From contig JAHFDG010000024.1 of assembly GCA_023249105.1 (NCBI GenBank), forward strand, positions 1 to 51,926: a stretch of DNA of 51,926 bases. The letters run 5' to 3'. A program made the position numbers and the translations under genes. The notes beneath the pieces were generated by a model. That model was not told the DNA's origin, did not search any database, and worked only from the letters and a program-made list of their open reading frames with translations. The DNA is from Candidatus Methanoperedens sp. Its GTDB lineage: Archaea; Halobacteriota; Methanosarcinia; Methanosarcinales; Methanoperedenaceae. Positions within the stretch are counted from its first letter, which is position 1, and each line of letters starts with the position of its first letter. This document shows positions 1 to 51,926 of the stretch, in pieces.

Positions 1-120
1 TATGTCAATATCTTGATGATATCAACAAAATGCCTGTGATTTTCAAGTGGAAATACAAGATGGATGAAATGCCTGGAAGAATTGAGTCATTGTAATATTA
101 ATTTGGAATTGATATACTAG
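1..120 (+). mobile_element. 3' end of an insertion sequence (left copy, inverted relative to right end)
   Basis: Positions 2-120 are an exact reverse complement of 51808-51926 (119 bp, no mismatch seen); identity stops at 120/121. One frame is open from 3 and stops at TAA 93-95. It encodes a C-terminal tail of about 30 residues containing YLDDINKMPVIFKWKYKMDE, which reads like the end of a transposase although I cannot name the family. About 25 bp follow before the repeat ends at CTAG (117-120), which could be a YTAR-type target-site duplication. A contig that ends in the same sequence on both sides is what an unresolved multi-copy insertion sequence produces. The family assignment is inference. 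Confidence 0.6.
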
Positions 121-988
121 ATTCTGAAAGTAGTCTTTCAAAAAGCAATATTTCTTGATCTCCTCCGCCTAACAAGTTGAGAGGTAAATATAGGTCTCCC
201 ATATCGGCATGTACAGCTCCCCCACGCATCTCTAATGAATAGGATGAAAACTTGTGAAATGATTTTTTGTATTTTGACCAAATGTTTGACTCCACTCTAG
301 CTGGATTTTGACCAATAGCTGTCAGGTAATTTCTTGTCTCAGTATCAATCAAAAAAGGTCTGGTGCCTGGAGATGAACGTTCTCCAGATTCTCTTACAGT
401 TCGGATTAGTATGAACTTTCCTCTAAACATTTCTGTCATTTTATTAAGGATTTTTTGGGCTGGTTCAGGAGGTAATGGCAATGACTTTGGACCTTCAACA
501 GGTTCAGGTAAAATATAATCGCCAGCTATATTAGGGATAAATGAGTTTTCAGGGAAATTTTTCTGGGGTATATTATCTTTAACTAACTCCCAGTTTCCGA
601 AAGAAATACTTTTATTGTTCCATCTATTTCCTGAAATTTCCCTCTCGATAGTCAATTCATTATCTTTTAACTTATACCCATCCTGTATAGTCATTGTTTT
701 CAAAATATCCTTAGTAAATATCTCCTCTTTTTGTTTTTCAGTCAATTTAAGTTGAATTTTGAATAGAATAGGTACTCTATTATCCCGATCAAACCATAGG
801 TTTTCTTCAAATCCTTTCTCAACTTGTTGCGCTAAATTTAAATCTGTGAAAAATAGCTCTAAAGCTTCTAAAATATGAGATTTCCCTGAACCATTTTTAC
901 CTATAAACACATTTATATTTTTAAGTCCATTTATTGGTACATTCTCAAGGCTTCTATAGTTTTGTATTGTTACTCCTGTAATTATCAC
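98..988 (-). pseudogene. AAA/OLD-type ABC-like ATPase, 3' end cut off at the insertion sequence
   Basis: The protein begins at GTG 986-988 and has an SMC/RecF/OLD-type N-terminus (ITGVTIQNYRSLENVPI) with Walker A GKNGSGKS at residues 30-37. It ends 16-17 residues after a signature-like LGGGDQE (273-279), before any Walker B (hydrophobic run plus DE). Only 121-988 is native; the last codons (ISIPN, stop at 98) are read from the insertion-sequence end. ATPases of this kind are normally longer and include Walker B, so this copy is probably inactive. Such ATPases occur in defence nucleases (OLD/Gabija-like), but no nuclease domain remains, so its role is open. It is AT-rich. Confidence 0.75.
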
Positions 989-1088
989 GTTCTATCAAAA
1001 GAACTTAATCTATATAAAACTGATGATTTTTAAGACCATTTCAATTGGTGCGATGAATTTTATTTAACTGGTGCGTTAAAATCTCACG

Positions 1089-1120
1089 TTTGCGTTCTTA
1101 GCGCCCTCTGCGGTGAGTCA
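1089..1120. repeat. Dispersed repeat arm (GCG...CTCTGCGGTGA type)
   Basis: The sequence TTTGCGTTCTTAGCGCCCTCTGCGGTGAGTCA resembles one arm of the palindromic elements at 2841-2895 and 22464-22530. It lies in a stretch without a convincing gene (989-1443). The short open frames around it have no ribosome-binding site and a composition that looks non-coding. Confidence 0.55.
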
Positions 1121-1353
1121 ATAGTACGGCGCCGATTTAAATTTCAAATCAGCTTTGTATTTCTCGGTTCAGTACAGCGCGTGCCATCCCTATCCTCTCT
1201 TATTAGCAGAGCAGCGCTCTCCCCTAATTTCATATCTCTTCTTAGCGCTTTTGCTTCAACAAGCAATCTTTCTTTATTTTTCTTTCTTACAAATTCTTCC
1301 TTCATACGCTCTTCCTGCCAGTTTTATTACTCTATGGCGCTCGTACCTGCTAT

Positions 1354-1387
1354 ACTTTGCGCCCTTCGCGCCTCTGCGGTGAACAAT
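1354..1387. repeat. Dispersed repeat arm, second copy
   Basis: ACTTTGCGCCCTTCGCGCCTCTGCGGTGAACAAT is a second half-copy of the dispersed element at 22464-22530, in the same orientation as 1089-1120. Together the two half-copies may be what is left of one larger element. Nothing else could be recognised between 989 and 1443. Confidence 0.55.
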
Positions 1388-1443
1388 CCGTATCCAGAGA
1401 AGTTGTGGCAATAATTATATCTCTGCGCTTCCAATTAGGAATC

Positions 1444-1602
1444 ATGGGCATAAAAACCATCACATTGAGGGAGAAAACTGCAAGAAAATCCAGTGTTATG
1501 GACTTTTTCGGTGTTTTAAAAGACAGCAAAAACCTCGAAGAAATGGAAAAAGAGATTTTAGAGGAAAGAAAGAAATCCGGGTTTAGAGATGTATTTGCTT
1601 GA
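1444..1602 (+). pseudogene. VapB-like antitoxin remnant, 52 aa
   Basis: From ATG 1444 the frame encodes MGIKTITLRE followed by MDFFGVLKDSKNLEEMEKE and ILEERKKSGFRDVF. The second part resembles the C-terminal toxin-binding part of archaeal DUF217/VapB antitoxins; the first resembles their N-terminal start. The middle DNA-binding segment usual in these antitoxins (about 75-85 aa) appears to be missing, so I read it as internally deleted. It overlaps the start of a collapsed toxin frame. It might still be expressed, since it is intact as a short frame. Confidence 0.5.
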
Positions 1603-1624
1603 TGAAAAGCAAATCATGAATTGA
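1589..1624 (+). pseudogene. VapC toxin remnant (first codons only)
   Basis: The frame opens with ATG overlapping the end of the VapB-like gene, as in vapBC operons, and reads MYLLDEKQIMN then stops. PIN-domain VapC proteins of this type start MYLLDTN..., with the Asp as a metal ligand. Only that start is present and no PIN domain follows in any frame. This suggests a decayed vapBC pair. Confidence 0.45.
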
Positions 1625-1709
1625 AATCTTCTGTAACATATCGGCGCCGGAAGTTGAATATTTTAACTGTAATAAATATAATACATTCGCTGTCTGCGCT
1701 CCTTTTATC

Positions 1710-2687
1710 TCAAGGAACAACTACAACCTTCAGCGAGTCCTTCGCTTCCCCTGCTATCCTGAAACCCTTCTGGATATCCGCCAATTTTACCCTGTGAGTA
1801 ATCATATCCTTAACATTTATCTTCCCATCCTTGATTAATCCAAGAGCCTCCTCCAGGTCAACAGGAGCTGCGCCGTAGCTTGATACAATTGCAAGTTCAT
1901 TTCTCCAGAAATCTTCTACAGGAATTGGAATATTCTTATTCGGGATAGCGAACAGCATAATTATCCCTTTCCTGTCTATGTACCTGAATGCAGCTTCAAA
2001 AGCAGGCATCGCCCCCGTACACATGATTATCCTGTCCGCTTTTATATCAAGTTCTTCAGTTGCATTGAATACTTCATCCGCCCAGGATTCTTTTGCCATC
2101 TTTAATCTATACTCGTTAATATCAGTCGCAACAACTTTTGCTTTTCTTAATTTAGCCATCCGTATATTCAAAAGACCTGAAATCCCTGAGCCCATGACTA
2201 ACACAGTCTGCCCTTCGCCAACCCCGATTATTCTCTGCGCCCTCACGACGCATGCCAGGGGCTCAATCATCGTTCCTTCCTCATAAGAAACATTATCAGG
2301 AAGGACGTAAGTTCCCTGCTCAACGTTTATTTCCGGAACCCTGACGAACTCGCTGAACCCGCCTGGGTCGTAATTGCCTTTATGAAGCGTTTCGCATGCG
2401 GTATGATTGCCTGCAAGGCAGTATTTGCATTCGTTGCACGGTACATGATGGCTTACGAAAACCCTCTGCCCGATTTTGAATTTATCAGACTTTGATTCGA
2501 CTATCTCCCCTGCCATTTCATGACCCAAAACGCGCGGAGCTTTCTTTATCCTGTACCACTCCATAAGGTCTGTCCCGCAGATGCCTGATGCCTTGACTTT
2601 GACCATAATCTCCCCGTTTTTTATTTCAGGTTTCGGCCTGTCCTCTATCCTGATATCGTTATTGTTATAATACACAGCGGTTTTCAT
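1710..2687 (-). CDS. Zinc-dependent medium-chain alcohol/polyol dehydrogenase
   Basis: A 325-aa medium-chain dehydrogenase (threonine/sorbitol dehydrogenase group), predicted to oxidise a secondary alcohol or polyol with NAD(P). Catalytic zinc ligands are Cys37 (GICGTD) and His56-Glu57 (GHE). Structural zinc cysteines are 84, 87, 90 and 98 (CNECKYC...C). The Rossmann glycine motif GSGISG is at 166-171. All motifs are intact and the length is normal. The ATG start is clear. The LsrF-like aldolase lies upstream on the same strand, but a 228-bp gap holding a hairpin and a dispersed repeat separates them, so co-transcription is uncertain. The substrate cannot be told from sequence. Confidence 0.88.
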   Translation of the reverse strand: MKTAVYYNNNDIRIEDRPKPEIKNGEIMVKVKASGICGTDLMEWYRIKKAPRVLGHEMAGEIVESKSDKFKIGQRVFVSHHVPCNECKYCLAGNHTACETLHKGNYDPGGFSEFVRVPEINVEQGTYVLPDNVSYEEGTMIEPLACVVRAQRIIGVGEGQTVLVMGSGISGLLNIRMAKLRKAKVVATDINEYRLKMAKESWADEVFNATEELDIKADRIIMCTGAMPAFEAAFRYIDRKGIIMLFAIPNKNIPIPVEDFWRNELAIVSSYGAAPVDLEEALGLIKDGKINVKDMITHRVKLADIQKGFRIAGEAKDSLKVVVVP

Positions 2688-2753
2688 GGGGTATAGTTAA
2701 AAACTAAACAATTTAAACTTATCTTTGCGCTTGGTGTGAAAAAATCAACAACT

Positions 2754-2812
2754 AACTCGTACGAACTGATACGAACTCACGCCGCCGGAGTTTGTACGAG
2801 TTCGTATTAGTT
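2754..2812. repeat. Long imperfect hairpin (25-bp arms, 9-nt GC-rich loop)
   Basis: The arms 2754-2778 and 2788-2812 pair over 25 positions with three mismatches and two G-T pairs, around the loop ACGCCGCCG. Each arm itself holds two copies of a TACGAACT-like unit. The hairpin lies downstream of the aldolase gene and 67 bp upstream of the dehydrogenase start. It could terminate aldolase transcription, bind a regulator, or be part of a mobile palindromic element. Confidence 0.75.
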
Positions 2813-2840
2813 CGCTGTTAATGTTCATTTTGTTGTTCTG

Positions 2841-2895
2841 CTGACTTTGCGGTGAATAAAATCAAACACCACAAAGACGCAAAGAGCGCTAAGTT
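2841..2895. repeat. Dispersed palindromic repeat element
   Basis: CTTTGCGGTGAATAAAATCA followed by CACCACAAAGACGCAAAGAGCGCTAAG forms a hairpin (GCGGTG against CACCAC and further imperfect pairing). It closely matches 22464-22530, including the loop GAATAAAATC. Half-copies lie at 1089 and 1354. It sits just after the aldolase stop codon at 2916. Confidence 0.7.
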
Positions 2896-2915
2896 TTTTA
2901 AGACATGCCTATGAT

Positions 2916-3698
2916 TTATTTCTTCGATTGTTCGTAGATTTCGTAAGCCTCATCCACAGACTTGCCATCATGAACGATCGCCCTTACCGCCTGTATCATA
3001 CCCACAGGGCTGTCGCTCTGGAAAATATTCCTGCCCATATCCACCCCGATAGCGCCGTCCGAGACTGCATTATATGCCATTTGCAGGGCTTCCGTCTCTG
3101 GCAGCTTTTTGCCGCCTGCAATGACAACAGGAACATTACCGCACGCCTCGACAACTTTCCCGAAATCCTCGGTATAATATGTTTTGATAATGTGCGCGCC
3201 CATTTCCACGCAAATCCTTGAGGCAAGACCGAGATACCTGGCATCACGCGCCATTTCCTTCCCGACTGCGGTCACTGCAAGGACAGGGATTCCATATTCT
3301 TCACCCTCATCCACTATCTTTGACAGGTTATCTATTGTTTCCTTTTCATATTCGCCGCCGACATACACGGAACATGTGATAGCAGAGGCGTTAATCCTTA
3401 TCGCATCATCAATTGAAGTCGTTATGGTTTCATTGGACAACTCCTTCAGGATGCTCTGGCCGCCCGATACGCGCAAAATTATCGGTATATCCGCAGCCGG
3501 GTCTATCCAGTTCCTGAGCGCACCCCTGGTTATCATCAACGCATCTGCATAGGGCAGCAGCGGCTCAACTGTTTTGCCAAGGTTCGCGAGGCCGGTAGTC
3601 GGGCCCTGGAAGTAGCCGTGGTCAACAGCCAGCATGACGCAGCGCCCTGTTTTGGGCTTTATTATCCGTGAAATCCTGTTCTTCATTCCCCAGTTCAT
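2916..3698 (-). CDS. LsrF-like class I aldolase/thiolase (DeoC/FbaB superfamily)
   Basis: A 260-aa TIM-barrel aldolase of the DhnA/LsrF group. It follows bacterial LsrF (3-hydroxy-5-phosphonooxypentane-2,4-dione thiolase) almost motif for motif: MLAVDHGYFQGPTTGL near the N-terminus, LMITRGALR, AHIIKTYYTEDF with the expected Schiff-base lysine, PVVIAGGKKLPE, and the phosphate-binding GVDMGRNIFQSDSPV. The start is supported by AGGAGG eight bases before ATG. No other lsr gene is present, so an autoinducer-2 role is not supported here. An archaeal sugar-phosphate or shikimate-precursor aldolase role is also possible. A 71-aa cysteine-rich protein gene ends 22 bp upstream, so the two probably form an operon. 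Confidence 0.82.
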   Translation of the reverse strand: MNWGMKNRISRIIKPKTGRCVMLAVDHGYFQGPTTGLANLGKTVEPLLPYADALMITRGALRNWIDPAADIPIILRVSGGQSILKELSNETITTSIDDAIRINASAITCSVYVGGEYEKETIDNLSKIVDEGEEYGIPVLAVTAVGKEMARDARYLGLASRICVEMGAHIIKTYYTEDFGKVVEACGNVPVVIAGGKKLPETEALQMAYNAVSDGAIGVDMGRNIFQSDSPVGMIQAVRAIVHDGKSVDEAYEIYEQSKK

Positions 3699-3720
3699 TT
3701 TTAGTTTCCTCCTGTTGTTA

Positions 3721-3936
3721 TTATTCTGGTCTTAGCAATAAATAGCCTTTTTCGATGAGCCAGTGATGGAATTCATAAGTGGTATGCAGGCAATTTTTGA
3801 TGCATATTTCCCGCAGGTCATTGTAATCTGCCGAGTCCTGTGTCTTTTTATTCATCATCGCCTGTATGGGACACTCGATATCGTTGCAGTATTCTCTTCT
3901 TTTGTACTCTACGAATCCCTCGATTGGCACAATCAC
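3721..3936 (-). CDS. Small cysteine-rich protein, 71 aa, function unknown
   Basis: From GTG 3934-3936 it encodes a 71-aa soluble protein. It has two cysteine pairs, CNDIEC (17/22) and CIKNC (46/50), and a TTYEFHHWLIEKGYLLLRP tail rich in aromatic and His residues. Four spaced cysteines suggest a zinc or iron-sulfur site. It lies 22 bp upstream of the aldolase gene and is probably co-transcribed with it. I do not recognise a named family. Its first codons and its promoter are duplicated at 4660-4739, on the far side of hicBA. Confidence 0.6.
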   Translation of the reverse strand: MIVPIEGFVEYKRREYCNDIECPIQAMMNKKTQDSADYNDLREICIKNCLHTTYEFHHWLIEKGYLLLRPE

Positions 3937-3987
3937 AAAGATGATTCTGAGGATTTAAAATTTGCGGAAATGTTTGGGGGAGGATTT
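3906..3987 (-). repeat. Direct repeat copy 1: start codon, leader and promoter of the 71-aa gene
   Basis: This segment and 4660-4739 align over about 80 bp at roughly 90 percent identity with one 1-bp gap. Both read, on minus, an AT-rich TATA-like AAATTTTAAATCCTCAG, a short leader, and GTG ATT GTG CCA ATC GAG GGA. This copy is intact and leads into the 71-aa gene. The repeats flank the hicBA module. Confidence 0.85.
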
Positions 3988-4127
3988 GTAGATTGATTTG
4001 CAGGATTTGTTAGTCTGAACTTGCTCTGGAGGGCATCGGCAGAGATATTCGATGGTTTGGGATTGGGAAAGGTTGCTGGATTTCTATATTTTTAATTCAG
4101 GCGCGGTATTTCCTTCAGAAAAAATTA

Positions 4128-4376
4128 TTATTTATTTCCTCTGTATTTCGAATATAGTTCGGTAAATTCCTCCAAACTCATTTCTAAATCTTCTCGTATA
4201 ATCTTGCGCAGAAGCCCTTTAGGGACATCCTTATTTCCATGCACAGGAACACTTGTCGCCCTTCCGTCTTCTGATTTTAACCGTGAATGTGAGCCTTTAG
4301 TCCTGGTAACTTGAAAGCCTAAGTATTCTAAAAACTTTATAAGCTCTTTGCCTTTGAATACAGGAAGTTTAGGCAT
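4128..4376 (-). CDS. hicA: HicA-type mRNA interferase toxin
   Basis: From ATG 4374-4376 it encodes 82 aa of the YcfA/HicA family, a dsRBD-like ribonuclease that cleaves mRNA. The N-terminal half has LPVFKGKELIKFLEYLGFQ, and the catalytic His lies in KGSHSRLKS (a GSH motif). SVPVHGNKDVPKGLLRKII is the usual C-terminal part. An upstream TTG (4385) is possible, but the ATG fits the family length. It overlaps hicB by 8 bp, in the order antitoxin then toxin. Its closest partner is the HicB upstream. The length is normal and the gene looks intact. Confidence 0.88.
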   Translation of the reverse strand: MPKLPVFKGKELIKFLEYLGFQVTRTKGSHSRLKSEDGRATSVPVHGNKDVPKGLLRKIIREDLEMSLEEFTELYSKYRGNK

Positions 4377-4590
4377 TCTGAGCAACTTCCATTTCTCTAA
4401 ATCCTACGAACTTATTTAATTCTTCGACCTTCGTTTCTTCAAGGCACATATCTATGACTTCTTTTATATTTTTCAGTGCCTCGTCTATAGTTTCACCGTA
4501 TGAATGGCAACCTTTGAATACAGGGCAACTTACTATGTAATACCCATCTTCATCGATTTCGATTATTATTGGTAGATGTAATTTTTCCAT
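4369..4590 (-). CDS. hicB: HicB-type antitoxin
   Basis: I choose ATG 4588-4590 (73 aa), with AGGA seven bases upstream; the longer frame would begin at TTG 4623. LPIIIEIDEDGYYIVSCPVF followed by KGCHSYGETIDEALKNIKEVI is the typical HicB fold, which docks on and inhibits HicA. No separate DNA-binding C-terminal domain is visible. The module stands between two direct repeats. The upstream repeat copy, carrying a promoter, lies about 70 bp ahead of this start, so it may drive hicBA. Confidence 0.88.
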   Translation of the reverse strand: MEKLHLPIIIEIDEDGYYIVSCPVFKGCHSYGETIDEALKNIKEVIDMCLEETKVEELNKFVGFREMEVAQNA

Positions 4591-4659
4591 ATCTGATATT
4601 CCTGTTAGATAGATGGGTTCCAAATATTAAGATATTTCGCCTATTTTTCAGCAATAGCT

Positions 4660-4739
4660 ACTCTGCAAATCCCTCGATTGGCACAATCACATAGATGAAT
4701 CTGAGGATTTAAAATTTGCGGAAAGGTTCGGGGGGATTT
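4660..4739 (-). repeat. Direct repeat copy 2: duplicated promoter and broken start of the 71-aa gene
   Basis: This near-copy of 3906-3987 still has the promoter-like AAATTTTAAATCC and the frame GTG ATT GTG CCA ATC GAG GGA TTT GCA GAG, but then meets TAG. The gene fragment is dead. The promoter is placed directly upstream of hicBA in the right orientation. A duplication that accompanied hicBA insertion explains both observations. Confidence 0.8.
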
Positions 4740-4813
4740 ATTAAATTGTAGTATTTGTTATTTTTGGATAGATTTCCATCAACGACCCTGGACGCCGCTG
4801 TGTCTCAAGTCCG

Positions 4814-4833
4814 GAGCATCAAAGCTGATGCTC
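4814..4833. other. Perfect 8-bp hairpin in the gap between SIR2-HD and hicB
   Basis: GAGCATCA-AAGC-TGATGCTC is a perfect stem with a 4-nt loop; three more pairs form after one mismatch. It lies downstream of the SIR2-HD gene (stop near 4955) and upstream of hicB, both on minus. There is no T-run next to it, so a terminator role is only a guess. The rest of 4740-4954 shows no gene. Confidence 0.5.
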
Positions 4834-4954
4834 AGGAGCCATATGATTTTTATTTCTTAATTGTTATGTTTGAATTCAAAAATCACTCCTGCAATATTAT
4901 GCTATATACTATGGATAAAAAAATAACTGTAATTGACACTATTATTCTATCTTT

Positions 4955-7369
4955 TTATTTACACCAACTATCTAATGTCGCAAATTGTTTTATAGGTTCC
5001 ATCTTTTTATCTTCAGATACAATATTAGCCTTTATTCCAATATTTAGCAAAAAGGTCACTAATTCTTGTTTCACATTAGTTGTACTAAACTTTTTATTAT
5101 TGGGATGAATAAAAATTTTTCCTTTAATATTTGATAATTTATTACTAAATTCTGAAATTTTTGGATATAATGTTATCTTTTCGTTTCTTTTAACAAATAG
5201 ATTTTTTAACTCCTTTTTCCTAGGTGAATTGACTATAACCAAAGATTTAAAATCATTTTGGTCGAGATCAAATTTAGCAGCGATTTGTGTCTCTATTTCG
5301 ACTGCGTGCATTTCTTTCGGTAAATCTAAATCAAATTCAACAATTGGTTTAAAAAATCTTCTATATTTTACAGAAAAAACGATTTCACGAATAAGGTCAT
5401 TTTCCAAGTTCTCCAAATAACTGTACAATTCTAAATCTGTAAATGTATATAAACTAGACCTATCAATATCCCCTGCATCATAAGCTAAATGTAAAGCTTT
5501 TGCCATCATCACCTCTGCACTAGAAATTTTATCATTATAATATACATTTTGATACATTTCAACATATATTCCAAGAAGAAATTCGAGTAATTCATCTAGA
5601 TTATAGATGCCTTTGTTATCTTTGTTATCTAAATATAATATTTTTGCATTTTCTGGGAATTTTGATTTATAGGCATCATCTAACTCATTTACTGTTCCCA
5701 CACAAAGACAATTTATAAAGTCTATTGTCATATCATTTAATATTTCTCCCATAGGATGTTTTAGAGGTACAATCTCCTTCTGAATCTTATTCGGTAATTT
5801 ACCTTTGTATTGCGTCATTAGCAAATCTCTCATTAAAAAATCAACTCTATCCAAGTCAAGGGCATAATCAGTTAATAACCAAGCGAGAAAGATTTTATCT
5901 GCATACCTATGAAGTTCTTCAATATTATCAGTCTTAAAAACTGTTCTATCTTTTACCTCAGTAAGATTCATATTAATATCTTTTAGAACCTCTCTTAAAT
6001 CTATTAGCCCCTCATCTATGAATTTTCTTGTATATTTTTCATGCTCATTTCCTTTCTGAATTCTATCATAAAATTTATCTAAAACATGTCCAAGTGGACC
6101 ATGCCCAACATCGTGAAGTAAAGCTGCAAATATTGTATTTTTTTTATCGTCCTCAGATACATCTTTAAAATTCGAATTGTCTAAAGCTAAAGATACCAAA
6201 TATGCTACGCCTAAAGAATGGGAAAAACGAGTGTGTGTGGCGCCAGGATATCGATATTGTGCAAATGAAAGTTGTTTTATGTCTCTTAATCTCTGAATAT
6301 CAAAAGAATTTATAATTTTAAAAATATCTTTTTGTAATTTTTCTGGAAAATCTATTTCTCCATATAAAACATCAGGAATGGGACATTTATTTCTATTTAT
6401 TAAGGTACCCACAGTTTTATTTTGAATTAGATTATTCAAAAAATTGATATGATTTTCTATTAAATCCATACTAATTTTTTCTCGATCTACGTAAGTATCA
6501 AAAAGTTTTTTTAAGAAATCATAACTTTCGGATATTATCACATTATTTGTGGAGTTAAAAGCACTAAGTATTTTCTCAATATTGCTGTTGTGTTTTACTT
6601 GATTTCTTTTCACCCATACAATTTTTACATCGTGAACTTCTTGGGAAATTTTAAGTAACGCTTGAAAAATATCACTGTCATTACATGCATAACCGACAAA
6701 AATGATTATGCTATTTGATTTGAAAATATCTGTTAATATAGTATATTTCGGTTTAGATAGCTCTTTTTCCATATCCGTTACACTTGATACAATAGTAAAG
6801 GGTTTTGAAATTGTTCCATGTAACTTGTAAATTATTGTTGTGTCCTTGATTTTTCCTGAAAAATGACTGAAATCTGCATCATCTGCCGCTGTTAATACAG
6901 TTTTATCTGCAAATAAACCCCTTTTTTGAAGTAATCCATATGCATCTTCAATTTTTTCATCAAAATTAGTCGTAATAATTTGGTTAATCTTTCTATTTTC
7001 CATGAGATTTAACCAAGCTATAAATTTATAATTTGGAGGAGTATATTTTCCTTTCCCAAACAGTTCATTTAATAATCTAAAATAAGGCGTTAAATTTTCA
7101 CCATGTTCAACCAAGCATTTTTCCCAGACCATTTCTGGTGGAATATAATCTTCTTTAATACCGTATGTTTTTTTAAATTGCTTTTCATATGTTTGTAGAG
7201 TGTTATCTGAAACTTGTCCAAAATGATACTTATATAATTCCAGTTTCATCTCATTTCCATCGGGAAGTTGATGGATAGGCATCAAGCTACATCTCGAAGC
7301 TCCTGCTCCTATGAAAAGTGCTGTATTTTGCATATCAATATCTTTCAATAACGTATCAAGATTATACAT
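4955..7369 (-). CDS. SIR2-like NADase domain fused to SAMHD1-like HD phosphohydrolase
   Basis: An 804-aa two-domain protein; I choose ATG 7367-7369, behind AGGTGG (GTG 7378 is possible). The N-terminal SIR2-like domain has FIGAGAS (19-25), TTNFD (133-137), YKLHG with the catalytic-type His184, and VGYACNDSD (225-233). The second domain is an HD dNTPase-like fold: HTRFSHSLGV (Arg381, His384), LLHDVGHGPLGH (His419-Asp420), and ALDLDRVDFLMRD (Asp507 matching the last metal ligand). All active-site residues of both domains are present. SIR2 domains in prokaryotic defence cleave NAD+, and SAMHD1-like HD proteins degrade dNTPs, so an antiviral nucleotide-depleting role is a strong inference. The gene is visibly AT-rich compared with the core genes and lies beside hicBA. 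Confidence 0.88.
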   Translation of the reverse strand: MYNLDTLLKDIDMQNTALFIGAGASRCSLMPIHQLPDGNEMKLELYKYHFGQVSDNTLQTYEKQFKKTYGIKEDYIPPEMVWEKCLVEHGENLTPYFRLLNELFGKGKYTPPNYKFIAWLNLMENRKINQIITTNFDEKIEDAYGLLQKRGLFADKTVLTAADDADFSHFSGKIKDTTIIYKLHGTISKPFTIVSSVTDMEKELSKPKYTILTDIFKSNSIIIFVGYACNDSDIFQALLKISQEVHDVKIVWVKRNQVKHNSNIEKILSAFNSTNNVIISESYDFLKKLFDTYVDREKISMDLIENHINFLNNLIQNKTVGTLINRNKCPIPDVLYGEIDFPEKLQKDIFKIINSFDIQRLRDIKQLSFAQYRYPGATHTRFSHSLGVAYLVSLALDNSNFKDVSEDDKKNTIFAALLHDVGHGPLGHVLDKFYDRIQKGNEHEKYTRKFIDEGLIDLREVLKDINMNLTEVKDRTVFKTDNIEELHRYADKIFLAWLLTDYALDLDRVDFLMRDLLMTQYKGKLPNKIQKEIVPLKHPMGEILNDMTIDFINCLCVGTVNELDDAYKSKFPENAKILYLDNKDNKGIYNLDELLEFLLGIYVEMYQNVYYNDKISSAEVMMAKALHLAYDAGDIDRSSLYTFTDLELYSYLENLENDLIREIVFSVKYRRFFKPIVEFDLDLPKEMHAVEIETQIAAKFDLDQNDFKSLVIVNSPRKKELKNLFVKRNEKITLYPKISEFSNKLSNIKGKIFIHPNNKKFSTTNVKQELVTFLLNIGIKANIVSEDKKMEPIKQFATLDSWCK

Positions 7370-7473
7370 ATTTGCCACCTGATGTCATATTACTATGTCA
7401 TTTAAAATATAAAGTCTTCTATTTATACATGACGAGTTAATGAGATTAATAGAACATAATCGGCGGAGGATTG

Positions 7474-7854
7474 ATGAAATTAAAAGAAGTTGAGATAATA
7501 GTCATGAGCGATGAAGAATACGGGGAACACCTGAACCAGTTGTTTGAAAGGGTCAAACGGGGCGAAATACATGAACCGGAACCCCATGAGATTTTGGCGC
7601 GCACAGCAGAGGATATTGGAAAGATATTGACGCGCGAGCGCCTGCGCTTACTTTCGGTTATCAAGGAAAAGAAACCGGAATCTATAAGCGAACTTGCAAG
7701 AATTCTGAAACGCAAGGAATCAAATGTGCACAATGACCTGACTTTCTTAGAAGGTATCGGTCTTCTTGAGCTGAAAGAAAGTAAGAATCATGTCAGGAAA
7801 GCGCCGGCTGTTGATTACGATGCGCTGCATATTACTGTTCCACTGACAGCGTAG
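7474..7854 (+). CDS. Winged-helix regulator of the HVO_A0114 type (antitoxin-like)
   Basis: I choose ATG 7474, four bases after GGAGG (126 aa). The C-terminal half is a winged HTH: LTRERLRLLSVIKEKKPESI, SELARILKRKESNVHNDLTF, LEGIGLLEL, then the wing and a final YDALHITVPL. This order is typical of the haloarchaeal HVO_A0114 group, which often regulates toxin genes or acts as antitoxin. It is divergent from SIR2-HD, with 104 bp between the two start codons, so it is a plausible local regulator of that gene. The next gene is convergent. Confidence 0.72.
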   Translation: MKLKEVEIIVMSDEEYGEHLNQLFERVKRGEIHEPEPHEILARTAEDIGKILTRERLRLLSVIKEKKPESISELARILKRKESNVHNDLTFLEGIGLLELKESKNHVRKAPAVDYDALHITVPLTA

Positions 7855-7857
7855 TGC

Positions 7858-8205
7858 TCACTCAAACTCCACAATCGCTTTTTTCGCGCCTATCGGAGTA
7901 ATCAGAGCCTGTGTACCTTTCTCAATATGATACGACTCTCGAAGCTCCTTCGGAAGCCGTAGCAGTAGTATTTTTCCACTCTCGCTTAGTTTTCTCTTGT
8001 ATAAAGCCTGCCCTCTTGGCGCAACACCAAGCGCGGCTTTTAATCCCTTCTCTATTTTGTGTATGGAATCCGGATGGTTTATGTAGATTTTTCTGCCCGT
8101 ACTTTTATGCCTCCTGACAAGAACGTCTGTAATAACCACAGGGATGCCATAGTTTTCAATTACAACGTCTTCGTATACATCTTCAAACTCGATATTCTTT
8201 TTCAT
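7858..8205 (-). CDS. AbrB/SpoVT-like C-terminal domain protein, 115 aa
   Basis: The last 40 residues (ILLLRLPKELRESYHIEKGT, ALITPIGAKKAIVEFE) resemble a swapped-hairpin AbrB half-barrel, the DNA-binding module of many antitoxins. The first 75 residues hold a second, weaker beta-rich unit (VVITDVLVRRHKSTGRKIYI) and a basic linker. GAGGTG six bases before ATG supports the start. It lies 4 bp downstream of the 125-aa gene, so the two are almost certainly one operon. An antitoxin or regulator role is inferred. Confidence 0.55.
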   Translation of the reverse strand: MKKNIEFEDVYEDVVIENYGIPVVITDVLVRRHKSTGRKIYINHPDSIHKIEKGLKAALGVAPRGQALYKRKLSESGKILLLRLPKELRESYHIEKGTQALITPIGAKKAIVEFE

Positions 8206-8209
8206 ATTT

Positions 8210-8587
8210 TCACCTCTGTAAAGTGCGTTTTTTCTTTCGATTGAGTATGGTTATGACAACAATAAGTCCCTGATCGGACTCTTCGATGCCTATGATGCAT
8301 GGATAGAGATGCTCATTCAATTCCGATTCGCACAGGTATCTTGTTGGAAAATATTCAGTGTTATGAAGCTCTTTTCTTTTTATCTCAGGATTGATCAGAA
8401 TTTGTTTTATAAACTCAAATAACTGGAAAGGATTTATGTCCCATCTATCATACGCTCTGTTGTCTCTGTAAATATGCTCATCTATACCTATGCGTTCTTC
8501 TGATGCCAATTTTTTAACAAGCTCCTGGATTTGCTTTTTTTCTTTGTTATCCAGATGTACTACTCTGTATGGTTCTTCCTCAGGCAT
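8210..8587 (-). CDS. Unknown 125-aa protein, possible toxin partner
   Basis: I prefer ATG 8585-8587 (MPEEEPYRVVHLDNKEKKQI) over the far upstream start at 8623. The protein is soluble and alpha/beta: a helical basic N-terminal half, a WDINPFQLFEFIKQIL segment, then strands PCIIGIEESDQGLIVVITIL and a basic tail RKKKRTLQR. I do not recognise the family. The size, basic tail and 4-bp spacing to a downstream AbrB-like gene resemble toxin-first toxin-antitoxin pairs, but nothing proves toxicity. Confidence 0.5.
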   Translation of the reverse strand: MPEEEPYRVVHLDNKEKKQIQELVKKLASEERIGIDEHIYRDNRAYDRWDINPFQLFEFIKQILINPEIKRKELHNTEYFPTRYLCESELNEHLYPCIIGIEESDQGLIVVITILNRKKKRTLQR

Positions 8588-8745
8588 CGTACAAAAAAGG
8601 TATGTTTTAGTATATAAATACACGCCTGATTTTCAGTTTCAAAAAAGATTTTTGGCTTTCTATTCTCTATACGAGCATGAAATCCATATTATCGTGCGGT
8701 CGCAAACCTCGGTCAGCGCCTGCATATACCGATTTTACATGGCGC

Positions 8746-9309
8746 TTACCATGGAATTCTCCTCGCCATATCGCAATAATACTTCAACTTGCAGCTATGC
8801 TCTATCTGCGCCGTGACAAAATATGCTTCCTCAATTGTTTTCCCGGCTGCGAAAGTGCCGTGGGCAAAAACGATAACGCCTTTGTGGTCTTTCAGCGCTC
8901 CCGAAGTGTTATCCGCAAGTTCTTTTGTCCCGAAGCTGCCCCTCACCACAGGAATCTCATGCAGGATATACTGCCCTTCGCTGTCAGGAGGTATTATCTT
9001 ATCATGTCCCAGCAGCGACTCGATGACCGAAAATGCGGGATGGGCATGGACAACCGCAAGCGCCGCTGTATTCTTATAAATCGCCCTGTGAATCGGGCTT
9101 TCAGATGAAGCGATGCTGTCAGGGCTTGAAGGCTTATCGATATCCACCTCCACAACACTGTCCTCATTTATCTCATCAAGAGGCGTGCCGCTTTTTGTGA
9201 TAAACATCCTGCCGCCTGCGCGCACGCTCATATTCCCGAAATTCGACTCAACAAGCCCGCGCTCCACAAGCTTCTTTCCGAATTTTGCCATGTCCTGCCA
9301 CATTTTCAT
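8746..9309 (-). CDS. Class II aldolase/adducin family protein (FucA-like)
   Basis: About 187 aa of the zinc-dependent fuculose-phosphate aldolase family. ESNFGNMSVRAGGRMFITKSG is the substrate loop, HAHPAFSVIESL carries two zinc His, and FAHGTFAAGKTIEEAY carries the third. A catalytic Glu is expected in the DSEGQYILHE region. I choose ATG 9307-9309, which overlaps the upstream stop as ATGA; ATG 9303 fits the AAGGA spacing slightly better. It is coupled translationally to the LigD-type phosphoesterase gene upstream, an odd pairing. The substrate is unknown. Confidence 0.82.
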   Translation of the reverse strand: MKMWQDMAKFGKKLVERGLVESNFGNMSVRAGGRMFITKSGTPLDEINEDSVVEVDIDKPSSPDSIASSESPIHRAIYKNTAALAVVHAHPAFSVIESLLGHDKIIPPDSEGQYILHEIPVVRGSFGTKELADNTSGALKDHKGVIVFAHGTFAAGKTIEEAYFVTAQIEHSCKLKYYCDMARRIPW

Positions 9310-9752
9310 TTCCTTTTGAAAAAAAGCCACGAATCCTTTCCCCTGAACCTGGTTTTAATCAGGGCATACCTGCCTGTTAACTTTTTTCCCCTTAACTCAA
9401 AGAGCAGCTCATTATCCTTCTCGCTTTCAAGAATGAACTCGCCTTTATCCCATATCCGCACAGTCCCGGCGCCGTACATCCCCTCAGGTATCGTGCCTTC
9501 AAAATCGGCATACTCAAGCGGATGGTCTTCAGTCTGGATTGCAAGGCGCTTTTCACCCTCTTTGGCCGGCGGCTCCTTTGGAACAGCCCACGAGCGAAGC
9601 ACTCCTCCCATCTCAAGCCGCAGGTCATAATGCAAATGCCTGGCATCGTGTTCATGGATCACAAAAACATTCCCTGCATGTGGTTTAACGCTGCCTTTCG
9701 GTTCAGGTGATTTTGAAAAATCCCTTAATTTATAATATTCATCAAGCTGCAT
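9306..9752 (-). CDS. Stand-alone LigD-type 3'-phosphoesterase
   Basis: A 148-aa protein consisting only of the PE domain found at the N-terminus of bacterial LigD. FVIHEHDARHLHYDLRLEMG holds the metal and catalytic His/Asp/Arg set. LRSWAVPKEPPAKEGEKRLA, EDHPLEYADFEGTIPEGMYG and GTVRIWDKGEF are the other hallmark blocks, and it ends in WLFFKRK. It removes 3'-phosphates or a 3'-ribonucleotide from DNA ends during repair. No ligase or Ku gene is next to it, but nth lies immediately upstream (4 bp), suggesting a small DNA-repair operon. Confidence 0.92.
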   Translation of the reverse strand: MQLDEYYKLRDFSKSPEPKGSVKPHAGNVFVIHEHDARHLHYDLRLEMGGVLRSWAVPKEPPAKEGEKRLAIQTEDHPLEYADFEGTIPEGMYGAGTVRIWDKGEFILESEKDNELLFELRGKKLTGRYALIKTRFRGKDSWLFFKRK

Positions 9753-9756
9753 AACA

Positions 9757-10386
9757 TCACCCGAAAGTAAATGCGCTCTGGCACAGCTTATTCAACACGC
9801 ATACTTCGCATTTCGGTTTCTTAGCATCGCAGACCTGCCTCCCGTGCTGAATCAGCAGCAGCGCGAAAATATCCCATCCATTTTTCGGGATGATTTTCAT
9901 CAGGTCTTTTTCAATCTTTTCAGGGTCGGTGTTCGCTGACAGGCCAAGCCTTGCAGATAACCTTTTCACATGCGTATCTACCGCAATGCCCTCAATTTTC
10001 CCGAATGCGCCCGATAATACGATGTTTGCCGTCTTCCTGGCAACTCCCGGCAGCGTGATAAGGTCTTCCATCGTATACGGGACTTTTGAATTGAATTTTT
10101 CAACCAGTATCTCGCACATTTTTTTAATGTTTTTTGCCTTGTTCCTGTAAAAACCAGTTGAGTAGATGTCTTTTTCAAGCTCTCCCTGCGTGGTTTTCAT
10201 ATAATCATGCGGCGTCCTGTATTTCGTAAAAAGGGTTTTTGTGACTTTATTTATCTGCTTATCCGTGCTCTGCGCCGAAAGGATTGTGGCAACCAGGAGC
10301 TCAAGGGGATTTGAAAAATCAAGAGCTATCTTTACATCCGGATACTCTTTTTTCAACAGCGCAATTATCTCACCAGCATTATCCAT
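9757..10386 (-). CDS. nth: Endonuclease III (DNA glycosylase/AP lyase)
   Basis: Full-length Nth. It has the helix-hairpin-helix LPGVARKTANIVLS with the catalytic Lys, the catalytic Asp in AVDTHVKRLSARLGL, and the C-terminal [4Fe-4S] cysteines C-x6-C-x2-C-x5-C (CDAKKPKCEVCVLNKLC). It removes oxidised pyrimidines from DNA. The frame is open to 10434, but a TATA-like ATTATATATTTAA lies only about 20 bp above that codon, so I choose ATG 10384-10386. It is followed after 4 bp by the LigD-type phosphoesterase. Confidence 0.93.
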   Translation of the reverse strand: MDNAGEIIALLKKEYPDVKIALDFSNPLELLVATILSAQSTDKQINKVTKTLFTKYRTPHDYMKTTQGELEKDIYSTGFYRNKAKNIKKMCEILVEKFNSKVPYTMEDLITLPGVARKTANIVLSGAFGKIEGIAVDTHVKRLSARLGLSANTDPEKIEKDLMKIIPKNGWDIFALLLIQHGRQVCDAKKPKCEVCVLNKLCQSAFTFG

Positions 10387-10482
10387 GTTTTCTATTATCA
10401 CTTGCAAAATAGTTAAGAGTTTTGACCGATACATATAAATTACAGTATTGTTAAATATATAATTAAAGTGGAGGTAAAATTT

Positions 10483-10672
10483 ATGGTAAAGAAAACAAAA
10501 TCCAAACCCGCAAAAGCGAAGAAGACAATAACAAAGAAGACAAAGTAAGCGGGCAAAGCCTGAAAAAGGCGAGATGTATTACTGTGAAGCCTGCGGAAGC
10601 GAGGTCGTCTGCGTAGAAGACAGCGCGGGTTCGATTCTCTGCTGCGATGAACCAATGTGCCTGGTCTGCTGA
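10483..10672 (+). pseudogene. Desulforedoxin/rubredoxin-like small protein, apparently frameshifted
   Basis: ATG 10483 follows a GGAGGT site and encodes 21 residues, mostly Lys/Thr/Ala, then stops at 10546-10548. In the +1 frame the sequence continues as SKRAKPEKGEMYYCEACGSE and ends in a Cys-rich domain (YYCEACG ... ILCCDEPMCLVC, stop at 10670-10672). This resembles the desulfoferrodoxin N-terminal iron site (CxxC ... CC). A Lys-rich tail plus this domain as one 60-odd-aa protein would make sense, so a one-base shift has split it. If the shift is a sequencing error the gene is real; otherwise a 32-aa product from ATG 10574 remains possible. Confidence 0.6.
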
Positions 10673-10684
10673 TAATAGTCTGAA

Positions 10685-10714
10685 TTTTATTTTTTATTTA
10701 TTTTTTACTTTTTT
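10685..10714 (+). terminator. T-rich archaeal terminator
   Basis: A run of TTTTATTTTTTATTTATTTT followed by further T-tracts begins 13 bp after the rubredoxin-like stop on plus. Oligo-T tracts are the normal termination signal in archaea. It separates this gene from the convergent midA. Confidence 0.65.
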
Positions 10715-10719
10715 CCTGA

Positions 10720-11817
10720 TTACTTAATCTGCCACCGGCTCCGGTATTTCAATCCTGAAAGTTCGCTGCAATCCACTCCTTTCTTCTGAATCAGGATTTT
10801 GAAGGTTTCTCCCATCTCCATCATCAGGTTCTTCACCGGCAGCATTTTTTTAAGATAATTTTCAGGTTCATTTTCCTGCAAACTTTTCAGGTATTCTTCA
10901 ATCCCAAGCCCCATCAGGAAATGCGACTGGTCTGTGAAACCGCAGAGTTCCAGCCCGTTTTTGCGGCCCCAGTGAACAAGCGCCGAGAAATTCACATGGG
11001 ATGTAATATCCTGCTCTCCGATATGCAAAAATGGAGTCTCATTTGTGGTATGATTATAATAGCACATCAAGGTCCCCCTATTCCTGTAATCCTGGTATAA
11101 TTCATAAGACGGGTAGCCGTAATCTATTGTTATAACAAATCCTTTTTTCAGGGAAGTTCCGAGCTCTTTTATCCATTTTATCGCGTCAAGGTTTACCTCA
11201 GTCCTGTACCCTTCTGGTAAAACCACCCCGATTTCATCAAAATAATTTTTAAGCTCGAATGATGCGGGTTTCAATATCTCGATAAAACCGTTCTCATAAC
11301 CAACAAAGACTTCCATCAGTTCATTTTCCATCACAACCAGGTGCACCGGAAATGCATCCACAAGCTCGTTTGAGAAAATGCATCCTGTAATTCCCCGAAG
11401 CCCTTCAATAGAATCATGCCAGGTAACCTTTTCGTGAAGTAACTTTCTTTGTTCCTTGCGCATTGCCGGGCTTTTTTCGATTATGCAATAATTGAGCTTG
11501 TTATACAGTTCCTCATTTTTTTTTAGATATGCGAGGACATCGCCGGAAAGAAGACCCATGCCAGCCCCCATCTCTACGACTGTGAACTCTTTTTCGCCAA
11601 GGATGCGCCACATCTCTTCAAGCTGCCTGCCTATCATTTCCCCGAAAACAGGTGTCAGGTTGGGGCTTGTGTAGTAATCCCCTGTTTTTCCGATTTTATC
11701 CCTGGAAGAGGTATAATAACCAAGCCCCGGATAATACAGCGCCATTTCCATAAAATCGCGAAAGGAAATAGCGCCGAACTGCTGGATTTTTTGTATTATG
11801 ATTTCGGATAAGGACAT
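10720..11817 (-). CDS. MidA/NDUFAF7-family SAM-dependent protein arginine methyltransferase
   Basis: A 365-aa member of the DUF185/Methyltransf_28 family. The hallmark N-terminus is present (FRDFMEMALYYPGLGYYTS, then GKTGDYYTSPNLTPVFGEMI), with the SAM-binding VVEMGAGMGLLSGDVLAYL, and ELVDAFPVHLV in the middle. Mitochondrial NDUFAF7 methylates an arginine of complex I subunit NDUFS2. A similar action on an archaeal complex-I-like enzyme (Fpo) is inference. Length and motifs are complete. It stands alone, between a convergent small gene and a secreted phosphodiesterase. Confidence 0.9.
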   Translation of the reverse strand: MSLSEIIIQKIQQFGAISFRDFMEMALYYPGLGYYTSSRDKIGKTGDYYTSPNLTPVFGEMIGRQLEEMWRILGEKEFTVVEMGAGMGLLSGDVLAYLKKNEELYNKLNYCIIEKSPAMRKEQRKLLHEKVTWHDSIEGLRGITGCIFSNELVDAFPVHLVVMENELMEVFVGYENGFIEILKPASFELKNYFDEIGVVLPEGYRTEVNLDAIKWIKELGTSLKKGFVITIDYGYPSYELYQDYRNRGTLMCYYNHTTNETPFLHIGEQDITSHVNFSALVHWGRKNGLELCGFTDQSHFLMGLGIEEYLKSLQENEPENYLKKMLPVKNLMMEMGETFKILIQKKGVDCSELSGLKYRSRWQIK

Positions 11818-11858
11818 AAATAAGGATTCATCTTAACAAATTGGATATAAAGCCGACT

Positions 11859-14405
11859 TTAACTAAACGGCGTGGGAAAGTTGCATGAAAAATCATGGCT
11901 GCTATTTCCTGAATCAAAACCTGAGATAATTCTCTGCAGTGAATAACCCGGCTCGCAGTCTGGGGCGTTATCATTTTTATTCAGGTCTCCTTCTTCTCCA
12001 AGACCCCATTCAATTCTATCTACAAGCTCATTATTTTCATTTAAAATTGAGAGAGATGCACCAGTGTTGTGCAGCCTTAAACATACAGGATTTTTCCCAG
12101 GACCTAAACTTGAATTTGTGCTATTGTGATATACAAAGCTTGGTGCAATAGAATACCGTTCAAAAAATCCATTTTCAGAGTCGGCAATTACAAAGTAACT
12201 TTTAGGAGCTATTTTTGTTGGATATCCATAAGGTATTGTGAAATTTCTTATAGCTCCTGAATAAGATTTTGTCTCTATCCTCCATCCGCCGGTATCTATT
12301 TCTGCGTTTGTAGGATTGTAAAGCTCAATCCATTCATAATCCCATTTCGCGTTGCTTTGAATTATGTCATCATAGTAGACCTCGTTGATTACGATATTTT
12401 CAGCTAAAGAATCTTGTACAGGCAAAACAATGCCGTTAGCATTGGGCATTGAGAAGCCGAGCAGGTTAGCAATAGTTGGAGCAATATCGACAGTGCTGGC
12501 AGAGGTTAAGGTACCGCGCCTTATGCCCGGTCCTGAGATAATGAGAGGGACATAAGAATCCTCAGGATTGAGGTTGCCATGGTCGCCAAGGTACGAGTGG
12601 CTTTCGAAATAGTAGCCTCCTGAATAATTGGCTAATAATATTAAATCTCCGCTCCTCTCGGAATCAAGTTTAGAAATTCTGTTAACTGCATCCACATACT
12701 CGCTTCTCCCATTGAAATAATCAGCAAGAGAAAGAGTGTAAGGCGTGCCATCGGCATATTCCTTGTAAACCCTGTAACCGTTGGAATTTTGATACCTTAT
12801 TAAAACATTATCAACATAAGCTTGGGAGTAAAATGCATGACCTGCAGGCTGAATATCCTCCCAGCGCGGCAATGCACCCCAGGTGCCGTCAAGAGATGAA
12901 CTATCGTTGAGAACTAAGTTGCTCTGTATGTAAATCTCTTCGCTTCCGCCGCCATCGCCGCCGACATAGTAATCATGCTCACTATTTATGCCTAAAGTAT
13001 TTTCGTAATAGCCATTAGCTTCTAAGACATTGGCAAACTGATCCGAGTCAATATTTCTGTTGGAATTGACCCCAGTCTGTCCGTGGTCTGATGTAACTAC
13101 GAAAATAGTTTCATCCACGATTGCCTGACCGTAGAAGTCTTTTAGTCTGCCTATCTGGACATCAACATTGTTAAGCACCTCGGTGGTTGAATCCGGACCC
13201 ATCCGATGACTCCATATATCATTACCTGCCAGCCAGATTACTGTCAGGTTGAAATTTCTGTTGTCGGGCCAAATGGTATTGTCTAGAATATCGTCTATAA
13301 CGTCTGCATCACCTTCTTTACAAAGGAAACCAGTTCCTTTACAAGTTCCCCAACTTATTACTGCACTGACCGATAAATCTGAGGTAGTAGCTCCGCGGTC
13401 AACAAATTCAGTGAAAACACGAGAAATCATCGGGGGTGGCATGTCCTCATAGATTGTATTAACTTGCAAATCATTATTTACAGCATCGCGAATAAGACTG
13501 TCCCAAAGACCATAATAGTCAGTATATTCATGCGTGTTTTTATCGAAAACTCCTGCCGATGCTATCCCGTGCTTGCCTGGATACGTTCCCGTCAAGATGC
13601 TTGGATGATTTACTACGGTTATTGTCGGGAAAACATTAACCGCATTTACAAATTTTACTCCGTTATTTATCATCCAGGAAAGGTTGCCGCTCGGGTTATC
13701 CGCAGCTACCTGATAAAGTTTATCAGCCCTTGCACCGTCAACAATAATTAAAACTGCTTTTCTTGGCTCTGGATTTGAAGTAACTGTGAAAGTAATTTGC
13801 CGCTCGACTGATTGAGCTGTTACTGATTGAGTGCTTACTGCGCCACTTTCGGAAAGCAAAACAATTACTGGAATGGAAAAAGTCTGTCCTTCTTGAATAT
13901 CATTTGGAACAGTTATATCGATTCTTTCTGTTTTGACCCCCTGAGAAATTTTTTTCTTTAACTGTTTTTCTTTATCAGCGTATATTTTCATCTCATTTAA
14001 AGTAAAATTTTTTGTTTTAGCGCGTGAAAAGAATTCCGGCTTCAGTTCCTCTTTTTCACGTTTTGCTCCACCAACAGGGGTTAAAGTTTTACCTATCTGC
14101 TTATATTCTTTCTTGTCAACCTTGGCTTCTTGTTTGTTAACTTTTTTGAAAGGATTTTCAAATTCTACCGCATCAAAATTAATCGATTTATTCTCAATAT
14201 TAAGATTAGATATAGTAACCCAGATGCTCAAAGTACCCCCAGGTTTAACTTGAGATGCAGAGGACACATTTATTTCGACAAAGTTTGAAGTAGCGTGAGC
14301 ACCGGATATAAAAATAAATGAAACGACGAAGAAAATTACCAACAACAATCTTATTTGTCTAGCTGTACTATTTATGTATTCAAGAATATAATTTTTCATT
14401 TTCAT
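11859..14405 (-). CDS. Secreted NPP-type phosphodiesterase/alkaline phosphatase with lamin-tail domain
   Basis: An 848-aa extracellular protein with a signal peptide or anchor at 19-38. Residues 40-210 form a beta domain interrupted by a Lys-rich stretch (about 85-165). Residues 216-665 form the phosphodiesterase: IIVDGARAD with metal ligand Asp223, FPTITVVNHPSILTGTYPG with the likely nucleophile Thr263, TSDHGQTG, and YLGDHGNLN. Residues 680-840 are a lamin-tail (LTD) domain (INEVYYDD ... DYEWIELYNPT), common in secreted nucleases and phosphatases. It likely cleaves extracellular phosphoesters. GAGGTG before ATG supports the start. Its ribosome-binding site overlaps the stop of the small membrane protein gene upstream. 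Confidence 0.87.
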   Translation of the reverse strand: MKMKNYILEYINSTARQIRLLLVIFFVVSFIFISGAHATSNFVEINVSSASQVKPGGTLSIWVTISNLNIENKSINFDAVEFENPFKKVNKQEAKVDKKEYKQIGKTLTPVGGAKREKEELKPEFFSRAKTKNFTLNEMKIYADKEKQLKKKISQGVKTERIDITVPNDIQEGQTFSIPVIVLLSESGAVSTQSVTAQSVERQITFTVTSNPEPRKAVLIIVDGARADKLYQVAADNPSGNLSWMINNGVKFVNAVNVFPTITVVNHPSILTGTYPGKHGIASAGVFDKNTHEYTDYYGLWDSLIRDAVNNDLQVNTIYEDMPPPMISRVFTEFVDRGATTSDLSVSAVISWGTCKGTGFLCKEGDADVIDDILDNTIWPDNRNFNLTVIWLAGNDIWSHRMGPDSTTEVLNNVDVQIGRLKDFYGQAIVDETIFVVTSDHGQTGVNSNRNIDSDQFANVLEANGYYENTLGINSEHDYYVGGDGGGSEEIYIQSNLVLNDSSSLDGTWGALPRWEDIQPAGHAFYSQAYVDNVLIRYQNSNGYRVYKEYADGTPYTLSLADYFNGRSEYVDAVNRISKLDSERSGDLILLANYSGGYYFESHSYLGDHGNLNPEDSYVPLIISGPGIRRGTLTSASTVDIAPTIANLLGFSMPNANGIVLPVQDSLAENIVINEVYYDDIIQSNAKWDYEWIELYNPTNAEIDTGGWRIETKSYSGAIRNFTIPYGYPTKIAPKSYFVIADSENGFFERYSIAPSFVYHNSTNSSLGPGKNPVCLRLHNTGASLSILNENNELVDRIEWGLGEEGDLNKNDNAPDCEPGYSLQRIISGFDSGNSSHDFSCNFPTPFS

Positions 14406-14409
14406 TTTT

Positions 14410-14730
14410 TCACCTCAAAGCCGAAGTATAACCTTCTATTGCCAATGAAATAACAATTAAACCTAATGTGACAATACTTATTAAAAACGATTTTTTCACA
14501 TTCTTCGTAAATTTATAAACAATAAAAAATGAAATTAAAAAGGGTGGAAGAAAAAGAATGGTAAAAATCATTCTTGCAGGGTGCTCTGAAGGTAAATATT
14601 GCTCTACTATTGAATGACCTGATTTTGAATTTAAACTTAAAACAATTCCGTAGTAAAAAATATATGCAGATACAAACGCTAAAATATAAATACCAATTTC
14701 TTTTATTATTTTTTCTGTTTTCATTTTCAT
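14410..14730 (-). CDS. Small membrane protein, paralogue A (106 aa, three TM)
   Basis: The protein has three hydrophobic segments: IGIYILAFVSAYIFYYGIVL, MIFTILFLPPFLISFFIVY, and SFLISIVTLGLIVISLAI. It ends EGYTSALR. It is a clear paralogue of the next gene (matching IIKEIG, FLPxFLISFF, KKSFLISI and EGYxSALR). The stop TGA lies inside the GAGGTGA ribosome-binding site of the phosphodiesterase gene, so the genes are coupled. No family is recognised. Confidence 0.65.
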   Translation of the reverse strand: MKMKTEKIIKEIGIYILAFVSAYIFYYGIVLSLNSKSGHSIVEQYLPSEHPARMIFTILFLPPFLISFFIVYKFTKNVKKSFLISIVTLGLIVISLAIEGYTSALR

Positions 14731-14734
14731 CTTT

Positions 14735-15034
14735 TCACCTCAAAGCTGAAGAATAACCTTCTAAAAAGAATGAAAAAATAATTAAACCGTCTATGATAAT
14801 ACTTATTAAAAATGATTTTTTTAAATTCTTTGTTAAAATATAAATAGTAAAAAATGAAATTAAAAATGATGGGAGAAAAATAATATAGAGAGACGGTATT
14901 TCTGGGAAATACCGATCTAACAACCGACCTACTTTTGGACATAACGCTACTAATACATTCCAGAAAAAAATATATGCAACCGCAAATGCAATAACATAAA
15001 CGCCAATTTCTTTTATTATTTTTTTCATTTTCAT
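14735..15034 (-). CDS. Small membrane protein, paralogue B (99 aa, three TM)
   Basis: Same architecture as the gene just downstream: IGVYVIAFAVAYIFFWNVLV, SLYIIFLPSFLISFFTIYIL, SFLISIIIDGLIIFSFFL, then EGYSSALR. The two copies arose by tandem duplication. The repeated unit includes the last codons, the overlapping GAGGTGA signal and the start MKMK of the following gene. No function can be assigned; the link to a secreted phosphodiesterase suggests an envelope role. Confidence 0.65.
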   Translation of the reverse strand: MKMKKIIKEIGVYVIAFAVAYIFFWNVLVALCPKVGRLLDRYFPEIPSLYIIFLPSFLISFFTIYILTKNLKKSFLISIIIDGLIIFSFFLEGYSSALR

Positions 15035-15144
15035 ATCCCCTCATCAACTCGCTTTATTCGCATATGAACCCCGAGCTTCCACTCATGATGCAATCACTAT
15101 TAGTTTCTCGTCATGATACAAAAGTTTTCCTTTGATAGTTTACT

Positions 15145-16350
15145 TTAATTTGAAAAAACAGCTTTTCTTACGGCTTCAATGGTTGCATCGATTTCTATCG
15201 GCTTGGGGCATACCGAAAGCACATGCTCGGAATCCTTAAGCAGATGCCCTGTTGTCACGCAGACCACACATTCGTCAGGGTCAATAACCCCGAGGTTTAC
15301 GAGTTTCCGAAGCCCCGCAATAGAGGACGCGCTTGCAGGTTCAACGCCTATCCCTTCAAGATATGCAAGTTCGTGCTGCGCTTTAATGATTTCTTCATCA
15401 GAAACGGTTTCGGCTGTCCCACCTGATTCTCTTATCGCGGTCAGTGCTTTTATGGCATTCACCGGGTTGCCGATGCGGATTGCGGTGGCTACTGTCTCCG
15501 GTTTGCTTTCAGGAGTTATCACCGCTGCATTACTCTTAATGGCTTTTACGATGGGGCTAGCTCCCTCGGCCTGGATGCCGGTCATTTTCGGAACGCTGTC
15601 AATGAGACCCAGACGTTTTAGCTCCCTGAATCCTTTGTAAATTGCTGTGATATTGCCCGCATTTCCGACCGGAAGAATAAGCCTGTCAGGGGCCTTCCAC
15701 CCCAGTTGGTCTGCAATCTCAAAAGCAATGGTTTTTTGCCCTTCAAGACGGTACGGGTTCACCGAATTTAAGAGATAAAACCCTTCCCTGTCGCAGAGGT
15801 CGCGAACAAGTTTGAGGGCATCATCAAAATTTCCCCGGATGCTCAACACCTTTGCCCCGTGCATGAGCGCCTGGGCTAATTTCCCAAGAGCAACCTTGCC
15901 CGAAGGCAGGAGCACGACAGCCGGAACACCGGCCCTTGCGCCGTACACAGCAAGCGACGCCGATGTATTCCCGGTAGAGGCGCAGGCTACGGTTTTCATG
16001 CCAAGTTCAAGGGCTTTTGTAACGCCCACGGTCATTCCCCTGTCCTTGAACGAACCTGTGGGGTTCATCCCTTCATGCTTGACATAAACATCCTTAAGAC
16101 CAATGCTTTTTGCAATCCTGTCAACGCGATAAAGAGGCGTCCCGCCTTCATTCAGTGATACAGGCTCACGGCTTACCGGAAGAAGCGCGCGGTATTTCCA
16201 GACAGAAAGAGGACCTTTTAGGTCTTTTTTTGTGAGACTTATTTCGGAGTAATCGTAAATCACATCGAGAAGACCACCGCATGTACATGTGTATATAACT
16301 TCGGTTTCAGGATACTTTTTGTGGCATTCGATGCACTCGAGGTGGTACAT
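15145..16350 (-). CDS. thrC: Threonine synthase
   Basis: PLP enzyme converting O-phosphohomoserine to threonine. The N-terminal zinc-ribbon-like part (CIECHKKY ... CTCGG) is followed by the fold-type II core with the PLP lysine in NPTGSFKDRGMTVG, ACASTGNTSASLAVYGARAG, and the phosphate loop PVGNAGNITAIYKGF. About 401 aa, normal length. I choose ATG 16348-16350 (MYHLECIEC), the usual family start, over TTG 16362. It is divergent from the aminotransferase gene across a short promoter region. Confidence 0.95.
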   Translation of the reverse strand: MYHLECIECHKKYPETEVIYTCTCGGLLDVIYDYSEISLTKKDLKGPLSVWKYRALLPVSREPVSLNEGGTPLYRVDRIAKSIGLKDVYVKHEGMNPTGSFKDRGMTVGVTKALELGMKTVACASTGNTSASLAVYGARAGVPAVVLLPSGKVALGKLAQALMHGAKVLSIRGNFDDALKLVRDLCDREGFYLLNSVNPYRLEGQKTIAFEIADQLGWKAPDRLILPVGNAGNITAIYKGFRELKRLGLIDSVPKMTGIQAEGASPIVKAIKSNAAVITPESKPETVATAIRIGNPVNAIKALTAIRESGGTAETVSDEEIIKAQHELAYLEGIGVEPASASSIAGLRKLVNLGVIDPDECVVCVTTGHLLKDSEHVLSVCPKPIEIDATIEAVRKAVFSN

Positions 16351-16406
16351 AGGGGTACTCAATAGAATATTATGGCTTATAGATTGCTCTAGGGTTTATT
16401 TGTGCT

Positions 16407-16422
16407 CCCTGAATAATCAGGG
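16407..16422. promoter_or_regulatory. Palindrome in the thrC/aminotransferase divergent promoter region
   Basis: CCCTGA-ATAA-TCAGGG is a perfect 6-bp inverted repeat, 44 bp upstream of the aminotransferase ATG and about 57 bp upstream of thrC. It may be an operator serving one or both genes. No matching copy was found elsewhere in the window. Confidence 0.4.
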
Positions 16423-16465
16423 GTAGAAATACTTAACTTGGATTGAAGATTAAAAGGATTCTTAC

Positions 16466-17656
16466 ATGAACAACAGATTTGCTGACAGAATGAAGACCAC
16501 ACGTAAGTCCTTCATCAGGGAGATATTGAAAGTTACCCAGCAGCCGGAAGTGATATCATTTGCCGGCGGGCTTCCGAATCCTGGTTTTTTCCCGGTGGAA
16601 GAAATTGCGCGAGCTTCCACAAAGGTTCTGGCAAAGGATGGCAGGAATGTTCTTCAATACAGTACGAGTGAAGGGTATTTACCTCTGAGGGAGTTCATTG
16701 CTGAGAGGTATCTCAGGAAGAGCGGGTTAAAGATAGAACCTGACGATATATTAATTACCAACGGTTCGCAGCAGGGCATTGACTTAATCGGAAAGGTTTT
16801 TTTGAACAAAGGAGACAGGGTTGTTATCGAGAGACCTGGATATCTGGGAGCAATTCAAGCATTTTCTATCTTCGAACCAAAATTTCAATCCGTTCCTCTT
16901 CTAGATGATGGAATAGACACTGATTTACTGGAAAAAGCGTTGGGCGAAGATAACGCAAAGTTGCTTTACACTATTCCAAATTTCCAGAATCCATCCGGGA
17001 TTACCTACTCCGGACAAAAAAGAAAAGATGTTGCCAGGATTCTAAAAAAGCATAATGTTGCCTGTGTTGAGGATAATGCATATGTTGAATTGAGATTTGC
17101 AGGGGAAGATTTGCCTCCAATCAAAAAATATCTGGATGATACAATTCTTTTGGGTTCGTTTTCAAAAATAATCTCCCCTGGATTGAGAATCGGATGGATA
17201 TGCGCAGAAAAAGAAATAATGGAGAAATTGATTGTAGCAAAGCAGGCTGCCGACTTGCATTCGAATTACCTTTCACAGAGGATTGTTCATCAGTACCTGA
17301 TGGATAACGATATAGATGAACACATTATGAAAATAAGGGCTGCCTATGGAAAACGGCGGGATTTGATGATTGACATGATGACTGAGTACTTCCCGGAGGA
17401 TGTCAAGTTTACAAAACCCGAGGGTGGGATGTTTTTATGGGTAACGCTTCCTGAGATGGTGTCATCACTGGACCTGTTTGAGCTTGCAGTGAAAGAGAAT
17501 GTTGCATTCGTTCCTGGTAATCCATTTTATACCGATGACGGTGGCAGGAATAACACATTGAGATTGAATTTTTCTAATTCAGATGAAGAGCAAATTGAAG
17601 AGGGAATTAAACGGCTGGCCGGATGTCTGGAAAGACTTCTGGAAAATAACAGGTAA
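16466..17656 (+). CDS. PLP-dependent aminotransferase, class I (LysN/aromatic-type)
   Basis: A 396-aa fold-type I aminotransferase. It has SFAGGLPNPGFFP, the substrate-loop YSTSEGYLPLREFIAERY, TNGSQQGIDLIGKVFLNKGD, the Asn/Asp/Tyr block NFQNPSGITYS and EDNAYVELRF, and the PLP lysine in GSFSKIISPGLRIGWI. RLNFS near the C-terminus holds the carboxylate-binding Arg. The N-terminus (ADRMKTTRKSFIREILKVT) is typical of the 2-aminoadipate/aromatic group. The amino-acid specificity cannot be fixed from sequence. It stands alone on plus, facing away from thrC. Confidence 0.9.
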   Translation: MNNRFADRMKTTRKSFIREILKVTQQPEVISFAGGLPNPGFFPVEEIARASTKVLAKDGRNVLQYSTSEGYLPLREFIAERYLRKSGLKIEPDDILITNGSQQGIDLIGKVFLNKGDRVVIERPGYLGAIQAFSIFEPKFQSVPLLDDGIDTDLLEKALGEDNAKLLYTIPNFQNPSGITYSGQKRKDVARILKKHNVACVEDNAYVELRFAGEDLPPIKKYLDDTILLGSFSKIISPGLRIGWICAEKEIMEKLIVAKQAADLHSNYLSQRIVHQYLMDNDIDEHIMKIRAAYGKRRDLMIDMMTEYFPEDVKFTKPEGGMFLWVTLPEMVSSLDLFELAVKENVAFVPGNPFYTDDGGRNNTLRLNFSNSDEEQIEEGIKRLAGCLERLLENNR

Positions 17657-17717
17657 TGACAGGATTGCCCGGCAACTCAGAATGAAAGGCATAACTACAC
17701 CAACGGTTCAGCCAACA

Positions 17718-17746
17718 TATTTATTTAAAGACGTGTGGATTAATCC
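17718..17746 (+). promoter_or_regulatory. Promoter with palindrome upstream of the alkyltransferase gene
   Basis: TATTTATTTAAAG (17718-17730) resembles an archaeal TATA box, and GGATTAATCC (17737-17746) just downstream is a perfect 10-bp palindrome. Both lie 34-62 bp before the alkyltransferase ATG. Confidence 0.4.
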
Positions 17747-17779
17747 GAAATAAGCATCAATTTAAAATCAGGGCCAATA

Positions 17780-18235
17780 ATGACGGAATCAATCGATATC
17801 ATTTTTTCGCGATTGCTTGATTGTTATATCGAAATAGGATATAATACAAAACTGCGCTCCATCAGGTTTGTCAGGTCAGGCCATCTAAAAGAAAAAAAAG
17901 CGCATGAAGCAACATTCGAATTGGAGCGATATTTTGGCGGAGAGAAATTAGATTTTTCATCCGAGGTTGATTTATCCGGTCTATCTCCCTTTACCCAAAA
18001 AGTTCTTGATGAGACAAGAAAAATCAGGTATGGAACAACAATCACATATTCTGAACTTGCAAGGAATATAGGCAGCACTGCCGTCAGGGCAGTAGGCGGC
18101 GCGCTTTCAAGAAATCCTATACCGATTATCATTCCATGCCACAGGGTTGTGGCAAAAAACGGTATTGGAGGCTATTCTGCCGGCATTGGTATTAAAACCG
18201 GATTGCTGGAACTTGAAAAAAACCAATGCCAATAA
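17780..18235 (+). CDS. ogt: Methylated-DNA--protein-cysteine S-methyltransferase
   Basis: A 151-aa suicide DNA-repair protein that removes O6-alkyl groups from guanine. The active site IPCHRVV carries the acceptor Cys120. The helix-turn-helix with arginine finger is in TVYSELA-like TITYSELARNIGSTAVRAVG, and GGYSAGIGIKTGLLELE completes the domain. The first 75 residues are a short, divergent N-terminal domain. The upstream promoter has a palindrome. It is monocistronic, followed by a tRNA gene. Confidence 0.94.
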   Translation: MTESIDIIFSRLLDCYIEIGYNTKLRSIRFVRSGHLKEKKAHEATFELERYFGGEKLDFSSEVDLSGLSPFTQKVLDETRKIRYGTTITYSELARNIGSTAVRAVGGALSRNPIPIIIPCHRVVAKNGIGGYSAGIGIKTGLLELEKNQCQ

Positions 18236-18269
18236 CCTTTAATATGTTACAGATGCATGTTGAGCCAGA

Positions 18270-18341
18270 GCCCCGATGGGGTAGCGGATATCCTTTGAGA
18301 TTGCGGATCTTAAGACCTGGGTTCAAGTCCCAGTCGGGGCG
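18270..18341 (+). tRNA. tRNA-Arg (GCG)
   Basis: A 72-nt cloverleaf. The acceptor arms GCCCCGA/TCGGGGC pair perfectly. The anticodon stem TGAGA/TCTTA encloses TTGCGGA, with anticodon GCG (Arg, CGC codons). The T-arm is CTGGG-TTCAAGT-CCCAG. The D-stem is weak (GGGT/ATCC). The discriminator is G, and no CCA is encoded. Confidence 0.9.
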
Positions 18342-18408
18342 CTAAATAATATTCGTAAAAAATCCCTTCGATATATTTAATACCAAAAATACCCTTAAAC
18401 AAAATATT

Positions 18409-18627
18409 ATGAAATTATCAGAAATACCCAAAAATATCGTATACGCCATTGTGTTTGGATTCATGGGACTTATCATAGGCATCTGGACAGCTGATGTTCT
18501 CTACATGATAATCCTGAAAAATATGGAACGCTTGACCGCGAGTCATGTATCTTTAATAATCATAGTATTAATCACCGTATCCGCATCTTTATTAGGATTT
18601 GCCAAAGGCAAAAAATTGCTTGAATAA
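18409..18627 (+). CDS. Small two-TM membrane protein, 72 aa
   Basis: Two hydrophobic segments (IVYAIVFGFMGLIIGIW and VSLIIIVLITVSASLLGF) and a basic end AKGKKLLE. It lies between tRNA-Arg and adk on the same strand, 61 bp before adk. A TATA-like CTTTAATATA is present in that gap, so adk may have its own promoter. The family is not recognised. Confidence 0.55.
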   Translation: MKLSEIPKNIVYAIVFGFMGLIIGIWTADVLYMIILKNMERLTASHVSLIIIVLITVSASLLGFAKGKKLLE

Positions 18628-18688
18628 GCTCATGGCAACTTTTGAATAAGCTTTAATATACACATCGCCATTACGGGATTTGATTTAG

Positions 18689-19333
18689 ATGAACATCATT
18701 TTACTTGGTCCACCAGGCGCAGGAAAAGGCACGCAGGCTAAGAAAATAGAGGAATACTATTCACTGCCTCACATTTCAACAGGTGATATTCTGCGTGAAA
18801 ATATAAATAATAACACAAGCCTCGGAGTAAAAGCCAAATCCTATATGTCAAGAGGGGAACTCGTCCCTGATGAACTTTTAATAACCATTATAAAAGACAG
18901 GTTATCGAAAAACGACTGCTCAAAAGGATTCATGCTGGATGGCTATCCCAGGACTATACCTCAGGCCGATGCGCTCCAGATGATTTTGACAGAATCAAAT
19001 AAAAAACTCGACGCGGTCCTGAATATTGCAGTTGATGACGAAGAATTGATAGAGCGCCTGTCAGGCCGAAGGATGTGCAAATGCGGCGCCAGTTATCATG
19101 TGAACTTCAATCCCCCTCTTAAAGATGGTGTTTGTAACGTATGCAAAGGACAATTGTACCAGCGCGACGATGATAAACCCGAAGCAATAAAAAACAGGCT
19201 GATCGTGTATAAAAAACAAACCCAGCCACTTATAGATTATTATAATAGGAAAAAATTACTTCGAACAATTGATGGAAGCAAGGAGATTTCACAGATATTC
19301 GAGGATATAAAAAGCGTACTGGAGGCTTTATGA
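18689..19333 (+). CDS. adk: Adenylate kinase
   Basis: A 214-aa bacterial-type adenylate kinase (AMP + ATP to 2 ADP). It has the P-loop GPPGAGKGTQAKKIEEYY, LPHISTGDILRENI, and LDGYPRTIPQA. A zinc-type LID has four cysteines (CKCG ... CNVCKG). It starts a tight cluster adk-DUF106-cmk-cbf5, as found after secY in many euryarchaea. The stop overlaps the next start (ATGA). Confidence 0.97.
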   Translation: MNIILLGPPGAGKGTQAKKIEEYYSLPHISTGDILRENINNNTSLGVKAKSYMSRGELVPDELLITIIKDRLSKNDCSKGFMLDGYPRTIPQADALQMILTESNKKLDAVLNIAVDDEELIERLSGRRMCKCGASYHVNFNPPLKDGVCNVCKGQLYQRDDDKPEAIKNRLIVYKKQTQPLIDYYNRKKLLRTIDGSKEISQIFEDIKSVLEAL

Positions 19334-19926
19334 TTAAAAAAACACTAAATAAGCTCGCATTGTTCCTTGGTATCTTTTTGATGTTTGGCATTATCATGTT
19401 TCCCGGAATGAGGGATGCAATAGGCAAGCTGATGGACATACTCCTGAAACCGCTGTTAGGGGGGCTTCCTTTGCATATGATAATTTTTGTTCTTGCGGCT
19501 ATTACAGGACTTTATGCTTCTCTTATCCAGAAATATACAATGGATTGGGAATTGATGAAGCGTGTCCAGGAACGGATGAAGAACCTGCAGGCAGAATTCA
19601 AGCAGGCGCAGTTATCGAACAATGAATCGAAAATAAAAAAATTGCAGGGCCAGCAGGCCGATATGATGGGCGACCAGATGGATATGATGAAGCAGCAGTT
19701 CAAGCCCATGTTGTATATAAGTATCATATCAATCCCGCTCTTTTTCTGGGTTTATCTTGTAATTAGCCAAAGGCCTGATGCTACGATGGTATTCCCGTTC
19801 TGGGGCCCGCAAAAATTAACGGACACACTTCTCGGACCTTTCCAATACTGGTTATTCTGGTATTTCCTGTGTTCAATACCTGTAAGCCAGATGACCAGGA
19901 AGGCATTGAATATAGGCGGTATGTAA
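19330..19926 (+). CDS. DUF106 membrane protein (EMC3/Oxa1 superfamily)
   Basis: A 198-aa integral membrane protein related to TMCO1/EMC3/GET1 and distantly to YidC, which insert membrane proteins. It has an N-terminal TM (ALFLGIFLMFGIIMFPGM), a second TM, a long basic coiled coil (RVQERMKNLQAEFKQAQ ... MMGDQMDMMKQQF), and two or three further TMs with FFWVYL and WYFLCSIPVSQMTRKAL. It overlaps adk by 4 bp and is followed directly by cmk. Confidence 0.92.
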   Translation: MIKKTLNKLALFLGIFLMFGIIMFPGMRDAIGKLMDILLKPLLGGLPLHMIIFVLAAITGLYASLIQKYTMDWELMKRVQERMKNLQAEFKQAQLSNNESKIKKLQGQQADMMGDQMDMMKQQFKPMLYISIISIPLFFWVYLVISQRPDATMVFPFWGPQKLTDTLLGPFQYWLFWYFLCSIPVSQMTRKALNIGGM

Positions 19927-20448
19927 TTGATAATAACAATCAGCGGTCCTCCCGGAAGCGGCAAAAGCACCCTTTCCAAAATATTATCAGTAAAGTTGGG
20001 CATGGAACTTATCTCCATGGGGGACGTTTTCAGGAAATGCGCCGAGGACAGGTGCATGTGTCTTGAGGAGTTCGGTTTGCTTGCAAAAAGTGATGGGAAT
20101 ATAGACCGTGAAATCGATGAGATGCAAAAAAAAATAGCGAAGGAAAAGGACAATATCATCCTTGAGGGACGTCTTTCCGGTTTTCTTGTGGATGCAAATC
20201 TTAAGGTCTGGCTCAAAGCCCCTCTTGAAATAAGGGCACAGCGCATCGCGCGCCGGGAATGCAAATCAGTAGAAAAAGCAATGGCAGAGACTAAAGAGAG
20301 GGAGCAGTGCGAAAGGGAAAGATACCTCAATTATTATGATATAGATATCAATGACCTGTCTGTATATGATATAGTAATAGATTCCAGTAAATGGAGCCCG
20401 GAAGAGATAAGTGAAATAGCGATAAAAGCGGTTGGTTTTTTAAAATGA
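19927..20448 (+). CDS. cmk: Cytidylate kinase (archaeal type)
   Basis: A 173-aa CMP/dCMP kinase. It has the P-loop ISGPPGSGKSTLSKIL, GMELISMGDVFR, and the lid RIARRE. The start is TTG 19927-19929, immediately after the TAA of the upstream gene. The frame gives the expected family start (IITISGPPGSGKS), so the non-ATG start is well supported. It overlaps cbf5 by 4 bp. Confidence 0.93.
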   Translation: MIITISGPPGSGKSTLSKILSVKLGMELISMGDVFRKCAEDRCMCLEEFGLLAKSDGNIDREIDEMQKKIAKEKDNIILEGRLSGFLVDANLKVWLKAPLEIRAQRIARRECKSVEKAMAETKEREQCERERYLNYYDIDINDLSVYDIVIDSSKWSPEEISEIAIKAVGFLK

Positions 20449-21437
20449 TGCTGCCTTCTGAGAGAAAAAGAGAGACACTGGCAAAATCCGAAGACAAGAC
20501 CGACGAGAAGTACGGCAAGAAACCGGCAGAGCGCCCCCTGGATGAATATATCAGGAAAGGTGTGATAAACCTTGATAAGCCTGCGGGCCCCACAAGCCAC
20601 GAAGTGACCTCATGGGTCAAGAAAGTCCTGAATCTGGATAAAGCGGGTCACAGCGGCACGCTTGACCCGAATGTGACAGGTCTTCTTCCTATTATGTTAA
20701 ACGAGGCGACAAGAGCAGTGGATGCGCTTCTTTTAGCAGGGAAAGAATACGTCTGCCTTATGAAGCTACATACTGCAATGCCTGAAAAAATGATAAAAGC
20801 AGTTTTTTCCGAGTTTACGGGTGAGATATACCAGAAGCCTTCTATCAAATCGGCTGTAAAACGGGAAACAAGAGTGAGAACGATTTATTATCTTGAACTC
20901 CTTGAGATAGAGGATAATAATGTTCTTTTTAAAGTGGGCTGTGAAGCAGGGACGTATATCCGCAAATTGTGCCACGACATGGGAATGGCTCTTGGAACGG
21001 GCGCGCATATGCAGGAACTCAGGCGCACAAAGAGCGGTCCTTTCCGGGAGGATGAGAAGCTGGTGACGCTCCAGGACCTCCAGGATGCTTATATCGAGTG
21101 GCAGGAGAGCGGAAATGAATCGTTGTTGCGAAAGGTTATCAGTCCCATGGAATTTGGTCTTTCTCATCTTCCTAAAATAGTTATTCGTGATAATGCAGTT
21201 GATTCTGTATGCCATGGCGCGGGTCTTGCCGCTCCGGGTGTGCTTTTGGTTGAAACGGGGATAGAGAGGGGAGACCTTGTGGCAGTTTTCACGTTAAAAG
21301 GCGAATCCGTATCTTTTGGTCGGGCGCAGATGAAGTCCAGTGAAATCCAGAAGGCTGCAACAGGTATTGTGGCAAACACAGACCGCGTGCTTATGGAAGT
21401 CGGTACGTATCCAAAAGGATGGAAAGCAAAAGCATAA
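20445..21437 (+). CDS. cbf5: tRNA/rRNA pseudouridine synthase Cbf5 (archaeal TruB)
   Basis: A 330-aa catalytic subunit of archaeal H/ACA ribonucleoproteins; it also makes tRNA Psi55. It has GVINLDKPAGPTSHEVTSWV, catalytic Asp in GHSGTLDPNVTGLLP, KEYVCLMKLH, and CEAGTYIRKLCHDMG. A C-terminal PUA domain begins near residue 245 (LPKIVIRDNAVDSVCHGAGL). The archaeal N-terminal extension LPSERKRETLAKSEDKT is present. It is the last gene of the adk cluster. Confidence 0.95.
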   Translation: MMLPSERKRETLAKSEDKTDEKYGKKPAERPLDEYIRKGVINLDKPAGPTSHEVTSWVKKVLNLDKAGHSGTLDPNVTGLLPIMLNEATRAVDALLLAGKEYVCLMKLHTAMPEKMIKAVFSEFTGEIYQKPSIKSAVKRETRVRTIYYLELLEIEDNNVLFKVGCEAGTYIRKLCHDMGMALGTGAHMQELRRTKSGPFREDEKLVTLQDLQDAYIEWQESGNESLLRKVISPMEFGLSHLPKIVIRDNAVDSVCHGAGLAAPGVLLVETGIERGDLVAVFTLKGESVSFGRAQMKSSEIQKAATGIVANTDRVLMEVGTYPKGWKAKA

Positions 21438-21467
21438 GAATCATATCGTTTATTTAGTGTTTCGCGT

Positions 21468-21554
21468 GCCGAGGTAGTCTAGCGGCTAAGGCGCAAGCCT
21501 GGAAAGCTTGTGGGGCTTTGCCCCTCGGGAGTTCAATTCCCCCCCTCGGCGCCA
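21468..21554 (+). tRNA. tRNA-Ser (GGA), CCA encoded
   Basis: A class II tRNA. The acceptor arms GCCGAGG/CCTCGGC are perfect. The anticodon loop CTGGAAA has anticodon GGA, and the long variable arm is GTGGGGCTTTGCCCCTC. Discriminator G 21551 is followed by genomic CCA (21552-21554). The T-stem GGGAG/CCCCC has one A-C mismatch. It is 30 bp downstream of cbf5. Confidence 0.93.
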
Positions 21555-21593
21555 TTATATCATAAAATTAGAATCATCGTGAATTAACATAAC

Positions 21594-21628
21594 TCATAAA
21601 TAGTTTGTTTTACAATATATGTAAAGTA
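21594..21628 (+). promoter_or_regulatory. Promoter and operator site 1 of the cytochrome c maturation block
   Basis: A TATA-like CATAAATAG (21594-21602) is followed by the palindrome TTTAC-AATATAT-GTAAA (21609-21625) and AGTA... after the G. The ccdA1 ATG lies 61 bp downstream. The same palindrome with the same 7-bp spacer stands in front of the two other transcription units of this block (25452 and 29345). Its position between TATA box and transcription start suggests repression. Confidence 0.75.
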
Positions 21629-21686
21629 TAGTATGTTTTTAGAAAAAATAACCTCAAAGATAATTATAACGGCAGGCTAAAACCCA

Positions 21687-22418
21687 ATGGAACCCTCAGC
21701 ACCCTCGATACTTCTGGTTTTCCTGGCAGGTATAGTGACCATAATGAAGCCCTGCTGCCTCCCGCTTGTCCCTGTAATATTTTCAGGTTCAGCCGGTCAC
21801 AGGCTGCGACCTTTTGCTATCGTTTCAGGACTGGCTCTCAGCTTCACGACCATGGGGGTGCTGGTTTCAGCATTTGGCGCCACATTTGCAGGGTTCACCG
21901 ATTCTTTGCGAAGCCTTGCAATTCTATTTATCATCGGAATGGGCGCCGTGCTCTTTGACGACGACATAAACATGGAATTCATGAAAATTTCAGGCTCGAT
22001 AACGCAGGGTTTAAAGCAAAATTTCAGTTTTTTAAACAAATATTCATCCAGGATGCCTGAAGGAAGCTTACTTGGCGGGTTTATCCTCGGGATGTCGCTT
22101 GGCGTCCTCTGGATTCCATGCGTCGGGCCGATACTTGGCGCCGTGCTTGCATATGTCGCGTCCGTGGGTAATATGTCATACGGCGCATGGATGTTGTTCG
22201 TGTATTCGGTGGGAATGAGCCTCCCCATGCTTTCAATAGCCTATTATGGTAAGAAAGTCACAAACAGGTACCAGTGGTTTTCAAGGAACGGGGAGCTTCT
22301 TAAAAAGTTGTCGGGATTAGTGCTGATACTGATCGGGATAATGCTTTTATTCGGAATAGATAAGCTTATCATCAAATGGCTTTCCCCATATTTCCCGACC
22401 ACGGTTTATGGGATTTAA
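21687..22418 (+). CDS. ccdA: CcdA/DsbD-type thiol-disulfide transporter (copy 1)
   Basis: A 243-aa six-TM protein that passes electrons from cytoplasmic thioredoxin across the membrane to keep apocytochrome cysteines reduced. The two reactive motifs are present: KPCCLPLVP in TM1 (with an extra Cys, PCC) and IPCVGPILGAV in TM4. It is a clear paralogue of the gene at 26895-27620, sharing FIIGMGAVLFDDDIN and LFGIDK. It is transcribed away from the rest of the block and converges on ccmF. Confidence 0.9.
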   Translation: MEPSAPSILLVFLAGIVTIMKPCCLPLVPVIFSGSAGHRLRPFAIVSGLALSFTTMGVLVSAFGATFAGFTDSLRSLAILFIIGMGAVLFDDDINMEFMKISGSITQGLKQNFSFLNKYSSRMPEGSLLGGFILGMSLGVLWIPCVGPILGAVLAYVASVGNMSYGAWMLFVYSVGMSLPMLSIAYYGKKVTNRYQWFSRNGELLKKLSGLVLILIGIMLLFGIDKLIIKWLSPYFPTTVYGI

Positions 22419-22463
22419 TCTGGCGTGTTTGATGATATCGTTAAAAACAAAACAATAATAACT

Positions 22464-22530
22464 ATCTTTGCGCCTATGCGCCTATGCGGTGAATAAAATC
22501 ACACACCGCAAAGGCGCCAAGAACGCGAAA
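22464..22530. repeat. Dispersed palindromic repeat element (fullest copy)
   Basis: CTTTGCGCCTATGCGCCTATGCGGTG and its imperfect complement CACCGCAAAGGCGCCAAGAA... enclose the loop AATAAAATCACA. The element lies between the convergent ccdA1 and ccmF genes, where it could act as a bidirectional terminator. Related copies are at 2841-2895, 1089-1120 and 1354-1387. Confidence 0.75.
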
Positions 22531-22584
22531 TTTTCAATGATATATTTAGCGAATTAGTTTCTCTACTATTATTCCCGCTTCTTT

Positions 22585-24861
22585 TTATCCGCTTCTGGAT
22601 TTCACAGCCATTATCAGTATTATCCCGAAAGCAAAGAGTAAGATGCCTGCCCATGCAAAGTTAACCGCCGGGATTATTTTCAGCGTGAGGGGGATGATAC
22701 CGCCGCTCTCGCCCTGGAAAATAACATATACATCCGTACCTGTGATGCTGCTGTCAACCAGCGGGAATGTTCCGCTTCCACCTTTCCCCTGAAGGTATTC
22801 AGCTACTCCGCTTCCGATTTTCCTGTTGTTCTGGTAAACTTCAAGTTTGACGTTCTGGACATTATACTTATCCGAGATATCAAGCCTGTCACCATCGACT
22901 ACACTGAGCACAGGCGTATCAAAACCCGACATGATATTACCGGTCACGGTCAGTCCTGCGCCAATGGTTTCTGTGATGTTCCCCGGGAATACGACCCACA
23001 TGCTTCCTGAATTATCGGTAAGTTCCACAAGTGTGCCGTGCCCCTGCAGGGAATTTAAATTAGTTATTTTCCCGCTTATTTTGACACTTGTCCCTTCAAA
23101 TGAAGAGGGATTTGCCAAAACATCGGCAATTGGAGTCCCTGGGTATGAATCGGTGTTTCCTGTCAGGCTACTTGTTGACAGGTCAAGAACCTTCACACTG
23201 TAGCCGCTCCCGATGTCAACTAAATTTCCTTTTGCAGAAAGCGGTATATTGACATTGTTCATCGTGTACGTGAAATTGGAACTGATAACTGCCCCAAAAA
23301 GAATGAAAACCACGCCAAAGTGTACTATCGCTATTCCGATGCCTTTTATCCTGGGGCGCAGGCTTGTGATGCGCAGGTATTCCTGAAGACGTTTTACTGT
23401 TGCCCAGGTCGCATAAATAAGCGATGGGAAGATGGAAATGACCGAGATGGAACCTATCAGTTTATAGACAGTGGGCTCACGTACAAAGAACGGGCTTGCG
23501 TGGTCAAGAACATAGAAATTCTCTGTGCGGAGGAACATTGTTATCACTGAGAGCGCCGCAACCGTAACCAGGGTTTTTATCTGTTTATCTTTCTCAGATT
23601 CCTTATAGTTCAAACAAAACCCGAGCGCAAGCAGTAATATGATGGTGAATGGATAGCTCCAAATATTAAAGAAATTCTTGGTATCCGAGGCTACACCCAC
23701 CTTCAGCCCCTGGGTCAATTGGATGAACACAGGGAAAGTGATACCCCAGAATGAGATGAAAGCCAGAACCACAAATAAGAGAAGAGTTGTATAGAAAATG
23801 TTTGTCTTGTTCCAGAATCCCCTGTCTTCTTCTACGGTTTCAGGTTCTTCAAAGTATCGTCGCATGCCAAGAACAAGAGAGACTATCGTGGTAACGAGGG
23901 CTGAAATGAGAAGCAGTGAGCCCGTAGAAGTCTCCCCAAAAGCATGGACAGAATTGAATAGCCCGCTTCGAACAACGATGGCAGCGTATAAAACCAGGAT
24001 GAACGAAACTGCTGCCAGCATCGGCGCAGCTATCGAAAATGTTGTTTTGTTCTTCCTGTGAAGGGCTGCGGCATGGAGATAGCCCGTGAGAGTGAGCCAT
24101 GGTATGAACGATGCCGTTTCTACAGGGTCCCATGCCCAGAACCCGCCCCAGCCCAATACCAGATATGCCCAGACGCCGCCCACGGCTATGCCCATTCCCA
24201 GGAATAACCAGGTAAAGCGCGCCCACTGCCTTCCCAGTTCTTCCCAGCCCTCATCCTTTGTAAGCAGGTACACGATGGCTGTAGCAAAAGGTATGGTCAT
24301 GGCTGCATAACCTATGAACATGAGAGGCGGATGGACTGTCATCCAGAAGTTCACAAGCAGCGCGTTAAGACCGCTTCCGTCCGGCGGTACAAAACCCGGC
24401 GGAACATTTGAAAATTCATAAATGGACTTAAATGGGGTCTGGATAAGTGTAAGCACTGTAAAATAAATACCCGTTGCAAGAGTTATTATCTGTGTCCTTC
24501 TGGCAAGAGGCGTAGCATGTTTTGTAGTTTGGGCAAGCCATGCCGCCGAGATGAATATTACCCATACCCATAGAAGGTATGTGCCGGGCTGACCCGCCCA
24601 TGTCCCCGCGATTTTATAAATCATGGGGAGGTCGCGGCTTGAGTACTGCCAGACATATTCATAGGTAAAGTCGCTAACCACGAAATAATAGGTGATAAGG
24701 AGATAAGCGAAAGTGAGAAGCCCGGTTGTTAAAAGTATCATGGGCGAGACAAATCTTGTCAGGATATCGATATTTTTTAGTTCTTTTAGTATTAGCCCAA
24801 CAAGCGCAATAGCGCTTAAAAAAACACTGACATATAATATTGAATCTCCGAATGTTATCAT
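22585..24861 (-). CDS. ccmF: CcmF cytochrome c heme lyase with inserted OB-fold domain
   Basis: A 758-aa polytopic membrane protein that attaches heme to apocytochrome c on the outer face. It has the WWD heme motif GWGGFWAWDPVETASF (about 237-252), the flanking HPP (His178) and LHAAALH (His263), and many TMs. Residues about 575-655 form an extra beta domain inside the last external loop (TSVKISGKITNLNS, TLVELTDNSGSMWVVFPGNI, TVTGNIM). It is built like an OB-fold; CcmE, the heme chaperone, is also an OB-fold. The remaining loop (NVKLEVYQNNRKIGSG ... GTDVYVIFQ) is typical CcmF. It is the second gene after trx, one base apart. Confidence 0.93.
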   Translation of the reverse strand: MITFGDSILYVSVFLSAIALVGLILKELKNIDILTRFVSPMILLTTGLLTFAYLLITYYFVVSDFTYEYVWQYSSRDLPMIYKIAGTWAGQPGTYLLWVWVIFISAAWLAQTTKHATPLARRTQIITLATGIYFTVLTLIQTPFKSIYEFSNVPPGFVPPDGSGLNALLVNFWMTVHPPLMFIGYAAMTIPFATAIVYLLTKDEGWEELGRQWARFTWLFLGMGIAVGGVWAYLVLGWGGFWAWDPVETASFIPWLTLTGYLHAAALHRKNKTTFSIAAPMLAAVSFILVLYAAIVVRSGLFNSVHAFGETSTGSLLLISALVTTIVSLVLGMRRYFEEPETVEEDRGFWNKTNIFYTTLLLFVVLAFISFWGITFPVFIQLTQGLKVGVASDTKNFFNIWSYPFTIILLLALGFCLNYKESEKDKQIKTLVTVAALSVITMFLRTENFYVLDHASPFFVREPTVYKLIGSISVISIFPSLIYATWATVKRLQEYLRITSLRPRIKGIGIAIVHFGVVFILFGAVISSNFTYTMNNVNIPLSAKGNLVDIGSGYSVKVLDLSTSSLTGNTDSYPGTPIADVLANPSSFEGTSVKISGKITNLNSLQGHGTLVELTDNSGSMWVVFPGNITETIGAGLTVTGNIMSGFDTPVLSVVDGDRLDISDKYNVQNVKLEVYQNNRKIGSGVAEYLQGKGGSGTFPLVDSSITGTDVYVIFQGESGGIIPLTLKIIPAVNFAWAGILLFAFGIILIMAVKSRSG

Positions 24862-24862
24862 T

Positions 24863-25345
24863 TTATTTGCTCCTTACCGTATCTCTCACCTGTGTCACTA
24901 TGGGCAGTAAATAGTTTGCATCCACCGCTCCCGGCACCCTCTGGAGCACATTGCCGTTCGGATCCATGAAAATCAAATAAGGCGGATAGCCCACACCGTA
25001 CCTGCTTGAAACATCCCTGTCAACATCAAGGTCCATCGCCACGAGAACATAATCCTGTTCCAGTATTTTCTTTACATCCGGGTTCCCGAGAGTATCGGTC
25101 TGGAATTTTGCGCAGTACTGGCACCATATTGCCCAGAAATAAACCATGACCGGTTTGTTTTCCTGCTGTGCTACCTGGAATCCTTTTTCAAGACCAAAGT
25201 CTGAGCGGTAGAATTTGATACCTCCAAGATATGTATTTTCTTTATCTGATAAAGTGAATTTCGAAAGAGCGATATTGTAAGACTCGTAGGCGAAAGATAT
25301 GATTAATATCAATACAAGTATGGTCAGAAGTTTCTTGGTTTTCAT
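24863..25345 (-). CDS. Membrane-anchored thioredoxin-like protein (CcmG/DsbE role)
   Basis: A 160-aa protein with an N-terminal membrane anchor (LLTILVLILIISFAYE) and an external thioredoxin fold. The redox motif FWAIWCQYCAKF (Cys75, Cys78) and the cis-Pro in GVGYPPYLIFMDPNG are intact. It probably reduces apocytochrome CxxCH cysteines, fed by CcdA. It heads a two-gene unit with ccmF and has operator site 2 upstream. Confidence 0.9.
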   Translation of the reverse strand: MKTKKLLTILVLILIISFAYESYNIALSKFTLSDKENTYLGGIKFYRSDFGLEKGFQVAQQENKPVMVYFWAIWCQYCAKFQTDTLGNPDVKKILEQDYVLVAMDLDVDRDVSSRYGVGYPPYLIFMDPNGNVLQRVPGAVDANYLLPIVTQVRDTVRSK

Positions 25346-25451
25346 GTTTTAATTCCTAATTGATTGGAATTGAATATAAAATATGTGGTTTTAATCGGTG
25401 TTTTTTTCACTTATTTTTGTTTCAATTCATTCTTTTTGTGCATGTATATAC

Positions 25452-25491
25452 TTTACGATATGTGTAAAGTAGCTTGTAATATATATTTATA
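25452..25491 (-). promoter_or_regulatory. Promoter and operator site 2 (trx-ccmF unit)
   Basis: On minus, TATAAATATATA (25480-25491) is followed by the palindrome TTTAC-N7-GTAAA (25452-25468; plus strand TTTACGATATGTGTAAA), then the trx ATG about 107 bp on. It lies right after the stop of the polyferredoxin gene, so trx-ccmF has its own promoter. It is the same motif and orientation relative to TATA as the other two sites. Confidence 0.75.
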
Positions 25492-26887
25492 CTATTGGCA
25501 GCGTCAATATCCTTATTCCGATGCCCAGATAAACAATCGCAGTAATAGTCACGGCTATAATGCCCTGTTTTAGCTCATGTTCACTATTTGATACTTTTTT
25601 GCTGATAAGATATCCTGCCCATATTGTAAATATGAAACCTGCGGTCAATAATGCTATCTGCATATGGTCAATGGTTTCAAAATCTATGGCGAATTCCCAT
25701 ACTTTACCGAAGAATTGCCCTATGCCGGCAGTAATGAAAAGCAGCCCTTTTAATAAACGGAATGTGTTTTCGGCCAGATAAACTGATAAACTTAAAGGAA
25801 GGAATGCGTAGGAAAGCTCGATAAATTTTTCTTTTGTATTCTTCCCTGAAAAGGACGCTCTTGAAGAAAGGTACATCAAGCCTGCCGCGCCAAGCGTTAT
25901 TGCGGCAAATATGATAACTGCCCACATATTCCTCCAGTAATTGATGAAAAAGTCGTGAAACGCCATCGTATCAAAAGGAGCAGTTGACCTCACAAAATTA
26001 ATCACTGCATTCCTGAACTGGAGACGTTCCATTCCCAATACAAAGAGGAAGATAACGATAATCCCGTGAACCAGGTATGCTTCATCAAGATGCGTTTTTC
26101 TTGAATTGATTATATCTCTACCCGGAAGCCTCGGGCTAATCCTGATATTGTCCTTTGAACATGATTTTACGCATTCCATGCACATGATGCAGTGGTTATT
26201 GCGTTCCATGGTCTGCGGGAACTCACCGACAGGGCAGGCTTTTCCCGCTTCGCTGCCGATGACGCATTCCTTGATATTGTGGTCATTGCAGGTCTTTCGC
26301 GACTTGCAGCGAAGTTCTATGGCTGATAACATGGAGAATAAACCGAGTACAAGCCCGATGGGACAGATATAGCGGCAGAAAGTTCGCTTTTCATATATTA
26401 TTCCCATCACAACAGCAAGACCTGTAAAGAATAATAGCAGGTATGCGGTGTTCGGGGGGTTCCTCGTGAACATGAAAAGATGCCGCTCAGCAGCGAAAAT
26501 GAAGAGGAAGAAGATGACTGCAATCCAGAGATTGCGGTACTTCTCAGGATATTTCTTTTTGAGGCTGAACACAGACTGCGTCCAGTCGCCCACGGCGCCT
26601 ATCGGGCAGGCAAAACACCAGAGCCTTCCGAGAAGGATGATTGTAAAAGCAAGGAGGGGATGCCAGATATCCCATATCATGGTGGTTGCAAAAGGTATCC
26701 CACCTTTGAAACGCAGGTCGGGCTCGCTGGACAGGCCGAAGTAGATGATTATCAACAGCGCTATGAAAAAAATCACATTGACGGTAGGCCTGAAAAACCT
26801 GTTTTTTACAAGATTTTTGAAAAAATAGGCATCGAGCAAATCAGATTGTTCATTATTATCGTTATTTTCTTTGTGCTTTTTATCCAT
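25487..26887 (-). CDS. NapH/NosR-like membrane polyferredoxin
   Basis: A 466-aa protein with about eight to ten TM segments and three cysteine clusters. The first two are the Cys-Pro-containing motifs typical of NapH/NosR/CcoG membranes, GRLWCFACPIGAVGDWTQSV and RTFCRYICPIGLVLGLFSML. The third is a ferredoxin cluster, NHCIMCMECVKSCSKDNIRI. A further set, CKSRKTCNDHNIKECVIG, adds cysteines. It likely moves electrons across the membrane, perhaps from quinone or ferredoxin to the thiol-reducing system. It is the last of the four-gene unit led by trx2. Confidence 0.85.
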   Translation of the reverse strand: MDKKHKENNDNNEQSDLLDAYFFKNLVKNRFFRPTVNVIFFIALLIIIYFGLSSEPDLRFKGGIPFATTMIWDIWHPLLAFTIILLGRLWCFACPIGAVGDWTQSVFSLKKKYPEKYRNLWIAVIFFLFIFAAERHLFMFTRNPPNTAYLLLFFTGLAVVMGIIYEKRTFCRYICPIGLVLGLFSMLSAIELRCKSRKTCNDHNIKECVIGSEAGKACPVGEFPQTMERNNHCIMCMECVKSCSKDNIRISPRLPGRDIINSRKTHLDEAYLVHGIIVIFLFVLGMERLQFRNAVINFVRSTAPFDTMAFHDFFINYWRNMWAVIIFAAITLGAAGLMYLSSRASFSGKNTKEKFIELSYAFLPLSLSVYLAENTFRLLKGLLFITAGIGQFFGKVWEFAIDFETIDHMQIALLTAGFIFTIWAGYLISKKVSNSEHELKQGIIAVTITAIVYLGIGIRILTLPIV

Positions 26888-26894
26888 GGTATCC

Positions 26895-27620
26895 TCAAAT
26901 TAACGGCGGAAAATACGGGAGCAGTTTTGCCTGAAGGTATTTATCAATCCCAAAGAGCATCATCAATCCGACCAGTATTAAAATCAGGCCTGATAGCCTC
27001 TTAAAGAAATGCCCTCTTTGCACGAACCATTTGACTTTCCCTGAAATGCTCTTGCCCGAATATGCTATGGTTAGCATTGGCAGGCTGACGCCCAGCGAAT
27101 ATGCTATCAGCAGGAAAGTACCGTGCAGTAGATTGCCTGTGCTTGCGGTACTCTCAGCCACGTAAGCAAACACCGCGCCAAGAATCGGGCCCACGCACGG
27201 AATCCAGAGAATTCCAAGGGACATGCCCAGGAATAGACCGCCTGTTATTCCTTCCCTGGGAGCGATTGAAGAAATTTTCCCGAGAAATGATACATGCACA
27301 CGGGCAAAATTAACAACAGAGCTTGAAAAATTCACATATGCCTGGTTAATATCGTCATCGAACAATACAGCGCCCATTCCGATAATGAAAAATATCGAGA
27401 ACCAGCGAAGGTATTCGGCAAAAAATGAAAAAGAAGTGAGCGCAGAAACAAGCAGTCCCATAAGCGTGAAGGTTATGGACATGCCCGTGACTATGGCAAC
27501 AGGGCGAAGCCGGCTGCCCACAGAACCTGAAAGCACCGCGGGCAGGATGGGAAGAACGCATGGCGTTATCACTGTTGCCATGCCTGCTAAGAAAACCAGG
27601 AATAACGATGGTGCTGGCAT
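26895..27620 (-). CDS. ccdA: CcdA/DsbD-type thiol-disulfide transporter (copy 2)
   Basis: A 241-aa six-TM paralogue of 21687-22418. The reactive motifs are ITPCVLPILPAVLSGS and WIPCVGPILGAVFAY. It sits 7 bp before the polyferredoxin gene and directly after the PCYCGC-protein gene (no gap), inside one operon. Two CcdA copies in one block suggest two electron routes, for example to different thioredoxins. Confidence 0.9.
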   Translation of the reverse strand: MPAPSLFLVFLAGMATVITPCVLPILPAVLSGSVGSRLRPVAIVTGMSITFTLMGLLVSALTSFSFFAEYLRWFSIFFIIGMGAVLFDDDINQAYVNFSSSVVNFARVHVSFLGKISSIAPREGITGGLFLGMSLGILWIPCVGPILGAVFAYVAESTASTGNLLHGTFLLIAYSLGVSLPMLTIAYSGKSISGKVKWFVQRGHFFKRLSGLILILVGLMMLFGIDKYLQAKLLPYFPPLI

Positions 27621-28853
27621 TTATGTTCTGGCTTCTGCGTCTATTTTGTCGTTATCCGCCTGGACTGTTATCAGATCGCCTGTCTCCTTTATAATCAATA
27701 TATTGCCTTTAATTTGTGGATTATACGTCTTAAAACCAGCGGGAATTGATTTATTGTCTGTTATATTGAATGCCTTGACAAGTTCAATCTTACCTGAAAC
27801 AGGGGTCAGGCTCATGTAATTAATATCAGAAAATTTGTTTGGCTCTGTTATTACAAGCGCATACGCAGCGTTCTGGTAATCAACTGCATCAAGTAACGGT
27901 TTATAGGTAGAATACGATGTGCTCATGCTCTTTGGGTCTTTCATTAATTTCAATACATTATCCACGTTCTGGCTGTGCCCGTAAATAAACGGTCTTGTGT
28001 ATATGATGTTTTTCATTCCTTCTTCAGCACGCGCCCTGATTGTTGTATCTTTTGTGCTGTCATAACCCAGGTCATGAATCTCAATCCATGAAGTAGGGCT
28101 GAAATCCGCGCTGTACATGCCGATTATCTTTTTCCCGTAGAAAGAATCCGGCTGCACAGAGCCGCCAACGAACTGGGCTTCCATTTCTGTTCCGGTCGCC
28201 ATTTTGCTATTGATGAAATACGCCCTGTTAATCCCGGCAGGTGAAAGGTTCAACCCGTCTGCAAGTGATTTGAAATTGGAAGGCAGGCTGTATTTTGAAA
28301 GGTCAAGCCCTGCAGGTGTTGGAGCAGCAACAGGTATTCCAGCAGCTTTCGGTGTGAGTATAGCAATATAATCGTCTCTTACAGGAGGCGTGTTGGTATT
28401 TTCACCCGGGAATCTGCTGCCGAAATCCTGGTCTATCAGCGCCCGGGCTTCCTTGAGTGTCTTGCCCTGCGCAAGGTAATCCTGCACTTTGATGGCTTCT
28501 CCAATGCATACATCACAGAAAGAGGCATGGTCGTCGTATGTCCAGTCATCGTGAATGTAACAATCGCGAAGGAACCTGTGACCTGAATGTCCGCCGCATC
28601 CGCAGTAGCATGGAATCTGCTCAAGTATGTCGGGATGTTCTGTTGCGTATTGATAGCCTTTGAGGGTCAGCGGATTTGTATAGGCAAAACTTGGAAGTTT
28701 TAATTCGCTGCTTGTTTTATTGGGCGTTGGTTCCCCGGATAAAACAAAATACGCAATTCCGGCAAGTAAAATCACCGCAATTGCGCCGATAATCAATGTA
28801 TTATTTCCTTTCTTTGTCGCTTTAATATTTTTTCCTGTCTTTTCGGGCTTCAT
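27621..28853 (-). CDS. Membrane-anchored PCYCGC-domain protein, 410 aa
   Basis: A cytoplasmic basic tail, one TM (TLIIGAIAVILLAGIAYFVL), then an external protein. Residues 81-116 hold PCYCGCGGHSGHRFLRDCYI and DDHASFCDVC, matching the PCYCGC family, whose conserved Cys and His suggest metal or heme binding. The rest (about 190-400) is a large beta-rich domain of unknown type. It lies between trx2 (3 bp) and ccdA2 (0 bp) in a redox operon, so the cysteines are probably substrates or partners of that system. The exact function is unknown. Confidence 0.8.
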   Translation of the reverse strand: MKPEKTGKNIKATKKGNNTLIIGAIAVILLAGIAYFVLSGEPTPNKTSSELKLPSFAYTNPLTLKGYQYATEHPDILEQIPCYCGCGGHSGHRFLRDCYIHDDWTYDDHASFCDVCIGEAIKVQDYLAQGKTLKEARALIDQDFGSRFPGENTNTPPVRDDYIAILTPKAAGIPVAAPTPAGLDLSKYSLPSNFKSLADGLNLSPAGINRAYFINSKMATGTEMEAQFVGGSVQPDSFYGKKIIGMYSADFSPTSWIEIHDLGYDSTKDTTIRARAEEGMKNIIYTRPFIYGHSQNVDNVLKLMKDPKSMSTSYSTYKPLLDAVDYQNAAYALVITEPNKFSDINYMSLTPVSGKIELVKAFNITDNKSIPAGFKTYNPQIKGNILIIKETGDLITVQADNDKIDAEART

Positions 28854-28856
28854 TTT

Positions 28857-29333
28857 TTATGCCTCTTTATATTTTGCAATTTCATTTATCGTGTTAAGAA
28901 ATGTTTCAGTATCCGTATATCCGGGTATCCTTTTTATCTCGGTGCCGTTTGAATTAAGAAATATCTCGGCGGGTGTGCCACGTACCCTGAAATTCCTTGT
29001 TTCGTTCTTTTGTTTGTACACATCTATTGAAACTAATATGAAGTTTTCGTTCAGCGTTTTGATAACACTTTCATTCGTAAAAGTCTCTTCTTCGAATTTC
29101 TTGCACCAGCCACATGTTTCAGACCGTGCATAAACAAATACCGGCTTGCCCTCTTCTTTTGCAGCCCCCAGCGCTATGGAAGGGTCAGTATAGAATATCA
29201 CTCCTTGAAGAGTTAATTTCCCTGCGTCAGGGTTATTTGGCGAAGCTCTTGCATCCACTCGACTTGATTGGGTGTTCAAACAGCCTGAGATAAGCACAGG
29301 CAGGACAAGTAATACGAATATCCATATCTTCAA
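28857..29333 (-). CDS. Thioredoxin-like lipoprotein
   Basis: A 158-aa secreted thioredoxin fold. The signal LLVLPVLISGC gives a lipobox with Cys18. The active site is SETCGWCKKFEEETF (Cys74, Cys77), and RGTPAEIFLNSNG carries the cis-Pro. The start is TTG 29331-29333, the only codon that includes the signal peptide. It is the first gene of a four-gene unit (trx2, PCYCGC protein, ccdA2, polyferredoxin). Operator site 3 lies 12 bp upstream of the start codon, giving a very short leader. Confidence 0.88.
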   Translation of the reverse strand: MKIWIFVLLVLPVLISGCLNTQSSRVDARASPNNPDAGKLTLQGVIFYTDPSIALGAAKEEGKPVFVYARSETCGWCKKFEEETFTNESVIKTLNENFILVSIDVYKQKNETRNFRVRGTPAEIFLNSNGTEIKRIPGYTDTETFLNTINEIAKYKEA

Positions 29334-29344
29334 GTGAATCCAAG

Positions 29345-29371
29345 TTTACAATGCATGTAAAGTAATATAAG
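29345..29371 (-). promoter_or_regulatory. Promoter and operator site 3 (trx2 unit)
   Basis: Palindrome TTTAC-AATGCAT-GTAAA (29345-29361), followed on the upstream side by CTTATATTA (minus; 29363-29371), which looks like the TATA box. The palindrome fills the space between TATA and the TTG start codon, so a bound protein would block initiation. It is the third copy of the motif at 21609 and 25452. Confidence 0.75.
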
Positions 29372-29379
29372 GATTGTGG

Positions 29380-31020
29380 TTATCGAAGAAAAACAATATT
29401 ATCCAGTATCCTTCCCCGTATCGAAGTCCGGTTGATGACATCCTCTTTATTCCTGAACGGTTTTCCCCTCATTATTTCAGCAGCCTGTTGTTTTCCTATT
29501 CCCGGAAGCATATGGATTAATTTAATGGGCGCCGTGTTTATATCAACAGGCACCGGAATACCGGTTATCGACCTGTGGCCGTGGTCAGTTACAAGTATAT
29601 CGAAAGATTTGTTTAATTCAAGCTTCAAAGGGATTCCGACAAGAAGTGGGTATGTCCCAAGCTGCCTGGCGAATGTTATTTTATCGTAAACTTCAGTCCT
29701 CACGTCCTTCAGTATCGTTCCCGCAGGCACAACGCGCCGCAGCATTGGAAGGTCAATCTCGTTTCGGATTTTTTCCTTGTATCGAAGGAACATATCCTTG
29801 TTTTTCCTTACAAGCTCGTCATGGCCTGACATCGGCGTGCCTGCAAAGGTCATCACCTGCCTGATGTTCACCCTGCGCACCATTAGACCGCTGTCCATTA
29901 CTTTTTTCAGGAATTCAAAGTTTAGCTCAAACGTCTTTTTTGTCTCGCCTTTCAAACCGTGGACGAAGTTTATCCCGGGTAAAAGTTCAGGAAGACCGCT
30001 TGCCCCCCGCGCAGCTCCGACCTCGTTTAAGAGTTTTATGGCTTCAAATACTTCCTCAGGTGTCGCTTTAAGGTCATTCGCTCTTATTACATCCGGGTCT
30101 GCGCTTTCCATGCCCAGCGCCGCCACGTCTCCGGATGTATGATATTTTACAATGATTTTCGCAATCTCGCGTGATTCATCCGGATACCGCGCAAGTGTTA
30201 CAGGATTGGCATTGTCCATGTGAAGCACCTTGAGTTCAGGCGCTGCGTTCCTTATCCCGCTGTAGAGTTTCTCCAATGCCTCTGGATTCGGGATTCCGTC
30301 TTTCGCATGATACATGAACAAATCAGGCTGACGTCCTATCCTGAAATACCGCGCGCCGTGGGCGTAGAGCGCCGCTGTTTCCTTAATCACATCTTTTATT
30401 TCGCGGTAGTCCGGTTTCCCGTAGAAGGGTTCGGTGCAGAAAGAACAATGCGAGTGGCGCGGGCAGCCGCGGTAGGTCTCAAGCTCGCACATCACATATG
30501 GATAATCAGGATGCTGGCGGATTATGAATGCGCCTTTTTCACCCCATCTGCCTATTTCCGATGTCGTTCTCATCCTGTGTTCCACGGCGTCGGGGTCTTT
30601 TATGTTACTACACAAATCGTAAACAAATGCCTCTATGTCCTTTTTTGCGAGAGTAATTCCCGGAACAGCCAGTTCTTTTGCGGACGAGCCTCCTTCCTCC
30701 CCGAAACCCAGCCTGATAGGTCCACCGATTACCTTTGTGCCTTCAAGATGCAAAAATTCCCTGAGCTCGCCCCGCGTTATCGGCGTGGCTCTTAAGTATT
30801 TTCCGGGTACTGTCATCCCGGCGATGATTACGAGGAGGTCGAACCTGAAAACTTCTTTATGCTGGCGCAACTGGTCTATGGTGCGATAGGTTATATCCTG
30901 CTCTGGTATCCCTCTTTCAACAAGAGCGCCGGCTATATACCTTGGATAAGGCGCCATGTACGGCGGAACGCCAAGGCATGCCGGTTCATCTACGTAACCA
31001 TCAATGATAAGAACGCGCAT
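29380..31020 (-). CDS. Radical SAM protein with helix-hairpin-helix tail (COG1031 type)
   Basis: A 546-aa Fe-S oxidoreductase. The N-terminal part (MRVLIIDGYVDEPACLGVPP) resembles a B12-binding-like fold without an obvious cobalamin His. The radical SAM cluster is RGCPRHSHCSFC, with spacing C-x5-C-x2-C instead of the usual C-x3-C-x2-C. The C-terminus is HhH-like (LIHMLPGIGKQQAAEIMRGK). The substrate is unknown; the HhH suggests nucleic acid. It stands alone, divergent from the pmbA gene. Confidence 0.85.
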   Translation of the reverse strand: MRVLIIDGYVDEPACLGVPPYMAPYPRYIAGALVERGIPEQDITYRTIDQLRQHKEVFRFDLLVIIAGMTVPGKYLRATPITRGELREFLHLEGTKVIGGPIRLGFGEEGGSSAKELAVPGITLAKKDIEAFVYDLCSNIKDPDAVEHRMRTTSEIGRWGEKGAFIIRQHPDYPYVMCELETYRGCPRHSHCSFCTEPFYGKPDYREIKDVIKETAALYAHGARYFRIGRQPDLFMYHAKDGIPNPEALEKLYSGIRNAAPELKVLHMDNANPVTLARYPDESREIAKIIVKYHTSGDVAALGMESADPDVIRANDLKATPEEVFEAIKLLNEVGAARGASGLPELLPGINFVHGLKGETKKTFELNFEFLKKVMDSGLMVRRVNIRQVMTFAGTPMSGHDELVRKNKDMFLRYKEKIRNEIDLPMLRRVVPAGTILKDVRTEVYDKITFARQLGTYPLLVGIPLKLELNKSFDILVTDHGHRSITGIPVPVDINTAPIKLIHMLPGIGKQQAAEIMRGKPFRNKEDVINRTSIRGRILDNIVFLR

Positions 31021-31052
31021 AGGTTATCTTTATCATGCTTTAATTTTAATTA

Positions 31053-32384
31053 ATGGTTCCCATGAAGGATATTTTTGAAATAGCTCACAAGGCACTTTTA
31101 CTTACAAAAAAGGCAGGAGCAGATGAAGCCGAGATTTATTGCGTAAAAGGCAGGTCTGTCTCAATCGACATACACCGGGATGTAATCGACCTCGCCAAAG
31201 AAAGCATGGTTTCAGGCATCGGGATAAGGGCTATTGTCAAAGGCGCAGTGGGTTTTTCAAGTACAAATGATGAGCGGCGCATTGAGGAAGCCTGCGCTCT
31301 AGCGGTGAAATCCGCAAGAGTGAGGGGCAGCGACCCGCAGTGGTCAGGCCTTCCGCAAAAAAGCAAACCCGCCAAAGTTGCAGGCATTTTTGATAAGAAG
31401 GTTGCGGAGATTGAAATTGAAACATGCATGGATTATACTTCCATGATGATAGAAGGTGTAAAGTCCGTTCCTTCAGTTTCGCCCACTTCGGGGCATTTCT
31501 CATGCGGGAGTTCGACTAAACTTGTTTTGAACTCAAACGGCATTGAAATTGAGGAAGAGGATACGGCCATCCAGGCGACCGTGGATACTGCCACACAGGA
31601 TACTCCTCTTTCAACTGCTTCCGAGTTCGACATGTCGCGCAAGCTTGACATTGATTTTTATAAAATCGGGGAAAAAGCCTCCACTCTTGCATCGCGGTCA
31701 AGAAATGGAATAAGCACGCAAACGCGCGATACTGCCGTGCTTCTTGAGCCACTTGCTTTTGCTGATATTCTTGAAAATACGCTTGTAACTTCATTAAATG
31801 CGGATAATGTCCAGAAAGGGCGTTCATCGCTGGTCGGGAAAATCAATAGCAGTATTGCAGCGGAAGACCTGTCTATTATCGATGACGGGACACTTACCGG
31901 CGGCCTCGGGACATCTTCGTGCGACGACGAGGGCACGCCATCCCGGAAAATCGCTGTTGTGAATAAAGGTGTCCTGTCATCTTTCCTTTACGATTGCTAC
32001 ACTGCAGGAAAAGAAAAGAGAGAAAGCACTGGCAATGCGGTTCGCGGCTCTTATACCTCAACGCCCTCGATAGGAATACGCAACCTGATAATTGAACATC
32101 CTTCTTTTGATGTGATTGGCGAGACAAAAGACGGCGTTATTGTCAATACCGTAATCGGTGCGCATACCGCCAATCCCATTTCCGGGGATTTTTCTGTTGA
32201 GGCGAGAAATTCGTTTTTGGTAAAAGATGGCGAGATTGTTTCGCCCATCAGGTCTCTGATGATTTCCGGGAATATCTTCGAGCTGTTAAGGAATATCGAC
32301 GGTGTGGGAAAGGATGTAAGGAATGTGGGAAATGTGATTACGCCGACGGTAAGGATTTCAAAAATGCGGGTTATAGGGCAGTAA
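31053..32384 (+). CDS. pmbA: TldD/PmbA family metalloprotease subunit
   Basis: A 443-aa member of the TldD/TldE family. ADEAEIYCVKGRSVSIDIHR and VSGIGIRAIVKGAVGFSSTN are N-terminal hallmarks. C-terminal hallmarks are ISGDFSVEARNSFLVKDGEI and the glycine-rich STGNAVRGSYTSTPSIGIRN. It lacks the HExxxH of TldD, so it is the PmbA/TldE type. No tldD is adjacent here. It converges on the inositol-phosphate synthase gene with only 10 bp between the stops. Confidence 0.9.
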   Translation: MVPMKDIFEIAHKALLLTKKAGADEAEIYCVKGRSVSIDIHRDVIDLAKESMVSGIGIRAIVKGAVGFSSTNDERRIEEACALAVKSARVRGSDPQWSGLPQKSKPAKVAGIFDKKVAEIEIETCMDYTSMMIEGVKSVPSVSPTSGHFSCGSSTKLVLNSNGIEIEEEDTAIQATVDTATQDTPLSTASEFDMSRKLDIDFYKIGEKASTLASRSRNGISTQTRDTAVLLEPLAFADILENTLVTSLNADNVQKGRSSLVGKINSSIAAEDLSIIDDGTLTGGLGTSSCDDEGTPSRKIAVVNKGVLSSFLYDCYTAGKEKRESTGNAVRGSYTSTPSIGIRNLIIEHPSFDVIGETKDGVIVNTVIGAHTANPISGDFSVEARNSFLVKDGEIVSPIRSLMISGNIFELLRNIDGVGKDVRNVGNVITPTVRISKMRVIGQ

Positions 32385-32394
32385 ACTAAAATGT

Positions 32395-33459
32395 CTATCC
32401 CTTTATAAACTCCTCAAGCTCTTCCCGCGCCTCGCTATCACGCATCTGCTGCGGAGGGTGTTTCATGAAATAAGCCGATGCAGGCAATATCGGTCCCCCG
32501 ATGCCCCTGTCAAGCGCTATTTTCGCGACACGGATGGCATCCACGACCACGCCTGCGCTGTTCGGGCTGTCCTCTACCGAGAGTTTCAAATCAATATAAG
32601 CAGGGACATCCCCGAAGAGCTTGAAATCTATTTTCAGGTGGCATATCTTGTTATCATTCAGGCAGTCGATGCATCCGTTCGGGCCTGCATAAACATACGC
32701 ATCATACGGAATTTGTGAAGCAACCGATTCCGTCTTTGAGATTTTCTTGGATTTTAATCTTGACTGGTCGGTCATGTTCCGGAAATCGGTATTACCGCCG
32801 ATGTTCAATTGGTACGTGCTGTCGATTTTTGCGCCCCTGTCCACTATCATCTGGGTAAGGGCGCGGTGAACTATCGTGGCGCCGACAAGGCTTTTTATAT
32901 CGTCCCCGATTATCGGGAGTTTTGCTTTTTTGAATTTGTCAGCCCACTTCTTATCTGATGCGACAAATACAGGAATACAGTTTATGAACGCGCATCCTGC
33001 TTCAAGAGCCTGTGAAGCATACCATTTCACTGCCTCTTCTGAACCCACAGGCAAATAATTTATCAGTATGTCGGCTTTTGCCTTTTTAAGGACAGATGCT
33101 ACATCTACAGGTTTCTGTTTTTTGTCCACCTTGAAGTAATCCTTCATGTGAGGCGCAACGCCATCAAGCACCTCGCCCTTCAAAACTTCAACCCCGAGAT
33201 CCGGTACATCGGAGAATTTTTTAGTGCAATTGGGTTCTGAAAAAATAGCTTCTGACAAATCAGTTCCCACTTTACGCATGTCGATATCAAAAGCAGCAAC
33301 AGGTTTTATATCCGAGATAAGATATCCGCCAAGGGAATTGTGCATTAATCCCGGGACAAGTTCATCGGATTTTTTTACAGGGTCATAATATTCAAGACCC
33401 TGAATAAGAGATGAAGCGCAATTACCAATACCTGCGATTGCTATTCTAATGCCTGCCAT
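32395..33459 (-). CDS. ino1: myo-Inositol-1-phosphate synthase
   Basis: A 354-aa NAD-dependent enzyme making inositol phosphate from glucose 6-phosphate. It has the N-terminal Rossmann IAGIGNCASSLIQGLEYY, INYLPVGSEEAVKWYASQAL, the core QLNIGGNTDFRNM, and LKSKKISKTESV with catalytic lysines. DLKLSVEDSPNSAGVVVDAIR follows. Its product feeds archaetidylinositol lipids, and the phosphatidyltransferase gene 45 bp upstream fits that pathway. Confidence 0.94.
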   Translation of the reverse strand: MAGIRIAIAGIGNCASSLIQGLEYYDPVKKSDELVPGLMHNSLGGYLISDIKPVAAFDIDMRKVGTDLSEAIFSEPNCTKKFSDVPDLGVEVLKGEVLDGVAPHMKDYFKVDKKQKPVDVASVLKKAKADILINYLPVGSEEAVKWYASQALEAGCAFINCIPVFVASDKKWADKFKKAKLPIIGDDIKSLVGATIVHRALTQMIVDRGAKIDSTYQLNIGGNTDFRNMTDQSRLKSKKISKTESVASQIPYDAYVYAGPNGCIDCLNDNKICHLKIDFKLFGDVPAYIDLKLSVEDSPNSAGVVVDAIRVAKIALDRGIGGPILPASAYFMKHPPQQMRDSEAREELEEFIKG

Positions 33460-33504
33460 TTGTAATACCCTCTCAGTGATAACTGTAATCAGACTTAAAA
33501 GTTG

Positions 33505-34074
33505 TTATTTCAGTACCTTTCCGACATGTGCGATTCTCTGGAAAATTGTAATGAATGAAAGGATTGCCACTAAAAGAACCGCCCAATTGACAATGCCAAG
33601 AAAAGCGCCTGCGATTAAGATTATCATTCTTATTGGACGTTCGCCGATTCCAACGGATGCGCTTGCGCCTGCAGCTTCTGCCCGCGCCCTTGTGTAGCTC
33701 ACCATCAGCGACCCGAATAGCGCAAATATGCCGATAAACCAACCGGGAAATGGAGAAATGACAGCCAGGCCGCCGTAAATCGCCCCAATAATCACTGCGG
33801 CATCGCCAAACCTGTCGCACACGGAATCAAGAAAACCGCCGAATCTGGTTATTCTCTTGTTCTCGCGGGCGACAAGGCCGTCGAGAGAGTCAAAAAAACC
33901 GCTGGCAAGAAGAAAAGCGCCAGCCGGTAAAACCTCGCGCATTGCAAAAAAGAATCCCGCAACGAGGCTCAGGAAAAGACCGAAAAGTGTTAATGTGTTC
34001 GGATTTATTTCTGTTATTTTTTTTGCAAGAGGCTTTAAAGCATCCCTTATGAATTCCTTGATATTTTCAAGCAT
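33505..34074 (-). CDS. CDP-alcohol phosphatidyltransferase (archaetidylinositol-phosphate synthase)
   Basis: A 189-aa membrane enzyme. The signature D-x2-DG-x2-AR-x8-G-x3-D-x3-D is intact: SLDGLVARENKRITRFGGFL then DSVCDRFGD. It has about six TMs. Paired with ino1 it most probably transfers archaetidyl from CDP-archaeol to inositol phosphate. That substrate is inferred from the neighbour. It lies 53 bp downstream of trpA on the same strand. Confidence 0.9.
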   Translation of the reverse strand: MLENIKEFIRDALKPLAKKITEINPNTLTLFGLFLSLVAGFFFAMREVLPAGAFLLASGFFDSLDGLVARENKRITRFGGFLDSVCDRFGDAAVIIGAIYGGLAVISPFPGWFIGIFALFGSLMVSYTRARAEAAGASASVGIGERPIRMIILIAGAFLGIVNWAVLLVAILSFITIFQRIAHVGKVLK

Positions 34075-34127
34075 TGTTTTTTTATTGTTTCGGGATATGA
34101 TTAATATTGCTTTTGAATCGATTACTA

Positions 34128-34913
34128 TTATTTACCCGCCGCCCTTATCCCCTCTTTCAATTCCCTCGCCAGCGCCTCAAGCCTCTCAGGAACATCCTTC
34201 CCACTTGCAATAATATCCACAAACGCAGACCCAACGATTACCCCGTCCGCTCCCGTGCGTATGATTTCCGAAGCCTGTTTGCCGTTCGATATCCCGAATC
34301 CGACGGCTTTAGGCGTTGTGGTCTTCACCCTTTCAACCAGTTCACGCGTGGAAGCTGCGATATCCTTCCGCGCCCCTGTAACACCCATGCGCGCCACAAG
34401 ATAGACAAAACCCGTTCCCTCTGCCAGTATCCTTTTCATCCTCGATTCCGTGGTTGTGGGAGCCACAAGGAAAATGAGGTCGACATTGTATTGTTTGCAG
34501 AATCCTGCAAGTTCGCCCGATTCCTCAGCGGAAAGGTCGGGGACGATTATACCCGAAATTCCAAAAGATACGCAGTCTTTCACGAATTTTTCAAGGCCCC
34601 TTTTGAAAATAAGGTTGTAGTATGTCATTACCACAAGCGGGATATGGACTTTAAGGGAACCGACAATCTTAAAATAAATATCAGGCGTCATGCCGCCGTT
34701 GAGCGCGCGCTCAATCCCTGCCTGGATGGTGGGCCCGTCAGCAGTGGGGTCTGAGAAGGGAAGCCCGAGTTCAATAATATCGGCGCCGCCCCTTACAAGC
34801 GCGGTTACGTATTCTTTCGTCCCTTCTGGCGTGGGGTCACCGGCGCAGATGTAAGCGATTAATGCGCCTTCCCTTTTCTTCTTTAGCTCATTGAACTTAT
34901 CACTTATCTTCAT
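34128..34913 (-). CDS. trpA: Tryptophan synthase alpha chain
   Basis: A 261-aa TIM-barrel that cleaves indole-3-glycerol phosphate to indole. Catalytic Glu48 ([16 protein letters not shown]) and Asp59 are present. Phosphate-binding loops are FGISNGKQA and [10 protein letters not shown]. The start overlaps the trpB stop (ATGA). It is the last trp gene of the trpCBA unit. Confidence 0.96.
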
Positions 34914-36097
34914 TTTTTCATCCCCATCACGGTCTCAAGGTCTTTGTCGCCTCTTCCTGAAATATTAATTACAACTATATCACCGAGTTCCCCGGATGAT
35001 GCAGCCTTCTTGACATAAGCCAGGGCATGCGAAGATTCAAGCGCTGGTATTATGCCTTCAAGCCTGCACAGGTCATGGAACGCATCGAGCGCTTCGCTGT
35101 CCATGGAATTGCGCGGCTCAATTCTTCCGATATCAGCAAGATAAGCAAGTTCCGGGCCAACTCCTGCATAATCAAGACCCGCCGCTATCGAACTTGATTC
35201 GAGTATCTGCCCGTATTTATTCTGGAGAACCTTTGTATGCATCCCGTGAAGAATGCCCTCTTCACCTGTGCATAATGTCGCCGAGTGCAGCGCTTCCTTC
35301 TCTGTAACTTTCATACCGCTTCCCCCTGCTTCCACGGCGAACAGGTCAACATCATCCTCGATGAAAGGATAAAAAATCCCCATGGCATTGCTGCCCCCGC
35401 CTGTGCATGCCACAATGGAATCCGGGAACCTTCCCTCCTTTTCCATAATCTGTGTGCGGACTTCTTTTCCTATGACGCTCTGGAAATCCCTTACCATCAT
35501 GGGATAAGGGTGCGGGCCGACCACTGAGCCAATCATGTAATGTGTGGTCTCAACATTGGCCGCCCAGTCGCGCATTGCCTCATTGATAGCATCTTTCAAG
35601 GTCTGCGAGCCGCTTTTAACCGGTATGACCTTTGCGCCCATCAATTCCATCCTGTAAACATTCATGCGCTGGCGTACCGTATCCCTGGCGCCCATGTAAA
35701 CCTCGGTTTTAATGCCGAAAGCTGCCCCTGCCATTGCGCAGGCTGTGCCGTGCTGGCCTGCCCCCGTCTCTGCGATTATCCTTTTTTTCCCCATATATCT
35801 GGTGAGGAGTGCCTGCCCGAGAGTATTATTCAGTTTATGCGCACCGCCGTGGACAAGGTCTTCGCGCTTTAAGTAAATCCTGACGCCGTATTCTTTGCTG
35901 AGATGCTTTGCTAAATATAAAGGAGAAGGCCGTCCTGCAAAATCCCGCAAATAATAGTCCAGTTCCTTATTAAAAACAGGGTCGTCTTTGTATTTTTCAT
36001 ACTGCTCTGTCAATTCCTCAATGGCAGGCATCAATACCTCAGGTACGAACTGCCCGCCGTATTTGCCGAATTTGGTAAGTTTTAATTCCTGTTTCAT
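34910..36097 (-). CDS. trpB: Tryptophan synthase beta chain
   Basis: A 395-aa PLP enzyme joining indole and serine. The PLP lysine is Lys88 in [14 protein letters not shown], with [27 protein letters not shown] and the N-terminal [13 protein letters not shown]. It is the TrpB1 type that pairs with TrpA. It overlaps trpC and trpA by 4 bp each, so the three are translationally coupled. Confidence 0.97.
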
Positions 36098-36864
36098 ATC
36101 TTTTCCCTTTTTTCCAAGGCATGTACTAATTCGTATGTTTTATCGTAAATATTTCCCTGCATAATAGATGTTCCTACAAGAATAGCATCAGCTCCGGCGT
36201 CTATCATACGGACGGCATCTTCGCGGCTCGATATCCCGCTTTCGCTGATAATTGTCCTGCCGCTGATAAGCGGCGCCAGTTTTTCTGTTGTTGTTATGTC
36301 AACTTTCATTGTGGTAAGGTCCCGGTTATTAATACCTATGATATCGGCGGCTGTAGAAAGGGCATTATCAAGTTCTTTTTCGTTATGTACTTCGACGAGT
36401 GGTTCGCGGCCAGATGATAGAGTTTCATCCACGAAATCTCCAAGTTTATCGCCGAGAATCCCTGCTATCAACAGGAGCAAATCGCTTTCTACTTCATGAA
36501 TCTGGGCTTTATCTATGATAAAATCCTTCCTCAGCACAGGGATTTTTACGGCATTCCTGACAGTTTTCAGATTCCCCAGGCTTCCTTTGAAGAATTGTGG
36601 CTCTGTCAGCACTGATATCGCAGCCGCGCCGCCTGCTTCCATCTGCATCGCAATCCCGGCAGCCTCTTCCGGGGTAACATTCCTGATAAATCTTGTAGGA
36701 GATGACGGTTTCACTTCTGCGATTATCGGAATCCGGTTTTTTTGCTTTATAGCTTTCAGGCTTTCGCTGAAATTCCGCGCGGATATATTCGCTTTTTGAT
36801 AATCCGTGATAAGCGGGATTCTCTTTTTTGTTGATTCCAGTATTTCATTGATTATGGGGTGCAT
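36094..36864 (-). CDS. trpC: Indole-3-glycerol-phosphate synthase
   Basis: A 256-aa TIM-barrel. [20 protein letters not shown] holds the catalytic Glu and Lys. [47 protein letters not shown] and [10 protein letters not shown] complete the site. It is the first gene of trpCBA. A TATA box and four phased TGTACA-like boxes lie directly upstream. trpD, trpE, trpG and trpF are not in the window. Confidence 0.96.
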
Positions 36865-36882
36865 AAATATTCTAAATCAAAT

Positions 36883-36930
36883 TGTACATTTTAGTACATT
36901 GATGTACAATCATGTTCATTATATATAAGC
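36883..36930 (-). promoter_or_regulatory. trp promoter with four phased TGTACA-like boxes
   Basis: On minus, CTTATATATAA (36919-36929) looks like the TATA box. Boxes TGTACA (36883), AGTACA (36893), TGTACA (36903) and TGTTCA (36913) start exactly 10 bp apart between the TATA box and trpC. In Methanothermobacter the regulator TrpY binds TGTACA boxes at trp promoters, so this is very probably a tryptophan-controlled operator of the same type. Confidence 0.75.
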
Positions 36931-36966
36931 ATTGTGGGAATTCTCATAAAAATTCTTACAATGAAT

Positions 36967-37602
36967 TCATTGCGCCGTCTTCACAATCGTATTGAAATGA
37001 TTGAGTCTTTTTATCCATTTATCATCGCTCTTGATTTCATTATGGCATTTCAAGCAAAAGTCAGACGAGTCCAGATGGCACTTTATACAATCCACATTTC
37101 TTTCGCGGTGTATTACAATAAGATTACCATTGCTTGGTTTTAGCGGGTCAGGGTAATCATGGCATTCAGCGCATGATATGGTACCATCGCGAAATACGGG
37201 CTTCTGCGGGGATACCGACCCATGACATCTTTCACAGGTCACGTTTTTATCTATCGGGCTCATTGGATGGACATTATGGTCAATCGTATGGCATTCGAGG
37301 CAATAAGCACCCCCTTCCACATGCTGTTTCACCTGGTATGCCTGGGGATACATTTTCTTTCCTGAAAGATGGCATCCTTCACAAATGTTTTTTCCATTTG
37401 AAACCAGCCTTGTAAGGTTCGAGACCATGTTGTCACCATCGACCTGTTTGTCGCCATTTATTTGCACATTATTGGAGTATCTTGATGTTTTATCGGATTT
37501 AATATTGAGTTGCTTATCATGCGAATAAACAGAGAATAGTATGCCAACGGCAAGTCCGAATACCACCAGAACAACCAGGGTGATAATAATCTCCGCCTTC
37601 AT
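36967..37602 (-). CDS. Membrane-anchored hexaheme cytochrome c
   Basis: A 211-aa protein with one N-terminal TM (IIITLVVLVVFGLAVGILF) and six CxxCH heme sites at Cys74, 101, 123, 144, 172 and 183. Extra His in between (for example His94, 106, 109, 112) could be distal ligands. The last two sites are only six residues apart (CIKCHLDSSDFCLKCH), so those hemes must be close together. It is the last gene of the four-gene operon, 2 bp after the secreted-domain gene. It is likely an electron carrier on the outer face of the membrane. It needs the CcmF system encoded elsewhere in this window. Confidence 0.9.
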   Translation of the reverse strand: MKAEIIITLVVLVVFGLAVGILFSVYSHDKQLNIKSDKTSRYSNNVQINGDKQVDGDNMVSNLTRLVSNGKNICEGCHLSGKKMYPQAYQVKQHVEGGAYCLECHTIDHNVHPMSPIDKNVTCERCHGSVSPQKPVFRDGTISCAECHDYPDPLKPSNGNLIVIHRERNVDCIKCHLDSSDFCLKCHNEIKSDDKWIKRLNHFNTIVKTAQ

Positions 37603-37604
37603 AA

Positions 37605-39341
37605 TTACCTGTTGATAACGTGCAGCGCAAGCATTAAAATAATTGCAATAATTAACATGATTATCGGGACAGCGCCTTCAAGCCAGGGAACCTTCTCGTC
37701 TATGATGTCAAGCAAACTCTTGGGGATGGGTGTGGCAGTGGGAGCCGGGGAAATACCCGCCTCGCCCCGGGCCGCGGCAGCCTCAGCTAAGACCTGGGAT
37801 GGGTCAATGACCGTGATTTTATTGCCCGGTATCACACCGAACGACCCTTCATAATCCTTTTTCCAGAAAGTAATTATGGGTGATGGCAATTCCAGCTCTC
37901 CTGGTTTATCAACAGATAAATAATAATTGAAAGAAACAGGTGCGGACTTGGGGTACAAATAACCACTGAAAGTCGTGGTTCCTGAAATGAATGTGGCATT
38001 TTTCGGAAGGATGTCCGTTGCATTTAATCCCACAGGGAAGTCACCTATATTCTCCAATGTCGTTATTACATTCAGGCTTTCATTTAACTTTGGACTGGTT
38101 TTATCAGTTTTCCTGGTCACTACCACATAAACACCATATACTCTCGTTGCAGGTGTGTTTGAAGAAACTTTCCTGGCGACTCCCCACTCATTCCACTGCG
38201 CAACCGCGGCAGGCGCTGTAAAACTCCCTATTTTCCGGGCGGTTAGATGATATTCAAAATCCTTCGATTCACTTGAGTTAAGATCAAAAACCCACTGCAA
38301 TGTTTTACCATCTATTAATTTAAAATCTTTTGTTGGGGCTATGGAATCGCTTATTAAACTGAAATCATTCATTACGGTATCTGTGATAGTCATCGATTTT
38401 AATGAATAGCTTTGCGTATTCACAATATATAAATTTACAACAGTCTCTTTACCAAGAGCGAAGAATTTATCGATTACCCCATAAGACCTGTCTCCAAGAA
38501 TCGAATACTGGCTAATCGATTTCTTTAAACTGAAAGTAGGGGTGAGCGAGACGGTTTTAGATGTCTTTGCAGAATAAAGATTACCGCTTGAATCCTTATA
38601 ATAACTCTGCACTGAAATCGTAAAGGATGTTTTATTTGGCGGAATAGGTGATGTTACGGATAGGTTAAATAAATATGAATTCCCTTTCAAAAGCGGGGTA
38701 TTCCATCCTCTGGTCACTATACCCTTCTTTGGATTATATGTTAATGTATTATCTGCCAATTGCTTATCACTGGCAGGTTTTAAGCCGTCTAAATTTATTG
38801 TGACATTGCCCTCTGAAAGATCTGCATCCCCAGTATTCTTAATTTCAATATTCATATCTGATGTTTTACCCAGACTTCCATCCCAGTTGGGTTCCAGAAC
38901 AAGCTCCAATACAGGTTTTTTTTTGGCGATGTCCTTTGAAACCGCAATACTGATTGTGGCCTGGGGGCAGCATGGGAATGTGCCAACGTTAATCGGGGGA
39001 GTTGCTGTCATTTCATATTTTGAAATATCTCCCATGGTGATCAGGATACCCTGGAAAACAGTGCTATTTTCTGAAAAATCCAAAACTAAGTTTTCACCAT
39101 TGTTGGATAGTATCCCATTCTGGGCCACGCCTTTCCTGGTAACGGATATTACAGCATTTCCTTTCCAGTCAAAATCAAAAACCCGAATAACATAATCGCC
39201 TTTGATGGCCGTGGGATTCGTCCATGTCAGGGTATATGAAGTGCCGGATTCCCACTCAACGTCCTTACCGTTTATTGTTTCAGCCGCGCAAACGATGGGC
39301 CATAATAATAGAAAGATGATTAAGATAATGAATCTTTTCAA
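37605..39341 (-). CDS. Large secreted, C-terminally anchored beta-domain protein (S-layer/DUF11-like)
   Basis: I choose TTG 39339-39341, preceded by GGAGGAG; it overlaps the upstream TGA by 3 bp and gives a proper signal peptide (KRFIILIIFLLLWPIVCAAE). The 578-aa product has an N-terminal module (VEWESGTSYTLTWTNP ... VIRVFDFDWKGNAVISVTR) resembling archaeal S-layer-associated domains. Several immunoglobulin-like CARDB/DUF11 repeats follow (DMNIEIKNTGDADLSEGNVT; DKTSPKLNESLNVITTLENI), then a C-terminal TM (IIMLIIAIILMLALHVI). It is exposed outside the cell. A role as scaffold for the hexaheme cytochrome is inferred from the operon. Confidence 0.8.
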   Translation of the reverse strand: MKRFIILIIFLLLWPIVCAAETINGKDVEWESGTSYTLTWTNPTAIKGDYVIRVFDFDWKGNAVISVTRKGVAQNGILSNNGENLVLDFSENSTVFQGILITMGDISKYEMTATPPINVGTFPCCPQATISIAVSKDIAKKKPVLELVLEPNWDGSLGKTSDMNIEIKNTGDADLSEGNVTINLDGLKPASDKQLADNTLTYNPKKGIVTRGWNTPLLKGNSYLFNLSVTSPIPPNKTSFTISVQSYYKDSSGNLYSAKTSKTVSLTPTFSLKKSISQYSILGDRSYGVIDKFFALGKETVVNLYIVNTQSYSLKSMTITDTVMNDFSLISDSIAPTKDFKLIDGKTLQWVFDLNSSESKDFEYHLTARKIGSFTAPAAVAQWNEWGVARKVSSNTPATRVYGVYVVVTRKTDKTSPKLNESLNVITTLENIGDFPVGLNATDILPKNATFISGTTTFSGYLYPKSAPVSFNYYLSVDKPGELELPSPIITFWKKDYEGSFGVIPGNKITVIDPSQVLAEAAAARGEAGISPAPTATPIPKSLLDIIDEKVPWLEGAVPIIMLIIAIILMLALHVINR

Positions 39342-40609
39342 TACTGGCTCCTCCGGACTTTCAACAATATCCTGAAACCCAAGCCGAGGAAAAGCATACC
39401 TGTGAGGGTCAAAGCATAGGAATACAGGGGTTTCCACGTAAACTCATTCAAGCCAAAGTTTGTCCATGTGATATTGGGTATTAAATTGTGTTCAATGGAA
39501 AAACCAAACCAGGCTGAAGCGAATAGGACAATCGACCCGATTACCATTGAAATTCCAAGATGATATAAATTAATTTTAAAAGGCATTTTCAATTCAATAC
39601 GGGGCATTGAAATCCTGGGTTTTGCCGGTTCTTCCACAGGTTTTTCTTTAAGTTTCTTTTTAAATTCCGCCAGGGCTATATGAAGGTCAAGAGGAAGCAC
39701 GCCCCGTACCATATTGGAACACCATGAATAATATACGAAAACATAAAAGACGAGCCCGAGGAACAATGAGCCGAACATCTGGTAATCACGCAGATAGGCG
39801 TTCATGATAATCGTATACACTGGAAGTACTAAAATCGGACCAAATACCCACATCCATACTGATTCCACATTCCAGAGCTTGAATTCAGCAGTTATTACTG
39901 CCCACCAGATAATATACACTATGGTAACTGCATATGGAATATATTCCAGCGGGTATTGCAGCATAAATAAAAATGTGGCAAGTGTGATATTGATTAATAC
40001 GACGTATTTAATGTACATTGAAGTCTGGGCGGGCGCCGCTTCCAGGGGAATTTGCCGGGTTACCGTCTCTTTGGCCTTTCCTATTTTTTCAAGATTCAAA
40101 TTCATCATTTCCAGTTGGGAATGAACATCGGTCAGTCCTACCTGGACATCTGCCACATCACGCAATACAGGCTCGAGGCGCTTATATACCACTTCATCGA
40201 ATGTATCGTCTGCTATGTGTTCAAGATGCGTCTCTTTTTTAAGTACTAAAAAAGCGCCAGCGAGGCTTCCGATTCCAAGGATGAAATATAGCAAATTCAT
40301 CAGGAAATTTATGGGTTCAAAAGAGGTGACAATATTATAGACAAGAGGGAAAAATGATGTGACAAGCAGATATAAAGAGGTAAGAATCATGCTTATTACG
40401 ACTATATATTCACCGGGTGAGAGGTGCCTGACCTTCTTATCCTGTCCATGAACCGGGTGTGAAACCTGGCTTCTTACGGATTCAGGTGCCCCAAGCAGGC
40501 TATTCAAATCCAGTTTCTTACTTACATAAGCTTCTTCTTTTTTTAATAATGAGTCGATATTTATTCTTTTGCTTGAATAGCGTGCATTATCTTTTTCCAT
40601 TGCTGGCAT
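39338..40609 (-). CDS. Polytopic membrane protein with cytoplasmic coiled coil, 423 aa
   Basis: Residues 1-65 are hydrophilic, with a repeated RINIDSLLKKEEAYVSKKLD / LNSLLGAP motif. Two TMs follow (VVISMILTSLYLLVTSFFPL; LMNLLYFILGIGSLAGAFLV), then a coiled-coil-like stretch (about 130-180), four further TMs, a charged linker (EFKKKLKEKPVEEP) and two last TMs. It ends in KVRRSQY. No family is recognised. It is 3 bp after the AAA+ gene and overlaps the next gene, so it is an obligatory partner candidate of the ATPase. Confidence 0.7.
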   Translation of the reverse strand: MPAMEKDNARYSSKRINIDSLLKKEEAYVSKKLDLNSLLGAPESVRSQVSHPVHGQDKKVRHLSPGEYIVVISMILTSLYLLVTSFFPLVYNIVTSFEPINFLMNLLYFILGIGSLAGAFLVLKKETHLEHIADDTFDEVVYKRLEPVLRDVADVQVGLTDVHSQLEMMNLNLEKIGKAKETVTRQIPLEAAPAQTSMYIKYVVLINITLATFLFMLQYPLEYIPYAVTIVYIIWWAVITAEFKLWNVESVWMWVFGPILVLPVYTIIMNAYLRDYQMFGSLFLGLVFYVFVYYSWCSNMVRGVLPLDLHIALAEFKKKLKEKPVEEPAKPRISMPRIELKMPFKINLYHLGISMVIGSIVLFASAWFGFSIEHNLIPNITWTNFGLNEFTWKPLYSYALTLTGMLFLGLGFRILLKVRRSQY

Positions 40610-40612
40610 CTT

Positions 40613-41605
40613 TTAGTCTTGCTTCTGGTATAGACCTTTCTCTTTATACCAGCTTATAGCTTCTTGATGTATGGTTTTATTCGGGAATTTATTCCAGGCT
40701 TCTTGAACAATAGATTCTGTTATTATTGCATCAGGTGAAATTGAAGCCACCAGTTCCAGTGAGATATAGCATAGGCTATTAAGGGTACTTGGATGCCCTT
40801 CGCTCTTTTCAATTAAATATAAAATAGCATCTTCATCGAAAGGGTCAAAATCACGTTTTTTCATTAATTCATGATAGGTCTTTTTCTTACTCGCAACAAG
40901 GGCGCGTATTATATATTCAAGTCGCTGGGAAACCGTAAATGGTCTTGTATATTCGCGTATGAGGGCCCTTCTCAGCATGGTATCGAGACTTTCACTCCAT
41001 TCCTCAATATGTTTTTCAAAGCGCGGGACTGCAAGGATTAAGCCCGTAAATGCCCTGTTTGCTGCATAATAAGGATTGGTGGAGTTAGTGATAAGTTCAA
41101 AGGCGTCTTTTGAGAAATGTTCTCCCTGGTCGAATATGCAGAATAATTTCTTATTGTTTTTAACAAGTGCTTTTAAAACATCATCATATATATCAAGAAT
41201 CATTTCCCTGTCTGCTGTGGATAATTGGGCCAGGTAGTTGGGATCCAGGTCGCCTATTATCGAAGTTGCAAGCTGTATCGAGCTCTGGCCGTATATCTGG
41301 TTATACCAGAAAATAAATTCAGGGGGCAGGTTTCTTACGATAAAATCAGCATTTTCGCTCTTTCCCGAACCTGTCGGGCCCATCAATATCATCAGGCTTG
41401 ACTGGTTATGTCTGGCAGCCCGCATTATCCTGTTGCAGACAATTTCATCTTTATTGATGAACATCTTATTATCAATAATCTTGTCGGCGAAAGGATTGAG
41501 ATACATCTGATGCTCCTTGATATATGTATCGAGCGAATCCCTCTGGATAGTATAGGATTCAGGTTTACTTATCAATTGTTCTATTATTTTCTCTAAATTA
41601 GCCAA
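40613..41605 (-). CDS. GspA/ExeA-like AAA+ ATPase, 330 aa
   Basis: Start TTG 41603-41605 after GAGGT. Walker A is GPTGSGKS (76-83). The Walker B-like segment is KLFCIFDQGEHF, with Gln160 where a catalytic Glu is usual. The C-terminal part (DEDAILYLIEKSEGHPSTLNSLC) is the lid typical of the ExeA/MshM group, which power envelope or pilus assembly in bacteria. A TATA-like CATATATAAATG lies upstream. It leads the four-gene operon with the membrane, secreted and cytochrome genes. Confidence 0.8.
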   Translation of the reverse strand: MANLEKIIEQLISKPESYTIQRDSLDTYIKEHQMYLNPFADKIIDNKMFINKDEIVCNRIMRAARHNQSSLMILMGPTGSGKSENADFIVRNLPPEFIFWYNQIYGQSSIQLATSIIGDLDPNYLAQLSTADREMILDIYDDVLKALVKNNKKLFCIFDQGEHFSKDAFELITNSTNPYYAANRAFTGLILAVPRFEKHIEEWSESLDTMLRRALIREYTRPFTVSQRLEYIIRALVASKKKTYHELMKKRDFDPFDEDAILYLIEKSEGHPSTLNSLCYISLELVASISPDAIITESIVQEAWNKFPNKTIHQEAISWYKEKGLYQKQD

Positions 41606-41730
41606 ATCCGACCTCTAATATTCATTTATATATGATTCATTATACAAGACATTCACTATTAAAATGGTTTTTTAAAATTAATTATTGGAATAGTTTATAT
41701 ACTTTATGAAAAAAATCGATTAATCATTTT

Positions 41731-42573
41731 TCACCTGCTTTTAAAATGTCTTGAAGGACGTGAATCTCTTATTGAAAGGAACAAATACATTACAAGGCAT
41801 ACAAAGAATATCATTAGACCAAGGCTTCTCATATTCTGGATTGTTTTTGCTATTGCAAGGTATTCCGCAGTGTATTCTTGTGTCCTGAAATCCAACAAGA
41901 AATATTTCCCCATATTTTTTAAGACTAAGGGACCTGAACCCAGAACAAAGGCTTTGCCTAATACCTCTTTTTTATTGATTTTCCAGCTATCCGTCCTGGG
42001 ATTATTATCTCCTTTAGTTCGTATCGAATCCCCTTGTATCTCATTAATCCTGTGAGTTACCGTAACCGGTTTATTTGAAACAATATTTTTTTGGGGATCA
42101 GGGAATATTATTATATCCCCGACCTTCGGTTTTACAAAAATGTTCTGCATAAAGACGAGGTCGCCTTTTTTAAAAGTTGGCTCCATCGAACCTGAAGTGA
42201 CTATGGCAAAAAAGAACAGATGGGATGAAAGGATATATGCTATGAATAACGTTATCGCGATTGGCAACAACGTTTTTTGGAGACTGAATTTTTGGGCATG
42301 CTCATGATATACATTCATTGTTGCATTTATCTTGCCCTCTCTATTTGTATTATTATATTTTTGCGCAATATACCCTGCAATTTCGATTGTTTTCTTAAAC
42401 CCCTGCCTCCTGTCCAGGAATATGACAAGTGCAATTGAAAATAATAATATATGCCAGATTATGAACTTGTAGAATGGGTCACCTGCGACTGATATCTGCC
42501 ATGTAACATAACGCGCCACTGTAGAAATGATGGCAGTGACCATCATCGTTACAATCGCAGTAATCATTATCAT
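41731..42573 (-). CDS. Signal peptidase I (archaeal S26B type) with extra N-terminal TMs
   Basis: 280 aa. Catalytic Ser129 lies in TSGSMEPTFKKGDLVF, and His174 in VTHRINEIQGDSI replaces the bacterial Lys, as in ER/archaeal enzymes. KGDNNPRTDSW carries the final Asp. Two hydrophobic segments (1-55) precede the usual membrane anchor (103-122), and a further TM lies near the C-terminus, so the topology is larger than average. It lies 125 bp upstream of the AAA+ operon on the same strand and may process its secreted protein. Confidence 0.9.
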   Translation of the reverse strand: MIMITAIVTMMVTAIISTVARYVTWQISVAGDPFYKFIIWHILLFSIALVIFLDRRQGFKKTIEIAGYIAQKYNNTNREGKINATMNVYHEHAQKFSLQKTLLPIAITLFIAYILSSHLFFFAIVTSGSMEPTFKKGDLVFMQNIFVKPKVGDIIIFPDPQKNIVSNKPVTVTHRINEIQGDSIRTKGDNNPRTDSWKINKKEVLGKAFVLGSGPLVLKNMGKYFLLDFRTQEYTAEYLAIAKTIQNMRSLGLMIFFVCLVMYLFLSIRDSRPSRHFKSR

Positions 42574-42655
42574 ATTTATATATACTCTGGTGTGATGCTT
42601 AATATACTTTTTGTTTATTATTATTAGTTATATTTAAATAAATCCCGACATATAA

Positions 42656-42671
42656 TTCGTATTAATACGAA
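42656..42671. promoter_or_regulatory. Perfect 16-bp palindrome upstream of the signal peptidase gene
   Basis: TTCGTATTAATACGAA lies 15 bp past the fwdC stop and 82 bp before the signal peptidase ATG. An operator for the signal peptidase gene, or a terminator element of the fwd operon, are both possible. TTCGTATTAG in the hairpin at 2754-2812 shares its left half, perhaps by chance. Confidence 0.5.
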
Positions 42672-42685
42672 CATATTTCTTATGA

Positions 42686-43444
42686 TTATTTTAAGTAAAG
42701 TACACCTTTACCGTTAACTATTACGTCACCCGTATATTTCCTGTACGTGACGCCATCAACGGCTTCCGTGCCTTCAGCCTTGAAGACCGGCATCATTTCA
42801 TCCACAAGTCCATTGATTATTATTGTGCCTTTTGACATCTCGCTTCCGGGTCTGCTTGTATTACCCTCGATGACTATTTTTCCCCCGTTATTGCTGAGTC
42901 CAGGTAAAATTCCCGCATTTCCTTTCACGATAATCTCACCGCCACACATGTGTTCACCCAAAAAGTCAAGAGCATTGCCCAGAACGGTGATCTTCCCGCC
43001 GCGCATGCCGCAGGTTTCCCCGCGATAGCCAGCGCCGAGATAATAGCCGGCATTCCCTTCTATTATGAGCTCCCCGCCTTTCATTTCCCTGCCAGCCCAG
43101 GAGTCCACATTTCCCGTTACTGATATTTTACCTCCGCTCATTTTAGCGCCAAGATGCATATCCACATTGCCTTTGATTATTATCAGTCCAGCAGTCATAC
43201 CTTCCCCGATTCTCTTTATACGGGAAAAATTGCCATCCATAACGATTTTAGTGTCAGCCGCCGCGCCCGAACCTTCAGCCTTTACCGAGAAAAGCTCTCC
43301 GAGCGTGGTCTTCTGGTTTCCCATCCAGGCTTCAAGAGATTGTATGTCTTTTTCTGTTTTTCCGGCGAATTTATCAGGCGAGATGTTTTCCGCCTCTACT
43401 GAAATTTTTATTTCCTTTATGGGTTTTAGTGTAACGGTTTGCAT
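42686..43444 (-). CDS. fwdC: Formylmethanofuran dehydrogenase subunit C
   Basis: A 252-aa beta-helix subunit built of GxxGxG-type repeats (GGKISVTGNVDSWAGREMKG, GGELIIEGNAGYYLGAGYRG, GGKITVLGNALDFLGEHMCG), as in the glutamate synthase C-terminal domain. It scaffolds the FwdA/FwdB core. Its ATG follows the fwdA TAA directly. It is the last gene of fwdDBAC, which carries out the first step of methanogenesis from CO2 or the last step of reverse methanogenesis. Confidence 0.96.
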   Translation of the reverse strand: MQTVTLKPIKEIKISVEAENISPDKFAGKTEKDIQSLEAWMGNQKTTLGELFSVKAEGSGAAADTKIVMDGNFSRIKRIGEGMTAGLIIIKGNVDMHLGAKMSGGKISVTGNVDSWAGREMKGGELIIEGNAGYYLGAGYRGETCGMRGGKITVLGNALDFLGEHMCGGEIIVKGNAGILPGLSNNGGKIVIEGNTSRPGSEMSKGTIIINGLVDEMMPVFKAEGTEAVDGVTYRKYTGDVIVNGKGVLYLK

Positions 43445-45157
43445 TTAGCTCACCTCCGCTGGAATTACTCCAGCCCTGACAACTTTGGGGTGCGTCAGAT
43501 ACTCATCCTGTACCATATAGTTCGCAAGGTTAATCGAGTAATAGTTCTTGAATTTCATACGTATATCCTTCATCATAATTTCGGTATGCTCATCAGGCAC
43601 TGAAGCGTCTACCCAGTATGTCCTGCCCATGGGCGTGGCTGTAATCTGGCCGTCTTTTACGACTACCTCGCCGCCTTTTATCGTGTAAGCGGCGGATTGG
43701 AACGCGCTCTTTATCTTTGCATGTTCCACGGATGGGTCTATCTGGTCTGGTTTGATATCATAGATGGCGATATCGGCATCCGCGCCGACACCAAGATGAC
43801 CTTTGGTATCAAGAAGCCCAAGCACTTTAGCATGTCCTGCTCTTGTCATTATCGCTATGTCGTTAAAGTCAAGCTCGCGCTCAATTCCCGGAATCTTTGT
43901 CCTCTTGTGAACTGCTTCATGAAGCGTCTTGATCTCTTCCTGCCTTTTTTTATTGCTCATAAGAAGTGCTATAACCTCCGGATAATTCACGAAAGGACCT
44001 CCGTTGGGGTGGTCAGTCGTCAGCAGGACCTTATACGGGTCTTTGGTGAGCAGTGCCAGTTCAAGTCCCATAGCCCACATTATCGCGTGGATTGAAACCT
44101 GCTTGGCATAGAATATTGGAACAACGCCCGATGCATCTTCCAGCTCAACATCACCGTTAGCCCATTTTGCATGCAATAATTTCGCGTTTGCATACTGGAC
44201 CGGGCCATCGGCCGTCATCGTCGTGGCGCTTCCGAAAATAAGCTGACCCATATCGGTGGTGATATTCTCGCTATTGTTAAGGTAATTTGCGATTTCATCT
44301 GCTTTCGATTCAAAATCCCCCCAGTTCGTTCCGCCCCAGCAATTGAAAGTGACATGTGTAACGTGCAGAACCTGCCTGTCCTTGCTCGGTTTCACCTGTT
44401 TTGCAAGCTCCATGCTCGCAAGCGTGGTCTTGTAATTACCCGGTTTCCCAAGATTGTTGCAGTGAAGGTGCACTGAATGCGGTAGTCCCAGCATTTCATT
44501 GACCTTCATCAACGATACGATAATATCTTTTGGCGTGACATCAAAATTCGGGACAACATCGTCAAGCCCTGTGACGTTCTTGCCAAAGCCCCACATCTCG
44601 CCCCCGCCCGGATTCACGCATTTTATACCGAATCCGCGGCTTGCAAGCAGTCCCCATGCCACATACGCCGCAAGCTTATCCATATTCTTCTCGCGTACAA
44701 AGTCCATTGTGGGCCAGTTGCTCCCAAAAAGCGTCAGCGCGCCTTTATCTATTATCGGAATCTCCTCTAACTCTTCATGAGTATGGCGCGCTTTCATAAT
44801 AGCCTGCGCAGCCTCGAAAACCGTAGTATAGCCCATCTGGGCGTAGCGGTATCCCATCGCATATACATTCGGGACAGTGTATCCTGTGCACGGTCTTGTT
44901 ATTTTTGTCCTGGGTTTTATTCCCGCCCTGGTATCCTCGGGGCGCATTATCCTGCCCATGTTCACCTTTGCGCCTGCTATATGGGAATGGGCGTCAACGC
45001 CGCCAGGCATGACAAGCCTGCCTCCGGCATCGATTACTGAGGCATTGCTGCTTACCTTCTCTACGATTTTCCCGTCTTTTATGGAGATATCGGTCTTATC
45101 ACCCTTTATTCCATTAGACGGATCATAAACCGAACCGTTCTTTATAAGAAGTTCCAT
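43445..45157 (-). CDS. fwdA: Formylmethanofuran dehydrogenase subunit A
   Basis: A 570-aa amidohydrolase that joins formate to methanofuran at a binuclear zinc site. It has DAHSHIAGAKVNMGR, ARHTHEELEEIP, HLHCNNLGKPGNY, HVTHVTFNCWGGTNWGD and LTTDHPNGGPFVNYPEV. I choose ATG 45155-45157 (MELLIKNGSVYDP), seven bases after GAGGGGTG and one base after the fwdB stop, rather than GTG 45166. Intact. Confidence 0.97.
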   Translation of the reverse strand: MELLIKNGSVYDPSNGIKGDKTDISIKDGKIVEKVSSNASVIDAGGRLVMPGGVDAHSHIAGAKVNMGRIMRPEDTRAGIKPRTKITRPCTGYTVPNVYAMGYRYAQMGYTTVFEAAQAIMKARHTHEELEEIPIIDKGALTLFGSNWPTMDFVREKNMDKLAAYVAWGLLASRGFGIKCVNPGGGEMWGFGKNVTGLDDVVPNFDVTPKDIIVSLMKVNEMLGLPHSVHLHCNNLGKPGNYKTTLASMELAKQVKPSKDRQVLHVTHVTFNCWGGTNWGDFESKADEIANYLNNSENITTDMGQLIFGSATTMTADGPVQYANAKLLHAKWANGDVELEDASGVVPIFYAKQVSIHAIMWAMGLELALLTKDPYKVLLTTDHPNGGPFVNYPEVIALLMSNKKRQEEIKTLHEAVHKRTKIPGIERELDFNDIAIMTRAGHAKVLGLLDTKGHLGVGADADIAIYDIKPDQIDPSVEHAKIKSAFQSAAYTIKGGEVVVKDGQITATPMGRTYWVDASVPDEHTEIMMKDIRMKFKNYYSINLANYMVQDEYLTHPKVVRAGVIPAEVS

Positions 45158-45158
45158 T

Positions 45159-46457
45159 TTATTCACCCCTCAATACTTTCACTCGTTCTGTTATCTTTTC
45201 AAGGATCTCAGTGTCAGGCGGATGTGTGGGTTCAATCATCTTTCTCATCCTGAGCGATACGCCGTCCATCCTGTATGCAGTTCCCTCAACTTCGACGCCG
45301 CAAATTGCCACTGGAATGACAACGTTTGCAACTTCAGTCGTTGCATTCCAGTAAGGATCGATCTGGATTATCGGAATTCTTGCCAGGTGGCGGACAGAAT
45401 CAGCCGGGAAATGCGCACCCGCATCCCCTGCTATGATCATAGCTGCATCTGTTTCTTTTCTTATGAGCACATCGTTCGCCGCTGTCTCACCGGGATTGTA
45501 ATAAGGAGCGCCGCGTGAAAAATCCACAGCGGTTGCAAAACCTGTCTCCCACGCGCACACATTTCCAAATCCGGTAACATTATAGTGGCCTCGCATCGGC
45601 GTTATAACGCATTTTGTAAATGCATTCAACTCTGTTACTAAAGATATGGCATTATCAATGTTCTTGTATCTTGATTTGCTCTGAGTAAGCCCCATTCCAA
45701 AGAAAATTCCAACAAATTTTCCTGTTTTTAACGTATCCACGAGTTTTAAAAGCGCATCTTTCGACACGCCTCCAACAGATTCAGGCACAACATCCGCATG
45801 TCCCGAAAGTATTGCCCGAAGAGCTGAAACCACAAGGTAATCACTGCCTTGCTCTAATTGTACGAATTCATCTGCCATATTGGCAGTTTCTGTTTTTCGC
45901 ACATCCAATACAATGACTTTGCGCCCTTTTCTTCCTTTTTCCGAGAATAATCCTTTGGCAAAAACAGAATATCGTCCCATGTGCCTGGGATGGGCATGTA
46001 CCGGATTGCTTCCCCAGAATACAATAACGTCTGCCCTGTTTTTTATCTGGCCAAGGGTGGCTGACGGAAGACCTTTTTCATGGACTGCAAGCGTGGATGG
46101 AGCATGACACACTGTTGCTGTGTTGTCAATAATTGCGCCAAGTTCCTCGGCAAGAAGAATACCTTTCTTATGGACTTCACACACTGCTGATGCCCAGCCG
46201 TACAAAAGAGGTCTTTTTGAATTTGAAAGGATCCTGGCAGCTTCGTTAATTGCCTCTTCATAAGAGACTTCCTTGAACTCGGAATGTTTGTCTTTTCTCA
46301 TCATAGGAGCTTTTATTCTGTGATGTCCCATGATTTTTGCAGCCCCGAGCTTGCAGGCATGTTTTACTTCAGTAATCTTATTATTTTCTGTCACAATCGT
46401 TAAATCATCGCATACGCAGCCGCAAAAAGGGCATAGAGCATCGGTTATTACTGCCAT
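45159..46457 (-). CDS. fwdB: Formylmethanofuran dehydrogenase subunit B (catalytic, Cys type)
   Basis: A 432-aa Mo/W-bis-pterin subunit reducing CO2 to formate. The N-terminal [4Fe-4S] cysteines lie in CPFCGCVCDD (Cys9, 12, 16) with Cys35. The metal ligand is Cys117 in TATVCHAPSTLAVHEKG, not selenocysteine. VIVFWGSNPVHAHPRHMGRY and IIAGDAGAHFPADSV are pterin-binding. The start overlaps the fwdD stop by one base (TAATG). Mo and W isoforms cannot be told apart here. Confidence 0.97.
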   Translation of the reverse strand: MAVITDALCPFCGCVCDDLTIVTENNKITEVKHACKLGAAKIMGHHRIKAPMMRKDKHSEFKEVSYEEAINEAARILSNSKRPLLYGWASAVCEVHKKGILLAEELGAIIDNTATVCHAPSTLAVHEKGLPSATLGQIKNRADVIVFWGSNPVHAHPRHMGRYSVFAKGLFSEKGRKGRKVIVLDVRKTETANMADEFVQLEQGSDYLVVSALRAILSGHADVVPESVGGVSKDALLKLVDTLKTGKFVGIFFGMGLTQSKSRYKNIDNAISLVTELNAFTKCVITPMRGHYNVTGFGNVCAWETGFATAVDFSRGAPYYNPGETAANDVLIRKETDAAMIIAGDAGAHFPADSVRHLARIPIIQIDPYWNATTEVANVVIPVAICGVEVEGTAYRMDGVSLRMRKMIEPTHPPDTEILEKITERVKVLRGE

Positions 46458-46831
46458 TATTTATACCTCGCAATAAGTTCTTTCATTAACAGTATCTTAT
46501 CATTCGTAACCTCGATTTCAGCCGGAATCCCCTTGAATCCGGGCATTCCGCAGCCTTTTGTATCAGGGTCAACCACAGCATTAGCCCAGGGTCCCATGGG
46601 GATGAACGCCAACCCATCCGGGTTGCCGTTGTTTTCCTTCAATTTCACAACCACTTCCCCATGCTTTGTTTTTACTCTCACATTTGCTCCGGGTTTACCT
46701 AAAAGCGCCACATCTTTTGAATTCAATTCACAACAAGCCGTAGCTTCCATGTAATCAGAAGAGGTCTTATTTTCAATAGTAGCTCCCTGATTTATTGTTC
46801 TTCCTGTTATTAGCGTTACTTTTAATGTCAT
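46457..46831 (-). CDS. fwdD: Formylmethanofuran dehydrogenase subunit D
   Basis: A 124-aa molybdopterin-dinucleotide-binding beta-barrel that completes the FwdB active site. It has TGRTINQGATIENKTSSDYM, NSKDVALLGKPGANVRVKTK and FIPMGPWANAVVDPDTKGCG, MPGFKGIPAEIE. It is the first gene of the operon; a TATA-like box lies about 40 bp upstream. Confidence 0.96.
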   Translation of the reverse strand: MTLKVTLITGRTINQGATIENKTSSDYMEATACCELNSKDVALLGKPGANVRVKTKHGEVVVKLKENNGNPDGLAFIPMGPWANAVVDPDTKGCGMPGFKGIPAEIEVTNDKILLMKELIARYK

Positions 46832-46870
46832 CTAAAAACCCTCTTTTCAGTTGTGGTTGTAAATTACGTT

Positions 46871-46884
46871 CATATTTAAAAAGG
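46871..46884 (-). promoter_or_regulatory. TATA-like box of the fwd operon
   Basis: On minus, CCTTTTTAAATATG stands 40-53 bp before the fwdD ATG. The 135-bp gap and the upstream terminator-like tract suggest that fwdDBAC has its own promoter. Confidence 0.45.
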
Positions 46885-46910
46885 ATTTGATTTTATCCGA
46901 TTAAATGGAC

Positions 46911-46950
46911 ACAAAAAACGAATAGATAAAACAGCAAAAAAAATAAAATT
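46911..46950 (-). terminator. T-rich terminator after the 140-aa gene
   Basis: On minus the stretch reads as several T-tracts (TTTTATTTTTTTTGCTGTTT, then TTTTTTGT) starting about 17 bp after the stop of the gene at 46967. This argues against read-through into fwdD. Confidence 0.5.
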
Positions 46951-46966
46951 AATTACTATTATTTTA

Positions 46967-47389
46967 CTAAACTTGTGCTTCAGCTGTCTGCCTGACAGCC
47001 TCTGGCTCAGCACCCTGTTCGAATGTCAGGTCTATTTCAGGCAATATATCTACGTAATTAACCAGTTCGTGATAGATTTCATGCCTTGGACTTACGATTA
47101 TTACATGAGCGGGAGGATGGATTTTCCGAAGCCTGCCGATTGCCATACTGGGCGGGTCTTCAAGTGGTACTATCGCAGCCGCTAAACAGCATGCTTTTAA
47201 CGGGCTTTTCATAATATGCACCAGGATATTATCTGCAAAAGTCGGTTCCAGTTTTCTCGCATGGTCAGCAAAAGTCATGTGACCATATCGCACTAAATCG
47301 TAGAGGGCTATTCTAACTTTCGCTGCATCATCAGCCCTAACCACAGCCATTGAGTTCATGTTTTCCCCTGTTTTTTTAACTGAGTCCAT
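46967..47389 (-). CDS. Unknown 140-aa protein upstream of fwd
   Basis: A soluble alpha/beta protein: helices VRIALYDLVRYGHMTFADHA, a CC pair (LKACCLAAAIVPLED), MAIGRLRKIHPPAHVIIVSP, and HELVNYVDILPEIDL. The last third looks like a small nucleotide- or ligand-binding Rossmann-like half. I do not recognise the family; it may be an archaeal conserved unknown tied to C1 metabolism because it sits next to fwdDBAC. It has its own terminator and probably its own promoter, in the divergent region with the helicase. Confidence 0.6.
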   Translation of the reverse strand: MDSVKKTGENMNSMAVVRADDAAKVRIALYDLVRYGHMTFADHARKLEPTFADNILVHIMKSPLKACCLAAAIVPLEDPPSMAIGRLRKIHPPAHVIIVSPRHEIYHELVNYVDILPEIDLTFEQGAEPEAVRQTAEAQV

Positions 47390-47444
47390 TTTTATTAGTT
47401 TAAACGAGGTAGTAACACCAATATAAAAAGCGGTGATAATATAG

Positions 47445-47466
47445 TAGTACTAAAGTAGCACTAAAG
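47445..47466. repeat. Tandem 11-bp direct repeat in divergent promoter region
   Basis: TAGTACTAAAG and TAGCACTAAAG are adjacent, with one mismatch. They stand between the 140-aa gene (minus) and the helicase gene (plus), about 56 bp upstream of one start and 75 bp of the other. Two helical-turn-spaced direct repeats may form an operator. Confidence 0.4.
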
Positions 47467-47540
47467 TAATAATATGGGGGTTCGAATAATCATTTTAAAC
47501 AATCGCACTGTTTATATCATGTCAAATCTTATAGGCGCTG

Positions 47541-49721
47541 ATGAAAAGGGACTACCTTCGCTATTTTCCAAAGACCTCATATTATCCTAACCAGATTGAA
47601 GCCATGGATGCCATCCATGAAGCTCTTGTAAGGAAGCAGGTCGTGCTTTTCGAAGGGGCATGCGGGACCGGGAAAACGCTGAGCGCCCTTGCACCCGCCA
47701 TCCATACCGCAAAATCTGAGAAAAAAACTGTAGTCATAGCAACCAATGTCCACCAGCAGATGGCGCAGTTCATAGAAGAGGCAAGGGAAATAAGAAAACA
47801 GGCAGATATAAAAGTCGTTGTCCTCAAGGGCAAGATGCTCATGTGCCCGAAGCCGAACATGGATTATGATACATGCAGTTTGCTAAGGGATAATACGTAT
47901 AAATTGATGGAGCAGGAAAAAGATTTCGGGCATTTGAAAAACGAAATAAAATCTGTCAGGGATAAACTTAAGCGGACAGGTGATACCGGTTTGATTGAGC
48001 TTCAAAGGGAATTGAGCAGTGAATCGGATAAGGAGGAACGCAGGCTTCATGAAGTCAGGAAAAATTCATGCGATTATCTTCTTGAACTTCTAAAAAGCGA
48101 TAACGATGAATTTCGAAAATGGCTGTTTTCAGGTGTGCGTACGCCAGAGGAGGTAATGGACTGGGCAATATCAAACAATTGCTGCGGGTATGAATTACTG
48201 AAACGGTATATGAAAGAAGCCGACCTTTTGATATGCAATTACCATCATTTTCTCAATGAGGATATACGCACCAACGTGCTTGGTTGGATGGATAAAAGCC
48301 TTGCCGATATTATCGCCATTTTTGACGAAGCGCATAATATCGAATCGGCAGCGCGTTCTCATTCGTCCATGAAGCTGGCAGAGATTACAATAAACAGGGC
48401 GCTTGATGAGATAGAGGCAAATAATGATACTTTGCCGTCACAGGACGTCGAAATTTTCCTGCGTATCCTTATGGATACACTGAAGTCCACGTATAATTAT
48501 ATTCTTGATAAGAAGTTCGGTGAACGGGAAAGGGTAGGCGATGACTGGTATGACCTTCGAATTTCTGACCCCGAGGAAAGGACAGATATGTTCAGGGCCA
48601 AGTTTTTAAAGGCGCTGGATGGAGCCGGGATAAAAAAACCTGATGAAACAATCGAACGCATGAGGAGTTTTGGATTGACTATCGATGCTTTTTACGAAAA
48701 ACAATTCAATGAAGGGAAAAGCCCGGTAAAGAAAATATCAAGTGCGCTGACCGCAGCCGTCTTTCTTTCAAGCTACATGAAATCCTCAAATGCCATGAGC
48801 CATTATCCGATTTTAAGCGTGAGGCGCCAGAACAGGGATATCTACGGGAGGCTTGAATTATTCACCTGCATCCCGAAAAGTGTAACAGAACCGTTGTTTA
48901 ATTCAGTTCATTCGGCGGTGCTTATGTCCGCTACCCTTGCTCCTTTTGAGACAATCAAGGCAACGCTCGGTATTACACGCGAAACCAGGGAACTGGCTTT
49001 CGGGCTCAGTTTCCCGAAAGAAAAACGCCTGACAATAGCCGCATCTGTACCTCCTCTATTCGCCAAGGACAGGGACAACCCCCATACAAAAGAACTGTTA
49101 ACAAAAGTCCTGAATGATATTATAGAACAATCAGACGGCAATGTGATTATTTTTTTCCCGAGCTTTCATGAAGCCTCGCAATACAGGAACAGGATTAAAT
49201 GCGATGTTCCCGTATTCCTAGACGAGGTTGGTGTTTCTGCGCAGCAAATCAGGGAAGATTTTTTCAGGATAGGTGAAGAGGGTAAAAAAGCGGTGCTGAT
49301 ATCCTATATGTGGGGCACTCTCACTGAAGGAGTGGATTATAAGGACGGAAGGGGGAGGACGGTAGTAATAGTCGGTGTAGGTTATCCGGCCCTTTCAGAC
49401 AGAATGCGGGCAATCGAGGCTGCATACGATGCTGAATTCGGGCACGGCTGGGATTATGCGATTGAAATCCCGACCATAAGGAAAGTCAGGCAGGCGCTGG
49501 GGCGGGTTGTCCGCTCGCCTTTTGATTATGGCGTGAGGGTGCTGCTGGATGGGCGATACACATCCTCATCTGTTAAACGCTGGGGAAAATACTCTGTATT
49601 TAACATTTTTCCGGAAGAAGAACGGAATGAGATAGTCGATGTTGAACCTGAGCGCGTAAAGTATTCACTCATGAACTTTTTTAATGATATAAGAAAAAAC
49701 AGTATAAAAAACCAAAAGTAA
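47541..49721 (+). CDS. XPD/Rad3/DinG-like Fe-S DNA helicase
   Basis: A 726-aa superfamily 2 5'-3' helicase. Walker A is GACGTGKT (39-46), DEAH 262-265 (AIFDEAHNIE), SATLAPF motif III, and motif VI QALGRVVRSPFDYGVRVLLD. Candidate [4Fe-4S] cysteines are Cys102, 112, 177 and 214 (or 215). Their spacing is wider than in Sulfolobus or Thermoplasma XPD because a long coiled-coil-like segment (about 120-175) lies inside the Fe-S domain. It acts in repair or transcription-coupled DNA opening. Monocistronic. Confidence 0.92.
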   Translation: MKRDYLRYFPKTSYYPNQIEAMDAIHEALVRKQVVLFEGACGTGKTLSALAPAIHTAKSEKKTVVIATNVHQQMAQFIEEAREIRKQADIKVVVLKGKMLMCPKPNMDYDTCSLLRDNTYKLMEQEKDFGHLKNEIKSVRDKLKRTGDTGLIELQRELSSESDKEERRLHEVRKNSCDYLLELLKSDNDEFRKWLFSGVRTPEEVMDWAISNNCCGYELLKRYMKEADLLICNYHHFLNEDIRTNVLGWMDKSLADIIAIFDEAHNIESAARSHSSMKLAEITINRALDEIEANNDTLPSQDVEIFLRILMDTLKSTYNYILDKKFGERERVGDDWYDLRISDPEERTDMFRAKFLKALDGAGIKKPDETIERMRSFGLTIDAFYEKQFNEGKSPVKKISSALTAAVFLSSYMKSSNAMSHYPILSVRRQNRDIYGRLELFTCIPKSVTEPLFNSVHSAVLMSATLAPFETIKATLGITRETRELAFGLSFPKEKRLTIAASVPPLFAKDRDNPHTKELLTKVLNDIIEQSDGNVIIFFPSFHEASQYRNRIKCDVPVFLDEVGVSAQQIREDFFRIGEEGKKAVLISYMWGTLTEGVDYKDGRGRTVVIVGVGYPALSDRMRAIEAAYDAEFGHGWDYAIEIPTIRKVRQALGRVVRSPFDYGVRVLLDGRYTSSSVKRWGKYSVFNIFPEEERNEIVDVEPERVKYSLMNFFNDIRKNSIKNQK

Positions 49722-49776
49722 AAATAAATGAAAACAGTAAAAAGATACTATTAAAAAAAGTAGAAAAACTTAAAAT

Positions 49777-49983
49777 TTATTCTACTTTTTCTGCAATTGC
49801 GAATTTCCGCATTACTTTATTTACTTTTATCTTGACTTTATCGCCGACTTTTGTTGCCGGTACGAAGATTACAAAACCCTCGACCCTGGCAATACCGTCG
49901 CCCTCTTTTGCTATGTCATCTATCGATACATCATACGTTTCCCCGACTATTACCGGGGCATTTTTTTCCTGATATTCTGCCAC
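49777..49983 (-). CDS. TRAM-domain RNA-binding protein
   Basis: A 68-aa stand-alone TRAM domain from GTG 49983. VGETYDVSIDDIAKEGDGIA and EGFVIFVPATKVGDKVKIKV make the small beta-barrel that binds RNA. Such short proteins are common in methanogens, where some act as cold-responsive RNA chaperones. It is convergent with the helicase gene. The 217-bp gap to the next gene (49984-50200) shows no further feature. Confidence 0.92.
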   Translation of the reverse strand: MAEYQEKNAPVIVGETYDVSIDDIAKEGDGIARVEGFVIFVPATKVGDKVKIKVNKVMRKFAIAEKVE

Positions 49984-50200
49984 TATTTACACATCCTTAA
50001 CTTTCGATTATCAACTGTCAGGGGCAAACAAAACTGCAGAAATAGATAAACTTTAACTGCCGTAAATGCTGCAACCAAAACGGTCTCAAATCTTAATGGA
50101 TAATTATCGTTAAAATATATAAAACTTTGCTGAAATTAAATGAAATGCGGCCGGGATAAATGCATATTCTTTATATAAACCCGAATCAGTAGAGTAAACG

Positions 50201-51118
50201 ATGTTAAGAACACGCCTCCGGGATTTTATAATCACACACGATGACTGGATATTTGCAGTTGCGGATTATTGCCATGAAGGAGGCATACGTTCAATCCTCC
50301 GGTATGTACCCGACCCTGAAGGTAAAAGGGGCGATGATAAAAAATACCGCAAGCTGGATTTTGATGATGCGTTCGTGTTTATGAAAAAAGAACGCCCTGA
50401 GTGGGTGAGCGATGTCCATGTCGTTCCATGGGATTCGGTTAAGCAGATACTTGCGCCTGAAAAGAGACTGCCTTCATTAGTGGAAAAAAACAGTAAAGTG
50501 AGGGCAATAGTGAACACGCTAAAAGCCATTCCTCCTGATAAAATGGGAGTGACGGGCTCGCTTCTTGCAGGGCTTGAAAACGAGTCATCGGATATTGATT
50601 TCATCGTGTATGGAAGTTCATGGTTCAAAGCTCGGGATATTATTGCACGGGCAAAAATGGAAAAAAATCCCATCACAGAAATAAGCGATGAGATGTGGCA
50701 TGAAATTTACAAAAAGCGCAAGCCTGAGCTGCCTTTTGATGAATTTTTTAGGCATGAGCTGCGGAAAGGGAACAGGGGCATGGTTGGCGGGACGTATTTT
50801 GACCTGCTTTATGTCCGTGACTGGGAGGATATCGCGCCCTGCCTGCGGGGGCGGGATATCGGTATCGAGACCATTGAAGCTACGGTTACAAATGCCGATT
50901 TTTCATTTGACAGCCCTGCGATATACAAAATAGACCATCCTGAAATAGATTACGTGCTGTCCTATACCCATACGTATGCGGGACAGGCGCTGGTTGGAGA
51001 GCGGATAGAAGCGCGGGGTGTAGTGGAGGTTATCGGGAAAATGAAGCGGCTTGTGGTCGGGACGACGCGGGAACCTAAAGGGGAATGGATACGGTCACTG
51101 ACGCTGCTTGGGGGATAG
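50201..51118 (+). CDS. Predicted nucleotidyltransferase (COG1665-like)
   Basis: 305 aa. The polymerase-beta-type motif is GVTGSLLAGLENESSDIDFI (G-S-x8-SDIDF), with metal Asp in DID. The rest is alpha/beta with a C-terminal beta domain (RIEARGVVEVIGKMKRLVVG). Archaeal families of this kind are conserved but not assigned a substrate. The ATG start is clear. A TATA-like TTCTTTATATAAAC lies about 30 bp upstream, so it is probably monocistronic. Confidence 0.75.
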   Translation: MLRTRLRDFIITHDDWIFAVADYCHEGGIRSILRYVPDPEGKRGDDKKYRKLDFDDAFVFMKKERPEWVSDVHVVPWDSVKQILAPEKRLPSLVEKNSKVRAIVNTLKAIPPDKMGVTGSLLAGLENESSDIDFIVYGSSWFKARDIIARAKMEKNPITEISDEMWHEIYKKRKPELPFDEFFRHELRKGNRGMVGGTYFDLLYVRDWEDIAPCLRGRDIGIETIEATVTNADFSFDSPAIYKIDHPEIDYVLSYTHTYAGQALVGERIEARGVVEVIGKMKRLVVGTTREPKGEWIRSLTLLGG

Positions 51119-51273
51119 GAAATAATCCTGAATATTCCTGAAAACGCAGGCCTCGTATATCGTACGGGGTTTGTGACTGAAGACGATAGATTTTGAATGC
51201 TCGTATAAGACGATGGGAATCCGTAATAACCTTTCAAAGCTCTCAAGCATAGGCGCACAGTGATAAACATATA

Positions 51274-51885
51274 ATGTTAAATGAGAATATTGATACTATG
51301 GACAAAAAGAAATATGTTAAATGGTATAAACTTGCCAGAGAGACTGTCGGAGATAGTAAACTCATTCCAGAAAGGACTGATTCAGACATAATCGATAACC
51401 ACGTCAGTAAAGAGAACTGGCTAAATTTATCTCCTGCTAAGAATTTAGAAGAAGTGGCTTCGTCTGTAAATCCAAACATTTGGTTTTCTATTCATGAAGG
51501 TGGGAAGGGATATATAGGAGTACATTTTAATAATAAAGATTCAATGAAAAAAATCGGAAACATATTGAGCAGTGCATGTAATGAACAAAAAACAGAACTC
51601 ATGAGTGTGATGAAAGATTTGGATGATGCATGGGAAACAGCCCTCAACAGGAAAATTAAAGAGTCACATCCAAGACAACCCCCTTCCTACGAAGATGAAT
51701 GGGGCGTACCTGCAAATGAACTGGATAACGAAGGTATTGAGGAATTATTTAACAAGAGTCAAAAAATCTTTGATGAAGGTAAAAGAGAAGCAGAAGAGAG
51801 AAGAGAACTAGTATATCAATTCCAAATTAATATTACAATGACTCAATTCTTCCAGGCATTTCATCCATCTTGTATTTCCACTTGA
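51274..51885 (+). pseudogene. Unknown gene, 3' end cut off at the insertion sequence
   Basis: The native part is 51274-51807 (ATG 51274 or ATG 51298, MDKKKYVKWYKLARETVGDS). It encodes a soluble alpha/beta protein with NPNIWFSIHEGGKGYIGVHF in the middle and a highly charged helical end (KSQKIFDEGKREAEERRE). The last 26 residues are read from the insertion-sequence end. I do not recognise it. It is AT-rich, like the truncated ATPase at the other end, which suggests accessory DNA. Confidence 0.6.
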
Positions 51886-51926
51886 AAATCACAGGCATTT
51901 TGTTGATATCATCAAGATATTGACAT
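51808..51926 (-). mobile_element. 3' end of the same insertion sequence (right copy)
   Basis: Exact reverse complement of 2-120. The transposase-like tail is on minus, 51833-51925, with its stop at 51833-51835. It is oriented tail-first toward the window, like the left copy. The junction at 51807/51808 truncates the gene at 51274. Confidence 0.6.

Follow-up and report, generated by a model that had tools for sequence, protein, structure and literature searches.

SIR2 NADases and SAMHD1-like dNTPases are among the main metabolite-depleting immune enzymes, and in the literature searched they are separate proteins. In ThsA of type I Thoeris, an N-terminal SIR2_2 NADase fold and a C-terminal nucleotide-binding module (SLOG) form one chain. 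DSR2 is a single-gene system with an N-terminal SIR2 NADase followed by large MID and CTD regions, which recognise the phage tail tube (PMC10981675). Kongming is built from separate genes; its NADase is the SIR2 protein KomC and its messenger is the deoxynucleotide dITP (PMC12948488). On the HD side, the antiviral SAMHD1 of humans, EF1143 and BT4208 represent the full-length dNTPase-type fold, and CloA of Clover is a standalone, nucleotide-regulated HD dNTPase of the HD superfamily that acts as an antiphage effector and is switched on by dTTP (PMC12265719). Here, we describe an archaeal gene that joins both enzyme types in one polypeptide. This natural fusion poses the question of whether a dNTPase can be turned into the sensor that serves a NADase, or whether the protein destroys both pools at once.

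The fusion protein resembles ThsA in its N-terminal SIR2_2 fold, its catalytic Asn, His, TTNxD and G-Y/F-xxxD motifs and the combination of effector and C-terminal nucleotide-binding module in one chain, but it has an HD module where ThsA carries SLOG, and the eight proteins scanned included no TIR (ThsB) gene product. It shares with DSR2 the single gene and the N-terminal SIR2 NADase, and has a SAMHD1-like HD domain and HD_assoc_2 in place of the MID and CTD regions. KomC is close to its SIR2 half in the profile search (8zsf); however, Kongming uses separate genes and a different sensor, and no KomA or KomB analogue was recognised among the neighbours scanned. The HD half has the full-length fold and the metal/catalytic residues of SAMHD1, EF1143 and BT4208, but it is joined to SIR2, has lost the R366, H376, K377, loop G and most of the AL2 features, and is rebuilt at residues 520-595. 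The antiphage HD protein CloA stands alone, whereas this HD domain is joined to a NADase, and no CloB nucleotidyltransferase was present among the neighbours scanned. We class the fusion as a variant within the SIR2 effector proteins and not as a kind of its own. No named system with a SIR2-HD fusion was found in the literature searched, a body from which subscription papers and most preprints are absent.

The gene is one intact open reading frame without an internal stop in the 51,926-nucleotide stretch analysed (the window). Its parts are as follows.

4955 to 7369, minus strand: SIR2-HD fusion gene, 804 aa, ATG at 7369, stop codon at 4955-4957
6470 to 7369, minus strand: N-terminal defence-type SIR2 half, residues 1-300 (SIR2_2, conservation across 27 relatives, profile matches, Foldseek)
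5813 to 6379, minus strand: HD catalytic core, residues 331-519 (Pfam HD; phmmer to 9mr6, 2q14, 2o6i and SAMHD1; column counts)
5585 to 5812, minus strand: rebuilt segment, residues 520-595, in place of the AL2/substrate-lid region of the family (HD-family HMM, G008 copy)
4958 to 5584, minus strand: C-terminal HD-associated part, residues 596-804 (Pfam HD_assoc_2, column counts, family HMM)
7370 to 7473: divergent intergenic region of 104 bp, with an AGGTGG ribosome-binding-like motif just 5' of the ATG at 7369

Pfam placed SIR2_2 at residues 130-258 (E 8.2e-14), HD at 381-461 (E 2e-9) and HD_assoc_2 at 605-746 (E 6.1e-8). All three exceeded the gathering cut-offs, and the matches are therefore not due to chance. 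The initial annotation had described an intact SIR2-like domain fused to a SAMHD1-like HD domain in an AT-rich gene beside hicBA, divergent from an antitoxin-like regulator and without a named counterpart. These points were borne out: the FIGAGAS and TTNFD motifs and H184 on the SIR2 side, and R381, H384, H419-D420 and D507 on the HD side, are exactly the residues it had named. The GC content is about 27 to 30% in each part of the gene, compared with 42.4% for the window, and GC3 is about 20%, compared with 49% in background genes. The codon usage distance was 0.18 between the SIR2 and HD halves and 0.32 to 0.33 between the halves and the background. Because the halves have common GC content and codon usage, an assembly chimera was disfavoured, and the fusion is genuine. 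The low GC content throughout and the codon usage common to both halves fit horizontal acquisition as one unit, and the gene was probably acquired horizontally.

The SIR2 half carries the defence-type SIR2_2 motif set (GAGxS, TTNxD, K-x-HG and GYxxxD) with the catalytic Asn and His. FIGAGAS starts at residue 19, TTNFD at 133, and KLHG contains H184; the key positions are G21/G23/S25, T133-T134-N135-D137, K182-H184-G185, G226 and D231. T133, T134, N135, D137, E141, K182, H184, G185, G226 and D231 were invariant in a comparison with 27 relatives. The PDB matches of the SIR2 profile were ThsA, KomC, DSR2, FAM118B, SIR2/HerA and other SIR2 proteins, several of which were deposited as NADases. An AlphaFold2 model of this half had moderate confidence (mean pLDDT 62.5), and its best 50 Foldseek matches comprised only DSR2, ThsA, SIR2/HerA-type proteins (including PsSIR2) and FAM118B, with DSR2 at the top. 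In DSR2, N133 and H171 are required for full NADase activity, and their mutation lowers it (PMC10981675). N135 and H184 are the motif counterparts of these residues. Because of these counterparts and the defence-type SIR2 relatives, NADase activity is the function expected of the SIR2 half from its sequence, and N135 and H184 are the positions at which it can be tested.

The HD half contains a full-length EF1143/SAMHD1-type domain formed by residues 331-519 and 596-746. It matched 9mr6 (SAMHD1 from Rhizophagus irregularis, according to the PDB description), 2q14 and 2o6i in phmmer searches (E about 1e-17), and its model gave Foldseek matches at E about 4e-17 with local pLDDT of 80 to 95 across much of the domain. 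The full-length model was built from HD alignment rows only, so its SIR2 part is unreliable, and the SIR2 half was modelled separately. The core residues are Q359, R360, R362, Q366, R381, H384, H419-D420, H423, H428, D431, H443-E444, D507 and D515. Column counts over 28 homologues showed a complete metal and catalytic centre (R381, H384, H419, D420, H423, H428, D431, H443 and D507), the SAMHD1 counterparts being, in order, R164, H167, H206, D207, H210, H215, D218, H233 and D311. Some of these SAMHD1 numbers are given as general background. The deoxyribose-recognition positions are also kept (SAMHD1 Q149, D319 and Y374 correspond to Q366, D515 and Y610), as are the AL1-type positions (Q142 and R145 correspond to Q359 and R362) and, in the C-terminal HD-associated part, Y610, R670 and K675. 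The position of SAMHD1 D137 is occupied by N354, and EF1143 likewise has Asn there. In SAMHD1, the roles of H167, H206-D207, D311, H215 and H233 in the metal centre and in acid/base chemistry have been described, and D137N switches the activator from GTP to XTP (PMC7311409).

In contrast to this intact centre, the family-typical phosphate-binding and allosteric set (R366, H376, K377 and R333/R352/K354/N358 of the AL2 segment) is not present. The SAMHD1 R366 position is Arg in 27 of the 28 homologues, whereas the fusion protein has I601 there, or Y602 if the gap is placed differently; the H376 position is His in all 28 and N612 here; and K377 is replaced by D613. The glycine after the RDxxxT motif, found in 28/28 homologues, is Q520, and the Y315 position is F511, a change shared by two of the homologues. 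An HMM made without the fusion protein aligned up to residue 519 and picked up again at 596; about 33 positions of the family model were passed over where the protein has 76 residues. The four SAMHD1 AL2 residues, whose roles are described in PMC11074143, fall in the region replaced by this segment. In SAMHD1, R366A leaves tetramer formation possible but reduces kcat by a factor of about 300 (PMC11074143). Given these losses and the rebuilt segment, the HD half cannot be presumed to have the canonical dNTPase activity and allostery of SAMHD1. The H419/D420 pair and the divergent positions 601 and 612 offer the corresponding tests for the HD half.

The reading we favour, which falls a little short of probable, is that one gene encodes a SIR2 NADase effector and that a remodelled HD module, binding a deoxynucleotide, gates it. 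It would be an abortive-infection-type defence effector in which the SIR2 domain is the killer, hydrolysing NAD+ once switched on. The HD module, of EF1143/SAMHD1-type dNTPase ancestry, would have been remodelled to serve mainly as a switch: it may bind, and perhaps slowly turn over, a deoxynucleotide-type ligand whose level shifts in viral infection, and would in this way gate SIR2 as SLOG does in ThsA. Gating would then outweigh bulk dNTP depletion. This model is supported by the fusion itself, the intact SIR2 residues, the intact HD metal centre, the lost nucleotide-handling residues, the signs that the HD part is under purifying selection, and the variable, toxin-antitoxin-rich location of the gene; the defence role in particular is suggested by domain type and location, which make the fusion a candidate for single-gene archaeal immunity. 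ThsA with SLOG, Kongming with dITP (PMC12948488) and the nucleotide-controlled CloA (PMC12265719) are precedents for nucleotide-controlled defence enzymes. The more specific proposal, that a SAMHD1-type HD domain was converted in a hitherto undescribed one-gene immune protein from a dNTP destroyer to a deoxynucleotide sensor or timer gating a SIR2 NADase, is possible and somewhat more doubtful. If true, it would link nucleotide-pool sensing and NAD+ depletion in one archaeal chain.

The initial annotation had proposed two nucleotide-destroying domains in one protein, in which SIR2 would use up NAD+ and HD, acting separately, would use up dNTPs, so that host metabolism and the replication of the virus are both blocked. 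Both catalytic centres are indeed intact, Q366, D515 and Y610 remain for deoxyribose recognition, and some HD dNTPases are antiphage effectors, as Clover CloA demonstrates (PMC12265719). However, the claim of an HD half that actively depletes dNTPs is not supported in that form: the triphosphate-binding and allosteric residues at the R366 position, H376 and loop G are lost although they are invariant or nearly so in the 28 homologues, K377 has become Asp, the AL2 segment is replaced, and in SAMHD1 the loss of R366 by itself costs about 300-fold in kcat (PMC11074143). We consider dual depletion unlikely; it stays among the alternatives on account of the two complete catalytic centres. It is at least as likely that the HD domain is a sensor or has an altered substrate. 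Against a pure sensor stands the complete HD catalytic centre, which such a role would not need, and the domain may therefore carry out hydrolysis, perhaps of a different substrate. The HD domain might accordingly act as a phosphohydrolase on another nucleotide (with a shorter phosphate chain, modified or cyclic) and serve as a timer or off-switch for SIR2 or as the processor of a NAD-derived signal. The kept metal and acid/base residues together with the altered gamma-phosphate end of the pocket would suit such an enzyme, but none of the homologues found is known to act on an alternative substrate, and we regard it as improbable.

Searches for the SIR2_2 and HD pair found the one intact copy, HD-part fragments in two congeneric genomes (G008 and G017) and, within the samples described below, no other fusion. 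The G008 fragments are 79 to 82% identical to the fusion gene, also lack the R366 and H376 residues (GTYAEMYSNVYYND) and keep sequence similar to the rebuilt segment 520-595. Their dN/dS values were 0.36 and 0.25; the HD part is under purifying selection. This copy (L021, G008:C204, 1110-1986), which is a decayed copy in a related species, has transposase genes on both sides, and its two pieces are separated by an additional frame break. The G017 match (L022, G017:C51, 1-335) covers the last 94 codons of the gene at a contig end (73%), with in-frame stops just upstream, and is a probable second remnant. The SIR2 half was not found in the G008 or G017 assembly, which leaves a single genome in which the fusion as such is proven.

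The SIR2 half served as query against 31 congeneric genomes, against 393 from the phylum and, in three other phyla, against 250, 296 and 299, and a SIR2 profile was run on 244 and 237 genomes of two further phyla. These SIR2-based searches sampled roughly 1,750 genomes, with limited sensitivity for diverged fusions, and no second SIR2-HD fusion appeared. None of the SIR2 matches whose locus was taken had an HD domain; a few matches in one profile-searched phylum lacked a locus. SIR2 was likewise absent from the best 80 HD-half loci among the matches listed for a collection of 84,980 species and from 28 viral loci matching the HD half, no match in phage and plasmid records spanned 80% of the fusion protein, and when genome and viral collections were scanned with single-protein patterns, no close relatives were confirmed. 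Apparent fusions among the matches, for example G016:C51 (query 207-432) and L132, were rejected: they had the HD domain alone or were a long reading frame in which no SIR2 domain could be detected. Elsewhere in the phylum, a 663-residue open frame of another archaeal genome (L027, 208-2196) carries SIR2 at its C terminus (about residues 390-627), an unusual order. The fusion is apparently very rare. This distribution bears on whether the protein is a housekeeping, non-defence enzyme for NAD and nucleotide homeostasis in this archaeon, as the mostly housekeeping remainder of the window might suggest. Of the 31 congeneric genomes, one has the full gene and two more have fragments of it; its GC content is far below that of the host, its site is variable, and its SIR2 half matches defence NADases, not classical sirtuins; we judge such a role very improbable.

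The neighbours of the fusion gene are listed below.

3905 to 3980, plus strand: 76-nt direct repeat, copy 1, flanking hicBA
4128 to 4385, minus strand: hicA toxin gene (PF07927, E 8e-20)
4369 to 4623, minus strand: hicB antitoxin gene (PF15919)
4659 to 4734, plus strand: second copy (92%) of the 76-nt direct repeat, separating hicB from the fusion gene
7474 to 7854, plus strand: HVO_A0114-type winged-HTH regulator, divergent from the fusion gene (PF25212, E 4e-23)
7858 to 8205, minus strand: ORF of 115 aa lying downstream of the regulator; its MazE/AbrB-like match is sub-threshold

These genes lie in a variable interval spanning from an aldolase-family gene (2916-3698) to a class-II aldolase gene (8746-9330), which in the window contains the repeat-flanked hicBA, the fusion, the regulator and the weakly matched MazE-like gene. 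No toxin partner was recognised for the latter, nor any complete known defence system beside the fusion. The syntenic interval of G025 holds other toxin-antitoxin-like genes without the fusion; regulator-like DNA occurs without the fusion there and, up to near the contig end, in G009. G015 has a different HicB/HicA-type pair between copies of the same 76-nt repeat. Repeat copies lie at 7009-7117 and 7790-7899 of L236 and at 7248-7318 of L235, and G025 has the repeat once. The fusion sits in a variable toxin-antitoxin hotspot, in which toxin-antitoxin cassettes seem to be exchanged at the repeat site, and both hicBA and the regulator give the impression of independent cargo. The repeat-flanked placement of hicBA led us to reject it as the main partner of the fusion. 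That the fusion acts as a toxin held in check by the divergent regulator or hicBA, as antitoxin or repressor within one toxin-antitoxin unit, is scarcely credible despite the divergent 104-bp promoter region, the adjoining hicBA and the toxin-antitoxin-rich site, as regulator-like DNA occurs without the fusion in G025, about 330 bp including a repeat separates hicBA from the fusion, and the G015 repeats enclose a different pair.

The rest of the window consists mostly of what we take to be housekeeping genes, including formylmethanofuran dehydrogenase-type and cytochrome-biogenesis genes, of a methane-cycle archaeon, probably Candidatus Methanoperedens. Near its start, an ORF of 296 aa with 33% GC (98 to 988, minus strand) encodes an AAA_15/OLD-like ATPase whose best PADLOC match was AriA (E 3e-17). 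Because only the N-terminal part of the profiles matched, it is probably a truncated or partial defence-type ATPase.
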